A stretch of DNA of 64,000 nucleotides from Paramacrobiotus metropolitanus. Lineage: Eukaryota > Tardigrada > Eutardigrada > Parachela > Macrobiotidae. Made by a program: the position numbers and the translations under genes. The DNA is taken from assembly GCF_019649055.1 (NCBI RefSeq), contig NW_026570249.1:62001-126000 (forward strand), read 5' to 3'. Shown here one piece after another: positions 1 through 64,000 of this stretch (position 1 is its first letter; each line of letters begins with the position of its first letter). The notes beneath the pieces were generated by a model that saw nothing but the letters and a program-made list of their open reading frames with translations, was not told the origin of the DNA and made no database searches.

Positions 1-724
1 GAAGCCGTTTTGGGCGGTTGGTCGAAAGACTGTCGCCCTGACATTGATGACCGTTCCTTTCCCCCTTGACTACGCGATAGTCGGGGGATGAGGAGGGAGG
101 GATCGCATTCCGAGCGGTTTGGCTCTAATTAACCAAAGAAAGTGGTAGTGCTTACGAAAATGAGAAGAACGTAAGGTTGTAAGGTTCGAGACTTGGAAGG
201 CGAAGATAAGTTCTGAGTTCAACTTCTGACTCAACTCTTGGCCGGACGCAATCCATGGAAGACAGTCAGAATAGAATAACAGAAAAACTGCAACATTCTA
301 AATGGGAAAACGTTTAAAATTGTACTGTTCTTCATCGATAAAATTGTAGATTTTGTAGTTTAATAAAAAAATAAATTTATTGTTAATTTTGTTGTCGAGT
401 CATTTGACTCTCGCGCGTTCTTGATGATATCTGCTACAAAAAGTTGGGCAGTGTTAAACATTTCTGTAACGTTTTCAGTAGATGCATCCTGTCAGCGATG
501 AGTTGGAGGATTGGTTTTGGTAAGAGCAACAAAATATGTCATAAATGTCATCATATCGCCATGTAATTGCAAGTTAGCAAGGAATAATTATCCAAACTTT
601 ATGAACCGATCAGCTAAAACAGCCAGCAAATAACAAACCGCGAAGCAACATTATTTGAAATAGTGAATCGGTACCAAAGCTGAACAAAAGGACAGAAAGC
701 TTAAAAAACATATGTTAGGGGAAA
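1..724. other. 3' flank of PSMD2, no gene seen
   Basis: AT-rich sequence downstream of the PSMD2 stop codon. No open frame with recognisable motifs and no RNA gene were seen. The TTTATT at about 376 could serve as a minus-strand AATAAA poly(A) signal for PSMD2, but it lies some 350 bases past the stop, so this is tentative. Confidence 0.5.
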
Positions 725-3700
725 TCATGTCATATCTTGATCGGTCGATCGCTTCCGTAACACAACGAATCCTTCCAAAACGGAAGTCAGCGGCACATCT
801 ACAATGAATTCCGGATTAAGTAAATAAAATCTATTAAAAGTCATAATCTATACGAAAATTCAGTTCACTTTGCCAAAAGTGTGATGACAAACCTCACTGC
901 GTTCGTCAATCAATAATTTTACAAACAAGCTCTATTTTCCCCTTATCACTTTTTATTGTTAATATTAAATAAATCGTTAACAAAACAGCGTAAATAACAC
1001 ATAACATCTCATTACTTACAGTCATCAGTCGCCAGTTCAGCGCGTTCTCCATAATTCATCAGTACTGGCGTGGTATGAGTCTGGAAACCGGTGATCGCTT
1101 TAGGACGTCCAGCTTGTCCCACAATATCCACAGCCTACATACGGACCATTTGTTTAGCACGTGGCCGATGACACCACACCAAATTCTTACAACAACGACT
1201 GATGACATCACATTGTTACAAAAACGTTCATTTCCGCCACACTTCTTACCGTTCCCACACGGACAGTGGTCGTCACCGGTTTGAGATCCTCATCAAAACA
1301 GACCAACATTCGCGACTGGATAGCCGGAACCAAGTAGTACAAAAGATAATGATGCTTGCCCAGGATCGCTATAACAAAAAATTTTCTAAAACGGAAATCT
1401 TAACACCACGGTAAAGCAATGACTTACTTGATTTAACATCCAAACAAGCCGTTAAAACAACCAGCAATCCAGCCAGTGCAGCTCGACTGACCAGGAATCG
1501 GTCACTGTACTGCGGAGAGAGGGTATGCGTTCCTTTGCCCATATGCAATAATCCCTGCGCGATGCGCACCATAAATAAACTATTGGCATCCTTCGTGTGG
1601 TAAACAGCCAGATTGCGCAGCATGGTCGCCAAGCGGGCATTGTTGGTCCCTACATCGGGCGATAATTATAACCGATCGGCAAATCAAGAAAAACTGCGAA
1701 TTCATCTACATACCGGCTCCGATTAACCCCATCGCAAGGACTGAATTTGAAGCCACTTCACTGTCGTTATCGTGAGAAAATTTGCTCAGGGTGTCCATAA
1801 CGGTCAATTTGGGATTGGACACCGAGAGCAGCCCAAGAGCTAACGGCACCGCACGCCGGAGAGCTGCATCGCCGTATCGGAGCTGTAAAATGTGGAACAT
1901 GTTGAAAGTTGTTTACAGTTTTTTTATCGAAGCACACATTACTGACATACCAAATGCCCAAACGAACGCAGTGACATTTCCGATCCGATATCCTCGCCCA
2001 TGGCAATTAAAGCGATACCAAGAGCGGCAACGGCCTGATGCATACCGGCATCAGCCGCTTCTTCCTTCTTCTTATCTTTATCGTCCTTCGCTTCTTCCTT
2101 CTTGTCGCCGTTTTTCTTCTCTTCTTCATCCTGTCACAAAAAAAAATAATTATCAAATAGAATCATGTTTTAATCCAATCAAAAATTAAACAACAAACTG
2201 TTCACAAATCAACTACCTTCTTATCCACATGCTCGCTGCAACTGTGAAGGAACTGCTGAATTTTGAGAACATTCCCGGTTCCGGCGTAGGCACAAGCGTC
2301 AACAAAATGCAGCGCCAAGGTTTTGTACGGATCATCCAGAACCTGCAGCGTGGCCCGCACCGTGTCCACGCGTTCTTGCTGACCCAGATGCAGCAGTCCC
2401 AATCCCAACGCCAGCATCTTCGCCAGAGGATCTTTCAGCTCGAGGGCAGTCCGCTCCATCATCGTCTGCAGGATGGCTTCGGCGATCTGGGCGTTACACG
2501 TGCCCACGGCTACCAGACCGAGGGACACTGCTGTGAAGCACTTAATCTCCAGCGTACTGCTGTCATCTTCCAGAGCCGGTAATAACACCTCAATGACATC
2601 GGCGCGGTTGGTTCCGGCATATGCGAGGCTCATGCTACACAAGTTAATATGGAATTAAACATCAGCAAAGCAAAGGACGCAAACTGAAGAAAGAAATTTA
2701 CCCGATAACGGCACCGGTGCGGATGACGCCAGATTTGTTGGTAATGTGTTCGCTGAGGAGGGCTTTAGCTGGATCACAGTCGTTTCGGATACGGGCATTA
2801 ACGATTCCACAGGCCAAAAGCGCCCCGGATTTGATGTATTCGTCCGTTGCATACAGATATTTATCAATCTGAGTTAAACCGCCATCAACATCCCATAGCA
2901 AGATCAATCCGAGGGAAGCTGTTGCACTGAGCATACCTGAAACCAACAATCGTATTACTGCTTCCGCAAAAAAATTCAAAAGAATACAATGCGGACAAAA
3001 CTGAAGTGCCGAGAGCCATACCATGTTCCTTATTCTTATAAATCCATTTATTTCCGTCTTCAGCAAACATTTTATCCGTTCCAAATGCGCAGTTAACCAG
3101 GCCGTTGACAAAAGCGGAAGCCAAATTCTGGCGCGCGGAGTCCAGTCCCGTCCCCGTAACAAAGCTACCTGCAAATGAAACAACACATTCTATTCAATTT
3201 TCCCAAACAATATTTCAGATCCGGCCGTACGGTGCTGTTCAAGATGAGTCTTATAGACATCTTCGGGTGTCTTAGGTTCAGCGATATCCAGTTCACGAGC
3301 CAGAGCCAGATGATTGGCATTCAGCTGTGAGTTGGACATGATTTCCATCAGTTCATCATATCCCTCAGAATTTTCATCCAATTCCAGATAGACTTGACTA
3401 TGTGCCAAGATAAACGCAATCTGCTTCTTCGTAGCACTACAATTATATGTTGAAATCACGAATACAGAAATTCAAGAGATATTTACAATATTTCTCTCAC
3501 CGATCGGGGCAAAGGAGGAACAGTTCTTTAATGAGAGTCATATCGTTTAATCGGATTGCGAGACGAATAGCTTCGGTATATTGGTTGAATTTGTGGTACA
3601 GCTTAATCGCAGTTTTCAGCAATTGGGTGTCTTCCGGATCAGCAACGTATGGCACACAACTGAAAACGGAAAAATTTAAGATAAATGAACAATACAATTA

Positions 3701-5230
3701 CAATACTAACTTTGTTATTAAAATTTTACTAGCAATTTTAATTTTTTGTCTTCTGTTTTTAAATTAAGTCGGCTGCTGCCATTCTACGCACCTGACCAAG
3801 TACAAGCAGACTTTATTGTATGAATGCGTATCCACGAAGGTTTCCAGCAGTTTCAACTGTTCTATTTCCATTAATAAATCACAGGCTTCCGGTTCGGCAT
3901 TATGATCCATAAAATATCTGACGATCTCTTGCGCCAGCTGCAGATAGACTGTCTTCTGGCTTTCATCCAGCTTTGCGGTTTCGTTCCATTCTTGTGTAAC
4001 TTCTCCAGCCAAATGCCTGCGGAAAAGAGAAAATACTGAGACACGAAGTAGTCTTAAAAGAATGTTGTACAATGGTTTCCCGTAAATCGTGGTTCAGCAA
4101 CCAATACGTAAAGATCCAGCTTTATCGGTTTTGCACAGTTTAAGCAGAATAAAACAGCCAAAAATTACAGTAAAAATACCTCACCTGACATATTCGTGTC
4201 CCCATGCTCCGATATCCTCCTTCGTTGCTAGCATTTTATATTTTATGGACTCCCGAGTCGAGCTCATAGTCATAGACATGACACTCAAAACGCTGGCGCA
4301 TATTTTCTGAAAAGCAATCGTATTCGCAACTGTAAGCAAGTCAAAAAAATAAGTACCTGCATGCTTCGATTTCCGTAACAAACCCATGTTGACTTATAAA
4401 ACTATTACAGTCTCCATATTTAAATGAATTAGTTCTACATCTTAAGGAAAGTCTTCGTAAGTTCGTGTAAACATTTTATTTTTTGTTTTTTCGCTGTATA
4501 ATATAAAGGAAACAAATGTAACCAGAAAAACATGGTTTTATGGCAGAAAGTACACATTCCCTGTCAAATTACCGATCCCAAATCGGTTCCAAATACCACA
4601 TGTCGCCGCTTGCGCCATAATTACGGCGACACTGATTCAGCATTTTTAACACAGCTACTCGCTACTGTCACGTAAACTGTTTTCCTCACAAATGAGCTTC
4701 TTGTTTTCGCCAATTTGAACTACAGAATTATTCCCAATTCTGAAACGCTCACCTTAACATCCGGATCGGATATCTTCTCGAAGAGGTTCTTGATGGTGTC
4801 AAAATGCGGCCGGAGAAACTTAAGTGGCTTCGGAACGGAAGTCATCGACGTGGTTGACGAGCGAATCTGATTTCGCAAAGCTTCCAGTGCTGGCTTCTGC
4901 AGTTCCAGTTTACCTTCCTAAATAAACCATCAATAATTTTCGGGTAAAAATAACGCGCGTCGTTCACACAAACAAAAGCAAATGACGGTAAGGTCCCGTA
5001 AGGACAATTGCATTTTAATATGTTCAATATTACCTGCAGGCGCTCGACGAGCATGTTCAGCTCAGCTTGAAGTTTCAGGTCTTCCTCCGACTAAAAAAAA
5101 CAATTCCCTAAATCTTCCAGTACAACCAGCGGTTTCCCAAACACAGCAGCTTTACAATTTCATTTTCTTTCTCGGTCTTTTTCTTGTCGGCCGATTTCGC
5201 GTCTCCTTTCTCTGCATCAGGAGCCACCAT
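725..5230 (-). CDS. PSMD2: 26S proteasome non-ATPase regulatory subunit 2 (Rpn1)
   Basis: Scaffold subunit of the proteasome 19S base; in the family it binds ubiquitin, ubiquitin-like shuttle factors and the Rpt ATPases. Exons on the minus strand: 5156-5230, 5034-5090, 4753-4917, 4185-4306, 3792-4016, 3501-3659, 3231-3436, 3022-3168, 2702-2936, 2217-2634, 1951-2130, 1714-1882, 1428-1649, 1250-1368, 1020-1134 and 725-798. All are bounded by GT-AG with matching phases and give about 895 residues, against about 908 in human. Recognisable segments are [20 protein letters not shown] (exon 3), SWGHEYVR-like [21 protein letters not shown], the PC repeats ([25 protein letters not shown]) and the C-terminal [10 protein letters not shown] and [11 protein letters not shown] lysine/glutamate-rich linker is encoded at about 2030-2130, as in other animals. 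The start was chosen because a charged N-terminus follows and phases agree. No break was seen. Confidence 0.97.
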
Positions 5231-5939
5231 GTTTACGGCTGTTCAGCAATAATGTCCCGATTCAACAAGCGCTGCTGCGCTATGATAATCAATACGGCCG
5301 GACTAGCGAAACTTTCAGGTACAGTATTTCACCTAAGCGTAAACACCTTCCGGTTGGGATGTTCCTTTGGAAGAAGTGGACAAAAGATCCAAAAACAGGT
5401 AAAACCACGAAGGTATAAGGCACACAGGTTTGGCAAGAATGCAGAAGATGCACTGCTTACCAGTGCACGGTACTTTGTACTGGTAGATCGAAGAACTCAA
5501 TACCAACACTGTATCAAGGATTTTACTTCACTGATTATAAAAATGTTTATAACGACACTTGTTCTACTGTTAATTTTCAATTAAATTTGAAAAACAGATC
5601 CTCTCCCGTAAAAATCAAATACAGCGTTTTCGGCACTGGAAAATGCACTGAAAACTTTTCCGTCAAACAGCATTACAAGTGGCGTGCCGAGGGTCTCTCG
5701 TGGGGGGTTATGGCAGCTGTGCCGATACCGGCGAAACGGCCGTGAATTTGTCACCTGAAAAACTAAAAAAGTATTGTACAAACATTCTGAGTGTTAAAAA
5801 AGCTATTCAAATTAGTTCAAAATCAAATTTATAATCAACCAAAATGCGAACTGCAAACGTTGCCGGTTAAAAAACTGCTATCAGCACTTAAATAACACTC
5901 TATCTGTACGATTACGCATCATAGGAGATATATCCAGTT
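5231..5939. promoter_or_regulatory. PSMD2 upstream region / intergenic
   Basis: Region between the PSMD2 start codon and the tRNA. It should contain the PSMD2 promoter, but no TATA box in a sensible position was recognised. The plus-strand open frame crossing it (to about 5584) overlaps PSMD2 exons antisense and has no family motif. Confidence 0.35.
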
Positions 5940-6010
5940 GCGAAGCTAGTACATCGGTAGTATGGCTGCCTTCCAAGCAGTTGAGCCGGGTTCGACTCCC
6001 GGGCTTCGCA
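5940..6010 (+). tRNA. tRNA-Gly (anticodon TCC)
   Basis: A full cloverleaf can be folded: acceptor stem GCGAAGC (5940-5946) pairs with GCTTCGC (6003-6009), followed by discriminator A. The anticodon arm is GCTGC-CTTCCAA-GCAGT with anticodon TCC. The T-arm CCGGG-TTCGACT-CCCGG is perfect and provides the B box. There is no intron. A run of six T directly follows (6011-6016) and fits an RNA polymerase III terminator. CCA is not encoded, as expected for eukaryotes. Confidence 0.96.
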
Positions 6011-6016
6011 TTTTTT
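6011..6016 (+). terminator. Pol III T-run terminator of tRNA-Gly
   Basis: TTTTTT immediately 3' of the tRNA discriminator base. Confidence 0.8.
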
Positions 6017-6395
6017 CCCTTTTTGCTCCAGACTTTCACTTTAGTACTTTACAAGTGGGTAGGTACATGTACTGGCGCTTATTAGCTGCGTAGTTTCAAT
6101 GCTTTAGTTTGCACTGCATTTAAATGAATAAAACCTAATTAAGACAAGCCTGCCAGTATGCAGTTACAGTATTATTTCACGTTTTTGCATTTTGGCAATA
6201 CGATCGAATGACGTTTTAATATCCCATGAACCATGGTCCACCCCAAGATTCAGCAGCAGTAGGCACTTGTACGAGTGACGACAAGCAACTTCATCGAATC
6301 TTCTAAAAACTATACAAAATATTGCACACATTGTCACACACATATTTTTAAGATCACAAAATTAATAAAACAAAATGAAAAACATAACATGGCTG
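6017..6395. other. Intergenic, 3' flank of CRAT
   Basis: No gene recognised. This holds the presumed 3' UTR of the minus-strand CRAT gene on its right side. Confidence 0.4.
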
Positions 6396-9300
6396 TTATT
6401 CTATCAGCCTTTTCATGTCCAAAAATGTGTCGCCAACAGTCTCCATGAAACGCTTGGCATTTGTTCCCGGATAGGAGCGAGTGGCGGTGATACCGGCTAT
6501 TATCCTATCGTGCATCGGATTATAACAACATCCAAACCCATCAGCAACAGCCGGACCATAGCACATATAGCTTTTCAGGTCAGAATTCCCCTATAAACAA
6601 AGTAAGCACATAAAATTCAACGAAGCTCTTAAACACAAAACTCTAATAAATAATATAACCCATATACAGAGCATCCCAAAATTAATGCACACTGGTTTTA
6701 TGTACAAGCACAATAGTTAAACAAAATTTGAGCAAACTACCAAGCGACAACTTTTGATTAGCGGAAACCGACGAATGCTTTAGACTATTAGACGGGTTAT
6801 AATGTATTCGAAATGTATTTATGGATTAACATACCTGACTTGTCGATAATTTCCAGTGTGTGCTGGTTGTGTATCCAACATCCATCATAAAAGGCGGAAT
6901 ATTATACCCATTCTCAACCGCAGTCAGTTTCAATCCCAGCAAGTGTCGATCCACACCGGCACCTTTTGATGCCTACAAAAAAATCCCAAGATTAAATGAA
7001 AAGAAAAAAGGAAGAACGATTCAGGAGCAAGCGAACCTCTGCACCATATTTCTTGTGTGCGTTAACGGCCTCGGTCAGGAGATTTTTTGAAGCCTTGCTC
7101 CCGGCGCCTTCTACGACTGCTTTAACAAACTTCATAGATTCTTCACTGGCAGAACGAATAGTTTCCGTGCGACCATGAGCAAATTGTCGTGTAGATGCGC
7201 TTTCGTAAGTCGGAGGAATTTGATTGTATAGTCTACAAAAAGCGTATTAATCTACCCTCGACGTACCTGACTTCGAAGTGCATACGTATTTGTAGAATTA
7301 CGTAAATTAAACCACTGAAATCCTGATATTTATTTTGCGATAAAAATAATACCAGACTTACCGATAATACGCCAGCTGTAAGGCCATTTGAAAATAGCTA
7401 TCGGGGCTATATTTCCTGCTCTTTATGAAATCTTTTCCATAATCGGTAAAGTCAAGCACGTCCAAATCAACATCCTCCACATGCCTACAACGAAAACCTT
7501 TATGCACTAGCACGCATGCGTTATGTTAAAAATTACATTAATAAAATTATTTATCGCACTGGACGTATCGCAAAAAACTTACGTATCCATCAGATCCACT
7601 GCCGTATCGATATGAGCAATCATATCCTTATCCAAATCGAAAGTCAGTTGTTTGGCATCCACCGGGACTGCAAATTTTGAAAAATTTTGCCGTTTCTCGA
7701 CATGATGGTGGTTCGTGTGAAAACCTTCTCCGGTCTGTTTCACAATATACTCCATCATACGAAATAGCGGTGGGCCTTCAATTAATGTATGTTCATAATT
7801 CCATCCACATGTACCATCTGCGCCGACGATTAACTACCAAACATGTACTCTGTGAGCATAAAAAACGACCAAGTTGCAACGTTTGCTCCTACTTGTAGCG
7901 TTTTATCGAACCATCGGTTGCCGCTGTTCTCCTGCGAGCCGCCTCCGTGTAAAACCTGACGACCGGCAGATGTCAAGGTGTGCTCTTTGATGTTAGGTAC
8001 AGGTAAATCCAAGCATACAACGAATAAACTCTTCTGGACTTGGTCCAGCATGAACCGATTAGATTTGTTCTTTGAAAGCATTTTATAGGCATGCGACCAC
8101 ACAGAGCGATTCTGTGATGTGAGCATTCCGACCGGGACACTGGGATGGGAGGAGGCTTTGGTAACGACGCTGAGCAAATACAGATACAATTCGTGATGAC
8201 TGAATGGACGGCCGGATGGATCCTCAATAGGAATTTGAAAAAGCTGCCAAGAAAAAGTTATGACAATGTCATGATTTAAAACCACACCGTTTCGCAAACT
8301 TTTTTCATCGTGTTGAAAATTTCAAAAATTCGAAAGTTTTATTTTCAAGCGGATATAAGTTGGCGTTTTAAGAGTTTTATGTAATAGCAGTGCTGCTTAC
8401 CGCGTTTTTATGCATCACTATAATAAAAGGCTGCTCGACTTCTTGTTCGCCAATGATGATCTCGTCATGCGTACCGCCTGGGATACGGTAGCTGCCGAAA
8501 ATTTTCAAATACTGGGACATATCCACCGGTTGTCCCTTCACGGCATCAGGCTGTAGTTGTCCCGAATAAATTAATTCGCGAAATTTAAGGATGTGCGTAA
8601 TTAATGCAGCAGCGGTACGGAGCTGGCCCTCCTGATTGGAGAAATGCAGACATGGGAAGACGATGCCGGGGCTGACATTCACAGGAAGACCAGGTCGATA
8701 TTCCAGGTATGTTCTATGTAACCACCAATCTTCCAACTACAAGCGACGGCCAACATAAGAAAACTCTTTGGTATGTAATAAAATAATTTACGAATATTTT
8801 CGCTTTTTGTGAAGCCTTTTTGTTCGCAAGTTTGTTTCACGTGCCTATGAGAGTACCACTACCCACACATTAAGAAATACAGCTGTGTCAAAATTCATTT
8901 GATAATCATTAGAATCAGCAAATTTTGTGGCAAAAATTCTCACTAAAATTAACTGGTCAATTATTAATGCACTAATAAAAACTTACCCAGTTCTCGTGTT
9001 TTTGTGCACGCTGCTCCAGAAGCTGCTGCAACGCTTCGCCTTCACCACCAGGTTTTGCAAATTCATCCAGCAGCTACCAAAAAATGATTGTCGCCGTGCA
9101 ATTTCGAATAATCACACTACGGTATCAGCGTTTTACAATTTATACATCGGTAGTCGCCTAGTTGGTACCTTCTTTGTGTGTCTAAGTTCGCCTTCACTCA
9201 AGAACGGTTTAAGGGATTTGTAGTACTTCTCCAGCGTCTGTGACAGGGGTGGCACGGGCAGCGGTGGCAATGCATGCGGATAGGGGTTCTCTTTTCTATG

Positions 9301-9516
9301 GTCGTGCTTGAATGGTTTCACTGGCATTCCGGCAGTATCTCTTGCGGCCGCAATTTCCGTCGAGGAGCGCGTTAGAAGACAGCGCACAGTGCTTTTCCAA
9401 GGTGCTTCCCCCGTGTTCGCACTCTGCGGAGTTCTTTGGCTAATCGAGCAGAGCACACTTCTCGCAACCGTAGGGGGGATTCTTCGTGCATGCATGGCGG
9501 GGATAAACGCCATCAA
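6396..9516 (-). CDS. CRAT: Carnitine O-acetyltransferase
   Basis: Transfers acetyl and short acyl groups between CoA and carnitine in mitochondria and/or peroxisomes. Exons on the minus strand: 9169-9516, 8987-9073, 8401-8736, 7893-8243, 7583-7833, 7362-7484, 7037-7232, 6835-6972 and 6396-6590. All phases agree and give about 674 residues, against 626 in human. Diagnostic motifs are LPPLPVPPLSQTLEKYY, NSGNRWFDKTLQ, the catalytic-histidine region NYEHTLIEGPP (about 7775-7800), YESASTRQF, RTETIRSAS, DRHLLGLKL and STSQ. The extra N-terminal stretch begins MMAFIPAMHARRIPPTVARS; it is basic and lacks acidic residues, so it could be a mitochondrial presequence. The first Met of the exon was used; an upstream noncoding exon is possible. 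The motif set fits CRAT better than CPT1 or CPT2. Confidence 0.93.
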
Positions 9517-9953
9517 ATGCCAACTCGAAAGGAGTTCTCAATGTTATGTGTCTCTCAATGTTCCCAACGTGTCCAATACTAATCCGTATCGTATCGTAAT
9601 TATTACCTTTCAAACTTCTCAAACGGTATCGGTAGGCCTGGAACTGGATAGTTCGTCATGAGATGCCTGAAAGAAGCGTAATTCTGGAACGAACTGCATT
9701 GAGAGCGATACGATAAGGACCTCTGTTTTTCTGCTAAAAATAAGTATATTGCAAGCCTTCTTGAGGTTCCGCAAAAACGGCAAAGTGCAAGTAAAAAAGC
9801 ATGCAAAAACGGAAAAAAAGTTCACAAAACACAGGAGTCGAGACTCGAGAGAAGTGGACGTTCTGTTTGTAATTACTGTACCTACCTAGTTGTTTGTGTC
9901 TTACCGTGACTGCCGCCCTGCAAAAGGTATCCTTAGTGACAACCCGGGTGCGA
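9517..9953. promoter_or_regulatory. CRAT 5' flank, truncated by transposon insertion
   Basis: About 440 bases between the CRAT start codon and the transposon target duplication. No core promoter element was clearly recognised. Any CRAT control sequence farther upstream has been displaced by 5.7 kb. Confidence 0.4.
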
Positions 9954-9960
9954 ATATTAC
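9954..9960. repeat. Target site duplication, left copy
   Basis: ATATTAC directly abuts the left inverted repeat and is repeated exactly at 15661-15667 beyond the right one. P-superfamily elements usually make 7-8 bp duplications. Confidence 0.9.
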
Positions 9961-10054
9961 GTGTACAAACATACTACCAGTGCACCACATCATGATTGCG
10001 CAATAAAATTCTTGACGGTGGAGCTGTTCACGGTAGCTTGTATCAACGCAGCGC
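9961..10054 (+). repeat. Left terminal inverted repeat (94 bp)
   Basis: Begins GTGTACAAACATACTACCAG and ends AACGCAGCGC. It is the exact reverse complement of 15567-15660; similarity stops abruptly inward of 10054. Confidence 0.97.
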
Positions 10055-10739
10055 ACAACATACAGTAGCAGCGTTGTGTGTGCTGCAGTGCTGATAAGTG
10101 ATTAGTCACTAGTGAGAATGGTTACTATATTAGTTTTTCTGTTTCTTATGAATCTTATGATGTATGAGTGTCGTTTTGATTACTTGGGCTAATTACCTCT
10201 TTCTGTACATTTTATTTCTATCGCATTATAACAGTTACAGAGTATTCTACAATTTCTGGAGTGGAAATGTGGGCAGGTACTGATTGATCTTGTGTTCTTA
10301 TTTGCCTGTGAGAAGCAGCGAAAGTGCGAGGAGCCTCTCTTTGACCAACGTAAACTGCACCGTTCACGATCTCACCCGTGCAGCTGCGATCCCGAGTATA
10401 GCCCAGCGCACCCTGCTATCCGATCAGTGGTCATGGAGGCCGTAGAGGTCGGCGATCTGACGAAACTGCTCAGCGAAACGGACACCCTCGGTAAGCAATG
10501 AGATCTACGAACCTTGCTTTAAAGTTGTTCAATTGAATTATCGTTCCCCTTTGAACGGCGGGAATCTCGATGGTCGTTGCAGAAATGATTAAAAAATCCA
10601 AATTAATTAGGAACGCTCCTCCAGAGTCCGGAGTCCAGAGAGTCTATCGCCAGATATAATTATAAAAGAGCCACATATAATTATAGAAGAGCTTTACCGT
10701 TTACGTAGATTCATTTTTGTTTTGTATTTTAGAGTGAAA

Positions 10740-11040
10740 ATGCAGCAAGACCGCTGCGCTGTATGCTTCGAAGTTGCATCCGGTTTGAGTTGCGGAGTGT
10801 TGACGTGCGTACCTTGCAAACTTTTCTTTCTAGCCAACTGGAAAAAACGGTGCGTGGCAGAATAGATGTTTCATATCATTCTCTCGATAAAATACACCGT
10901 TCGTTATCGTTTAATTATTTTAGACTTTAGAATGTAAAAAAAGCGGTCGGTGTGCGGTCGAAAATGTTTCCCGCAAGACGCAGCAAATGTCGTTTGGAAA
11001 ATGTCGTGCAGTCGGCATGGATATTAGAAATCCTCAAAGC
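10740..11040 (+). other. Nuclear-receptor-type C4 zinc-finger DNA-binding domain (degenerate)
   Basis: Finger 1 has the exact C-x2-C-x13-C-x2-C spacing (Cys codons at 10755, 10764, 10806 and 10815) followed by KLFF, matching the receptor P-box pattern CxxCKxFF. The residues between the last two cysteines (VP) are unusual. A GT donor at 10850 and AG acceptor before 10924 lead to finger 2, which shows C-x5-C (10933, 10951) and then KCRAVGM, the conserved end of the receptor domain. The third and fourth cysteine region is out of frame: the +1 frame reads KCRLE at about 10987-11001. The intron phase is also off by one, next to an A6 run at 10842-10847. No receptor ligand-binding domain follows. 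Confidence 0.78.
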
Positions 11041-11099
11041 ATCCAGACCGCGCCCGGTTGGAAGCGGAGCTTTAGAACTTCGCAACCACAGAACTCCTA

Positions 11100-11491
11100 A
11101 TCCTTTCGCAAAGAAAGCTGTCAGAGCCGTTGTTCGAAACGCCCAAAGTGTGGATGACTTGGAAAATTACTCGTTGCGGTGAAGAAGGAAAATTTTGAGG
11201 AAACTGAATGTGTGCCGTTCGCGCATAAAGTTATCAAGGTATCTGTTTATCATTTTAAAAATGAATAGATTAGAACTTTGCGTGGTTGAATACTACTGAA
11301 TTTGTTTTTTCAGTAAATTGTTAATGCTGTTTTACATTTAGGTTAACGAAAACGAAGTCTTGAGTCATGTTCTGACCGCACGGATATTTCGATGGAATCG
11401 CGTAACAGCAAACAACGTCTCTTCTTCACACAAGTGCACGGTGGATACCGGTTCCGTTTGCATTAATCCTTACCATTATCGTAAAGCTGAA
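11100..11491 (+). other. Smad-type MH1 DNA-binding domain inside the transposon gene
   Basis: The first helix (NPFAKKAVRAVVRNAQ, frame 2, from about 11100) resembles Smad4 helix 1. After a one-base frame change at about 11178, the frame reads TECVPF, then an intron (donor GTATCT at about 11240, acceptor before 11342), then LSHVLTARIFRWNRV and VCINPYHYRK. The motifs HV-x4-R-(I/L)-(F/W)-RW and VC-(I/V)-NPYHY are MH1 hallmarks. The four zinc ligands are all present: Cys at 11209, Cys at 11435, Cys at 11459 and His at 11474. The second half of the domain is in one uninterrupted frame with the THAP domain that begins at 11492. No MH2 domain follows. Confidence 0.88.
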
Positions 11492-11715
11492 ATGGCGGAT
11501 CCGGTTGGGAGCGTCTGCGTTGTGACGGGTTGCAGCAATTACACAAAAAAAAAATCCCAGCCCGGGATTTTTCCGTTTGCCGGACAGAACTACAGACGAA
11601 GAGCGCTATTTGCAGTTTTTCTCCTGTGTGCTCGTCAAGATTTGGATAAGACGGGATTCACCAAACACCACCGCATTTGTGGAAAGCATTTTCTTGAGTC
11701 TGATTTTAATACAAT
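11492..11715 (+). other. THAP-type C2CH zinc finger
   Basis: Reads MADPVGSVCVVTGCSNY and onward. The C-x4-C pair is at 11516 and 11531, and the C-x2-H pair (ICGKHF) at 11678 and 11687. FPF lies in between and an acidic E-S-D-F follows. This is the DNA-binding domain normally found at the N-terminus of P-element transposases. The exon ends at GTAAAA (11716), and splicing to 11782 keeps the frame into the transposase region. Confidence 0.88.
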
Positions 11716-11781
11716 GTAAAATTAATTGCAAAATTAAAGAAACAACTTCTATGCCGGCTGCTGACATATATTTTTTTGCAG

Positions 11782-12553
11782 AGGAAAACGGCGGATGCTT
11801 AAGAAAACGGCGATGCCAACACAGTTTATGCCTAAGCCAATCAATATCGCTCCTTTGAGAAGAGATGTTGTCCGTTTGAGCTTTGAAGAAACCGAGGCAA
11901 AGAAAAAGCTGGGATTTTGGAAGTTAATGTCTTCTGATAAATACCAACATGTTCCGGGCAGGCCGGAGTGGGTACGAGTGCGCTGCAATGATTCTGTCAT
12001 CGTTTTCGGACGCGTTCGAATGCTATCGGAGGAAACGACTGAAGCCGTTGCGGACACACTAACTGTTAACAAGAGTCTCAAGGCCCTGCTGAAATTGGGA
12101 GATCATGTTGTTTCCACTGACGTAATGAATTGTTTAGCAGGGTCGGACGATGCAACGAGTACTTACGGTTTACAAAAGATCTGTGATTTAGACGCTGCAG
12201 TCATTGACAACGGTTCACGTGATGTTGAAACGCAGTGCCGAAATGTGATCGCTGGCGCCAAACGAATTATAACACATCTCGAACAAGAACAGGATGCAAC
12301 GTTTGTGGACAGTGATAATGGATTTAACGACGATGAAGATGAACAGTGTCAACGTCAAAAGAAACTCTTATGCGTCTTTCGATTTGTTGCTGAATTAATG
12401 GAGCACTCTATTACCAGATGCCGAAGAGCTATTCGACATTCTGATGCTCTTATACGATTTTGCGGCATGCTTAAAAGTATTTCGACAGCGGCATACAATT
12501 ATTTTCGGAATTTTCTGTTTGGACTTCTTCCCCATATTAACCACCTACAAACT
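11782..12553 (+). other. Transposase linker and helical N-terminal region
   Basis: Longest uninterrupted coding block of the element (about 257 codons). It starts IGKRRMLKK after the THAP exon and ends near LLPHINHLQTA. It contains acidic stretches (DSDNGFNDDEDE) and a helical block leading to AYNYFRNFLFGLLPH, matching the segment that precedes the RNase-H-like core in P/THAP9 transposases. Frame is lost near 12555. Confidence 0.75.
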
Positions 12554-12559
12554 GCGCTT

Positions 12560-14911
12560 CTGTAAATTCCTATTCGGAAGGTATTCAGGATGAAAATTTG
12601 GCCAAATTGAAGAAAATCTCGGAATCCGTTGAAGATCGCCATTTGATGTTGAACTTATCAGCGACCAAACATTCACCGACGAGAAACTGGAGTATCGCGG
12701 AGGAGAAAATAACGGGGTTGCAGCCAGGAGGACGTTGTCGCTGCGAAACATGTTTTGCTCTTGATTATTCAAAGTTTCACTGGAAAAGTTCGTAAAGTCG
12801 TCGCATATTATTTTGTTAAAAATCTGAATGGGGCTGAGATGGCTGAAATTCTGGAAGCGGTCTTGAACTCAATATCAAAAAATACGAAATTCCGGGTTCT
12901 GGTGTGTTCGTCGGATAACGGAGCCGAAAACATGGGATGCCATTCGCGCTTCATAAGCGACAAGACGAAGTTTCCATGGACTTTTCCCCATCCCTGTGCT
13001 GACGGAAGTATTGTATATGTATTATTGGACATCGTGCACTTACTCAAACGAATTTGGATGAACTGTATTCGGGAAAATAATTCGTTCGTTATAGAGGTAA
13101 CTAAATCATTTCACCTGGTGTTCATGTAAATATCTGCCTATTAAAATTAATTAATTTCTTTTTATTTTCAGGTTGGAACTCGTCGGGTAGACTTAACGCT
13201 ACTTTTGCAGATATACGAAATAGAACGCGGTTCCGTCATAAAAAACGCGCCGGATTTGACAGCTAAATTATTTTATCCGAACGGGTTTGAAAAATGGATG
13301 TATCGAATGCGGAAAAAGCATGCATTATGTTTCTTTTTGTACCGATAACTTTCTTATCTCGCAAATAGAATCGTACAGATTCAATAAGGACGTTACTTAC
13401 TTTTGAAAGCATATTTACGTACGTAACTTATTTTCAACCAGAAAACCGAATTAATTCATTTAGTACCGTACCGCACTTACTATTTATTTTAGATTTTTTG
13501 TTCTGACCGGACTTTGGGGACACTGCAGATGCTGCTGCGAGATCAGGAACATCCACTCCTAAAAGAATTAGCCAATGTGCGCAGCGAAACTCGAGACCAG
13601 TGCGTAAAGTGCTTGGATGTACTCGTCTGGTTCATTCAGACTGTGCAAAGAATTGTCATGCCTCTTACTGTACTGAATCCTCGTCAAGCTGCTCGTCTAA
13701 AGCAGCCGCTTTACGAAGCTGTTACAAAGGGCAACATCGATCGCATTTTCTCTGTAAGTTAATTAAGATGAAACAAGGGATGTTCAGTTTTTATTTTTTG
13801 TTTTATTTAGGACATGAAAGTAGCATTGTCTGAGCTCCGTCCATCGACGAACGCCAGGAAATCGTTGCCCCGACCGACGTGGACTGGTCTGCACGTTACC
13901 GTGTACGGCACAGAAGAAGTTGCCAGAAAGCTGTTGCACGCCGGTTTTGAGTTTGTTCTTCCCGGAAAAATGTCTAGTGATCCAATAGAGGTAATCTGCT
14001 AGAACATTATGAAGCTGATGTTCGAATTTATAACTAACATTTTGCAGAGAATATTTTCTGCGTTCAAATATGGTTCTGGAAAGGTAACAGTTGGGAAAGT
14101 GAAAGAAGAAGTTGCAAGGATGGAAACATTACAGCATCTGACGGGAACAACAAACGTCAGCCGCATGGGACGACAAAAGAGAAAAATACCGGTCTGACTT
14201 TTCCACATCCCCATTGAAAAAGAAACGCCATATTGACCGGCCGCTGCGCACGAAAGTTTTCAGCTTTGAAGCAGATATCGGATACCTGCGTGCGTTAGGC
14301 GAGTTGTCTGCACATGTGCCGTCAGATATATTTTCCGGACTCCAAAAAATCGATCCTCGGCTCTGGAGCGCAGCGACAATTGCAGATCTTGTTACAGCAG
14401 ATCCGTATACGATTTTCAGTTGCAGAAAAGGTAATATTTTCAGAGCATTTCAGTGTCTTAGCAAAATTTATTAGCCGGCTACTCATTATGTTTTGTAGAT
14501 GTCGTAGGGACTGGCTTGACTGATGTTGGCGGATATATTGTTTCAAAAATGCAAAAGGGAAAGTTTCCGTGCTCTTCGTGCAAATCTGGTATCGGAAATC
14601 TTCTGGGTGTTTGTTTTCGGAAACCGGCGGGTTAGTTGAAGCACGATCTCGGGTTGAATTTGGTGGCTTAAGTTTACCTTCCCCGCAGTTGGACAAACTG
14701 CTGCATTATGCGCTTGGATTTTTTGAGCGTTTGCAAAAAATCAGCGAATTTTATAAAGGCGACAGCCATTTGGAAAGGGCACTCAAACTCATTCTCCTCG
14801 ATGGATCTCCACGGCTTTCATCCTCTTAGTGATATTTGTGTATGTGAATCGACGAAGTATTTAGAGTATGAATGTCTAAAGCGGTTCTTTAACACTGCGT
14901 TTAAAAAATGA
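12560..14911 (+). other. P-element transposase catalytic region (RNase-H-like plus insertion)
   Basis: Pieces in collinear order: ISDQTFTDEKLEY (about 12647-12690, first candidate catalytic Asp); SFTGKVRKVVAYYF; SSDNGAEN (Asp codon 12914); PHPCADG; DIVHLLKRIW (Asp codon 13028), matching the conserved D-x-x-H-L-L-K motif; LDVLVWFIQTV; KMSSDPIE (Asp 13979, Glu 13988) with a following RIFSAF, matching the region of the C-terminal catalytic Glu; then GGYIVSKM, CSSCKSG and EFGGLSLPSPQLDKL. Several pieces lie in different frames with no splice sites between them. Confidence 0.8.
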
Positions 14912-15566
14912 TGTGATTGAGCGCCGAGCCGATGCTGTGAAGAAAAGTATGGTGCTCGGAAGTCTGTACCGATGTCGACTGATCCTGGTAAATTGAAAAA
15001 TTAAAGCAGCTATAAGCCTATAGCAGTCACTGTTGACACTTCTTCCGTTTATTGCTAGGCTTACTTTTTTTTTAAATTGTTAATTAATTTTAACCAAAAA
15101 ATATTTACTCAGATGTTTTAAGTGATAGATCAAAAGTTTTAATGGTACAGAAAAGCCGGAATATTATTGATTATAATCTCCGAAATACTGTGCTGTCAAA
15201 ACAGAGGATAGCATAGACAGCTACACAAAAATTTGCAGGTAAATGTGGTATGTGCAAACAGGAAAATAAATACATTTTCGCATTTTAAATTTGAAAAAAT
15301 ATTATTTGCTAAAATTCCTGTCAATACGTCTACGCACTTAGCTTCACAGTCATAATTCCATACCTTAAACACACATGGCTGCGCGAGCGCGGGACCGATA
15401 CGTACTTGCAATAATAAATGTTAAGAAACGAGTCAGAAAATTAAACAAAATAATAATAATACAATTATTACGACGTATCTCGGCAAATGTTATAATTTGC
15501 AACTTCACTTCTATCCGTAAAACAAGGCTATCGGTATTGTGGTGTGCTCACTGCGCACTGTACACG

Positions 15567-15660
15567 GCGCTGCGTTGATACAAGCTACCGTGAACAGCTC
15601 CACCGTCAAGAATTTTATTGCGCAATCATGATGTGGTGCACTGGTAGTATGTTTGTACAC
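15567..15660 (-). repeat. Right terminal inverted repeat (94 bp)
   Basis: Exact reverse complement of 9961-10054, ending GTTTGTACAC at 15660. Confidence 0.97.
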
Positions 15661-15667
15661 ATATTAC
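15661..15667. repeat. Target site duplication, right copy
   Basis: ATATTAC, identical to 9954-9960. Confidence 0.9.
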
Positions 15668-17840
15668 ATTCTTATGGTTAATTGAATATTAGACCGCGTG
15701 CGATGACAAAGTGCCGCTCGTGGCAAAATTCAAAAGGATACGAAAATTCAAATTCCGCCCCGTGCTCGATTGGCATTTTCAATTCATTTTGGTCTGCCGT
15801 GTCAGTTTCTTTACACAGCCGTGCGATTTGCAACGCCATAAATGAGCATGATTTGACTGTAAAATAATTATCCGCTGTCTGAATTGTACTAGTACTCGTA
15901 CTAGTACAACAGTATTATTCGTGGTTTTTTGAAAACATACCGACAGTTACCGTTTGTCGTTGTTGTAACTTTTTGTTTAGCCTTTTCTGGCTTTAGTTTT
16001 ATCTACTTGATTATTACAAAAAAAACCTACATTATTGTAAACGGCTTTTTTATACTAGGCGCTGTTTTGATGTTTGATATTCAAATCTTTTCATCGCATT
16101 CGCGGATAACCGCTTCGGGGAGTCCCCTTTTATTCGTAACACGAAAATAGAAAATTCATCAATTGACCCGGAGACACCAGACTTACGCACACGTAGTCTA
16201 AAATCAACATCTAATTGCCTCCAGAATTTCTCTGCTGATTAAAAGTCTACAGCACTACTTATGACCTGGGATAACAAAAACTTTCTTAAAAGAAATTCAA
16301 TTGCAACACGCATGGCTTCTCTAGCACGGCTGAACGGTAAACTTTCTGGGACATACTTAATGCCATCGGGGTAGGATTCGTGTTCTACACTTCTAGTACA
16401 CAAGCAAGAACGAAAATATATGCGGATAAGTAAATACGTATGTACGTAGCTGGACGTTAAAAGGAGATGGCAATTGCGACTGCATTTGGTCATGCCAGTC
16501 ATTCCGCCCTACACGCCCCAAGCCCCCCAAACGAAAATGCCAAAATTCGAAGTTTTTGGAATCTTCAGAATCGGTCTGCCAGAGCGGAAATTCCGAACGC
16601 GACGAAATTCCGAGCGCGACGATAATTACCAGCCAATGGCAGCATTCTCGGGGTGGGCATGAATTTTAATTTCGGCCGTCATTTTCATTTTCGACTGGCA
16701 TGTTCATCCCGCCCAAGAAAATCGCACTGGGTACATTGTAACTGACACTAACTGCATGCATGGCCATACATGGGACAGTCTGGGAGCAAATACATTCTGA
16801 TTAACCGACTTGTGAGGTAACTAATAAGAATCTTTTTTTTATTATCAACTTGTACAAGCCAATGCCATTTACGTTAAAACTTTAAATACCCAATAATCTA
16901 TTCTCCCAGATAGGTTATCATAGGTAGTTCTACAGCATTCACAATTACCAGGAAGCGGAAGCTCGCTCAGTAAATACTAACCCTTTTGGACGGTTTGCAT
17001 TACAAATTATATTCAGAAAAGGTTACCAAAGTTTTTTCCAGCATCTCATTTTTCTTGGTAAATGCATTCGTAAACGCATTATGACGAGGTAGACTTTAAA
17101 AAACATCAAAACGTGCACAAATTGTAAAATAAATTTTAGCAGGTAAGGCGAGCAATAATTTCTCTGCTGCAAGTTTAGTAAGTCCATTACTACGAGTAGC
17201 ACTACAAACATACAGTGCAGTGTAGTAGCTGTCGAAACGGTATTAAGACCTCCTTTTGATATACCGTAATACTATTTTTGTAGATTTTATTTGGTGTAGC
17301 ACATGTGCAAGTACACGTCAGATTTTATGGAGCCGCGAAAATCATCGACCTGGAAGACAGCAGAATGATTGTATCCTGGTGTGCATTGTTTTGAGCAGTC
17401 ACGTGCACACGCAACAGCAAGCATATAGGGCTGACAATGAAGCATCAGATTTGAAATGCTGGCTGGGGTCAAACGTTCATCCAGAGTGAGACGCCGGAAG
17501 TCCGAATTTAATGATTATAAGGTCGCGGGGATGTTTTCCTTTGACGCCTCTGCGGCGGCTCAAATCATTTTAGTTTCGCGCTTTTGACCGTAACTTGCTG
17601 CCGTACCTTATATATACTGTTATTAGAGCTTACAAGATATACGCAATCATGTCAAATCGCTAATAAAACTGGTTTAGTGTAGCACATAGACCTGGTACGT
17701 ATATACCTCGTATTTCACATTTCGAAAAAAATATAGAATATAAATATACAGTACTGCAGTGTATAAACTTTATACTAGTAAATAAATGCTTCATCACTGC
17801 ATGCATGATGTGGTGATCCGCATGCGCATTATATCTATAT
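15668..17840. other. Intergenic, no gene seen
   Basis: AT-rich, without supportable exons. It holds a perfect 12-bp-arm palindrome at 15884-15909 and a short GC-rich patch with repeated GAAATTCCGA-type units at about 16585-16620. Confidence 0.4.
15884..15909. repeat. Perfect short palindrome
   Basis: TTGTACTAGTAC, a 2-base spacer TC, then GTACTAGTACAA. Arms are perfectly complementary. Confidence 0.8.
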
Positions 17841-18435
17841 ACTGTAATGAAACCTCTGAAATACGTACACCTCCGTACGGAAAATTTCGTACGTAATTCA
17901 GGGGTGTACATAATTCAAATTAGCTACCCCCAGCCCCCCTGGGGGGTGACTGCAGACCTAAGGGCAGTGCCCCACTGCGAAATGCTCTTCACATACTGCG
18001 AATTGCAAAAATGCACGGATATCATTAGTTTATATACAAAATTGCATCAGTCTGTGTGTATGTAAACAGACGAGAACAATTCTCTCGGACACTTTCAGCA
18101 GAAAAATTTATCAAAACCTTACTCAGGATACAAAAATCTAGCAATTTCGAGCGTAGTTTTCTTTGCTTCTTTGAATTTTCACAACTTTACCATCAAAAAG
18201 TTTAAAATCTCCAGTTCCGAAACAATGGTGTACGCATTCACGAGGTGACTGCGTACAGTTAAATGCTTAGGCGGTACAGACATTAAGTGTACGTGTACGC
18301 AACGCTGAGGTGTACGTTATGTAGAGGTTCCCCCTGTACTTTAGTCTACGACGTAATTCGGTACAGAATTTTTCGTACGTAATAAAGGGGTGTACGTTTC
18401 TTCGGGGTGTACGTACGATGAGGTTTCACTGTAGT
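17841..18435. mobile_element. MITE-like element with imperfect inverted ends
   Basis: The left end ACTGTAATGAAACCTC (17841-17856) and the reverse complement of the right end, ACTACAGTGAAACCTC (18420-18435), agree at 13 of 16 positions. The CAGTGAAACCTC signature is common at ends of Tc1/mariner-pogo-like MITEs. Internally, both sides carry a related block with TTTCGTACGTAAT followed by AGGGGTGTAC (17884-17910 and 18371-18396), plus several GGTGTACG units. No coding capacity. Exact ends and any TA duplication are uncertain. Confidence 0.5.
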
Positions 18436-19637
18436 CTGTAGCGATAGTATTTGTACGAACGATAAGACCGCCCAGTTATGATGAATCATTCCATCGCGTT
18501 ATGAATTTGTCCACTTTACCGGCTAGTTTCCTTTCTCGTGAATTTCTAGAATTCAGTCTTGTGCTCAGCTTGCTACAGCTTGCATCAACTTGTTCCTCTT
18601 GCTGAAACTCTTGCCGTAAACCTTGCTCCGTTTCTTGAACGCCTTGTCATTAAACATGCCTTGAGTTACGTTGTTGTGTTTGACCGCTTGGGATGAACTA
18701 GCGTCATCCCAATCGGAGCCACCTGTGTAATTACGTTACATCTGTAAGAGCGTCCTCGGCCAGCATCGTTGCCGGCCGTGCCACCTTTCATACCAACAGC
18801 CGCATAATCGTGGTAAAGGCTGATCGCCACCCCACTAGAACAGCAGCCAGATAGGCTGTTGTTACTCCCGTAATTAATAGATACTCCCGTAGCTGCAGTT
18901 GACGACTGAAAATTAATGTAGTTAATCTCTCGTATGGTAAACATTTGCTTGCATATGTTCGTTATCACATAAATATTCCTTGTTTGAGTCGTTTCTACAT
19001 ATTTATCCCCATGTAACGGTTCATGTAACGTTTTTGTAACGGCAAGTGAATTTTAGCAGTACCACAAATCAGGTTATTGTTATTTGTTTGTACAACCAGT
19101 ACAATTATCAAGATTGTACATTTTTACGGTGGTCAAAACAACGCAAAGGCTCCAGTCACGTCGTGTGGAAAACTTCCATAAATCAGATATTTATAGTATG
19201 AACTTTACTTACCATTAGTTACGAGTATATGCAGTTGGCGTTAAATTGACGGCTAAATCCTCCATGCAGTGTACAATACAATATCTACTCGTAGGCACTG
19301 TGGCAGACGACTTCCGAACACCGGAAATAAGCGCTTTTATGCAGAGTTGTACCATCGGGCATCGGTCCATCTCGAGAAAGTAAGACATTTCTTCCTGGAA
19401 CAGTATCAATAAGGCCGGGGGCATGTAGTCTTTTTCGATCGTATCATTTTTTTGGCGTGAAAACGGCCTTGAAATGCGCAAAATTGACTGAGTGCCTGTA
19501 AAGCAAAAGGCATGGGCGATTTTCATATGAAATCTGCAGCCGTCAGCAAAGAAGGAAATAATTTGGCTAATATTGTTTTATGAGGGCTAGGGCGCTAGCT
19601 TCATTAAAAGTTTGTTTCTATTTCTACGTATACGGGA
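18436..19637. other. Intergenic, no gene seen
   Basis: No supportable exon. It includes iterated GTAACG units at about 19013-19042 and leads into the LRR gene promoter region. Confidence 0.4.
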
Positions 19638-19645
19638 TATAAAAG
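19638..19645 (+). promoter_or_regulatory. TATA-like box before LRR gene
   Basis: TATAAAAG lies only about 10 bases before the first ATG. A TATA box normally places initiation about 30 bases downstream, which would fall after this ATG. Either transcription starts unusually close, or the motif is coincidental. Confidence 0.35.
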
Positions 19646-19655
19646 CTGAATTAAA

Positions 19656-20819
19656 ATGACCGCAGTTCATTCTGTGACAGGTTTGTGTTTAGCAGTTCTT
19701 ATTTGTCAAGTTAGTTTGAACCAAGCTGCATCTGGCCGGCCCCATTCGTCGTGCCGGTATTATTCGCCAGACCTCGAATGTACCGAATCCAATTTGGAAA
19801 TTCCCACAAAGTTCGATGTTAGCCAAATACCTACTGACATTCGCACTATACGTCTGAACTGTCCGAACAGTCACCATGCGGGTGTTTACTGCAATACGCT
19901 GAAGCGGAACGCACAGCCGTTTCCTGGGCGGGCACAGTTGCACTCAGTGGCTTTGTATGGCTTCCAGCTGGACGATGGTGCCAAATTTCTCACGACGGCT
20001 TTACTCGGGAACGTCAAGCAGCAGATCGATATACTGGACATCCGCTATTCCAAATTTACTAAGCTAGATGCGGAAAGCTTCAGAGGATTCAGTGCATTAA
20101 AGACTCTAATCATCGAAGGGAATGATTTAGTCGACATCGCGGCGGATACCTTCCAGTTTTTGGGCGCCAGGTCACCAATTTTGTCTGACATCAGTTTGGG
20201 AAGCAATCGCATTGTGTCCTTTGATTGGTCTGCTTTGAAGCCTGTGGCTGATTCTTTGGTTAGAATGCGTAACAATTTGAATACATAGTACGTATATTAA
20301 TGCAGTTATTAAATAAATACCCACAAATTGTTTTTCTGATTGCAGAAAGACTTAATTCTGTCCAACCAGCGCGGTTCAGGACTGCAAACACTTAGCCGCA
20401 GTTCATCGAGCTTTTCCCTGAAGAAATTAGACACATTGGGACTGAACAACAATAAACTCAAGACCGTTCCTAAAACAGTCCTGGAAACCCTTAACAATTA
20501 CGCTCTGTACTCTGGGCCCTATTCTTTTAAAGGGAATCCCTTTTGCCCTGCGGATCCCAACTGTGGTTGCTGTGAACTGAAAGACTTTTTTGCATGGGTA
20601 CGCGAGTCTGAGAAGAATGCCAAAGGTGACATGCGGCTGATGGTGGACTATACCTGCGGATCGGGAGCCACAGCCAAACAGCATCTGTTGACCGTTACAA
20701 CAGCCGGATTTGATTTGACTACCGGAAAACCGAATTACATTAATGGGGAAACAGCTGAATTTAATCCGTTCCCATCAAAGAACCCTAACACTGGCAGAGA
20801 TCCATGTGAAGCAGCATAA
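19656..20819 (+). CDS. Secreted leucine-rich-repeat protein
   Basis: Two exons, 19656-20258 and 20346-20819 (intron GTTAGA...TTGCAG, phase 0), give about 358 residues. The N-terminus has a signal peptide (hydrophobic GLCLAVLICQVSL, then AASG). A cysteine-rich cap (CRYYSPDLEC, LNCPNSHHAGVYC) follows, then LRR units with LxxLxLxxNxL spacing (IDILDIRYSKFTKL, LKTLIIEGNDLV, LSDISLGSNRIV, LDTLGLNNNKLK). A C-terminal LRRCT-like cap follows (GNPFCPADPNCGCCELKDF ... YTCG). There is no transmembrane segment, so it is probably secreted. AATAAA overlaps the stop codon (20818-20823). Partner and function are unknown; LRR ectodomains generally bind proteins. The first ATG is chosen because only it gives a signal peptide. 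Confidence 0.87.
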
Positions 20820-21667
20820 TAAACGACGATTATTAATGATAAAATATATAAGCGCCCGTGTGGCTGTATGGTGCAGGATAGCTATTGTAATGATTGAATA
20901 GTATGGTTGTTGTATTGATTGTTGATAGCGGGTGTATTATCTGCCGACTGGTGTTGCATGTTATAATTATCCGTAATAAATAAATATGGTCGCTTAAATA
21001 ATTATACTCATTTTGCTTTAAAGCTCCCAAAATACCTTCGATGATATATTTGATTGTCATCGGTACCGTTACACCTTGCCATATTTTGAAAGTTATTTGC
21101 ACCAAGGAATGTGGCTCCAAATAATGCGTTCTTCGATCAGATAGCACTTTCAGATAATTGTAATTTCCGGCAATGAGCGCTGATCCCACTTCACAGATAA
21201 ATCAGCATATCCACTGTCCTGAAAATCTAGTGGCTCCAGATCTACAGATAAATTTAAGGAATATTGCTGTTTACTAATAAGTACAGAGTACGTCAATAAC
21301 CTTGTTGGAACGACGGCTGGAATACATCGCAAACATTTATGTGGATTACGATGCATATTAAAACATCTCATTAAATCGTACATGTACCAACTATAACGCC
21401 GGTTCCGTACTGAAAAACAGTATACAAATATAATATGTCACAATCGTGTGTGAAACATCCAATTCAAATATCCGATTTCGAGGTGTGCACTCAGTGTGCA
21501 GTCATAGACAAATTGGCATAACATCTGTATAATGCAGCAGCCAAATGGAAAGTGTCGTTAGTAACTGCATTGCAAAATAAGGCATACATGCTGGAAGAAA
21601 AACATTAATCTAGAAACCCTTGTCATCATTTGTTGATTGTCCATTTTGCAGTTTTACAACAACATTA
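20820..21667. other. Intergenic, no gene seen
   Basis: Separates the LRR gene from the receptor guanylyl cyclase. Minus-strand open frames here lack family motifs and splice support. Confidence 0.4.
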
Positions 21668-24600
21668 ATGGCGGAAATCGACAAATACATTTTATTTGAA
21701 GCGCTGTTACTGCTTTTCTCACATTCAGTTGGATGTGTCGACAATGTCCAAATGACCTTTGTAGATATTTTGGTCATTCATTCCGGTTTTTTAAACTCCT
21801 CCTTCGGACTTATTAACACGGTTCAGTCCGGCGTTCACAAGGCTAATGCCGTCTTGCAGCATGCCAATGTGGAGTTCACGCCATATTTTATTCCCAACAT
21901 CTCCAAATGGGATTACGACACTAGTCTGTCCGACAACATAGAACATTTATTAGCTAAAGAGTACTACGAAAGTTTAAATTTCTCCCATAAAACTATCGTC
22001 ATCTCTCTGAGTAAGGTTTGAGCGTAGCCAGTCTCGGAAACAGTGGTCGATGACCTTTATGTTTTAGACTGCACCGACGATCTGCGGATTGGGAATATGA
22101 CAAAGTTCTGGGATATTCTTTATGTAACCACGTAAGAAGTTACCCGCACTTCTAATTTTTTAATCTGCGTATAATTGTGCGGTGCACGTACCAAAATCTT
22201 TATTGAAATCTCAAAGGTATCTGCTTTATTTAATTGACACTTTTATCAAATTATAATTTAATTTTGTTAGCGGAAGGCAGTGCAAGCAGTATCCGGCTGC
22301 TCATGAAGTGTATCTCGGTATGCAGTCTACGGAGAACTACGCGCAAATCCTGTTGGACGTTTTACGTCTGTATCGCTGGTACAATGTGTTCTTCTTCGTC
22401 GATAACGCGTTGGACATTTTCTTGGAGCTGTACGCTGCCGCCCGTGCAGCAATCAGCCAGTTCGACGATATGGATACCTCAGTGCAGTTTTTCACTGGGC
22501 AGGATTTAAATGCTTCTATGACGCAAGATCTCCTTTACACATTCAAAGAGCAATCTCGAAGTACATAAAGGTCATAGTACCACCACATTGTCCTGAAACT
22601 TTCATTTCACTGGTTGTTGTAGTTCTGATTGTCATTTCTCCGGGACTGATATTGCGGAGCGTCCTGGTACATATGAATAATTGTTATGATTTATGTAAAA
22701 GACCTAGCTCGGCTTCAATAATAGCTTAAGAAATGACGAAATGTTGCATTTCTAGATTGAAGCGGCTCATTTGGGAATGACCAATGGACAATTCGTAAAC
22801 CGCACATTAATCTAGCAGCTATTATTTTGTAATCGGTGTTTTTTTGAAGATGTACATTGGTATGGAGAGATGGCTTCACGGGGAAAAAGACTTCCACTGG
22901 GAACAAGGAGATAGCTTTGACGCAGTACGATCCCGATTTCACATTACGCCGACAATTGTTTCGTTGCCGGTCTCCTCGTTATTTTTTTCAGATCGCGCGT
23001 TCTGCTTTCCAATCGCTCCTGATCATTTCTTCTATACTGAACAAAGGTCTCAACTTGCATCAATTAATGGAGATGAGGGCGATGGCGACAGCGACCGCTG
23101 TTCAGGCCATCGCTCAGGTAACAATAAATTCGTAAAATAATAACACCTCACTGTCGACAGTGTCGTAATTGCTGTAATCGTTATCTGTGCGTGAAGGTCT
23201 TGAACGATCTACCACATTCATTACTTGATACCGGAAGCCAGTTATCGACCCATTTTGCCCACAAGACCTTTTCCGGTATTGCGGATCATTTGGTATATGT
23301 ATCACAGCAGCGTTTGCGGGTGACCAACATGACGGTACGATCGCTGAATGTACGAACTGGAGCAATGCAGGTAGCGCAATGATAGTGACTCAACAAAAAT
23401 TACGTACAATTTCGGGGTGTGAACTTCACAGAATGCATTAGTCTGGAATGTGCGCACTGGCACTTTTACCAACATCCATCAGATTTGCTGGCCTAATGGT
23501 GTTGGACCGCCAGAGAATGTTCCGCGCTGTGGATACCGTGGCGACGAAGCACCATGTCAAATGTTTTGTCAGTAATCCGCATAGCAAAATTTTTGCAGTG
23601 ATATAGTTTGTCCGTGACCTTTTGCAGCACTCCACTACCAAGGACTATTCGCCGGTGTTGTCGGCACGTTATACCTGTGCGGAGTGGGCTATGTCCTGGC
23701 GACTATGCGGATCAGGTATATCAAGGCTTTGGTCAGCATATGAAAAGAGGTTTTGGAAACGGTGAATTCCATAGATCGCATAACACACGCGATGACCGCT
23801 GGTGGGACATTAAGATGAGCCTAATCACACGGGTCGCCCAAGCGCATCATAACGTGTCCACGCGAAATCTCCTGACAGGGATGGCGTCGGATAAAGATCG
23901 CACCGTAAGAAGGTCCTGAAATTTAATAAATTTAATTACCTGGGTTTTTTTGTAGGCGGCAGCTATCGCGGGCGACAAGTTTGTTGGGCAGGCATTATTG
24001 CACAACGAGAATGTTTGGATCAAGTTTATCTACTTCAACCCGATGAATGTATCAGCCTCGGCTAACCTGATCGTAACAGCAGCGACACGAACACTTCTCC
24101 AAAACGTACGCAACATTAATGCAGTTACAAAACAGCATGCACACGAAGTCGTCATCCGTGACCTTATGGCTGTTTTAGCTTGGTAACTGTCTGCACATCA
24201 ATGTGTGCAAATTCTACGGTCTTTTTACGATTTCCACGGGATATTCTCAACGTGTTTACGCGGTTGATGAGTACTGCGAACGGGGAAATCTGCACGGATT
24301 GCTGGAGATCCGTAATTTGGACTGGTCGTTTCGCTCGTCGCTCATGGTTGATCTGCTCGAAGTACGAGCTCGTAACATATGTTATTACATTTCGAACGCT
24401 GCAACATAAATGCAACAAGTGCTTCTGTATTTAAAAGGGCATGGCGTATATACATTCCAAACCAATTGGCTACCATGGACACCTCAACGAGTTTAAATGC
24501 CTTATCAATCGACGTTTCATGCTGAAGATCGGCGAAACCGGGCTGGACCGGATCAAGCGCCAGTTACTCGCCAACTCGTACACGGGAACGGCTGATATGC

Positions 24601-26567
24601 CGCCGAACAAACTGTATTGGACGGCACCAGAACTGCTGCGCAATGCGGCACAACCCAACCAAGCGACGGACGTGTACTCAGTAGGCATACTTTTGTATCA
24701 GATGCTGGTGTGGACCGAGCCCTACGACGAACAAACGGAGCAATATACTAATTACATAATATAAAATTATCTTTTTTTATTTCATCTTCGCTACGTTAAT
24801 AAATTTTTGTTTATTTATTAAAATGGAAACTCTTAGGTAGAAATAGTAAAAAGTTTCTCCTATGGTAGTTATTGAGACTTCGGTGACCTTTACAGAGATT
24901 GTCGCCGCGATTACGCACGAAGACTCCGCCCACCGCCACTCACTGCGCCCCACTCTGGCTGGTCACGACATCAGTAAACTGGTGCGACAAGCCCTGCAAG
25001 CATGCTGGAGCAGCAACCCCAAAATCCGACCGAAAATGCGGGACCTGCGACGGGACATCTACGGGGCATGCAAAATCAGTCCTGCGACGAATTTGTCGGA
25101 AAACCTTTTGCGTCGTTTCGATGCATACATTCATGAATTGGAAGTACAGCTGCAAGAGCGAACGGATATGGCGGTTCACGAAATCAACCTTTTCCAGCAA
25201 CGTTTATATGACCTTTGGCCAAAGTAAAAAAGCCGTCATTGTATTTTAAGCCGTCATTGTAAAAAAGCCGTATTGGATTGTAATATAATAATCCCGTGTT
25301 CTAGAGAAATTGCCGTAAAAATTTGGAACGATCAGTCCGTGCATTCGCATTCACACGAAGACGTGACCATCCTGTACGGTGACGTGGTGGATTTTGAGGA
25401 GGTCATCGAGCAGCTGACACCCAATGCCTTATTTCATTTTCTGCAAGATTTTGCGCTAGTGCTTAATCAGGCCTGCGCGGGGCTGTGCGTTATGAAGATC
25501 GAACTTCTTGGAGCGTCTTACATCGTACGTTTTTCTCCGCAGAGCGATGTTTTATAGTATTTAGCTAGACCTAATTCAGCCGCCAAAATCCATTCTATTA
25601 TATTTCACAGTTCCAAATTTGCATTTTTAAGCTGCTTTGAATTTGCTATACTTTACTTTAATTCACAATAGCATGATAACAATATCAAGAGTTAGTTTCA
25701 CTTAAACAAAACAACATTTTCTACAGTACCCATGACAGAAGCGGCATTACCCCTTTGAATTGCTAAAGAAATAAATATTCTGCCTCAAAAACTCGTGGCT
25801 GCGAATCTCGCCTGTTTGTAACTCGATGAATTTGCTTGAGTTGTGAACACTGACCTCGTTGTTCTAGTACTGCTCCGGCATAGTGACCTATACCGGTAAG
25901 GATCCTGTACTGGAAATCTGTAAAGCCGCCAACAATATCCGCGAATATTTTACCTCATCCTCCAAACTGCAGTGGCTGCCAGTTCATATTCGCATTGGAA
26001 TCAGCACCGGTATACAATTGTAGAACACTTAGATATTTGGTACTCCAACATTATTTTTCATGACCTCACCCGGGTGTTTCTCCAACAGGTCCATGCATTT
26101 CGGGGGTGATTGATCCGGCTCGGCCACGTTATCGTTTGTAATTATTTTACTTACAAATAAAAAATACTCTTCACGTTGACGTTCACTTCGCCATTTCAGT
26201 CAACTGTGTGTATTACAGATTAGGCTCAACCCTGAAATTTGCACGGACATTATGCCATCAGGGTGACGGTAACGGCATCTACTTAACCACTTCAACCGCC
26301 GAGCGCTTAATGGAGCGCCATCCTGACGTTGGCTTCCTGGTGACACCGTTGCGCCGGGCTATGCACAGCCCGCGTTTCCACACGGTGCTGACGCCGGCCG
26401 TCTATGTCCTGGAGCGACGAGCCCAGACCAGTCAGCTGACGCCGGATCGGGCACTGATGGGCAAGGGAAAAAAGATGCGTGCAAGCCGCGATCGCACTAA
26501 GTCACCAGCTGTGCATACCCGGGTCAGCAGCTCCAAAAGCTTGTACACCAAGTTAGCGAAATTGTGA
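21668..26567 (+). CDS. Receptor guanylyl cyclase, probable pseudoenzyme
   Basis: Single-pass receptor of about 1,060 residues. Exons: 21668-22010, 22068-22131, 22271-22560, 22623-22666, 22756-22794, 22850-22924, 22992-23117, 23197-23370, 23483-23567, 23628-23715, 23775-23904, 23956-24105, 24179-24361, 24438 to about 24735, 24896-25223, 25305-25524, 25868-26009, 26089-26137 and 26219-26567. Order: signal peptide; ANF-type ligand-binding region (HLGMTNGQF, AFQSLLIISSI); juxtamembrane CWPNGVGPPENVPRCG; membrane helix (about 23640-23710); kinase-homology domain (NVCKFYGLF, GMAYIHS, YWTAPELL, DVYSVGILLYQML); dimerisation helix; cyclase domain (VTILYGDVVDF, HIRIGIS). One metal-binding Asp has become Ala (ELLGASYI), and the FGDTVNTASRM motif reads LLGSTLKFART. 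The exon ending near 24735 has no canonical GT donor. AATAAA at 26619. Confidence 0.88.
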
Positions 26568-27557
26568 AAAACCGACACAAACCAGCCTCTAATGGACTGC
26601 TGGTATATTGCTTTATAAAATAAAATCGTTACAAGAAATGCCATTCGAATTCATTTATATTTCAATTTTGCTGGCAAAGGTGGCTTAAAGCGTATAAATG
26701 TTGCATGTATAAGCAACAACTAATAAGTTTCTTGCACAATTTGACTGCTAAACGTTTTTGGAATAACTTTCTATTTGCCTCCAATCGTATGGTGCATTAG
26801 CAAGATGTTTGAATACTGAGTGGGTCTGGGTTTCGGAAAGCACTTCTATGGGCTGTTTTTTATTTGGTTCGAGCAAATGTTTGACCTTTTTTCTACAGCT
26901 ATGTTATAAATTTGCATGACTTTTGTTGAGACTGCGCAGTATATAGCACAGAATTTTGAATTTTAGACGTCGCCGCGAACGATCTTTAAAGCTTACGACT
27001 CTGTTCTAATCTACATGCTTCGTTAGGTATTCCGGCCTAACATTGTTTCTCAGGTGCTGTATAGAATGACAGCCAACCAATGATTACAAATAAAATTAAT
27101 TCGTTTTTAATACTAAATTGTAAGTTATTATAACAACCAAAATACCGGTGACCGGTTCCCGGTGGCGTCAGAAAACGACACAGCTAACATACTTCTCAAC
27201 AAAAATTCTTTAAAAATCGCAAAGTTTGATTATTAAACTGGACAAAAACCGCCAAAAATCTGAGTTGCAATTCATCAATTCTCGAGCAAAATGTAAAGCA
27301 GCGCATGCATTTACAATGCACCAGTTGAAGAACCAGATTTCTCCGCGCTTACAAAGATCCGAGTCAAGCAACTGCCGGCACAACCGTGTGCACGGTTAAT
27401 CCAAAAACTTTGGTCCTTCCATTTTGGTTTTTATTAGTGCGAAATTCGTTATTCTCCATACTTTCCATCAAAATCACAGATTATCACGAAAGAAAGATCA
27501 CGAACGAGCATGCAGATCCCAACTGCAGACTGGAATGAGCGAACACAAAGGGCACGA
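26568..27557. other. Convergent intergenic region
   Basis: Lies between the 3' ends of the cyclase (+) and semaphorin (-) genes. AATAAA for the cyclase is at 26619-26624. No other gene was recognised. Confidence 0.45.
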
Positions 27558-30500
27558 TCATACGGCATTTATGTGCTGCTTCATGCAGGCCTGAAAACCA
27601 ACACTTATGAGAATCGGGTACGCTGGAAATGATATAAATTGCTGATTTACCTCTTTGCTTTTCTGCCACGCTTGCATATGCTTTTTATACTTTTGGAATT
27701 CATCACACCAGTCTCGGTAGACCTTCTTATATTCTGCTTCGCTCCTCGGTGTTTGACAGCTCTCTGTAAAAATAGGCACAACTATTAATTAACTCATCTT
27801 CAAAAAAAGTTTTACCGTATCAAAAATTTTTCGGTGCGGTAGGTTTTAACTTTTCGATGTGGTAATTACCTTGATCGACGCCCAAACTGAATCTGCACAC
27901 AACATCGTGTCCACTGTACATTTCATAAGAACCGGCATCGGATGGTCTTATTTCTGTCAGCAGTAATCCCTCTTCCGTGCGATGTAATCGGTGTTTTCGC
28001 AGCTCCTTGTCCAAACGGGCTTTATTGTGAACCCAAAATACATCTTTCGCTTTTTCGGGCGAATATGATGTTTGATATCGGCAAGGGAGAAACACTGTCT
28101 GCCCTAGTAATGCACTGGTGTTCTGCCACTTCACGCACTCATCGCAAACCAGAACGCGCTCCTGTCTAACGTCCTGAAGAAAATTGGGATCAGGACGCCA
28201 CTTCAAAGATTCTGGAAGAAAAAACCAGTAAGCTATTGTCCAATTCGCATATCACCTTATTAAGAAAAGAGCAACAAAAAACAGAATTATGAAAACTAGC
28301 TCGTTAAGGTTTTTTATACAATTTGCGGTAAATTAGACGATATCCATGTAAGTACCATAATCTGCTGTTCTACGATAGTTCATCTATTGCAATAATGCAA
28401 CCGTTTCTTGGATGTTGGGCACACAAAGTTCTCAGTTTTCTGATTTATGAATGCTGAATAAACACTTTCAGCCTACCATAAAATACGATTCTTTGTGGCC
28501 AAATTAGACCATTTATAAGTATACTCCTAAACTAATTATTTACCGCTTATTGAGGCAATTTCTTCGCATTTGCTGTTTTCCCTACTCCAAACACAGAACG
28601 GATCCCGTACGCACGACGAACAATGCCGGTGATTGTGGCAGCTGGCGAAGGAGAACTGGGCCACTTTGGTATCGGTGGATGCATACACCGACCGGTGCTC
28701 ATTGGACACCGTCATGGCGCGAATGGCTTCACCTTCCAGCGTAACCCAAACGTCCAGCAGACGGGATTCCACGGACTGCTTAATGGAGTCGTACCAGTGG
28801 ATAATTTTGTGTACTACACCGGTGTCTGAAATGTAATTAGAATTATTTTGAGCTGTATGACGCAATAATTGCGTATATCCAAAGGTTGTGTTATTTATTT
28901 CGGATGTACGTAAACGCATAACTTACTCGATGCAGCGAAGAATACACTGTATTCGTATCCTTCCGCAATAGTCTGAACAACGGCTAACTTTGTTAACGTT
29001 AATCCATGCTGGTAAAATAGTGGCTGGCCATATTGATGGGCTACTGCTGCGTCCATAATGGGATGATTCTTAATAAAGGTTAGGACGCTGTCGGGAAGAT
29101 TCTTGGTGTCCTCCATACACTACAATCACATTAAAATTAACATAATTTATTTCACCTAATTTTTCTCTATAAATGACTACAGAATGTTATTCGACAAAAT
29201 TGTTTAGCGCTTTTTGTAACTTTCGGTAGGCTCTCAAAATGCACTTATGAGTACCTAAGCTTTTTTTTGCATATGAAAAAAATTTAGCTCGACAGAATCT
29301 ACGATTTCCTTCCATTTGTAATTACAACAATGACATCTATGTGTGTCGAGTATGTAGACAAATGCTTTTTTTCTTCTCTCCTCACGTCCCAGTTGGGGAA
29401 ACGCGTTTTTCGTTATAGTTATGCAAATATTAACACCATGTCGCTCCCTGTCCCTGTGTCCATACGCACTTACCCGTCCGGGTCGCGGTTCCGGTACATC
29501 GGATTTCAATACCGGAAGCCACGCGGCGCTAACCGAAGCCTGCTCCTTAAAGCGTCCATTGAAGGCCTTCTCAATATCCTCCAGTGTAAAGGCACAAATG
29601 GCCGACCCCTGAAATCCCCCGGCATCCGCGGCGCCATTTAATGAGCTGGTAAATGTGGCGTAGAATGTAACGGCCGATGTGCGCGGCGTATCGGCCTTGA
29701 CAATACTCTGGATCTGGTTGAAATAATAGGGATACTCTCCTGGGATGCTGCAATTAATCCGCGCCTTGGTATAAGTGGACCAGTTCTGCTCCAGGACATT
29801 TCGGCCACCGGTGTCTCGCTATACCAGAAAATAAGATATGCCCATTACATGTATATAACACAGATACACAACATGGAGATGATTGGGCAAATAGCGCTTA
29901 ATGACCGGACAGGCGTTAATCTGATGGTTCGTCCCGAGGTCAGTGTTCGCAGGAGAATGCGCCGACCATTTGGTGTGTTATTTACAAAGGGATGCTATCG
30001 ACCCTTTGAATTTGTAAGTGTAGTTTTGCTGATTATGTTAACTGTCATTTAAAACTTTTGTTCGTCGTTTACACTAGGGATTCCTAATGAAACCATTAAC
30101 CATAGTACGTCAGCCACGACAACGCAAAGTTATTTTGTGTACCGCTTTGAAAAATTCTCTAAGAAAATTGTAAATCAAAGCACAAATGCACAAATGCACA
30201 AATGCACATTTTCCAAAAATACAAAATGCACAATTAAAACTTTAAAATATTAAAAATTAATCGAACAAAAATGCTGCAGTTATTACCTTGCAGACGCGGG
30301 CAACGCGTGCGTAGACGTTCTTTCCGGCATTTGTATATTCAATCGCATTTTCCCGGAAGAAGAAATAGACATATTCATCGATCTCGTACGATCCAACAAA
30401 CTGGGGAGCTATTAGGAAAAAAACCAATTTGTCAATGCTAGCCTTACGCGAATGAATTGTGGTCGCTGCAGACAGAGTCTAAGCTAATATACCACAAATG

Positions 30501-33500
30501 AGAAAGTAATGCTATTAAGTTGCCGGGGTTATTGGCATTTAGTGTATACAGTGGGGCTCGTTACAGGGGACGAAACTGGGATTTTAAGCTTCGATTTTTC
30601 CCGCTTACTGTCAAGCCATTTGGTGTCGTATTCGATGCTGCGTAAATACGAGTGGGCTAGTGTTGAGCGGGAATCGTACAAGTCCGATCGGAAGATAAGA
30701 TGATCAGCTCTGCTTACATCCGCCACAGTTCCCGAATACAAAGCCGGATAGTTGCCGGGATTACCGTGCTCTGTAAAGAGGATTTGTACATTTTTCATAC
30801 ATTTGTACATTTTGTACATAAGTACATTTTTTCCTTTTGTTACTTCTTAACACATAAGTTGAACTATCTATAATCAAAAAGAGTAACTTTTAAACTATAA
30901 TCAAAAAGAGTAAAAAGAGTAATTTTTACAACATAATTTTTATTTAAAAATTAAAAAGGTACGTTTTGCGTGTGTTTCGATGAAAGCTTGTTTTTAAGAT
31001 ACATGTATGTACTGTAGATAGCCAAAAATATTCGAATTCTGCTCTATAGCATAGGCAGTTTCCTGTTAACAGTCATCTGCCTAAACTCATTGTCCACAGG
31101 GTTGAGTGAGACCTCGGTAAACGAACAAAATTCTCCCTTAATTGCACAGTTTACAGATAGAATCTGTCAAAATAATTACACTGTTAATAGAATACTTACA
31201 ACAATTCACTACAATTACATCCGCACAGCGTCGGCGGCACTGACGCAATAGGCAAACAGCATTACTATAATTTACATGCAATCGCCAACGCACTTACCAA
31301 CCCAAACGGCGGTGCTATTATCTTCCGGATCAAAGGGACATTTCGCAATACCATCGCCGATCCCGGGGAAGCTGATGCCCTGCACTTCGGTTAAATTTCC
31401 TGAATGGGCTATCCAGTCTTTGGGTCGGTAGGCATTGGTGCCGCAGACATACAAGTATTGACCTTTGGCTAATGGCTGGATGACGCGGATGTGGTTTTGG
31501 CAATGGAAATGCTGTATGCATTGTTTCCGTTAGTGTATTTGAGTATATAAGTGATGCACACAGTGACACACACTATTCTGTAACTGCAGAAATTACCTTT
31601 GATTTGCCAATTATATTTTCACAGCGTCGGCGAAAATCAGGCTCGAACTTGGGAGACTGCAAAGATGCACATAAATTAGCTGCGGTTGAGAGAAAACCGA
31701 AGGTTAAAGTTGAGATTTGATTATGTTTTTACGACTATTACAAAAATAGCGATTATCAGAAATCAATTTACGGTTTATATGAGGGAAAATTTCTCATCCA
31801 TTAAACGCAGGTAATACATTCCTGGGTGGATGAAAACGCAATTTCTATTTCGGCTTAAACCGTCAGCCTAATCCTCTGCGCTGAACAAAGTGCGAGGCTG
31901 GTGGAACAAAATCTTCTTAACTGATCACCTGGAGGGGAATATATTAACGAACACCAATAATTATCCTGACTGGAACCTATCAGGCCCCTGTAATCATAGT
32001 CACAGCGCATCAAACGCCCCCTGAACACAGCTTTAAGGATTAACATGCTTAACATCTGGAAAATATTTTCGGCTGGTTATTATTATCGTTACTGACCACC
32101 ATGCGCCAACTAAACACATTTTTAACCGTTGGGGTGGCCATCGTGACGGCAAAAGTATTGGTTATAAAATGGGAATAGGGGTCATTAGTGATTTGCATAA
32201 ATAAGAAGATTTTAATTGCATTCATTACTGACTATCCAATACTCAGTGCTGATGAATTATTAATTAAGCCAAACAAGTTTATCTTTTTACCGTTAACAAA
32301 AATTCCCAGAATGCATTAGCTACTGCAATAAAGCTGCACACTTTCACTATTACGGAAAAGATTTTGTCAATATTTTTGGCAGTACGGTCATACAGTTTCA
32401 AAATCCTTTCAAGCAACAAAAAAAAATAGAAGTAACCAATGTGCAGCCTATACTTCAAGGAAGCCATTCATATGCAAAATAATAAAAGCGTTCGGCTTAA
32501 TAGACCCACATTAGATTTGCATTTTATTTTGGAGCGTGCTACTTGCGATAGAAAAATAGTGAGTAGTGTTAGAGACTGATGTTCGCATAGTGCATGGCTA
32601 ACTTCAAACACATCAAACCGCTTATAAACAAATGATAAATATTTTTATGCTCATAAATGTATACTTTATCTGACGCTGGACCATTAGAGTAATTGCAGTT
32701 TTATAACCAAATGTTATTAATATTGCAAACGACCTGACCTTATGTTGCATTTCTGTTATGCGGCGTAAAACCATTAGAATATATTGCCAGCCAACCGGCC
32801 AGACTGCGTTAATCGTCCTAGCGCATTACATAACGTAAACCCCCTTGGGGGCGTTTGCATCTTGTCAATTACGATCCTCTGACCATGTTACACCGCATCG
32901 ACAACACATGCTGTGCCGCAGCCAGTACTAAATAATTCAGATGCAATCATACCCAAGTTGTATATATTTACACTGCGCGCCCGGCGCAAGATGCTATCCC
33001 CGGCTGTTATTGCCTGGCGGTAAATTATTAACGATATGTATTCGTTGGCCGCACCGCAAAAGCGATCTAAGTATAGGATGGGCTGTATATACGCGCCCCT
33101 GTGTATTGCTGCCTGTTATTCCTGTTGTTCTGGGAATGGCCGGGAGAATAGACGGTAGCAGGTGTGTGGCGAGCGTAACGGTGCGATAATTATGGGCTAC
33201 GCGCATATGGCCGCGGCTGCTATACTTACATGGCAGGATGATGCGTTGATGTTGTCCAAATTCAATTTGAACATGTGGTTCCTGTAATAAAACACCGCCG
33301 TGGTCATTCATGGTTTCTCCATTTCGCTATACCAGTCTGTAATTAGTGCAGGCTTATTAAATTAACGACCTGGATCTCGGTATATTTAGGCATACCGAGA
33401 ATATTTCTTTCCGCTTTCCACTTCGCTTACGCTAGTTATCAACATGAAAATTGTGCATTTATTTATGACTTTTAGAATTAATTCCTCCCATAACTTTCTC

Positions 33501-36500
33501 AAATTTGAGTAGAACGTGCTTGTGTAAAAGCTCTTGACTCCTGCGCTATCGCTTTTCGGCGTGAGAAGGTGAGTGAAGTGGCCCTGACCTTTTTTCACAG
33601 GGTCAGCTACGTGAGATGCTACTGAACAGTTTTCCCTGTGAACATGAATCCCCATGTCCAGTGCTACCTGCTGCTTTTGACCCCGTAAGTGGCTCTCCAG
33701 CCGGCTCTCCCAACTGAATCGCTAATGTCACGCCGTGCTCGTTACAACGCACAGCCATTTATACCCCGGCACAGAGTATCACGTGTCCAGTGTTTTAGGT
33801 CGCATTTCAGCTGGTTATGACGGCTGTTGCCGTTCTTGACTTCCGGCACGTGTTGTGGGCATCGATTCTCTACATGTCCGCTCGGATGTCCCAGAAGATG
33901 AGAATTCCGCGGTGTTTATGACTAGAACCGTATATAACGGGGCTAAACAATAATCCGGCGACCAGCATCACTGCCAGCATTGCTAACTGCTGTCAAAATC
34001 AGTCATGACAGGCAGCCTTTCACAGTTAGTGGTCTTCAATAAAATTGCCAATCTTACCAGCGGGAGCTCCATTAAATAACCGCAAATTTCCGATACTCTT
34101 TCCATTTCTATACCCTGTAATATCTGTGCGAGCGCATCATTTTGAGTGCTGGGCCATGGGTGAATGTAACATTGCGGAGAAAAGTTTTATAAAACTGGCG
34201 TCGGATGAAGGTCAGGCAATACAACAGACTCGTCAAATTACCAGCGGTCAATGAAATTTTAAGAGTAATGTCTAGGTATATGAAAATAAATACGATTTTA
34301 ATATAAATTTTGCTTACATTCCACCGACAAACAGGGTGCTCGAATGGGAATCCAGGAAAAATGTTCGATAATAGAGCCTTCCACAAGAAAATATGCGCAC
34401 TGGACCTACAAAAAAATAAGATACATTATCGCAAAACAAAATCAAAAAACATGGTGCAGTAGAGAAATACCAGAAGAAATAGTGAAATCAATATGTGTTG
34501 TGAATTTTTCAATTATTTTCTCTGTATTTGTACGGCTTTATGCACACGAAAATCTGACCGTTTTAAATTCGTGCTACTTATTTCTGGAATGTGAGAAAAT
34601 GTTTAAGTGGTCACTGGTCGATGCAACTGGCTTGCTTGCTTATCAGATTAGGTAAAGTATCCACGCAGTATCATTTTAAACGCCCGAGTGTCGGCTTGAT
34701 TTCACATCTTTTATGACAATTTTATGGCCAGCCAGATATGATCTGGCGGCTTTTAATTTATGCAGAGCGGAGAATCTGTGGGCATTGTTATCTGTTCACA
34801 CCTGCAGCATATGGGATCAGAGAAATATAAACTAAAGCGTGAATCAAAACTGAAATTGATCCCGGCGTGCATTACATGGAGGGCTATTTATGCCGCATAC
34901 AGCATGCAATGTCCACACTGAAACCGGCTGCCTATTAAGCCGGGCAAAGATATTAGCTGGGCAAATATCAGCCTGATTGAACGGAGCACGCTCTCGGAAA
35001 TGTTACCCGTAAATTAACGGACCTTTCTACACTTCGGAATGTACGGATGCAACGACGCGCATAAAACTACGTAAATATTAAAAACTAAAAAATATTTGTT
35101 CGTTATAAGGGGCGGGCAATTTCTGTTTTGTATCTTCTTTAAGCAAATCAATCGTTTCTAAATAAAGTATAAATTTTATGAACAACATTATTGCACAAAA
35201 TTGCAGCTTTTCCTGTGTGCATTATCTCTGGACATGACTATTTCATCAAACGCTTTTCGGCCTTTTCCCAAGCATGATGTAACAACGTAGTATTAGGATG
35301 GATACTATAACGCCGGCAAACATAGTAATTTTTCGCATGCTTCCCAAAATTCCGCAAGCGTGTCTGCGTTAATTACACTTCTGTCCATTATCCTGTTTTA
35401 TTTGCTGGTCTTTTTAATAATTTTTCAACTGCATCTCCATAATTAGGCTACTGAAGCCACGTGGCGTCACGCATACAGTGCGCTCATAATAACAACGCTC
35501 CACAGTTAAAGCGATGATTTGCGGCTGCTGCATGCAGCTACTGCTGGACACGGCGATCATAAATAAAGCCAACGCGTTAAATTTCACTCGATTAAATAGC
35601 TCCATTAAAAACATGTTTACACGAAAGATGCTGCTCGACTTGCTGCAAACTGCTCTTTCTCCGCGACTAGCACCAGTCTCCAAAGCATGTTTTCTCTGTT
35701 GATTGTAAATTGCAGCCGACGTCGAAATCAGTGGCTAAGAATGTAACGAACATAAGGGCCTCTTTAGACGGGGAGGATTGTTAAGCCATCTCAAGGGATT
35801 TTCTTAAGAGCTTCCTTCTACCCTAAAAGGATCTACTTTGTATCCAACTTAAACTTCCAAATTGTTCTCACGTAACCAATGTCAAAAGAAATGGATATCC
35901 AGGAAATCACTATATCAAACAGATTGTTTTTCTCTCCAAGACCGATGCACTGTGGCCGCGGCTATTAATGTCACTGTGTCCGTGATCCCTTTCCAATTAA
36001 TTGCTTCCCAAATGCAGCTTTTATAAGCTTAAGCTTTCCGTGGTGTATGGGCAAGCAAAACAATTTTTTCTCTTCATGTGTGCATGTACATAATATATTG
36101 ACTTCCTTTAGAAGCGGTTTATGTTTCACATACGCATACTTATAAAACCTTGCATCAGTTAGAAAAAACAGGAACAAAGCAACAAAATAAACTATGCTTA
36201 AAAATGTATAATTTTTTCAAAATGTTAAAAATTTGACTCTGGCCTCTCAGTAAAGCACTCTGACTGCTAGATTAAAGTAGCCACAAATGTCTGTATATAA
36301 GCGATGTGAACGCCGGCGAAGCAAATATGTCTGATAAAATTTGTGCACAAGCCGGAAGAATGCAAAGACAAGCTTCTGTTGTTTAGAACTTAATTTCTGA
36401 AAGCTCTCGTTGTATATGAAACTCTTGTTTGAGAACGGATTGGAAAAGACCCTAACAGTGGTGTTCATACACTGTTACAAGAACAGAAGCCCACGCATGT

Positions 36501-37783
36501 AACCAGAGAATATTTTCCTAAGGGGAACAACAGGCGTAGCAATCTGCTGTGCATGTCTGGAGTAGAATGGCAAGTGGTCATTGTGGCAAGGTGCTAAGGT
36601 AATGCTGGCTTGTGTTGGTCTCGATTTCTTGGGCAAATATTGACAAAATGTCAGCAGGCACGTCTTATGCATGCGTCAAGACGCTCGGCCAGAAAATTAC
36701 TGATATTTCTGCCGAGTGGTGGACGTGTATAAGAGGGGAGTTATATTGCACGGGATGAAGAGTGGCTGACGGTTGCAATACAAAGACGACGACATAAAGG
36801 AAACCTTTTGTCAATACGAGTCAACATCGGAAATGAAATCACAGCTCCGGGTAATTACCAAGGAACATCTCATTTCCTGTTGATCATCATTAACATTTTC
36901 AATGAAGCCCAAATTTAACTATTGGAGTACATCATTCTCGGTTGATTTACACTGCCAGTGGACGAAAAGAGCCCAGTTAATTCACTGGCAGATGAGAAAT
37001 GCAGAGCGGGTGTTTGCTCAAAAAGTTAGCGACTGTTATATAAATGTACTTAAGCGTTTTTACGATCTTGTTACCGGAGGCGACCGTGAAAAAAAGGAAC
37101 AAGTCCATAATTCAATCAATAGCGCTGCAAGCGTATATAAAAAGGCATTACACATTACACACAAGCTTTGCATTACAAAGCAGAGCATATCTAGGAATAA
37201 GTTGCCGATAATAAAATCTTTTATAGTTATGCTAATCCGAATTCAAACGCATACAAAAAATGATTTTTTTTCCCTTACAAATATTCAAATTAAATTATGG
37301 CATAACAAAATGGACACCCGGTATAATCGGCATTACTAAGGTTTTACGTAACTCTGCGCCATTTCAAGATACTCAAATACAGCAGGGGCGTTTAATTCAG
37401 GAGAATGCTTCAAGTTTGGATTCTCAACTACGCTATCTGGGAATAAAAACCGAAAACGAGAATTTCAGTGCTGTAAATGCGCCTGGGATAATTCAGCTAG
37501 AAAACTTTTGGGTATTTCATTTTTTGTGTCTGGAGTTGCCGTGAAAATGTTGCATACACAGCCAAATTTTAATCATGCACATAAAACTGCATACAGTTAA
37601 ATTTAAATATGCAGCTATGTAAATATAATGTCATGATAAATTTGCAATTGCGGTTGTTACAAAACCAGTGTGTCGTAAATATGGTAGCAAGTATTTACCT
37701 GCTGATGTCCAGGTAACCAGGCATACTGCCGGCAGTAATATGATGCGCAGCATGAACCGGAAGCCACTTGGAGTCGGGATCAT
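27558..37783 (-). CDS. Sema2a: Semaphorin-2a, secreted class-2 semaphorin
   Basis: Secreted axon-guidance ligand; class-2 semaphorins signal through plexin B. Exons on the minus strand: 37699-37783, 34318-34405, 33230-33281, 31597-31656, 31298-31511, 30609-30770, 30287-30408, 29474-29818, 28927-29119, 28544-28825, 27870-28211, 27651-27763 and 27558-27590. All are GT-AG with consistent phases and give 696 residues, against about 724 in Drosophila. Exon 1 is a signal peptide (MIPTPSGFRFMLRIILLPAV...). The sema domain shows FSCGRLYYRTFFLD, CQNHIRVIQ, YVCGTNAYRPKDW, IAKCPFDPEDNSTAVW, EYVYFFFRENA, CSIPGEYPYYFN and AWLPVL. A PSI module (CSSCVRDPFCVW) and an Ig domain (27870-28211) follow. The tail WCDEFQKYKKHMQAW is typical of class 2. 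There is no transmembrane segment. Introns 1 (about 3.3 kb), 2 (about 1.0 kb) and 3 (about 1.6 kb) are long compared with others in the window. Confidence 0.95.
34406..37698 (-). other. Sema2a intron 1 (3.3 kb)
   Basis: Large intron between the signal-peptide exon and the first sema-domain exon. Long 5' introns often carry regulatory elements. No conserved coding block was recognised, apart from a doubtful 66-codon frame at 35414-35614 listed separately. Confidence 0.6.
35414..35614 (-). CDS. Doubtful small secreted peptide within Sema2a intron 1
   Basis: A 66-codon frame opening with a hydrophobic, signal-peptide-like segment (FNALALFMIAVSSSSC) followed by QQPQ and a C-x6-C pair (CYYERTVC). 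The C-Y-(F/Y) start and six-residue loop loosely recall allatostatin-C-type peptides, but there is no dibasic cleavage site in front and no C-terminal match. It lies in the intron on the same strand as Sema2a. It may be a chance open frame. Confidence 0.2.
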   Translation of the reverse strand: MFLMELFNRVKFNALALFMIAVSSSSCMQQPQIIALTVERCYYERTVCVTPRGFSSLIMEMQLKNY

Positions 37784-38349
37784 TTTGCCGTTGTCCTAGT
37801 GTAAATGGTGTTGCTTTTTTCCTCTCCGCTCCGATTCACCGCTCCAATCCGGGAATCCACACACACAAGTGGATTAATAAATATCTCACCCGACAGCAAA
37901 GTGCACTAACGGAATTCACTGGATTGCCATTGATGATGGATGGAAAATATAGCAGACCGGCGTTTATAGTTAGGCACACACAAGCAACCGGCAACCGGTT
38001 GCACGGGCACTTCCGGAAATAGAGGATAAAAAATGATTTTATCGGATCTCATAAAAATCAATAAATAACTTCTTGAACCGCCACCGCACACCAACCGGCA
38101 AACCGTCAACAGTCACGATACGCATACACAACCCGACTCTGCACTCATACAAAAAGGCGCGTCCGTACAAAAACCAGCGGAAAGTGCAAAAAATCGACTC
38201 TTTCCGCTTCCCCTCTTGACACTGTGATCTTTCTGGCAACAACTGACGTGTACGAGGAGAGTGATGAGAAATCCGAGTGGAGTTTCAGTTCATCGAGCAA
38301 ATGAGTGAGAAATGCCGAGTTGTAGGCAGTGAGTGGGTGAAGATGTGGA

Positions 38350-38370
38350 ATGAGCGAGACAGAGAGAGAT
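38350..38370. promoter_or_regulatory. GAGA-like purine run upstream of Sema2a
   Basis: GAGCGAGACAGAGAGAGATA lies about 570 bases upstream of the Sema2a start codon. GA repeats bind GAGA-type factors in arthropods. The link to Sema2a is inferred from position only. Confidence 0.3.
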
Positions 38371-41300
38371 ACGATGATGAAAATCAGCCGAAGGGAAGCC
38401 AATTGTCAAGAGCAATGCCAGCTTGTACGTACAAAAGATCCGGTCTCTGTTTGACCAATGGCCAGTTGGCCTCAAATGCACCAGGATTTAGCGGCTTGCG
38501 CGGTGATTAGAATGCAGACAGCAATTATCCAGCACCGCTGCGTTGATTGCTGTGAAGGGCCAGATGAGGGCGGGGCCTCGGTGGTTGATTTGAGTCAGTT
38601 AAGGACAGATGTTTCCCTCTTCAGTGGACTGAATAGACCGTATTGTCTTACCGGTTGAGGACAAGGAGACCTGAAAATTATCCAAGAGCATTTGGATACA
38701 ATGATGGATCAATGCGTAAATTGCCTACTATCATTCCATAAAACTTCGGGGCTCGTTCGGTGGCCCTACTGTGCTATTCAGCGGACAATACGCACGGCAG
38801 CGCTGCACGCTCGCCTGAACCGTTCAATAGATAATGCAGTATCCCACTCGTAACTGATGGTTTATTCTTCCTCGTCATGGCGAGAAAATTTGCAGGTATA
38901 TGGTAGACAATTGTATCTCAACTGGTTTGGACAAAACTCACAACCTTTCAAGATGCCTGTTTGACATTTGGTTACGTAGCTGGTGCGCTGTGTACGTCAC
39001 AGGCGCTTTCCAGCAGTAGCGAATTATTGATAGATGGTATGAATATTTGAGAAGCTGGGTAAAAACTGTTTCCCACAAGACGGGAGAGAAATTAATTTAT
39101 TGCGCCCAACAACTGGCACGCAAGGCGACCGTTGACCGGCCAGCAGTCCGCGCGCACGCTACCCGTTTCCATCACTTAAAACTTTTTTTGACAGGTGAAA
39201 AGGTGAAATTGCTGAATAATTCAGCTAAAGAATAATCGCTCCCGCGGACAATTTGCAAGAAATTGGAAAACGTTAGTCTTTTACAGACATACAATCACTG
39301 GGCTGCATAAAGCAGGGTTAGGTCCCATAGAAAAATGATAAATTATGGAAAAGCAATTTTTCACCAGCATGTGCGTGTGTGCGGAAAGGGGGCCCACAGC
39401 GTGTATGGGCGAGTGGTGGGGTTGATGAATTCGGACAGGTGATTCATCACACACACAGACCGGCTGCCACTGTAATCAAACCATCCCGTGCGGTACGGCA
39501 ATTTTCGGCTACCGCGCCGAGTGGACAGTCGGGCCCTATTCAGCACGGGAACAATACGAAGCTCCATTAATCTTCTTCTTTAATCTATTTCACTGGGGGA
39601 TTATGTAGATGGAGTAAGACGTTGGCCAGTATTGTTCCTTTGAGATTTCCATTAAGTGCTATGGCCGTAGGTAAGAACAAATTTGCTCCACCAAAGAAAA
39701 TAAACAGACACGGGCTATCCTCCACACCACTACATGTGAAATACCGGTTCGGGTACGGTAAGCTGTGGCTCTTTTAGGCCCTATTACCGGCATGTTGGCA
39801 CGATCTAATCTTGATTGGAATAATTGTTGCTATTACAATACCAAAGAATTCCATGTTTGTATGTTTGTTTTATTTATGTTCTTGATGGAAGAATAGAAAC
39901 ATTCCATAGAATCCAATCATAACGTCGGAATACGGCAAACGTAATCCGATTTATCCGCGGAATATTTAATCCGAGAAGAAATTTTACCGCAAGATTCTGA
40001 CATGAAGTTATTAATTTTTAATTTACAGACTCTGTAGTGAGCTAAAAGTTTGCTTATAACAGCTATAACTATATTTGTGCTATTATCTATACATTCAACA
40101 AGCAAGGTTTGTGTAATAAAGTTTCGCTGAATAAAAAAATGTATATAAATTAAATTTTAAAACCCGCGTTCAGTATTTTGGAAATCCGGTATATGACAAA
40201 ACTTTACCGCCAAATTATCGATATACAGTATAATCTGACAGCCACTATGTAAAATCGCATTTCTCATCCAAACACCCATACAATTCTAAAATTCTCGAAA
40301 ACTTGCATGTGTTACTTCAAGGCATTACCCCCATTTTAGAAATTACAGTGATTTGGCTAATCATAAAATAAGCGGAAAATTACCCAGCAATCTGGACGAA
40401 AGCAAGAGCGCAGGTGGATTATGCCGAACTGCGTGCGTCTGCTGACCACATGCAAACCTTCAAGTGAGAAGATGAGCGCTTTCTTGTGCACCAGTTTTCC
40501 GGAGAGCTCCGTACAGGCTTGCTGTGCTTGCTCTCTTACGCACCACGGATTATCCGTCAGAAATTATTAGAAATACTCGTAAATCAGTTTATTGCAGGTT
40601 GTCAAAATACTGTCATCCGTTAAAATAGTGCTTTCCGTCAAAAACCTCCCTGCATGGAACGACAGTGCATTGATTGTGAGTATGCTGCGGACGATGAGAA
40701 CACAGCAGCGTGTATAAAACCGGCTAATCGATCTGTGGATTGCTGCTGCTTAATGGATTGGCCGTTAAAAATAAAAAATTACACTGGAAATTACGGCAGC
40801 CGTAATCCTTTCACCTATTAATAAGGATCAGCTATGGCATGTTCAGGTCACAACACCGGCTTTCTGTAAAGTTGCTAACAAATGCACAGCTTGATGTAAA
40901 ACTCATTTAAGTGACGACAATGCTAGTCAAAAACATTTTTGAAATAAAATTAAAGAAAATGCTCCATAAATTTGTAAGAATTGGACGCACTCTGAATTAA
41001 ATAATTCAATCAGAAATGTTGCAACACTTTGTTGAAAACACTTTGTGTATTCACTGTATAGTCTGTGCTTCACAAGCCAAAACTAGTAAAACTAAAATTT
41101 TGTGTTAACATTTGTGAAAACACGTAGTAATTCTGGCCTTGTGTTTATTATGCATTTAAGTATTTTGTATTAGTTCTTCTGAAATTGCCTTATAAATAAT
41201 TAATTTTTTTGTTCGGCAATTTTGTAGTTAATCAAAATGATTATGGTGTGGATGAGTGTTGAAGAAAAAAGAATGTGGGTTGACGTGATAAGCAGCCTCG

Positions 41301-44300
41301 GAACAGTAGTCCCCTTGAGAAAGAAATTTTCCGCTTTGTTGCCCAACCCAATCAGCAGCTGATTCCCACGCGACGAGCATAAGCGTACACCCGTAAAACC
41401 CTTAACGGACTGCTGATGTGAAAATGAAGAAAGCGTGGAAGGATGGGAGATTTTATAATCGGTAGACTGTGATTTAAACACTCTGAAAAAGTCCGACTGT
41501 GCCGGCGTAACGATGTGTCTTATCGTGCTTACTCAGAGTGACGAGAGTGTGCCCGGCTTTTCTGGGGCAAATCGATTGTGCAGTAATTTTGCTCAGTCTT
41601 TTCCGGCTAAACGAACAGGAAAACTTAACAACAATACTTTTTAATAGTCCATTAATCATGGATTTACCGCTGCACAATTTACAAAAAAAGCTTCTGTATT
41701 TTATAGGGCGAACTTTTATTCGCTTAACGAAAGGTTTGCATACTTAAGTGAAAGTTTTTATCATATATTCGACTGCTTCTCACTAAAATGAATAGAACGT
41801 AAGAACGTAATTGAAAATTTGGGCTAGACTTCGACATTTCAGAAATAATTTTGGTGGACAAATTCTTGACCGATGTAATTCGTTTTCTTGGGTTAGAAAA
41901 TTGACAACTGTGAAATTCCCAAACATTAATACGGTGGAAATGATATAGTGCTTGTTAAGAGATTTGTATCCGAAGTCATTTCGAGGGCGTGGAATGAAGC
42001 GGCATTACATTCCGGTATTAGCCGGCTACATGGTACCGGCAGCCAGTTGATTGAGAGCGGCATCTGTGCACTGTACAGTGGTCAGTGGCGCTTTCTCCCT
42101 TGATGCGGCGATATACGGCAACACGCTCGAATTTCTATCACAGTGGTCAGGCTAATTAGCACCCCTTGAGTAGAACAACTGATGTGGAAAGAATTCCCTT
42201 CTCCCGCACCCGGCTAAGGAGAAGGTTTTGAGAAAGCACCGCTGGAAATCCTATCCCTGTCTGGCCATGCCCGCCGCCGCACACTGTTCACAAGGAGAGC
42301 ACGTGTTGCGGTCGGCTGGACCGGTATACATGGCCAAAGAGGCATTAATGATCGAACAAATATGCGCAGACTGATATACTTTGAAAAAACTCCATTCCTC
42401 CGACAAGTGCTAATAATTCCATTCAGAAGCCCATCACAATTACGGATATGTTCGGTGGCGCTCAAGCACTGATCAGCCAGATTGCTTTCCACTAATTCGA
42501 TTCAGAGCAGTAAAACTATTAACACAATGACATGGGTCTCATTAGTTAAAACGCTTAATGCAGTTGATGGCCAGATGTGCATAGAATGCTTTATGGTTCC
42601 ATGTGAGGTCACCAGTGGACACGTAATTGTACTCTCGAAAACTCAATCTATGCATACTTTATTAGATCGATTTGATTTGTTAATTGTGATAGAATTGTAC
42701 TAATACACTTTGCACTTAAGCCATTACAAAAATGTTTAATAATTCTTAGTTTTTGCAGTTATTCTCTTTTAATGCAGAACACAGGAAACTGTTAAATAAA
42801 AGTGAACTGTAAGACTTTCTTACGTAAATTAACATCAAAAACATAAGATTCTATTTTGGGTAAGAATGATGAACGCGGAAGGACGGAAACCGGTCAACTG
42901 ATGGATGAGAAACTGTTGTTATCTTTGATATTTGATAACGCCATTTTAATTATGGGTATTAACTGTTATCGCATAGTACTTTATGATTCTATTAGCCATG
43001 TTTAGTAATCCAGTAGCGGTATGCATTTCTACACATTTTGTTATCGTAAACCATAGCTATGAATAAATAATGAATAATATTCATCTCGATTGCCGGTCTG
43101 CGCTCAGTGTACTGATAGTTGTACACTATTTACGGCTTTTATGAATATGCACTGATAAGCGCGCCATTTGGACAGCAACTGGACATGATTCAAATTACAG
43201 CTCATTTTCTGGGCCAAACCGATGCACATACACAGTTTGAATCAAGGGACACCGTAATCAAAATTTAAATGATGGATTGGATTGTTTGAGAGAGTGAAAA
43301 CGGCGGACATTGGCTCCAATAAACGCTGCGGCCCATAATCACGTATAATGGACAGAAGCCATTTTGCAGTGGTCAGTGCAGTGTGAATATGCGGCATCCC
43401 GCCAGTGTTTAACACGGATTTCGCCGTTTTCCGCCTGTCTGACACCGTCCGCAGAACAAGCAGCAATTTTCATAATAACGATCCATATTTTCAGCATGAC
43501 CAGTCATGGGAGTAAATTAAGTTTGGTGGTAACGTCCCTCTCTTTTAAAATTCACTACAGACAGGAACAGATTGAAAACATTCCACTGCAATGACATTTA
43601 TAAGCGTTTTTCTCCCGACCATGCCGATGCCGGGCAGTTGTGAGATATATGTGTGAAACAGTTGTTGGGAAATAGCTGTCGGATGGGAACACGGACTTTT
43701 TCCGCAAATTGCTCTTGGGCAAATTGTTATGCTATGTCAAGAATGATTTTTCCTACATGGCGTTTCTTTGACCAGCCAGCGTTTGACTTTAATTTTCGTT
43801 CACTATTTTGTTGAGAAAGAGATTCTGGATCAACACAGCTGCCAGCAACTGTGTGTTTAACAAAACAATCCGCAGCTGTATCTGGGACGGTTAGAAAAAA
43901 CAAACACAAGTTACAGGGCTATCACATTAAATGCTAAAATGTTTTACATTTGTAGCTGTAGTAGCGCCAGAAGTTTGTAGAAATCTTTTCTAAATACAAC
44001 AGCAACGTTTAGCAGAATAAAGTTTTCATGCGAAATAAACACCTTTGACAATGCAATCTTAAAAACATAATTTTGGCCGATTATGCCTTAAAAACACATA
44101 GTAATTAACCCATGTGATCATGATAAATATAAAGGACTATACTAACGTTGAAAATTACGGATTTTAACTTTTGACAACTTGAAAACAAATTCATTACAGG
44201 CGGCGGCAAACAAATTAACTTTTAATGACGCAAAACATGTTCTTGTTGAAAGGGTTAAATTGTTTAGTATTTGTGTTAACTAAGACTGATGAGTCTTACC

Positions 44301-46908
44301 ATTAGGAATAATTAATAAGCAGTGAGTCTGCTGGATGGAAATGCGAACTGTAGCTAACAATAGCCCGTGAAATCTGATCCGTACCGGTTTATTATGACTG
44401 CCTTAGTGCTATTCATCAAACAACGTCCTCTTAATTGATACCCTTCAAACACCGCCTTCAATGGCCTCAGAATCCACTATACATATCCGGACGCATGTGA
44501 AGGCCATAAATCAATTAATATATATATGCGCGCCACGACTATGGAAAATCGATTTTATTGCTCCAGATCGCGATTATCGAGTTTTCCTACTTTATTGCAA
44601 AATTAATATAAAAATTTCAAGTATTATGTTTTAAATTAAATATTCTCGGGCTTTTCCTCATTGAAAACAATAGTTTTAAAGATTTGCAACCTTCTCGCAA
44701 ATCTGACTTATTGTATAGATTTTTATTTTTTTAAAATTCGATTTAAATCTTTTAATCTTGTAAGAAGTATTCAGTCTACACGCTTGTTGTCCTAAAATGC
44801 TTTGAACGCTACTAAAATTAGGTTTAACGAGAATTCTGCCAGCTTTCCTAATTGATACGTATCATTTCATTTACAGCCGGCGAAATCGATCGGATCAGAC
44901 AATCGATTTCACCTACTTTCCGAATCGGGAAAATACACTGCTTAGATTTCCCGGCTTGCTCACGTCGGCACTGCACAAAAAACATCACGCATATCTATAC
45001 AGTGATTACAGTCCTGGCAGGCCGCTTGGGCTTTGCTAGGAGGATTAATTCGCATTAAGCCATTTTCTTTTCCCCGCATCCACACCGGAAAATTTGCGCT
45101 AAAAGCCGACATCGCCGATATACACGTCGACATATGGTCACGGTTTATCAAGGCAACATCCGGCTGGATAAATGTAGGTTAAACCAGAATTTGCTCTCGA
45201 TAAAGACTTGATCCAACACACTCTAACGCAATGTATAGCCTTTAACATATTGGTCACACCATACGTCCATATATATTTTCTATAAATGTCCAGTGTGCAG
45301 CGCGCAAGAATAACACGCCGGTCAAGTGAGCAGTGTACACAGTGACGTTAAGTTAATAAGTCAAGATAATCAAAATAGGCAGAGTATCCCGCGTGAAAAT
45401 GTACTGCAATTTGTTTAGGATGAGGGGAGAGAATGTATATGTGGCAAAAAGGAAACGCCTGCGCAGTTGGTCAAGTACTTCTTGACCACAAGTGCCGCCA
45501 ACGGAACCATTTTGTTGACCCGCGCAATCATCGACGCAACACTTTCCCACTGCGCGGCAACAGCGGATGTGTAATGCAGCCAAATTCAAATTGAGTTTAG
45601 GCCTCCTTTGCTTTCACTTAGATAAACCGCAAAATCGTTGTTTTTGTACGATACTTTGGGATAGATTTGTAATCTTAGACTCAGTTAGAAATGGATCTGT
45701 AAGCCATAAGTAAAAATCTGTTTTACCTATGCGATTACATACAGTATAGTAGAGCACCCACTAGAATTATTATTAGCATTAACAATATTGTAAAATTATT
45801 AGTAATATAAAGTTTGGTGTCGTAATAATTTTTTAGAATGTTCTTATCATTCACAGATTTAAAGCAACAATTCGACATTTAGGAACACTTCCGGTCAGCT
45901 ACCGACTTTATAAAAGCATAGTATGTAGTACAGTGCTACAGTATTTCGAAGCCAGCACCAAACAGCTGCTACGCAGTTGGAGTGAAACCGATACGCTGTT
46001 TCGATAATCGGATCCGTTTACGCGCGGAGCCGATGCAAAATGCTTTGTTGTTAGCAGTGCAATTGTTAACAATTATCACCACGTCTAAAGCCTTTAATTG
46101 CGACAGCTATGGCTCTCTATAATACTGTATGAAAAATGTTTTATTATCAAGTTTCCATACCTGTTACGAATAATGGAAAAATCGATGGTATTTATTGGGG
46201 AATAAATTTAGATTAACCGGAAGTCGGACAAACAAACTATCTCTCAAAACAAAGCACTATAGTGGTCAATGGAAAACGTCTTGATGAGCAAACACCGACG
46301 TGTTAAATCGCCATGCAAATCTGCAGATCGGCGAATGCCGCAAAAGAACTTGACAACCGTGCATGTAAACGTCGCAAAATGATACATAAGCCCATTTTAT
46401 ATTCGAGTCCAGCCGCCGTGTCCCAGCTGTCAAGCCTTATTAAACAGTGGTTTAAAAGGGCGGAGTCGTTGCGACGGATATACAGTATACCGTGTTGTAC
46501 AACTGTACCGTATGTTGCAACATTGAGTCCAGCTCGTTTGCCGGCGCAAATAGCGGGTGTTGGGTACATGCGCCAGATCTGCATCTGACACTTGCCGCTT
46601 CTTCCCTCTCTTGACCCGCGCTACCATTTGGCAACTGTGGGACAGGGAAACGTTGCGCGATGGTTGTTCATTCAGGCGGATATTTGATGGAACGAGATAC
46701 AATTGTGTACTTGTACGTAATTGTAAATCTAGCGCTGCTTTACAGTACAATTATGCTGGTCATATTAATATACGGTATGCAAAAGTGAAAAGTATAAACT
46801 AGCAAAAAAGCATAATCTACGCATTTATACATATTAGACACGGGCATTATTTATACATATTAGAATCAAGATAAATTAAATATTAATCCGACAGCGGAAA
46901 GTACGATA

Positions 46909-46950
46909 ACTACTAACTGCGAAAGTTAGTAGTACGTACGAATCGTACGT
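46909..46950. repeat. Two adjacent short hairpins
   Basis: ACTACTAACT (46909-46918) pairs with AGTTAGTAGT (46924-46933) around a 5-base loop. Immediately next to it, ACGTACGA (46934-46941) pairs with TCGTACGT (46943-46950) around one base. Confidence 0.75.
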
Positions 46951-49900
46951 GCATGTATAAAAATAATTATTAATGTAGATGTATCTCCATAATGATCCGG
47001 AAAAACGTTATAATACTATGTGCTTGGTTTTGATATTTTATTTTGCATTTCTTCCTATTTTCTAAAACGTAAGTATTAATTTTAATTTAAATCTAAATGC
47101 TTAATTATTATACCATTTTGTTTACTTCGCTTACAAAGCTAAACAAATCACGGGAGTTGTTTTGAAAAACAGTGCCGGCAGATTGTCAAAACGATCCATC
47201 AGGCCATCATTTGGCCCGCAGTCAGAAAAATCTGTTACTAAACTTGACAGAGCCCTTCATCTACCGTATCCTCGTTACGAAACAAAGTAGTTTGATCCGT
47301 CGGATTGGGTAGCATCACTCGGCCCGTGGACGCCGTGGCATCATCATCTCAAGAGGCCCGGGCTATTTGGCCTGATGGGATGATTTATTGCATAAAAGAT
47401 TACCGATACACACTAGTATAATATATATATTCCGGCTGGCATATTTACATAAGCGCCCCTGACCACTGTCCAGTGGCACAGCATGACGTCATCTGATGGA
47501 GGCGATACGCGGGGGTTTAAATCCTCTCCGCTTAGGGCTATCAGGCATTTGCTTATAGTTTGCCCATTGTCCAGCAACGATGCAACACCTGAAATATCAA
47601 GTAACGCTTCACAGCCCTTCCATCAAACTACATCATCGTAACTACAGCAGCAGCCACCAGTTTTGCAGCTTGTTGACAGTGCAGCTGTCTGTCAACACTT
47701 TATAGGCAGTCGCTTTTCAGCCATCCAGTCAAGTTGTAAAATGCCTAACCAAAAGAGCACAGTAAGGGTGTATTGTCCAGAAGAAATCGTTTCTCCCTTT
47801 TGCTGCATTTTAATCCAAGTTGCAGCTTATACAGTAGCCATTCTATAAAATTCAGTTAGCAGCGCCATAGTGAGCGAGCAATTTCTCTAATTATTGCTGT
47901 AAGGATTGATAATGATGTTTGTGCTACAAGCATATTGGTGTCCGCTTTAAATTTACATAGATGAGGTTGTCTCATGAGTAAGAAGTCAAGAAAGGTCATT
48001 CAACTATATATAACGGCAACTGATGTGCATGATTATAACGTTAATATTTGCAGAGCACAATAAAATTATGTCGGCTTGTACGACAGTCTTCATTGTTCTG
48101 AAATAGACAATCATAATTCCAACTGGGCGCAGTTAAGTACTTCGGAGAAGAAATAAAAAAAGATTTACTGCGCTAGCTGGCGCATTTTGCATTTGAGCAA
48201 AGTCTAGCGGGCATTTGCACAAAGAATTTTTATTTAATGCGAGTTTTACGTTTTGTTGTATACTGCTGGTATTAGAAATTAGATATATTATGAGAGATGG
48301 GTGTGTTTCTGGGATGTGGGCAAAAATGTTAAGAACCATAAAAATTATAAATGATCTTCCTTATGGCTTGTACGTGATGCATTATCTATTTGCAAAGCGG
48401 CAATCAATACGTCAACGGAATAAAAAATGCTTGGAGGGCCAAGTCGATCAGTGGGCCAACTGGTGTAATATTTTTTCATGTTCCTTATGACGTTTACAGC
48501 TGTTTTAAATTATGCCTCTACGCAATCAAAGCCCCGGTCAACAGTGGGGAAGTGAACGGTCAGGATGTTGTGGCCGGGGAAAATTTTATGAACTGTTTGA
48601 CACGGTTTACTATAGACGCCGCTACAGAGCACCACCGACTGTTGTGTCTTTTGATGATTGACTTTAAAGCTCATAATGGGATGCCCATATAAAAGGCCCA
48701 ATGATCGATTCCTGACCCATATCCCACCCGGTTTCCGTCCAGGATTGTCTCCCTATCGGCAGCTGATCACAGAGAGACCAGATACATGCTCGCCACAGTT
48801 GTAAAAAACTTTTATTGGTCATTATAACTTCCGGATGGATTGTAAGCCGGTTACTGTGCTGAGACACATTAACAAGCCGCTGCCGCTCAAACGAGTTTTT
48901 AATCGTTCCTTATAGCTTCTCCACACCAGGACAAGATACACCAAATCAACCTAGTTTTCCATGCAGATTTTCACACCAAATCGTATTTATTAACCCACAG
49001 ACTTAGACGAGAGTAAATCATCTTATCAAACTACGAGGTATGAGATCTGTAACGACACATGGTTGCAAAATGCACTGCAGCAGCTGCAAACTTAAGTATG
49101 AATTTTTCTACATTTCTCCATAAAAGTGCCGTTATCATAATAAAAATTATAAACTGTTAACTAATCAGTATGCCTAATTTTTAATAAACTAACGCTCGAA
49201 TAAAAAGGATGCACATAAAGTATTATGGCACTGAGTTGCTTTATAAAAATTTAAGAAAATTAACGAACAGATTTTGGGAGTATTCCGGAAGTATCCTCTG
49301 TCCACATAGCCGATTGTTAACTAATTGCACGAGTGCAAACTCGTCCTCAGCCATCTGGTGTAACAGTGGCTAATCTTCCTTGACCTTTCGGTAACCAAGG
49401 ACCACAGGGGAACGTGACGATGTCCAAAATAGCGGATTATGATGCATCCAGCCGTAACCAGTCCCCCACAGCCACCCATTTTCTAACCGGTGTAATCCTG
49501 TTTACCGGCCGCATACAATCGAGTGGTCATGTTTAGCCCGGTGCTAATGAGCCGGCTTGAAAAACAGCCCGCTTTAATCCGATCCCGAGTGGTCCACGTA
49601 ACTGACCAGATTGTACAGTATGTATAGCGACTCCTTCCGTCTAGTGCGACCGGCATCTCCTCCCGCTGGCGTAATGATAGCTCTCGCACGGGCACACTGA
49701 AAAGCAGCTTACGCATCGACCATGTCCAGCATCAATTTTGACTTTACCTTGTGCGCCGCTAAAGAATAGAGGGATTAAAATTAAGCATACATCGTCAACA
49801 TCTCCACTGAGATGACTAAACCGCTTATAGCCGCGGGACGTTGCATTGGCAATTACTCAACCATATTTTAAAATGCCTGCTGACCGGAATAAGTTGGAGT

Positions 49901-52668
49901 AAACGAAAGGATTGTGTTGCCTGTCATTGCAGGTTTTTATAGCATTTCTTAGTACGAAGTTGACGTTTTCTGGTTAAAAGTACTGTTTACAAATTTGGTT
50001 CTGTCGTAAATCTGAGCAGCACTAGTAACATTGCAGAACAAAACACCGGTATATGAAATCAGGCAGATACATTTAGATTTTCAAATATTAATAAAAAAAT
50101 TGAGTGCGTATCATGTACAGATAGTTATCGGATCCTTTTCTTATGTTAAGGTACTAAAGGTGAACTTTTTGTTAGTTCGGTAAAGCTAAACTGGAAGGCT
50201 AACGTATTTGCTCCCAATTAATTTTTGCAAAATCCATTTGGCTGTTTGCAGGCGACAGTCTTGATGTGTTATTAAAAATTGGCATTTTCGCCGTAATCAA
50301 TCAAAAACAATCCTATTTACGACCGGCTTTCGATTAGCCTTTTACAGTAGCCGCTCGGTGATAACACCGCAGCGACTGATAATGATGACATTTCGGAATT
50401 CATTGTATTTCACCGCAGCGCGTAATGAGCTCGTAGACCACCCGTGCCTGATGATTTTTGATTTGTACAATTACTTCTTAACCAGAAGACTGGAATTACT
50501 ACAGCCGCCATTACCGTGCCGTAATGCCGACTGCTGTTTAAAAATGGCCGCTATTGAAAGACTGCCGGCTAGGATTCAATTCATCGCTATGCCGGGAATT
50601 GTGGCAACACAACTGGCGAAAATGACGAATTGATGGTTATTCGTTAGTCATAACTGTCATTTGCAGCGCGCAGTGTTGCCGGCAATGCTGCGGCTCCTGT
50701 GGCGGTGAATTCCCACGTACCAACGGAACACTGCAGGAAACAGTAATTTATCGCTTTGTTTTTATTGTTCCTCAATATTTCCTGCCTGTTTTTGTAAACA
50801 CAACGGCACAGCTTTTATCTTGCTTAAAAATTAAAAAAAGCTTGTCTTAAAATTAAAAAAAAATTTATAAATAGAACAAAATTGATAATAGTGACAATAC
50901 ATAACTACAACCAGTTTGCTTTGCTTGTGTTCGTTTAGGCACTTCAAGAAATCAAATTCAAGCACTGCTGGTATCGGCAAGAATGCAACTACTGTTGAAT
51001 GTATAAATATAACAACTAAAAGATTTACCCGAAACCCAATTATTCCCATCCAGTGACTGCAGCCTTAAAGCATACCTAACATTATGTTTTTTTTAAATGA
51101 GCTATGTAAATTTGATGTCGTACGTAATGAGACCGTACACTGTAATGTGAGACATACATATTAACGGGCCAGAAAACATTGATATTTTTTAAAATGCGTG
51201 GAAATACTGGCACTTCGCCCATGGTGATAATTTCTCACTATTGTTTAAGGGTTTACGGTACCAGGTGACCTTGTGACCGTGGACTATTCTCCTATCAGTG
51301 TTTAAATATCGGCAACTTTAATAAAGTTGTTTGAAAGTATGCCAAAACTGAATCTGTTGCAATTGACAACGATACACAACGTTCGATTTGTAGTTTACTA
51401 CCTAAAGCTGGGATTAATTATAAAAATATTGCCAAAATTGCATAATGTTAAAATTTATAATTAAAGCAACACTCACATATCACTGGACAGAAAAGTTTTT
51501 TGGTGCGAATATAACACTGTATTTTGTTACTGTTGTATCGAAAACGGATAGCTATCCGTTTTTTACTTGTAGGATGCTGAATGCGCAATAATTAATTTTC
51601 TATTCCAACGGGGTTAACAAAATTTTAACATACGAAGTTACGAACCCTAATAAGCAAGTACCGATATTTAGCTTACACCTAACTGTTGAACACGAGAAAT
51701 ATTGGGTGAGCTGTATATGCAGTGCCTCCACTCTTAATCAACCCAACTCCTAATTAAGGCCGTACGATCACTCCGGATAGATATATACGGTATTATCGTA
51801 GAAAGTTCCTGTTAAATCATAAATTAATATAAAAGTAAACTGGTTAATGGATGGCGATCGAGAAACTGTCGGCATATATAACATTTCAGTAAGCAATAGT
51901 ACATTAATGTCGCCAGAATATTATACACAGTAGAAGACTTTTTTATTAATTAACGTATTCCGTCTCGGAGCTATACAATTAGAATCTGCATGGGTTTGAG
52001 TAATCTTCCTGATATGTGCTATACCCGTGCATTTACAACGCTGAACATTTTCGTGGGATAAGTGGTATATTATTTTTATGAATTGAAATTATTGCAAACA
52101 ATGCGGTCTATAAAGCAACTTCCATCAATCAATGTGGATACAGTAACACGGCACGGCTTATCTGTATCGCTCCATAGATAACCAATTAAGAGCGATTTGT
52201 TTTTGTAAGGTCATAGTACGTATAAGCGCATGTAGAATTTTAAAAGAATACTCGTAGTTATTGGTCTAAACTTATCACCCGAATGCTTGGTCAGGTGATA
52301 TTTGAACGGAAACAGGACACAGATGTGCTTAATGAGTTCAATAAATCAGTTCCTAAAAACAATGGCTAGGAACCGTACAATGAACAATGGGCTCAACGAA
52401 TTGTGTTTTGTGAAAATGATAATAAGCCTTACAAAGCACGATAAAGGGTCGACTCAATAAACCGCAATAAACCGATAAGAAATCGTAAAAATTATCATGA
52501 AAATTCGAGAACAAATGGCTGCAACTAATTGGCATTCCACATTAACCTTGAAAATTTCGCATGGCAGTCTTACCGCTTTAGTCAGAAAACAATTGGGTAC
52601 AAAAAGATAAGCCAACAATAATGTGATAAAACTTTAAGTTGACACAGAGTGGCTATTTTACATTCTGG

Positions 52669-52676
52669 TATAAAAA
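52669..52676 (+). promoter_or_regulatory. TATA box of gene A
   Basis: TATAAAAA about 113 bases upstream of the gene A start codon. The inverted paralog A' has a TATA-like box at nearly the same distance. Confidence 0.75.
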
Positions 52677-52781
52677 GTGTGGAATCTCCACACTGTTCTT
52701 CACAAGGTTCTGGCTAGAAAGTTCATAAAACTTTTCACGGCTTCCAAGTCTGTAAAAGCACCGCATCCCAAACCTGCAACA

Positions 52782-53886
52782 ATGAAGTTCGCCGTCGTTC
52801 TTCTTTTCGCCTTCCTCGCGGTTTCCAATGCCGCTTTTACCGGAAACCTTGTCCAACGTAAGTACTGTATTAATATCACATAATGACGCCCTCCTATTTA
52901 AATTAAACGTCTTGTCAACATTGCAGAGGCCCAGCCTCTCTTGAGACAGGCCCTGTTCAAGGTCCGCCTTGCTAGCCGTGCCGACACCACCGGCACCCTG
53001 GTCGAACAGCTCCAGAACCATGCCAACGAAATCATGAACCAGATCTCCACCGCCATCGCCACTGGTCAGGCTGTTGCCGAAAGCGTCGTCGATGACCTCC
53101 AGGAGACCCTTGCCACCCTCCAGTCTATGGGACAGAGCGTCCTCAGCAGCGCCACCGATGTCATCTCCAACTTCCTCGGCGGTCTCTGGGGATCCATCTT
53201 CGGCAAGAGCCGCAGCCTCGCCGGAGTTGTCGACTTCATCCAGAACTTCGACATCAACGCCGTCATTGACCAGATCATCGGTCACGCCCAGGACTTGGTC
53301 AGCCAGCTCGACCTCCAGTCTCTGCTCCAGAACGCCATTGCCGCTCTTTTCGTAAGTCAACCCTTTTTTAATATTGTACCCTGACTACATTTTAATCGTT
53401 TAAAAATAACAACCTGAGCAATAATTTGGTGCATATTGTACACAGCGGACGTATAGTTACTCGTCATAACCTTAAAAATTCTCATCATCAGAACGTGTTT
53501 GAAAGGTCACCCCAGATAATGACAGGCATTCTCTAGCTGATTGCAATTTTTGCTGGTTTGCGCACATGTACACTGTCTAAACATCTTGTTTTTTGTAACA
53601 GGGCCGTGGTTTCTTCGGTGACGTCATTTCCCAGATCCAGGCTGCCGGTGAACAGGCCTGGAGCCAGATCACCAACATCATCAGCCAGGTGACCACCGTC
53701 GCCGGAAGCGCCTTCGAGCAAGTCCAGGCTTTGGCCCAGTCCTTCGTCAGCGAGGCTGCCGTCAACATCCAGAGCATGACCAGCCAGGCTGCTGCTGAAT
53801 TCCTCAACTTCTTGAAGCCCTACGCCCAGCAGTTGGGTGGCCTCTACGAGCAGGTCCAGGCCCAGCTTTCTGGTCTCCTCAACTAA
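52782..53886 (+). CDS. Secreted amphipathic-helix protein (gene A)
   Basis: Exons 52782-52857, 52927-53351 and 53602-53886, with GT-AG ends and matching phases, give 261 residues. The signal peptide is MKFAVVLLFAFLAVSNA. The mature part has no cysteine and is predicted almost entirely helical, with heptad-like patterns rich in Q, A, S and V (VEQLQNHANEIMNQISTAIA, EQVQALAQSFVSEAA). A hydrophobic central stretch reads NFLGGLWGSIFG. I do not recognise the family. The composition resembles exchangeable lipid-binding or surfactant-like secreted proteins, but that is a guess. High GC at third positions compared with the AT-rich surroundings suggests strong expression. AATAAA at 53955. Near-identical inverted copy at 57633-58736. 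Confidence 0.88.
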
Positions 53887-54717
53887 ATTGGGAATTCTCA
53901 CAGTCAATGAATGTTTAACATCAGCGATCAACGGAATGTTACCATCGTTTAGAAAATAAAAGCACTTTCCACCAAACGAAATATGAATTGGTAGAACATC
54001 CACTCAAACTGCTGCTTTTTTGCTTAGTTGCTTAGTTTCTGTTAGTTGTTAGTATGCTTGCACAGCTGTCGTTCGAAAGAAAAAATAAAGCGTCTGACGC
54101 TGAGTTGCAATGTATTGATCGAATTTCGTAATCTATATTCAGAATTCGAAGAACTCTCTGTAACACTTAAATTTTTATTGTAAAATCAATCGAAAATTCA
54201 AAAAAATTCATTCGTTTAACGCAATTGTCATTGTGGTTGGGAATCTCAGAAGTGCAGTACATGCTTACATATTCGATCGAAAGACAACAGAAAACGTCTT
54301 TTCACTTCAGACAGGCCAAATAATTTTATAATGAAGTGGTATGATGTAAATGTTATGTACTAGTATGTGCCACAAAGGGCACCCATAAAATTAATACCAT
54401 AAGTATTGCACCTTTATTGAAAGTACCGTATATCGTAGCTTATGGTTTATTAGAACTTGCAATAATATTAGAACAGCATGATGGTACAATCCATAGCATA
54501 TCGTCAGGATCATTGGATCGTCTACAACTGACTACAAGTATTGTACTCTGTACGCTACGCAAATAACTGCTACGAAGATTGTTGTTGCAGTTTATGTAAG
54601 AATTTAGGCACCTTTTTCCCCAACGCAGAAAAATGTGGCTAACATTTATTTGAGCAGTTTCTGATATCGCAATCCGTAATGACTGGTTAACTGACCGTCA
54701 GCAATTTGGTGTTACTT
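53887..54717. other. Convergent intergenic between A and B
   Basis: 3' flank of gene A with AATAAA at 53955-53960, then AT-rich sequence to the stop codon of the minus-strand gene B. Confidence 0.5.
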
Positions 54718-56296
54718 TCATTTGCCAAAAACAGGCGCTCGTCGTATAACATTGCATAAAATATTAATTGTAACCGGTACACTGGCTGATCCACCGCTTA
54801 GTCCGTAGGCGGTAACTGTTATTGAATAATATCCTCCCGTTGCCGCTGTGTTCAGAGAAATCTGCCCGGTGTTGGAAACGGAAAACAGTCCCGTTGGTCC
54901 GCCGGTTACCGCATACGAGTACGCATTGGAGGCGTAGATTGTCCCGATGACAGCGCCCTGATTAATACATTGACCGGAGCCAAGGGGCGCCGAATTGAAT
55001 GTGTAGCTAGACTGCTGAAACACTGGACTAGCTGTGGGGTAAGTGGGATAGGTAGGGTATGTGGGATATGTTGGGTAGGTCGGGTAGTATGGATAGTTCG
55101 GATAAGTGTTTCCGCTGCAGGACAGGTATACCGAAACGGTAGTCGTCGACGGAATACCGCTTGTGCCGTACGCAGTTACTGTTAGCGTGTAGTATCTGTA
55201 AATTAGTAATTAAAAATTCTGAACTTAGCTATTAAACGTATTGATTTGACCTAGCGGAAAGTGTTAACCGCGTACACATCCAAACAACAAAACCTGTCAT
55301 CAAGGTATGGACATATCCCGAGAGAAAAAAATGTTTTTATGCGTAATAATTATAATTAAAATTAATTAGATTTTCGCGGCTTGTCGAACAGCCATTTCTG
55401 ACCAATCTATCTAGTTCCAGTTTCGTAATACAATTCGCTTATTAACTTATCCGGAAAAATAACAAGAGGAAAGTCTAAGAAACCTGCATAAGAATTTTCA
55501 GTTTCTACTCTATCTATATGTCTACTGAAAAACCATACCCAGGAGTAGCAATTCCGTTCAGCGTAATCAACCCGGTTGGGCTAATTGAAAATAAATTATT
55601 TCCTCCCGAAAGCGTATAATACTGAGCACCATTGGCATATACTGTTCCCACGTTAGCGTTGTTGTTATAGAATCCCGTAGAGCAACTGGTCACGGTGAAG
55701 GTGTAAGACGGTTGCAGAAAGGTTGGACCACCGAAACTGCCGCTATTGATAGCGGTGCCGGTGACGATATTGACACCGGTGCCGGTGCCGGTATTGGAGC
55801 AGTAAATGGTTACCGGTACCGTGTTAGATCCGTATTGATTGGTAGCCCGGAATGTAAACTGAAGGAAACTCGATGTGAGAGTAGAGAGTTGGATCTGTCC
55901 GGTGATGGAGTTAACGGTCACGAAGTACCCACTACCGGGATCAGCGGAATATGTAACACTGCTTAAGCCATTATTATTCGCTGTTATTGTTGCGACATTT
56001 TGCCCCGGATAGCAGAATCCATTGTTAAACTGATAGGAACTTTGGAAAAATGTCGGCGCAAACTGACCTGAGCAAACCTAAAATTGCCAACAAAAATGGA
56101 AGTATTAAGTAACCAATTGACAAATTCAAGAGCGAACAAAAGAAACTAATGTCACCGGTTTTCATTAATTCCTCGCATGAAAACCGGTGACACAGTACTT
56201 TCGAATTGCACAGTACTTTCAAAAGTTATATACCTGGAAAGTTGTAGCTAATACTGCTGTGCATATTACATAGACGGAATATTTGAAATTTGACAT
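54718..56296 (-). CDS. Secreted cadherin-like repeat protein (gene B)
   Basis: Exons on the minus strand 56234-56296, 55539-56077 and 54718-55195, phase-consistent, encode 359 residues. Exon 1 is a signal peptide (MSNFKYSVYVICTAVLATTF). The mature protein has three or four beta-sandwich-like repeats. Each has a cysteine-containing start, (A/G)-x-Y-x-x-T/S-A-D/G-P, a cadherin-like F-S-(V/I)-x-x-x-T/S-G-x-I-x-L turn (LFSVSNTGQISL, LFSISPTGLITL) and a closing VPVTI-x-C strand. No membrane segment. A tandem YPT stretch (about 55035-55090 in DNA) joins the last two repeats. The fold assignment to cadherin-like or Ig-like is by pattern only. Inverted paralog at 61280-62810. Confidence 0.86.
55035..55095 (-). 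repeat. Coding microsatellite encoding (Tyr-Pro-Thr)n
   Basis: Imperfect 9-base units related to GGGTAGGTA on the plus strand, encoding about six Y-P-T triplets on the minus strand between two cadherin-like repeats of gene B. It is absent from the paralog B', which has a short NPNYPVSG linker there. Confidence 0.75.
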
Positions 56297-57632
56297 CGTA
56301 TATGCGCTAGATTTAAGTGCACGAGTAAAGCAATTAAAAAATAATAAGATGTAAATTAGTTTTTGAAAGAGCGCAAAATCGTATAGGTACACAGGCATTC
56401 GATTATATGCAGCTGCAGTAGGTGCACCGTGAGCTGTATACTACGTCATCTATGAATTGCAAGCAGATCGACATGGGAAATAACTTTACTTTTACTGGAG
56501 TAAGCAAATTCATGAATCATAAAAGAAACAATCCGCAATTTGAGTAAAGGTTCTGCTAAAAAAGATCTGGTGGCCATATTACATCTTTTGCCCTTTGTGA
56601 CGAAAAAAGTGGTGTTATTTGAACTTCCGGTTCAGTTGAAAGCCAGTTCTAATCGAAACGAGGAATGTCGATTACTCATTACGCATACGCTGTTGCTATT
56701 TTCGCACAAACGGTCTATCCAGTCAAATTGTTACAATCAGCAACATTTATGTCAATCATATTTGCCAAGCCAAAGTACTCATACTTGTTGGTGCCCACAA
56801 TACCAAGATAGCGGATCACACAATGCAGTTGGCTAATATCCAATAAAAAACCTTAATTTTGTGAAGACTTGCATTATAGGTTTCTTTTATATTAAGTAAA
56901 TAATTTGAAAAACTGGCGAATGTCCACTTCAGCACAGCGGCAGCGACACTAAACCAAACGGATACGAATTAAACGATCCAATAAAGTATTAATAAATAAG
57001 CACTTCTCTAGCCTACAGTGCCAGTACTGTTGTATAAAATGTAGGCGACAGTCTCGGGCAAATGATGACGAAAATCATATTCACTTATTGTTGAATGTGT
57101 TTGAAAAAGTATTATTGTATTGCTTGTAGCGTTTTAAAATATCAGACGCACTGAGTTACAACAGGTCGCACAATATTATACATAGCATAATATTGTACAC
57201 TGTCCAGTGTCCACGAAGTACCTTGTGAACGCAGAGGTGCCTATCTATAAATTAGATTAAGAACCACGATAAAACAGCAAAATGCATATCTATAAAGTAT
57301 ATTAAGAACCACGTTAAAATTATAAAAGGAGTACTTTTTTAAAGTAATGCATCTCGGTGCATTAAAGTAATGCATCTCGTTGAGCTCGACACATTTTAGT
57401 TTTAATTACCAACGTGACATCTGAACTTGTCCAATCCATCTTTATTTTCTAACATCTACATTTGTGCAAAGCAACCCATATATGCAAACAAAATACAAAA
57501 GCCAAAAGCAGAAAAAGCAAAAAGCAACGATTCAACGCTATTTAATTTTATAATCCATTTACGTTCGCAAACTTTTGATTAATCTCTGGGCTTTAAGATG
57601 TTATTGGTTCCTAGACTCTGAGAATTCCCAGT
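56297..57632. other. Intergenic between B and A'
   Basis: No gene. It contains a tandem duplication at about 57245-57325 (units with TCTATAAA..AGATTAAGAACCACG) and repeated TTAAAGTAATGCATCTCG units near 57340-57380. TTTATT at 57441-57446 is the likely poly(A) signal of A' on the minus strand. Confidence 0.5.
57245..57380. repeat. Two short tandem duplications
   Basis: TCTATAAA...TTAAGAACCACG...AAAA occurs twice about 50 bases apart. AAAGTAATGCATCTCG occurs twice about 25 bases apart directly after. Confidence 0.6.
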
Positions 57633-58736
57633 TTAGTTGAGGAGACCGGCGAGCTGGGCCTGGACCTGCTCGTAGAGGCCACCCAACTGCTGGGCGTATG
57701 GCTTCAAGAAGTTGAGAAAATTGGCAGCAGCCTGGCTGGTCATGCTCTGGATGTTGACGGCAGCCTCGCTGACGAAGGACTGGGCCAAAGCTTGGACCTG
57801 CTCGAAGGCGCTTCCGGCGACGGTGGTCACCTGGCTGATGATGTTGTTGATCTGGCTCCAGGCCTGTTGGCCGGCAGCCTGGACCTGGGCAATGACGTCA
57901 CCGAAGAAACCACGGCCCTGTTTTAAGAAAACAACTTATTTAAACGGTGTCAGCGTAATCACAAAAATCGCAGTCAGCTAGAGAAATGCCTGTCATTGGC
58001 ATCGGGTGACCTTTCCCACACTTTTTAATGATGAGAACCTTAACAGATTGTACCAGTACTTATTTAAATTTCCATCTCTGAATGCACAGTGTTGGCCAAA
58101 TAAGTACTCAGGGGGATGTTCTAAACTGTTTTAGTGTAGTCAGGTACAATATTAAAAAAGGGTTGACTTACGAAAAGAGCGGCAATGGCGTTCTGGAGCA
58201 GAGACTGGAGGTCGAGCTGGCTGACCAAGTCCTGGGCGTGACCGATGATCTGGTCAATGACGGCGTTAATGTCGAAGTTCTGGATGAAGTCGACAACTCC
58301 GCCGAGGCTGCGGCTCTTGCCGAAGATGGATCCCCAGAGACCGCCGAGGAAGTTGGAGATGACATCAGTGGCGCTGCTGAGGACGCTCTGTCCCATAGAC
58401 TGGAGGGTGGCAAGGGTCTCCTGGAGGTCATCGACGACGCTTTCGGCAACAGCCTGACCAGTGGCGATGGCGGTGGAGATCTGGTTCATGATTTCGTTGG
58501 CATGGTTCTGGAGCTGTTCGACCAGGGTGCCGGTGGTGTCGGCACGGCTAGCAAGGCGGACCTTGAACAGGGCCTGTCTCAAGAGAGGCTGGGCCTCTGC
58601 AATGTTGACAAGACGTTTAATTTAAATAGGAGGGCGTCATTATTTGATACTAATACTTACGTTGGACAAGGTTTCCGGTAAAAGCGGCATTGGAAACCGC
58701 GAGGAAGGCGAAGAGAACTACGACGGCGAACTTCAT
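57633..58736 (-). CDS. Secreted amphipathic-helix protein (gene A', inverted copy of A)
   Basis: Exons on the minus strand 58661-58736, 58172-58596 and 57633-57917 have exactly the same lengths (76, 425 and 285) as gene A. The predicted 261-residue proteins differ at only a few positions (for example AEFLNF in A versus ANFLNF here, and SLAGVV versus SLGGVV). Intron 2 starts are also nearly identical (GTAAGTCAACCC and onward). The reading frame is intact with signal peptide and splice sites preserved, so this is likely a functional recent duplicate. Function is unknown, as for gene A. Confidence 0.88.
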
Positions 58737-58845
58737 TGTTGCGGATTCGGTATGCAGAGCTTTCGTAAACTTGGAAGCCGTTAAAAGTTTTTAGCTTATT
58801 TTAGCCAGAACCTTAACTGTAGCATTCAGGGAATTTTTGCATGGG

Positions 58846-58852
58846 TTATATA
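58846..58852 (-). promoter_or_regulatory. TATA box of gene A'
   Basis: TATATAA on the minus strand about 110 bases upstream of the A' start, matching the spacing of the TATA box in gene A. Confidence 0.65.
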
Positions 58853-61279
58853 CGTTTCTCTGGAAGCGAGTGCTCTCACGCGAACAATTTTCCATGTTAT
58901 CAGTGAGGCTTTCAATTGTTGTCAGTGATAACGAGGACATAATGGATTGTGCACCTCCAATTCGTACAGATATTGTGTCTCTTATCGCATTTGGCCGGTT
59001 CACTACTGTGCAAAATGTGCATATTTTTCGTGGGTCGGCGATTGATTTCGTATCGGTTGATTTTATGATTTGCAGTTTGCGATAAAGGATCTCATGATAA
59101 TAGGTACATTATCCATAGTTCCCGGTAGAGCCTTTTGTACTGCATTAATCTGTGATAAAATTTTGCGGATAAATGTTATTCGCTTCTTTTTAGAAAGAAA
59201 TCTACTATAATCTGTGCGATATGCTTTAAAAGGTTATCAATAAAAAGCGCCGCAGTATTTATCTTAGAGTTTATTAATTTTTTGTAATATCACACAACAA
59301 TGCGCTGGCTATCAGAGTGGTGATTATCATAGCCTCATTTAGTAAAACATGTGTACAGATCGCTAAAGGTTATCTACTGAAAAGTGCTATCGCGGGGAGC
59401 ACCTTCAGATGGCGCCAAAAGAACCACAAAGCGATATTTGCTACTTGGCAGTACTTGCGATCATCATAATATTATCGATTTGACCTGTAAAATTTCGATT
59501 GCAAATACAGTTTCTTTAAGCTTCACAATATTTCCATATTTGACGTCATGCTGCATTTAGCAAAAAATAATAAGATGTAAAAGTCTACCTTATTGTAAAC
59601 TCTCGCGGCTGAGTTTCGCCATAAGGACTGCCTTTATTTTATATTCACAGCGTCATATCCTGCTTGGATAAGTGGGATAATGGGAATGTTTTCGCAGTTT
59701 TTGAACGTTTGTAGTGATTATCACTTGAATTAAAACGATGTACGTAGTTTTAGACGACAACATATTCGGTACTAATGCAAAGAAGTCCGTTTATTTATAG
59801 AAATTATGAATACGAGCATGAATATTTTGCATAATAATTTTTGAATATAATTTCTGTGCACCAAACGGATTAGCATGCCTACAGTAAGTACCGTATACTG
59901 AATGCAGGCCGTACGCAAGCAAAATTACAAACTTGTGAGAATTCATTGCTTACTACTAAGTTAAGTTTTATAAGTTATGGTTAATGGAAGTGTAATACAC
60001 TGTATTAAAAATTTTATTGTCCCGCTTATTCTTATCCAGGTTTATTTTTATCCAGATATTATTGTCCCGCTTTAGTATGCTGACTGCAATTTTGCGAAAA
60101 TTAATAGCGTGTGTGACTTTGTGTTGATGAGGGAATTTTCGACTTTGAGCACTCTTCCTGAGTTGAAATTCGCGTCGGGTTATACTGGCAGACGAAACAT
60201 GCAATACGACATCAAAAATGTTCGTCGTCGTATACAAATAATACAATCGCACGCACATGAAAGTAAATTTTTGCAATAATATAGTGCTTAATTAACGCTG
60301 AAAACAAGCAGTAGAGATCTATGCCGTTTTAATGCAAAACTTTCAACAAATTTTCTCACGAAAGTCATTATTCAGTGCTCTCGGCTTTGAAACACTCGGA
60401 CCTCCTGGACCGGAAGCAACTCGCATGATAACGGTGTTGAACTGTGGGACACAAGATTCGACTGGAAACCGGCGAGAAACGGTTCACAGAATATCTCCGC
60501 CAGCGGATCAGCATTGGGATACAACGAGGCAACGAAATTTAGGTATCTTGGGAACGGCGCCGAGAGGAGCAAATTTAAACCGCGAAGTTCTCTGTGATTA
60601 TAACCCGTGATGTTTTACAGACCGTTTAAGCTGATGTTTGAGTTTGAGTAATTACTGTATAAATTTTGGAATAAAAAAAAACATTGTAGCATCACACTGC
60701 ATATTTCTACATATATCACAAGTAGAAATGTCAAATTTTAGGCAAACGGAGACGTATGTGCTACGACATATTCCGGTAGTCAAAGACCTCATAGCCTCAC
60801 CCAGTCAGGATCTGCAGTGTTGTGCAGTATATGGTACCGATTGCCGAATAATATTGCTTGTTATTTTGATAGATACAGTAGTTTATTAGTCTAACATCTT
60901 AAGTTCAGGAAACCCATCTCACTGATAAAATACGCCGGAACGCATTCTTTGTAATGTTTCCATAAATTTCAAGGAAACCGTTCGACTGTACGTGCTGCAG
61001 TTCCTTTATGATTCATATTCCTAGTGTAAAGATTTTGCATACGCACGCCAAATTGTTCCCGACGACTGCGGCCATTGATGTGCACCTGTTGAGTACACAA
61101 ACATATAATATAGTATCTCACGCGAAAACTACATAATATGGCCAGCAGACGCGCACAGTCAATTCGCTGTGGCAAAATTTTCTAGCTCTTATATTTACGT
61201 TTTTTTTTATTTAGTATTCTGCTAATACGCACTGTACAGAGTAATCGTACCAAACTATTTTTTCCATAAAAAAGTTAGA
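58853..61279. other. Intergenic between A' and B'
   Basis: AT-rich. The A' and B' promoters face outward from it. No supportable gene; the open frames near 60332-60610 lack signal, motif or splice support. Confidence 0.4.
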
Positions 61280-62810
61280 ATGAATTCCTTTTTGGAACTA
61301 TGTTTCGTATTATTTGTCACTATTCAGGTAACTACTCTCTATCCAAAATTTCAGGGATAATGAGTTAAATGGAATTATTTTATAAATTATTAAGCTTTTC
61401 AGGTTTGCTCAAGCCAGTTTGCACCAACATTTTTCCAGCCTGCCGGTTACCAGTTTAGCAATGTTAACTGTATCCCCAACCAACCTGTCGGCACAATCTC
61501 GGCATACAGCAACAGTGTGGGTAATATTGCATACACGGCCGATCCGGGCACCGGAAGCGCCGTAACGGTCAATTCCTACAGCGGTCAGATCTCGATGGGT
61601 TCTACTGCCTCTTCCGGCATCGTGCAGTTCACCTTCCGTGCCACTAACCAGTACGGATCGAGCACAGTTCCGGTAACCATCTACTGCACCAACACCGGGA
61701 CAGGGATTAATACGGGCGGCCCCACTTTTCTCCAACCAACATACACTTTCACAGTGACCAGTTGTTCCACTGGTTACTATAGTACCAATGCTATTAATGT
61801 TGGAGCGGTGTACGCCAACGGAGCCAGTTATTATACGTTGTCCGCCGGAAACGGTAACAATCCGAGTGTTACGTTCAGTATCAACCCTAGCGGGCTGATC
61901 ACGATGAACGGATACGCAAGCGCTGGGTAAACTAAAATAAAAACTTCAATCACTAAAAAATTAAATAATCGAAATTAATCTGCTCAGCAATATAACCATT
62001 ATTATTAAGTTATATAATGTGTAATCTAAAATCAATCCCAATAAATCATCCATTATTGTAATTCATCCCTATTTTCCAAATAATCTTCGTCCAAATGATA
62101 CTTGTATGTATACATGCTGAATTATTATTCATACATACGCTTATCAAAGTTTTGTGAAAGCTGCTGAAAGATACCGCTAATTTATGCGTTGTTATCCTTA
62201 CTGATGGTAGACATAACTAGCTGTACATGTTACATGCGCATTTAATGAGTTACAAACTATTTAATTTATGTATAGTTAAAATTATGTATTACTGTTAAAA
62301 TTATATGTACGAGTACTATAATAGTGATATTTTTACAGTTATTACACGCTAACGGTTACGGCGTATGGAACAAATGGACTGACATCCAGCACAACGGTCA
62401 CAGTGTATCTTTCTTGCAATGGAAACACCAACCCAAATTATCCAGTTTCGGGAAATCCAGTATTTCAGCAGTCCAGCTACTCCTTCTGATCGGCACCTGC
62501 TGGCTCTGGTCTATGCATTAACCAGGGCGCAATCATCGGGAACATCTACGCCACCAACGCATATTCGTACGCGGTAACCAGTGGACCATCGGGACTTTTC
62601 ACTGTTTCCAACACTGGACAGATCTCACTGACCACCGCTGCTACCGGAGGCTACTATTCAATAACGGTCACCGCTTACGGCTCCAACGGGGGGTCGGCCA
62701 GTGTGCCGGTGACCATTAGCATTCCTTGCAATGTGCTCAGAAGAGCACCGGAACGCGATCGTAATGATAATAATGTTTTGCGTCGAGATAGGTGGGACCG
62801 AAGAAATTAA
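61280..62810 (+). pseudogene. Secreted cadherin-like repeat protein (gene B'), interrupted by TGA
   Basis: Exons 61280-61327, 61403-61926 and 62339-62810 match gene B exon for exon, with the same phases. Exon 1 is a signal peptide (MNSFLELCFVLFVTIQ). The first two repeats are intact (GSAVTVNSYSGQISM, FSINPSGLITMNG). In exon 3 the in-frame codon at 62487-62489 is TGA where gene B has AAT (SYTFNSAP in B). After it the frame stays open for 106 codons with full similarity to B (LFTVSNTGQISL, GGSASVPVTI). Products would be about 240 residues if TGA is read as stop, or 347 with readthrough. It could be a fresh pseudogene, a truncated allele, readthrough or a base error. AATAAA at 62809-62814 overlaps the final TAA. 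Confidence 0.82.
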
Positions 62811-63089
62811 TAAAATACGGGACGTTTTATCTCTGTTTTATTTCTGAATTTGATTCCTTTGATTCTCATATAAATGTATAATGACAGATGTTTAATGTTT
62901 CTGTTTGTCTTCGGCCATTCTGAACAATATTTGCCCTGATGAGTTAAAATAAACAGAAATATTAATTTTTTAGTGCTGCTATCCAAATTCCTTTCCCAAA
63001 TTTTCATGTTACTGGTTTTTATAATCTCTATCCTGCACTGGCATACAATAAATTCACTGTTCAGCTAGGAAATGTGTAAAGCTACGATT

Positions 63090-63165
63090 AATAAGTAATA
63101 ATTAAGTAATGTCAGTAATTAATAAGTAATAATTAAGTAAGTAATTATTAAGTAAGTAAGTAACG
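63090..63165. repeat. AT-rich tandem repeat
   Basis: Iterated ATTAATAAGTAATAATTAAG and shorter TAAG units over about 75 bases. Confidence 0.7.
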
Positions 63166-63548
63166 CTGTAAAAAATCTAGAGTAGTGGACGCGAACTTAA
63201 CGTACTGTACAGTGCTGCGAAACAAACATGAAATCACCGTTGTGTGCACACCTCTGCACTTAAGTAGACAATTGTGCCGGCTCTTATGGACCAACCATAA
63301 GCTGGGGTAAAATTACAATTAATTTTGAAAGCCATACGTTCTATTATTTGGTACAGTAATACATCAAAATTTCACGGTGATTAGGAAAACGTGTACGTAT
63401 CCTACAATTAATTTACTTACACTCTAATCAACCCCACCGGGATTTAGCATCATCCTACAACCAAAATAATATGTGATGATGGTTCATCTGCACGATTACA
63501 ATGTCGTATGCGTAGCGTCATAAAATTAATTACTGCATGTTGTGTGCA

Positions 63549-63812
63549 GCTGGCTCGGTTAGTGGATTACAGAGTGTTGGTTTTCGGCCTCTCTGGTGCA
63601 ATTTTAGCACGTGGAATGTTCCTGGATCAATTTTCTCAGCGTATACTCAAACCCATCTCGTAATTCCGATCAAAAATTATATTTTCGACATATCTGATGT
63701 GATTAGAAGAGGTGTCGAATTAGCAAGAACTATGGAAATCAATTCATTAGAAGCCGCGGAAAATCATCACAAGGGCAAATTCAAACTGTCTCGTTACTTA
63801 TTTCGTCGGTAG
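63549..63812 (+). CDS. Possible partial exon, unknown
   Basis: Open frame preceded by GTGTGCAG at 63541-63548 and ending near a potential GT donor at 63810. It includes a charged helical-looking stretch (DVIRRGVELARTMEINSLEA). No known family was recognised and no neighbouring exon is seen inside the window, so this is weak. Confidence 0.2.
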   Translation, partial: AGSVSGLQSVGFRPLWCNFSTWNVPGSIFSAYTQTHLVIPIKNYIFDISDVIRRGVELARTMEINSLEAAENHHKGKFKLSRYLFRR

Positions 63813-64000
63813 ACTGTAGCAGATGGCCCGCATACCTTCCTCTTCCCGTCCAAACTCTGGTGAGTTTTTTGCGCTTATTTGAGACCACAGGTTGATCTTT
63901 GTGCGACAGAATATATATGTATGATATCATTTGCGAAAAAAAATGAATTCTCTTGTGCAAAAGTAATGATATACCTTCGATATATACAATATATTTGTAG

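Follow-up and report, generated by a model that had tools for sequence, protein, structure and literature searches.

Predicted nuclear-receptor, Smad4-type MH1 and THAP modules ahead of the transposase in a P-superfamily transposon family of a tardigrade

The window analysed here, a stretch of 64,000 nucleotides from the genome of Paramacrobiotus metropolitanus, contains an element spanning positions 9961-15660, with all of its coding modules on one strand (Table 1). The initial annotation had recognized the 94-bp pair of terminal inverted repeats (TIRs) that bounds the gene; comparison of the two ends detected arms of 100 bp (9955-10054 and 15567-15666) matching at 98%, the repeat proper being the inner 94 bp, and perfect 7-bp target-site duplications (TSDs) flank the pair. 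Between these ends lies a gene of 10 predicted exons, modelled partly on L004, another copy of the family. The order of parts first proposed is retained, but the gene starts at about 10433 and extends as far as about 15015 instead of ending at 14911. Similarly, of a splice placed at 11240/11342 the exon 4 start stands, whereas exon 3 ends at 11238, with the donor GT at 11239.

Table 1. Features of the element in the window.
Feature	Position	Strand	Basis
Left target-site duplication ATATTAC	9954..9960	.	perfect 7-bp pair with right flank
Left terminal inverted repeat, 94 bp, starts GTGTACAAAC	9961..10054	+	inverted-repeat comparison
Exon 1, predicted start MEAVEVGDLTKLLSETDTL, phase-1 donor GTAAGC	10433..10490	+	sequence reading; phase matches L004 exon 1
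Exon 2: NR (zf-C4) finger 1	10735..10849	+	Pfam E 1.5e-5
Exon 3: NR finger 2, linker, first MH1 half	10924..11238	+	Pfam and copy comparison
Exon 4: second MH1 half (NPYHY) and THAP, single ORF	11342..11715	+	Pfam MH1 8.4e-8, THAP 1.8e-5
Exon 5: P-type transposase with HTH-like region and the N-terminal part of RNase H	11782..13096	+	Pfam; homologous to L004 exon 5
Exon 6 (transposase)	13172..13317	+	copy comparison; modelled on L004
Exon 7 (transposase)	13493..13753	+	copy comparison; modelled on L004
Exon 8 (transposase), end = SDPIE motif of presumed third catalytic acid	13811..13990	+	copy comparison; modelled on L004
Exon 9 (transposase)	14048..14430	+	copy comparison; modelled on L004
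Exon 10 (transposase C-terminus)	14499..15015	+	copy comparison; modelled on L004
Right terminal inverted repeat, 94 bp	15567..15660	-	inverted-repeat comparison
Right target-site duplication ATATTAC	15661..15667	.	perfect 7-bp pair with left flank

Pfam searches of the window frames, together with recurrence in other copies, bore out the first reading of a nuclear-receptor (NR) finger, an MH1 domain, a THAP finger and a P-type transposase on one strand. Matches were obtained for zf-C4 finger 1 (above the cut-off), for the second MH1 half and THAP, both held by the ORF at 11342-11719, and for the RNase H model TNP-like_RNaseH_N (4e-9); Tnp_P_element (4.6e-3) stayed below the cut-off, as did NR finger 2 (zf-C4, 6.9e-3), where small indels disturb the frame. 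The first MH1 half is broken in the window and was identified by matching other copies, and the NPYHY motif and the four MH1 zinc ligands were recognized by eye. The exon 3 frame, interrupted by indels in this copy, is open in L001, L003, L004, L005 and L007; the exon 5 frame is also broken, and the exon 6 donor of L001 and L004 is not intact. Relative to its sister L001 the window copy carries 24 small deletions, with 9 in the reverse direction, and is therefore not open throughout. The differences between the two comprise 33 gaps, mostly of one base within short runs, against only 12 mismatches, an excess that resembles read errors more than decay.

An open gene is found in L004, which is flanked by a perfect 7-bp duplication and encodes 1223 amino acids without stops under a ten-exon GT-AG model, the splicing being predicted from the sequence. 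Its Pfam matches were all over cut-off: zf-C4 (E 1.5e-8, positions 2-69 of 70, i.e. a two-finger DNA-binding domain, DBD), MH1 (5.1e-12, positions 3-100 of 103), THAP (1.1e-10) and TNP-like_RNaseH_N (3.8e-8). Since these E-values pass the cut-off and the domain order recurs in other copies, chance domain matches are ruled out. The first MH1 half alone gave E 0.082 in L004 and no Pfam match in L001 and L003; it contributes to a match once scored together with the second half. All eight cysteines of both C4 fingers are present by eye in L001-L004. Neither an NR ligand-binding domain nor MH2 was matched by Pfam in the 1223-aa protein; the modules are therefore an NR-derived DBD, not a receptor, and a Smad-derived domain, not a Smad.

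The same 170-Mb genome was searched for other copies; among viral contigs no relative was confirmed. The NR module is present in seven (the window and six others), and at least part of MH1 in all seven. TIRs of the family are long (94-143 bp); perfect 7-bp TSDs flank four of the six NR-bearing copies that have TIRs, as well as L013 and L009, and no TIRs were found around L003. The ends are shared by MITEs, 12 of the 14 fetched having perfect 7-bp TSDs. NR finger 2 and the first MH1 half form one exon, the second MH1 half and THAP the next. The NR2-MH1a and MH1b-THAP joints lie within single ORFs in L001, L003, L004 and L005, and the former also in L007, so that neither join needs splice inference; the THAP-transposase join spans one intron in NR copies and falls in a single ORF in the NR-less L009 and L010. 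These exon joins are kept among copies that are only 49% (NR) to 68% (MH1-THAP) identical.

It is scarcely credible that the NR and MH1 exons belong to a host gene hit or flanked by a P element, the fusion having arisen by chance at a single site. In the window taken by itself, NR, MH1 and transposase do lie in different, broken frames, but seven copies with NR and MH1 occupy distinct sites, several of them TIR-bounded with their own TSDs, the exon joins are conserved and the modules are under selection. The initial annotation had considered that other copies might lack these exons, or that the exons might form a separate nested gene. They recur at separate sites, and a nested or adjoining host gene is ruled out by the other copies that carry NR/MH1 exons with their own TSDs; the NR2-MH1 and MH1-THAP joints, each inside a single ORF, also speak against a separate gene.

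Between copies pN/pS is 0.28-0.45, and dN is lower than dS in every module and every pair compared. For L001-L003, dN/dS pairs are 0.117/0.499 (NR1), 0.170/0.289 (NR2), 0.161/0.836 (MH1a), 0.094/0.600 (MH1b) and 0.106/0.567 (THAP), NR2 being the least constrained module (ratio about 0.6). These substitution patterns indicate that NR and MH1 are under purifying selection. That the family is a dead relic, with NR and MH1 as functionless passengers, would fit the many small indels of the window copy, the internal deletions of L002, L005 and L007, and a stop near the end of the L010 gene. It is nevertheless improbable, given dN below dS module by module, the open gene of L004, near-identical copies with perfect TSDs, and window-L001 gaps that look like read errors.

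Assignment of the transposase draws on several features. TNP-like_RNaseH_N is over cut-off in the window, L004, L009 and L010; Tnp_P_element is below cut-off in the window, L009 and L010 and without a match in L004, and the GTP-binding insertion model has no Pfam match in L004 although the ordinary P-type L020 matches it. THAP is over cut-off but not the first domain, as NR and MH1 precede it, and the TIRs are accompanied by a 7-bp TSD, within the 7-8 bp of the P superfamily. The motifs DQTF, ADNGAEN and SDPIE are present in L004, the catalytic acids being assigned by motif only; the D of DQTF and that of ADNGAEN are invariant across three lineages. A profile search with the transposase did not match the P transposase structure, and structure prediction of the core was unsuccessful (mean pLDDT 36.9). 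Taken from its sequence, the element is very probably a cut-and-paste P-superfamily transposon with NR DBD, MH1 and THAP ahead of the transposase.

Drosophila P and zebrafish THAP9 and Pdre2 likewise combine a THAP finger, a P-type RNase H transposase, TIRs and internally deleted derivatives (PMC7776569; PMC10983969). They differ from the element in having 8-bp TSDs and in their TIRs, which measure 31 bp in P and 13 bp in Pdre2; in these accounts THAP is their only added N-terminal DNA-binding head, without NR or MH1. Galileo, another member of the superfamily, resembles the element in its 7-bp TSDs and THAP (PMC4168063) and its long TIRs (PMC3688188), but the available parts of these papers mention neither NR nor MH1. 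No description of a transposon with NR, MH1, THAP and transposase appeared among the literature matches listed, mostly outside subscription papers. The NR-MH1-THAP-transposase order is a new domain architecture inside the known P superfamily.

The intron within the element MH1 is in phase 0 and lies 8 residues ahead of HV/H. Its position and phase match those of the Smad4-like host gene L042 and differ from L043 and L045; the MH1 intron of L014 is closer to the H, at 4 residues. This shared Smad4-type position indicates capture of Smad4-type genomic DNA, and suggests that MH1 was taken up with its intron included. The C-C-C-H zinc ligands (by eye) are also those of Smad4 (co-Smad) MH1; in contrast, the element has no MH2 match, is three residues shorter from the first Cys to HV and has changed hairpin residues (by eye). 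In the MH1 tree the elements share one side with the PRDM genes, no direction emerges, and the two PRDM rows have long branches; the tree omits host L049, L050 and L051, PRDM L015, and elements L002, L005, L007, L012, L013 and the window, the omitted elements and loci being broken, cut or near copies.

The NR module occurs in one element subfamily only. Its best PDB matches are glucocorticoid-receptor DBDs, and it shares with nuclear-receptor DBDs the two C4 fingers but has an altered P-box and no ligand-binding domain match. When 4 element rows were placed in a tree with 18 host rows, the element rows formed one clade (95/96) and no donor emerged. The earlier proposal of captured host modules is supported for MH1, by the shared intron position. 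This tree omits element copies L005, L007 and the window, which are broken or near copies, as well as host loci L056, L060, L070, L071, L074, L075 and L076, whose DBD was read only in part (L076 showed no motif). An HR96-like donor, guessed from the intron and the FFR-N motif of L059, was rejected because the L059 intron is one residue off and support is too weak.

Five further loci contain MH1-THAP without NR, two of them with a P transposase. A single 700-aa ORF of L010 has over-cut-off matches to MH1, THAP and RNase H, with Tnp_P_element just below. In three genes MH1 is fused with a PR domain and C2H2 fingers, with THAP by Pfam in two (the L016 ORF has no Pfam THAP match), so that the MH1-THAP unit is common to NR elements, NR-less elements and PRDM-like genes. 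It is possible, though rather doubtful, that MH1-THAP was assembled in these host genes and later acquired by P elements. None of the three has inverted repeats in the 7.5-10.5 kb examined, and L015 and L016 retain more Smad4-like residues ahead of HV (VAGRK, ISGKK). On the other hand, P transposases normally have THAP as their head, as in the P-type elements L019 and L020, the MH1 tree gives no direction, and the THAP tree, which omits L016, L005 and the window, does not decide the element-PRDM link (p-AU 0.235). In the scenario we favour, a P element with a THAP finger would have acquired, or been joined to, MH1 as an intron-containing Smad4-type gene piece, and one subfamily would also have gained the NR DBD.

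Host genes are well known to have captured the DNA-binding domains of transposases, and the MH1-THAP-PR-C2H2 genes resemble such transposon-to-gene fusions; the element represents the opposite direction, with host DNA-binding modules within a transposon. We tentatively propose that P elements and host transcription-factor genes exchange DNA-binding modules both ways in this animal lineage: Smad4 MH1 joined to a THAP transposase, MH1-THAP passed to or from PR/zinc-finger genes, and an NR DBD added in one subfamily. If so, a transposase with several DNA-binding heads could be re-aimed through module exchange. Together, the elements and the MH1-THAP-PR-C2H2 genes offer a system for tracing and dating how modules move between transposons and transcription factors.

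Overall, a P-superfamily element with NR and MH1 as extra DNA-binding heads is probably the best explanation. A single gene would produce a protein of about 1,200 aa in which three DNA-binding modules (NR DBD, Smad4-type MH1, THAP) precede the transposase core. The additional heads would most likely contact the long (94-143 bp) TIRs at several points, and the changes in hairpin and P-box would confer a new sequence specificity. Whether NR and MH1 are putative binders of the transposon ends is evenly balanced. A comparison of ten end sequences with simple shuffles showed no enrichment of Smad (GTCT/AGAC) or NR half-sites in the TIRs, and Galileo, in the available accounts, combines long TIRs with THAP alone, so that long ends do not need extra heads. 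The heads might instead steer insertion, by tethering to host regulatory DNA, or control the element's transcription in response to signals. The NR and MH1 families bind host regulatory DNA, and the lack of enrichment of classic sites in the TIRs agrees with this, but we consider it unlikely: P-box and MH1 hairpin read the classic host sites in NR and Smad structures, and both are changed in the element (P-box CDSCRK, CVPCKL), so that the old host sites are unlikely targets. The family took up DNA-binding domains from two of the best-known groups of animal transcription factors, retained them under selection and spread them, which makes it a testable natural example of a transposase fitted with foreign DNA-binding heads. 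Internally deleted copies that retain the DNA-binding head could be repressors, comparable to KP, which represses Drosophila P.

The element in the window is a member of the P superfamily with a new domain architecture. It is bounded by 94-bp terminal inverted repeats (TIRs) and by a perfect 7-bp target-site duplication (TSD), ATATTAC, and encodes in turn, on the plus strand, fingers 1 and 2 of a nuclear-receptor DNA-binding domain (NR; Pfam zf-C4), the two halves of a Smad-type MH1 domain, a THAP finger and a P-type transposase. This order on one strand, proposed in the initial annotation, is borne out by Pfam searches of the window frames and by the other copies; the coordinates offered there hold in general, except that the gene spans ~10433 to ~15015 and one exon stops at 11238 rather than 11240. 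Pfam recognises NR finger 1 as zf-C4 (E 1.5e-5) and finger 2, whose frame is disturbed, at 6.9e-3. In this copy the N-terminal part of MH1 is disrupted and was recognised via its match to other copies, and a single open reading frame (window 11342-11719) holds the second half (8.4e-8) and THAP (1.8e-5). In the literature searched, NR or MH1 joined to a THAP/P transposase was not found described, in agreement with the earlier claim that no such element was known.

Coordinates of the window element and of the three PRDM-like loci
Feature	Position	Strand	Description
Window element	9961-15660, 5,700 bp (window)	+	delimited by terminal inverted repeats
L014+L077	C12:1823500-1834000	minus	MH1, THAP, PR domain, C2H2 fingers; gene-like locus
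L015+L078	C12:1811000-1818500	minus	MH1, THAP, PR domain, C2H2 fingers; gene-like locus
L016+L079	C166:65000-72500	minus	MH1, THAP (by eye only), PR domain, C2H2 fingers; gene-like locus

The genome searched for copies comprises 169.8 Mb in 533 contigs. The NR module is present in seven copies, namely the window element, L001 (C20), L002 (C33), L003 (C1), L004 (C99), L005 (C89) and L007 (C2), and all seven carry MH1, partially in L002 (first half only) and L007 (second half cut), both with internal deletions. The comparison with copies elsewhere suggested by the initial annotation thus finds the NR exons in six further copies, each with MH1 or part of it. Another locus, L006, shows transposase only, and L008, a candidate from a 5' match, has no coding match. 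Among the other zf-C4 matches, 24 of the 25 loci fetched (the best candidates of 85 genome matches) have receptor-like finger motifs; the remaining one, L076, has none. L001 is a near-identical full copy of the window element (99%), from which the latter differs by 33 gaps, most of them one base long and in short runs, and 12 mismatches. Given this pattern, residual read errors of the assembly are suspected in the window copy more than decay.

The open copy, L004, has ten exons with GT-AG borders and a predicted product of 1,223 amino acids without a stop. In this protein zf-C4 (1.5e-8, positions 2-69 of 70), MH1 (5.1e-12), THAP (1.1e-10) and TNP-like_RNaseH_N (3.8e-8) all exceed the Pfam cut-offs, and Tnp_P_element gives no match. 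One exon encodes NR finger 2 with the first half of MH1, and the next the second half with THAP; taken alone, the first half of MH1 scores weakly in L004 (E 0.082) and has no Pfam match in L001 and L003. By reading, the first four introns of L004 have phases 1, 0, 0 and 2, as in the L001/window gene, the second being shifted in the window copy by a one-base gap. L004 shares 49% identity with L003 over NR, and 67-68% with L001 and L003 over MH1-THAP. For NR, linker, MH1 and THAP, dN is lower than dS in every pair, dS being mostly saturated in pairs with L004, and pooled pN/pS is 0.28-0.45 (six pairs; those with L002 cover only 90 codons).

Perfect 7-bp TSDs flank four of the six NR-bearing copies with TIRs (window, L004, L005 and L007); that of L002 matches at 6 of 7 bases and that of L001 is imperfect, while no TIRs were found in the stretch fetched for L003. 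Galileo, also of the P superfamily, likewise has 7-bp TSDs, of consensus GTANTAC (PMC4168063). A family of MITE-like elements, ~550-690 bp in length, has the ends GTGTACAGA, is flanked by 7-bp duplications and occurs on C10, C49, C77, C2, C48, C46, C30, C4, C6, C116 and other contigs. In a sample fetched from genome matches (546-686 bp), 12 of 14 have perfect 7-bp TSDs at their best-scoring ends. The family is apparently mobilised by the NR-MH1-THAP transposase family.

MH1-THAP also occurs at five further loci, L009-L013 (38-42% identity), near which no zf-C4 match was found. L009 and L010 combine it with a P transposase, L013 reads as an L009-like element shortened by deletion, and L011 and L012 are fragments. 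Perfect 7-bp TSDs flank L009 (AGTCAAC) and L013 (CTTGGAC), and L010 is enclosed by an inverted repeat at least ~100 bp long. A single 700-aa frame of L010, which by reading crosses an in-frame intron within MH1, matches MH1 (1.9e-6), THAP (1.3e-13) and RNase H (1.2e-8), with Tnp_P_element just under the cut-off (4.3e-4); the gene has a stop close to its end. L019 and L020 are P-type loci of the usual THAP-transposase order, devoid of MH1. Four other loci from the same search (L021-L024) show no match to the L004 queries, and no MH1 match adjoins its remaining loci.

Within MH1, a phase 0 intron lies 8 residues before HV (or H) in L004, L010, L011, the PRDM-like L016 and the host gene L042, which is Smad4-like (E 1.1e-51 vs 5e-32 at best for Smads 1, 3, 5 and 9). 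L015 agrees with this position on the acceptor side; the offset is one residue more in L009 and four fewer in L014, and in the host Smad-like L043 and L045 the MH1 intron falls at a different place. The MH1 tree separates all eight MH1-THAP rows from seven host Smad rows (96/99; midpoint root). Given this grouping and the intron position and phase shared with L042, the most likely source of MH1 is the genomic DNA of a Smad4-type gene, captured perhaps a single time, which supports the earlier proposal of a captured host module as far as MH1 is concerned.

The PRDM-like loci (Table) have PRDM2_PR matches of 1.3e-18, 7.1e-18 and 2.2e-18. MH1 exceeds the cut-off in L015 and L016 and reaches 22.8 bits, vs 25 needed, in L014; Pfam finds THAP in L014 and L015 and gives no THAP match in L016. 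C2H2 fingers exceed the cut-off in L014/L077 and L079, the one stretch scanned in L078 falling under it, and the predicted genes end in STLPP or TTLPP. No inverted repeats of at least 30 nt at 80% were found around the three loci in 7.5-10.5 kb, by a scan that recovered three element controls. Judged by sequence, these loci look like host transcription factors, an unusual family whose MH1-THAP head, with an MH1 of Smad4 type, also occurs in P-type transposons. On the opposite strand, ~1.4 kb from the MH1-THAP-PR gene of L014, lies a 472-aa open frame in which a Smad-like MH1 is complete and free of introns (L014:4412-5827; C12:1831911-1833326).

P transposase grips the transposon end via its THAP finger (PMC7776569). 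In the elements described here the TIRs are long (94-143 bp) and three DNA-binding modules, NR, MH1 and THAP, precede the transposase core; on the simplest reading, NR and MH1 would add contacts along these ends. Galileo counts against this, being reported to have long ends with THAP alone (PMC3688188). The old host sites are unlikely targets, because the P-box of NR and the Smad hairpin of MH1 are, by eye, altered in the element; no excess of classic Smad or NR sites was found in the TIRs. L002, L005, L007 and L013 keep the head and miss much of the core; in this they are like the P elements with internal deletions that give rise to repressors such as KP (PMC7776569).

Elsewhere in the window, an inverted duplication joins 52704-53922 and 57597-58814 (514 nt at 99%, 334 nt at 92%); beyond it, weaker inverted pairs, including two similar open frames, extend to 62749.
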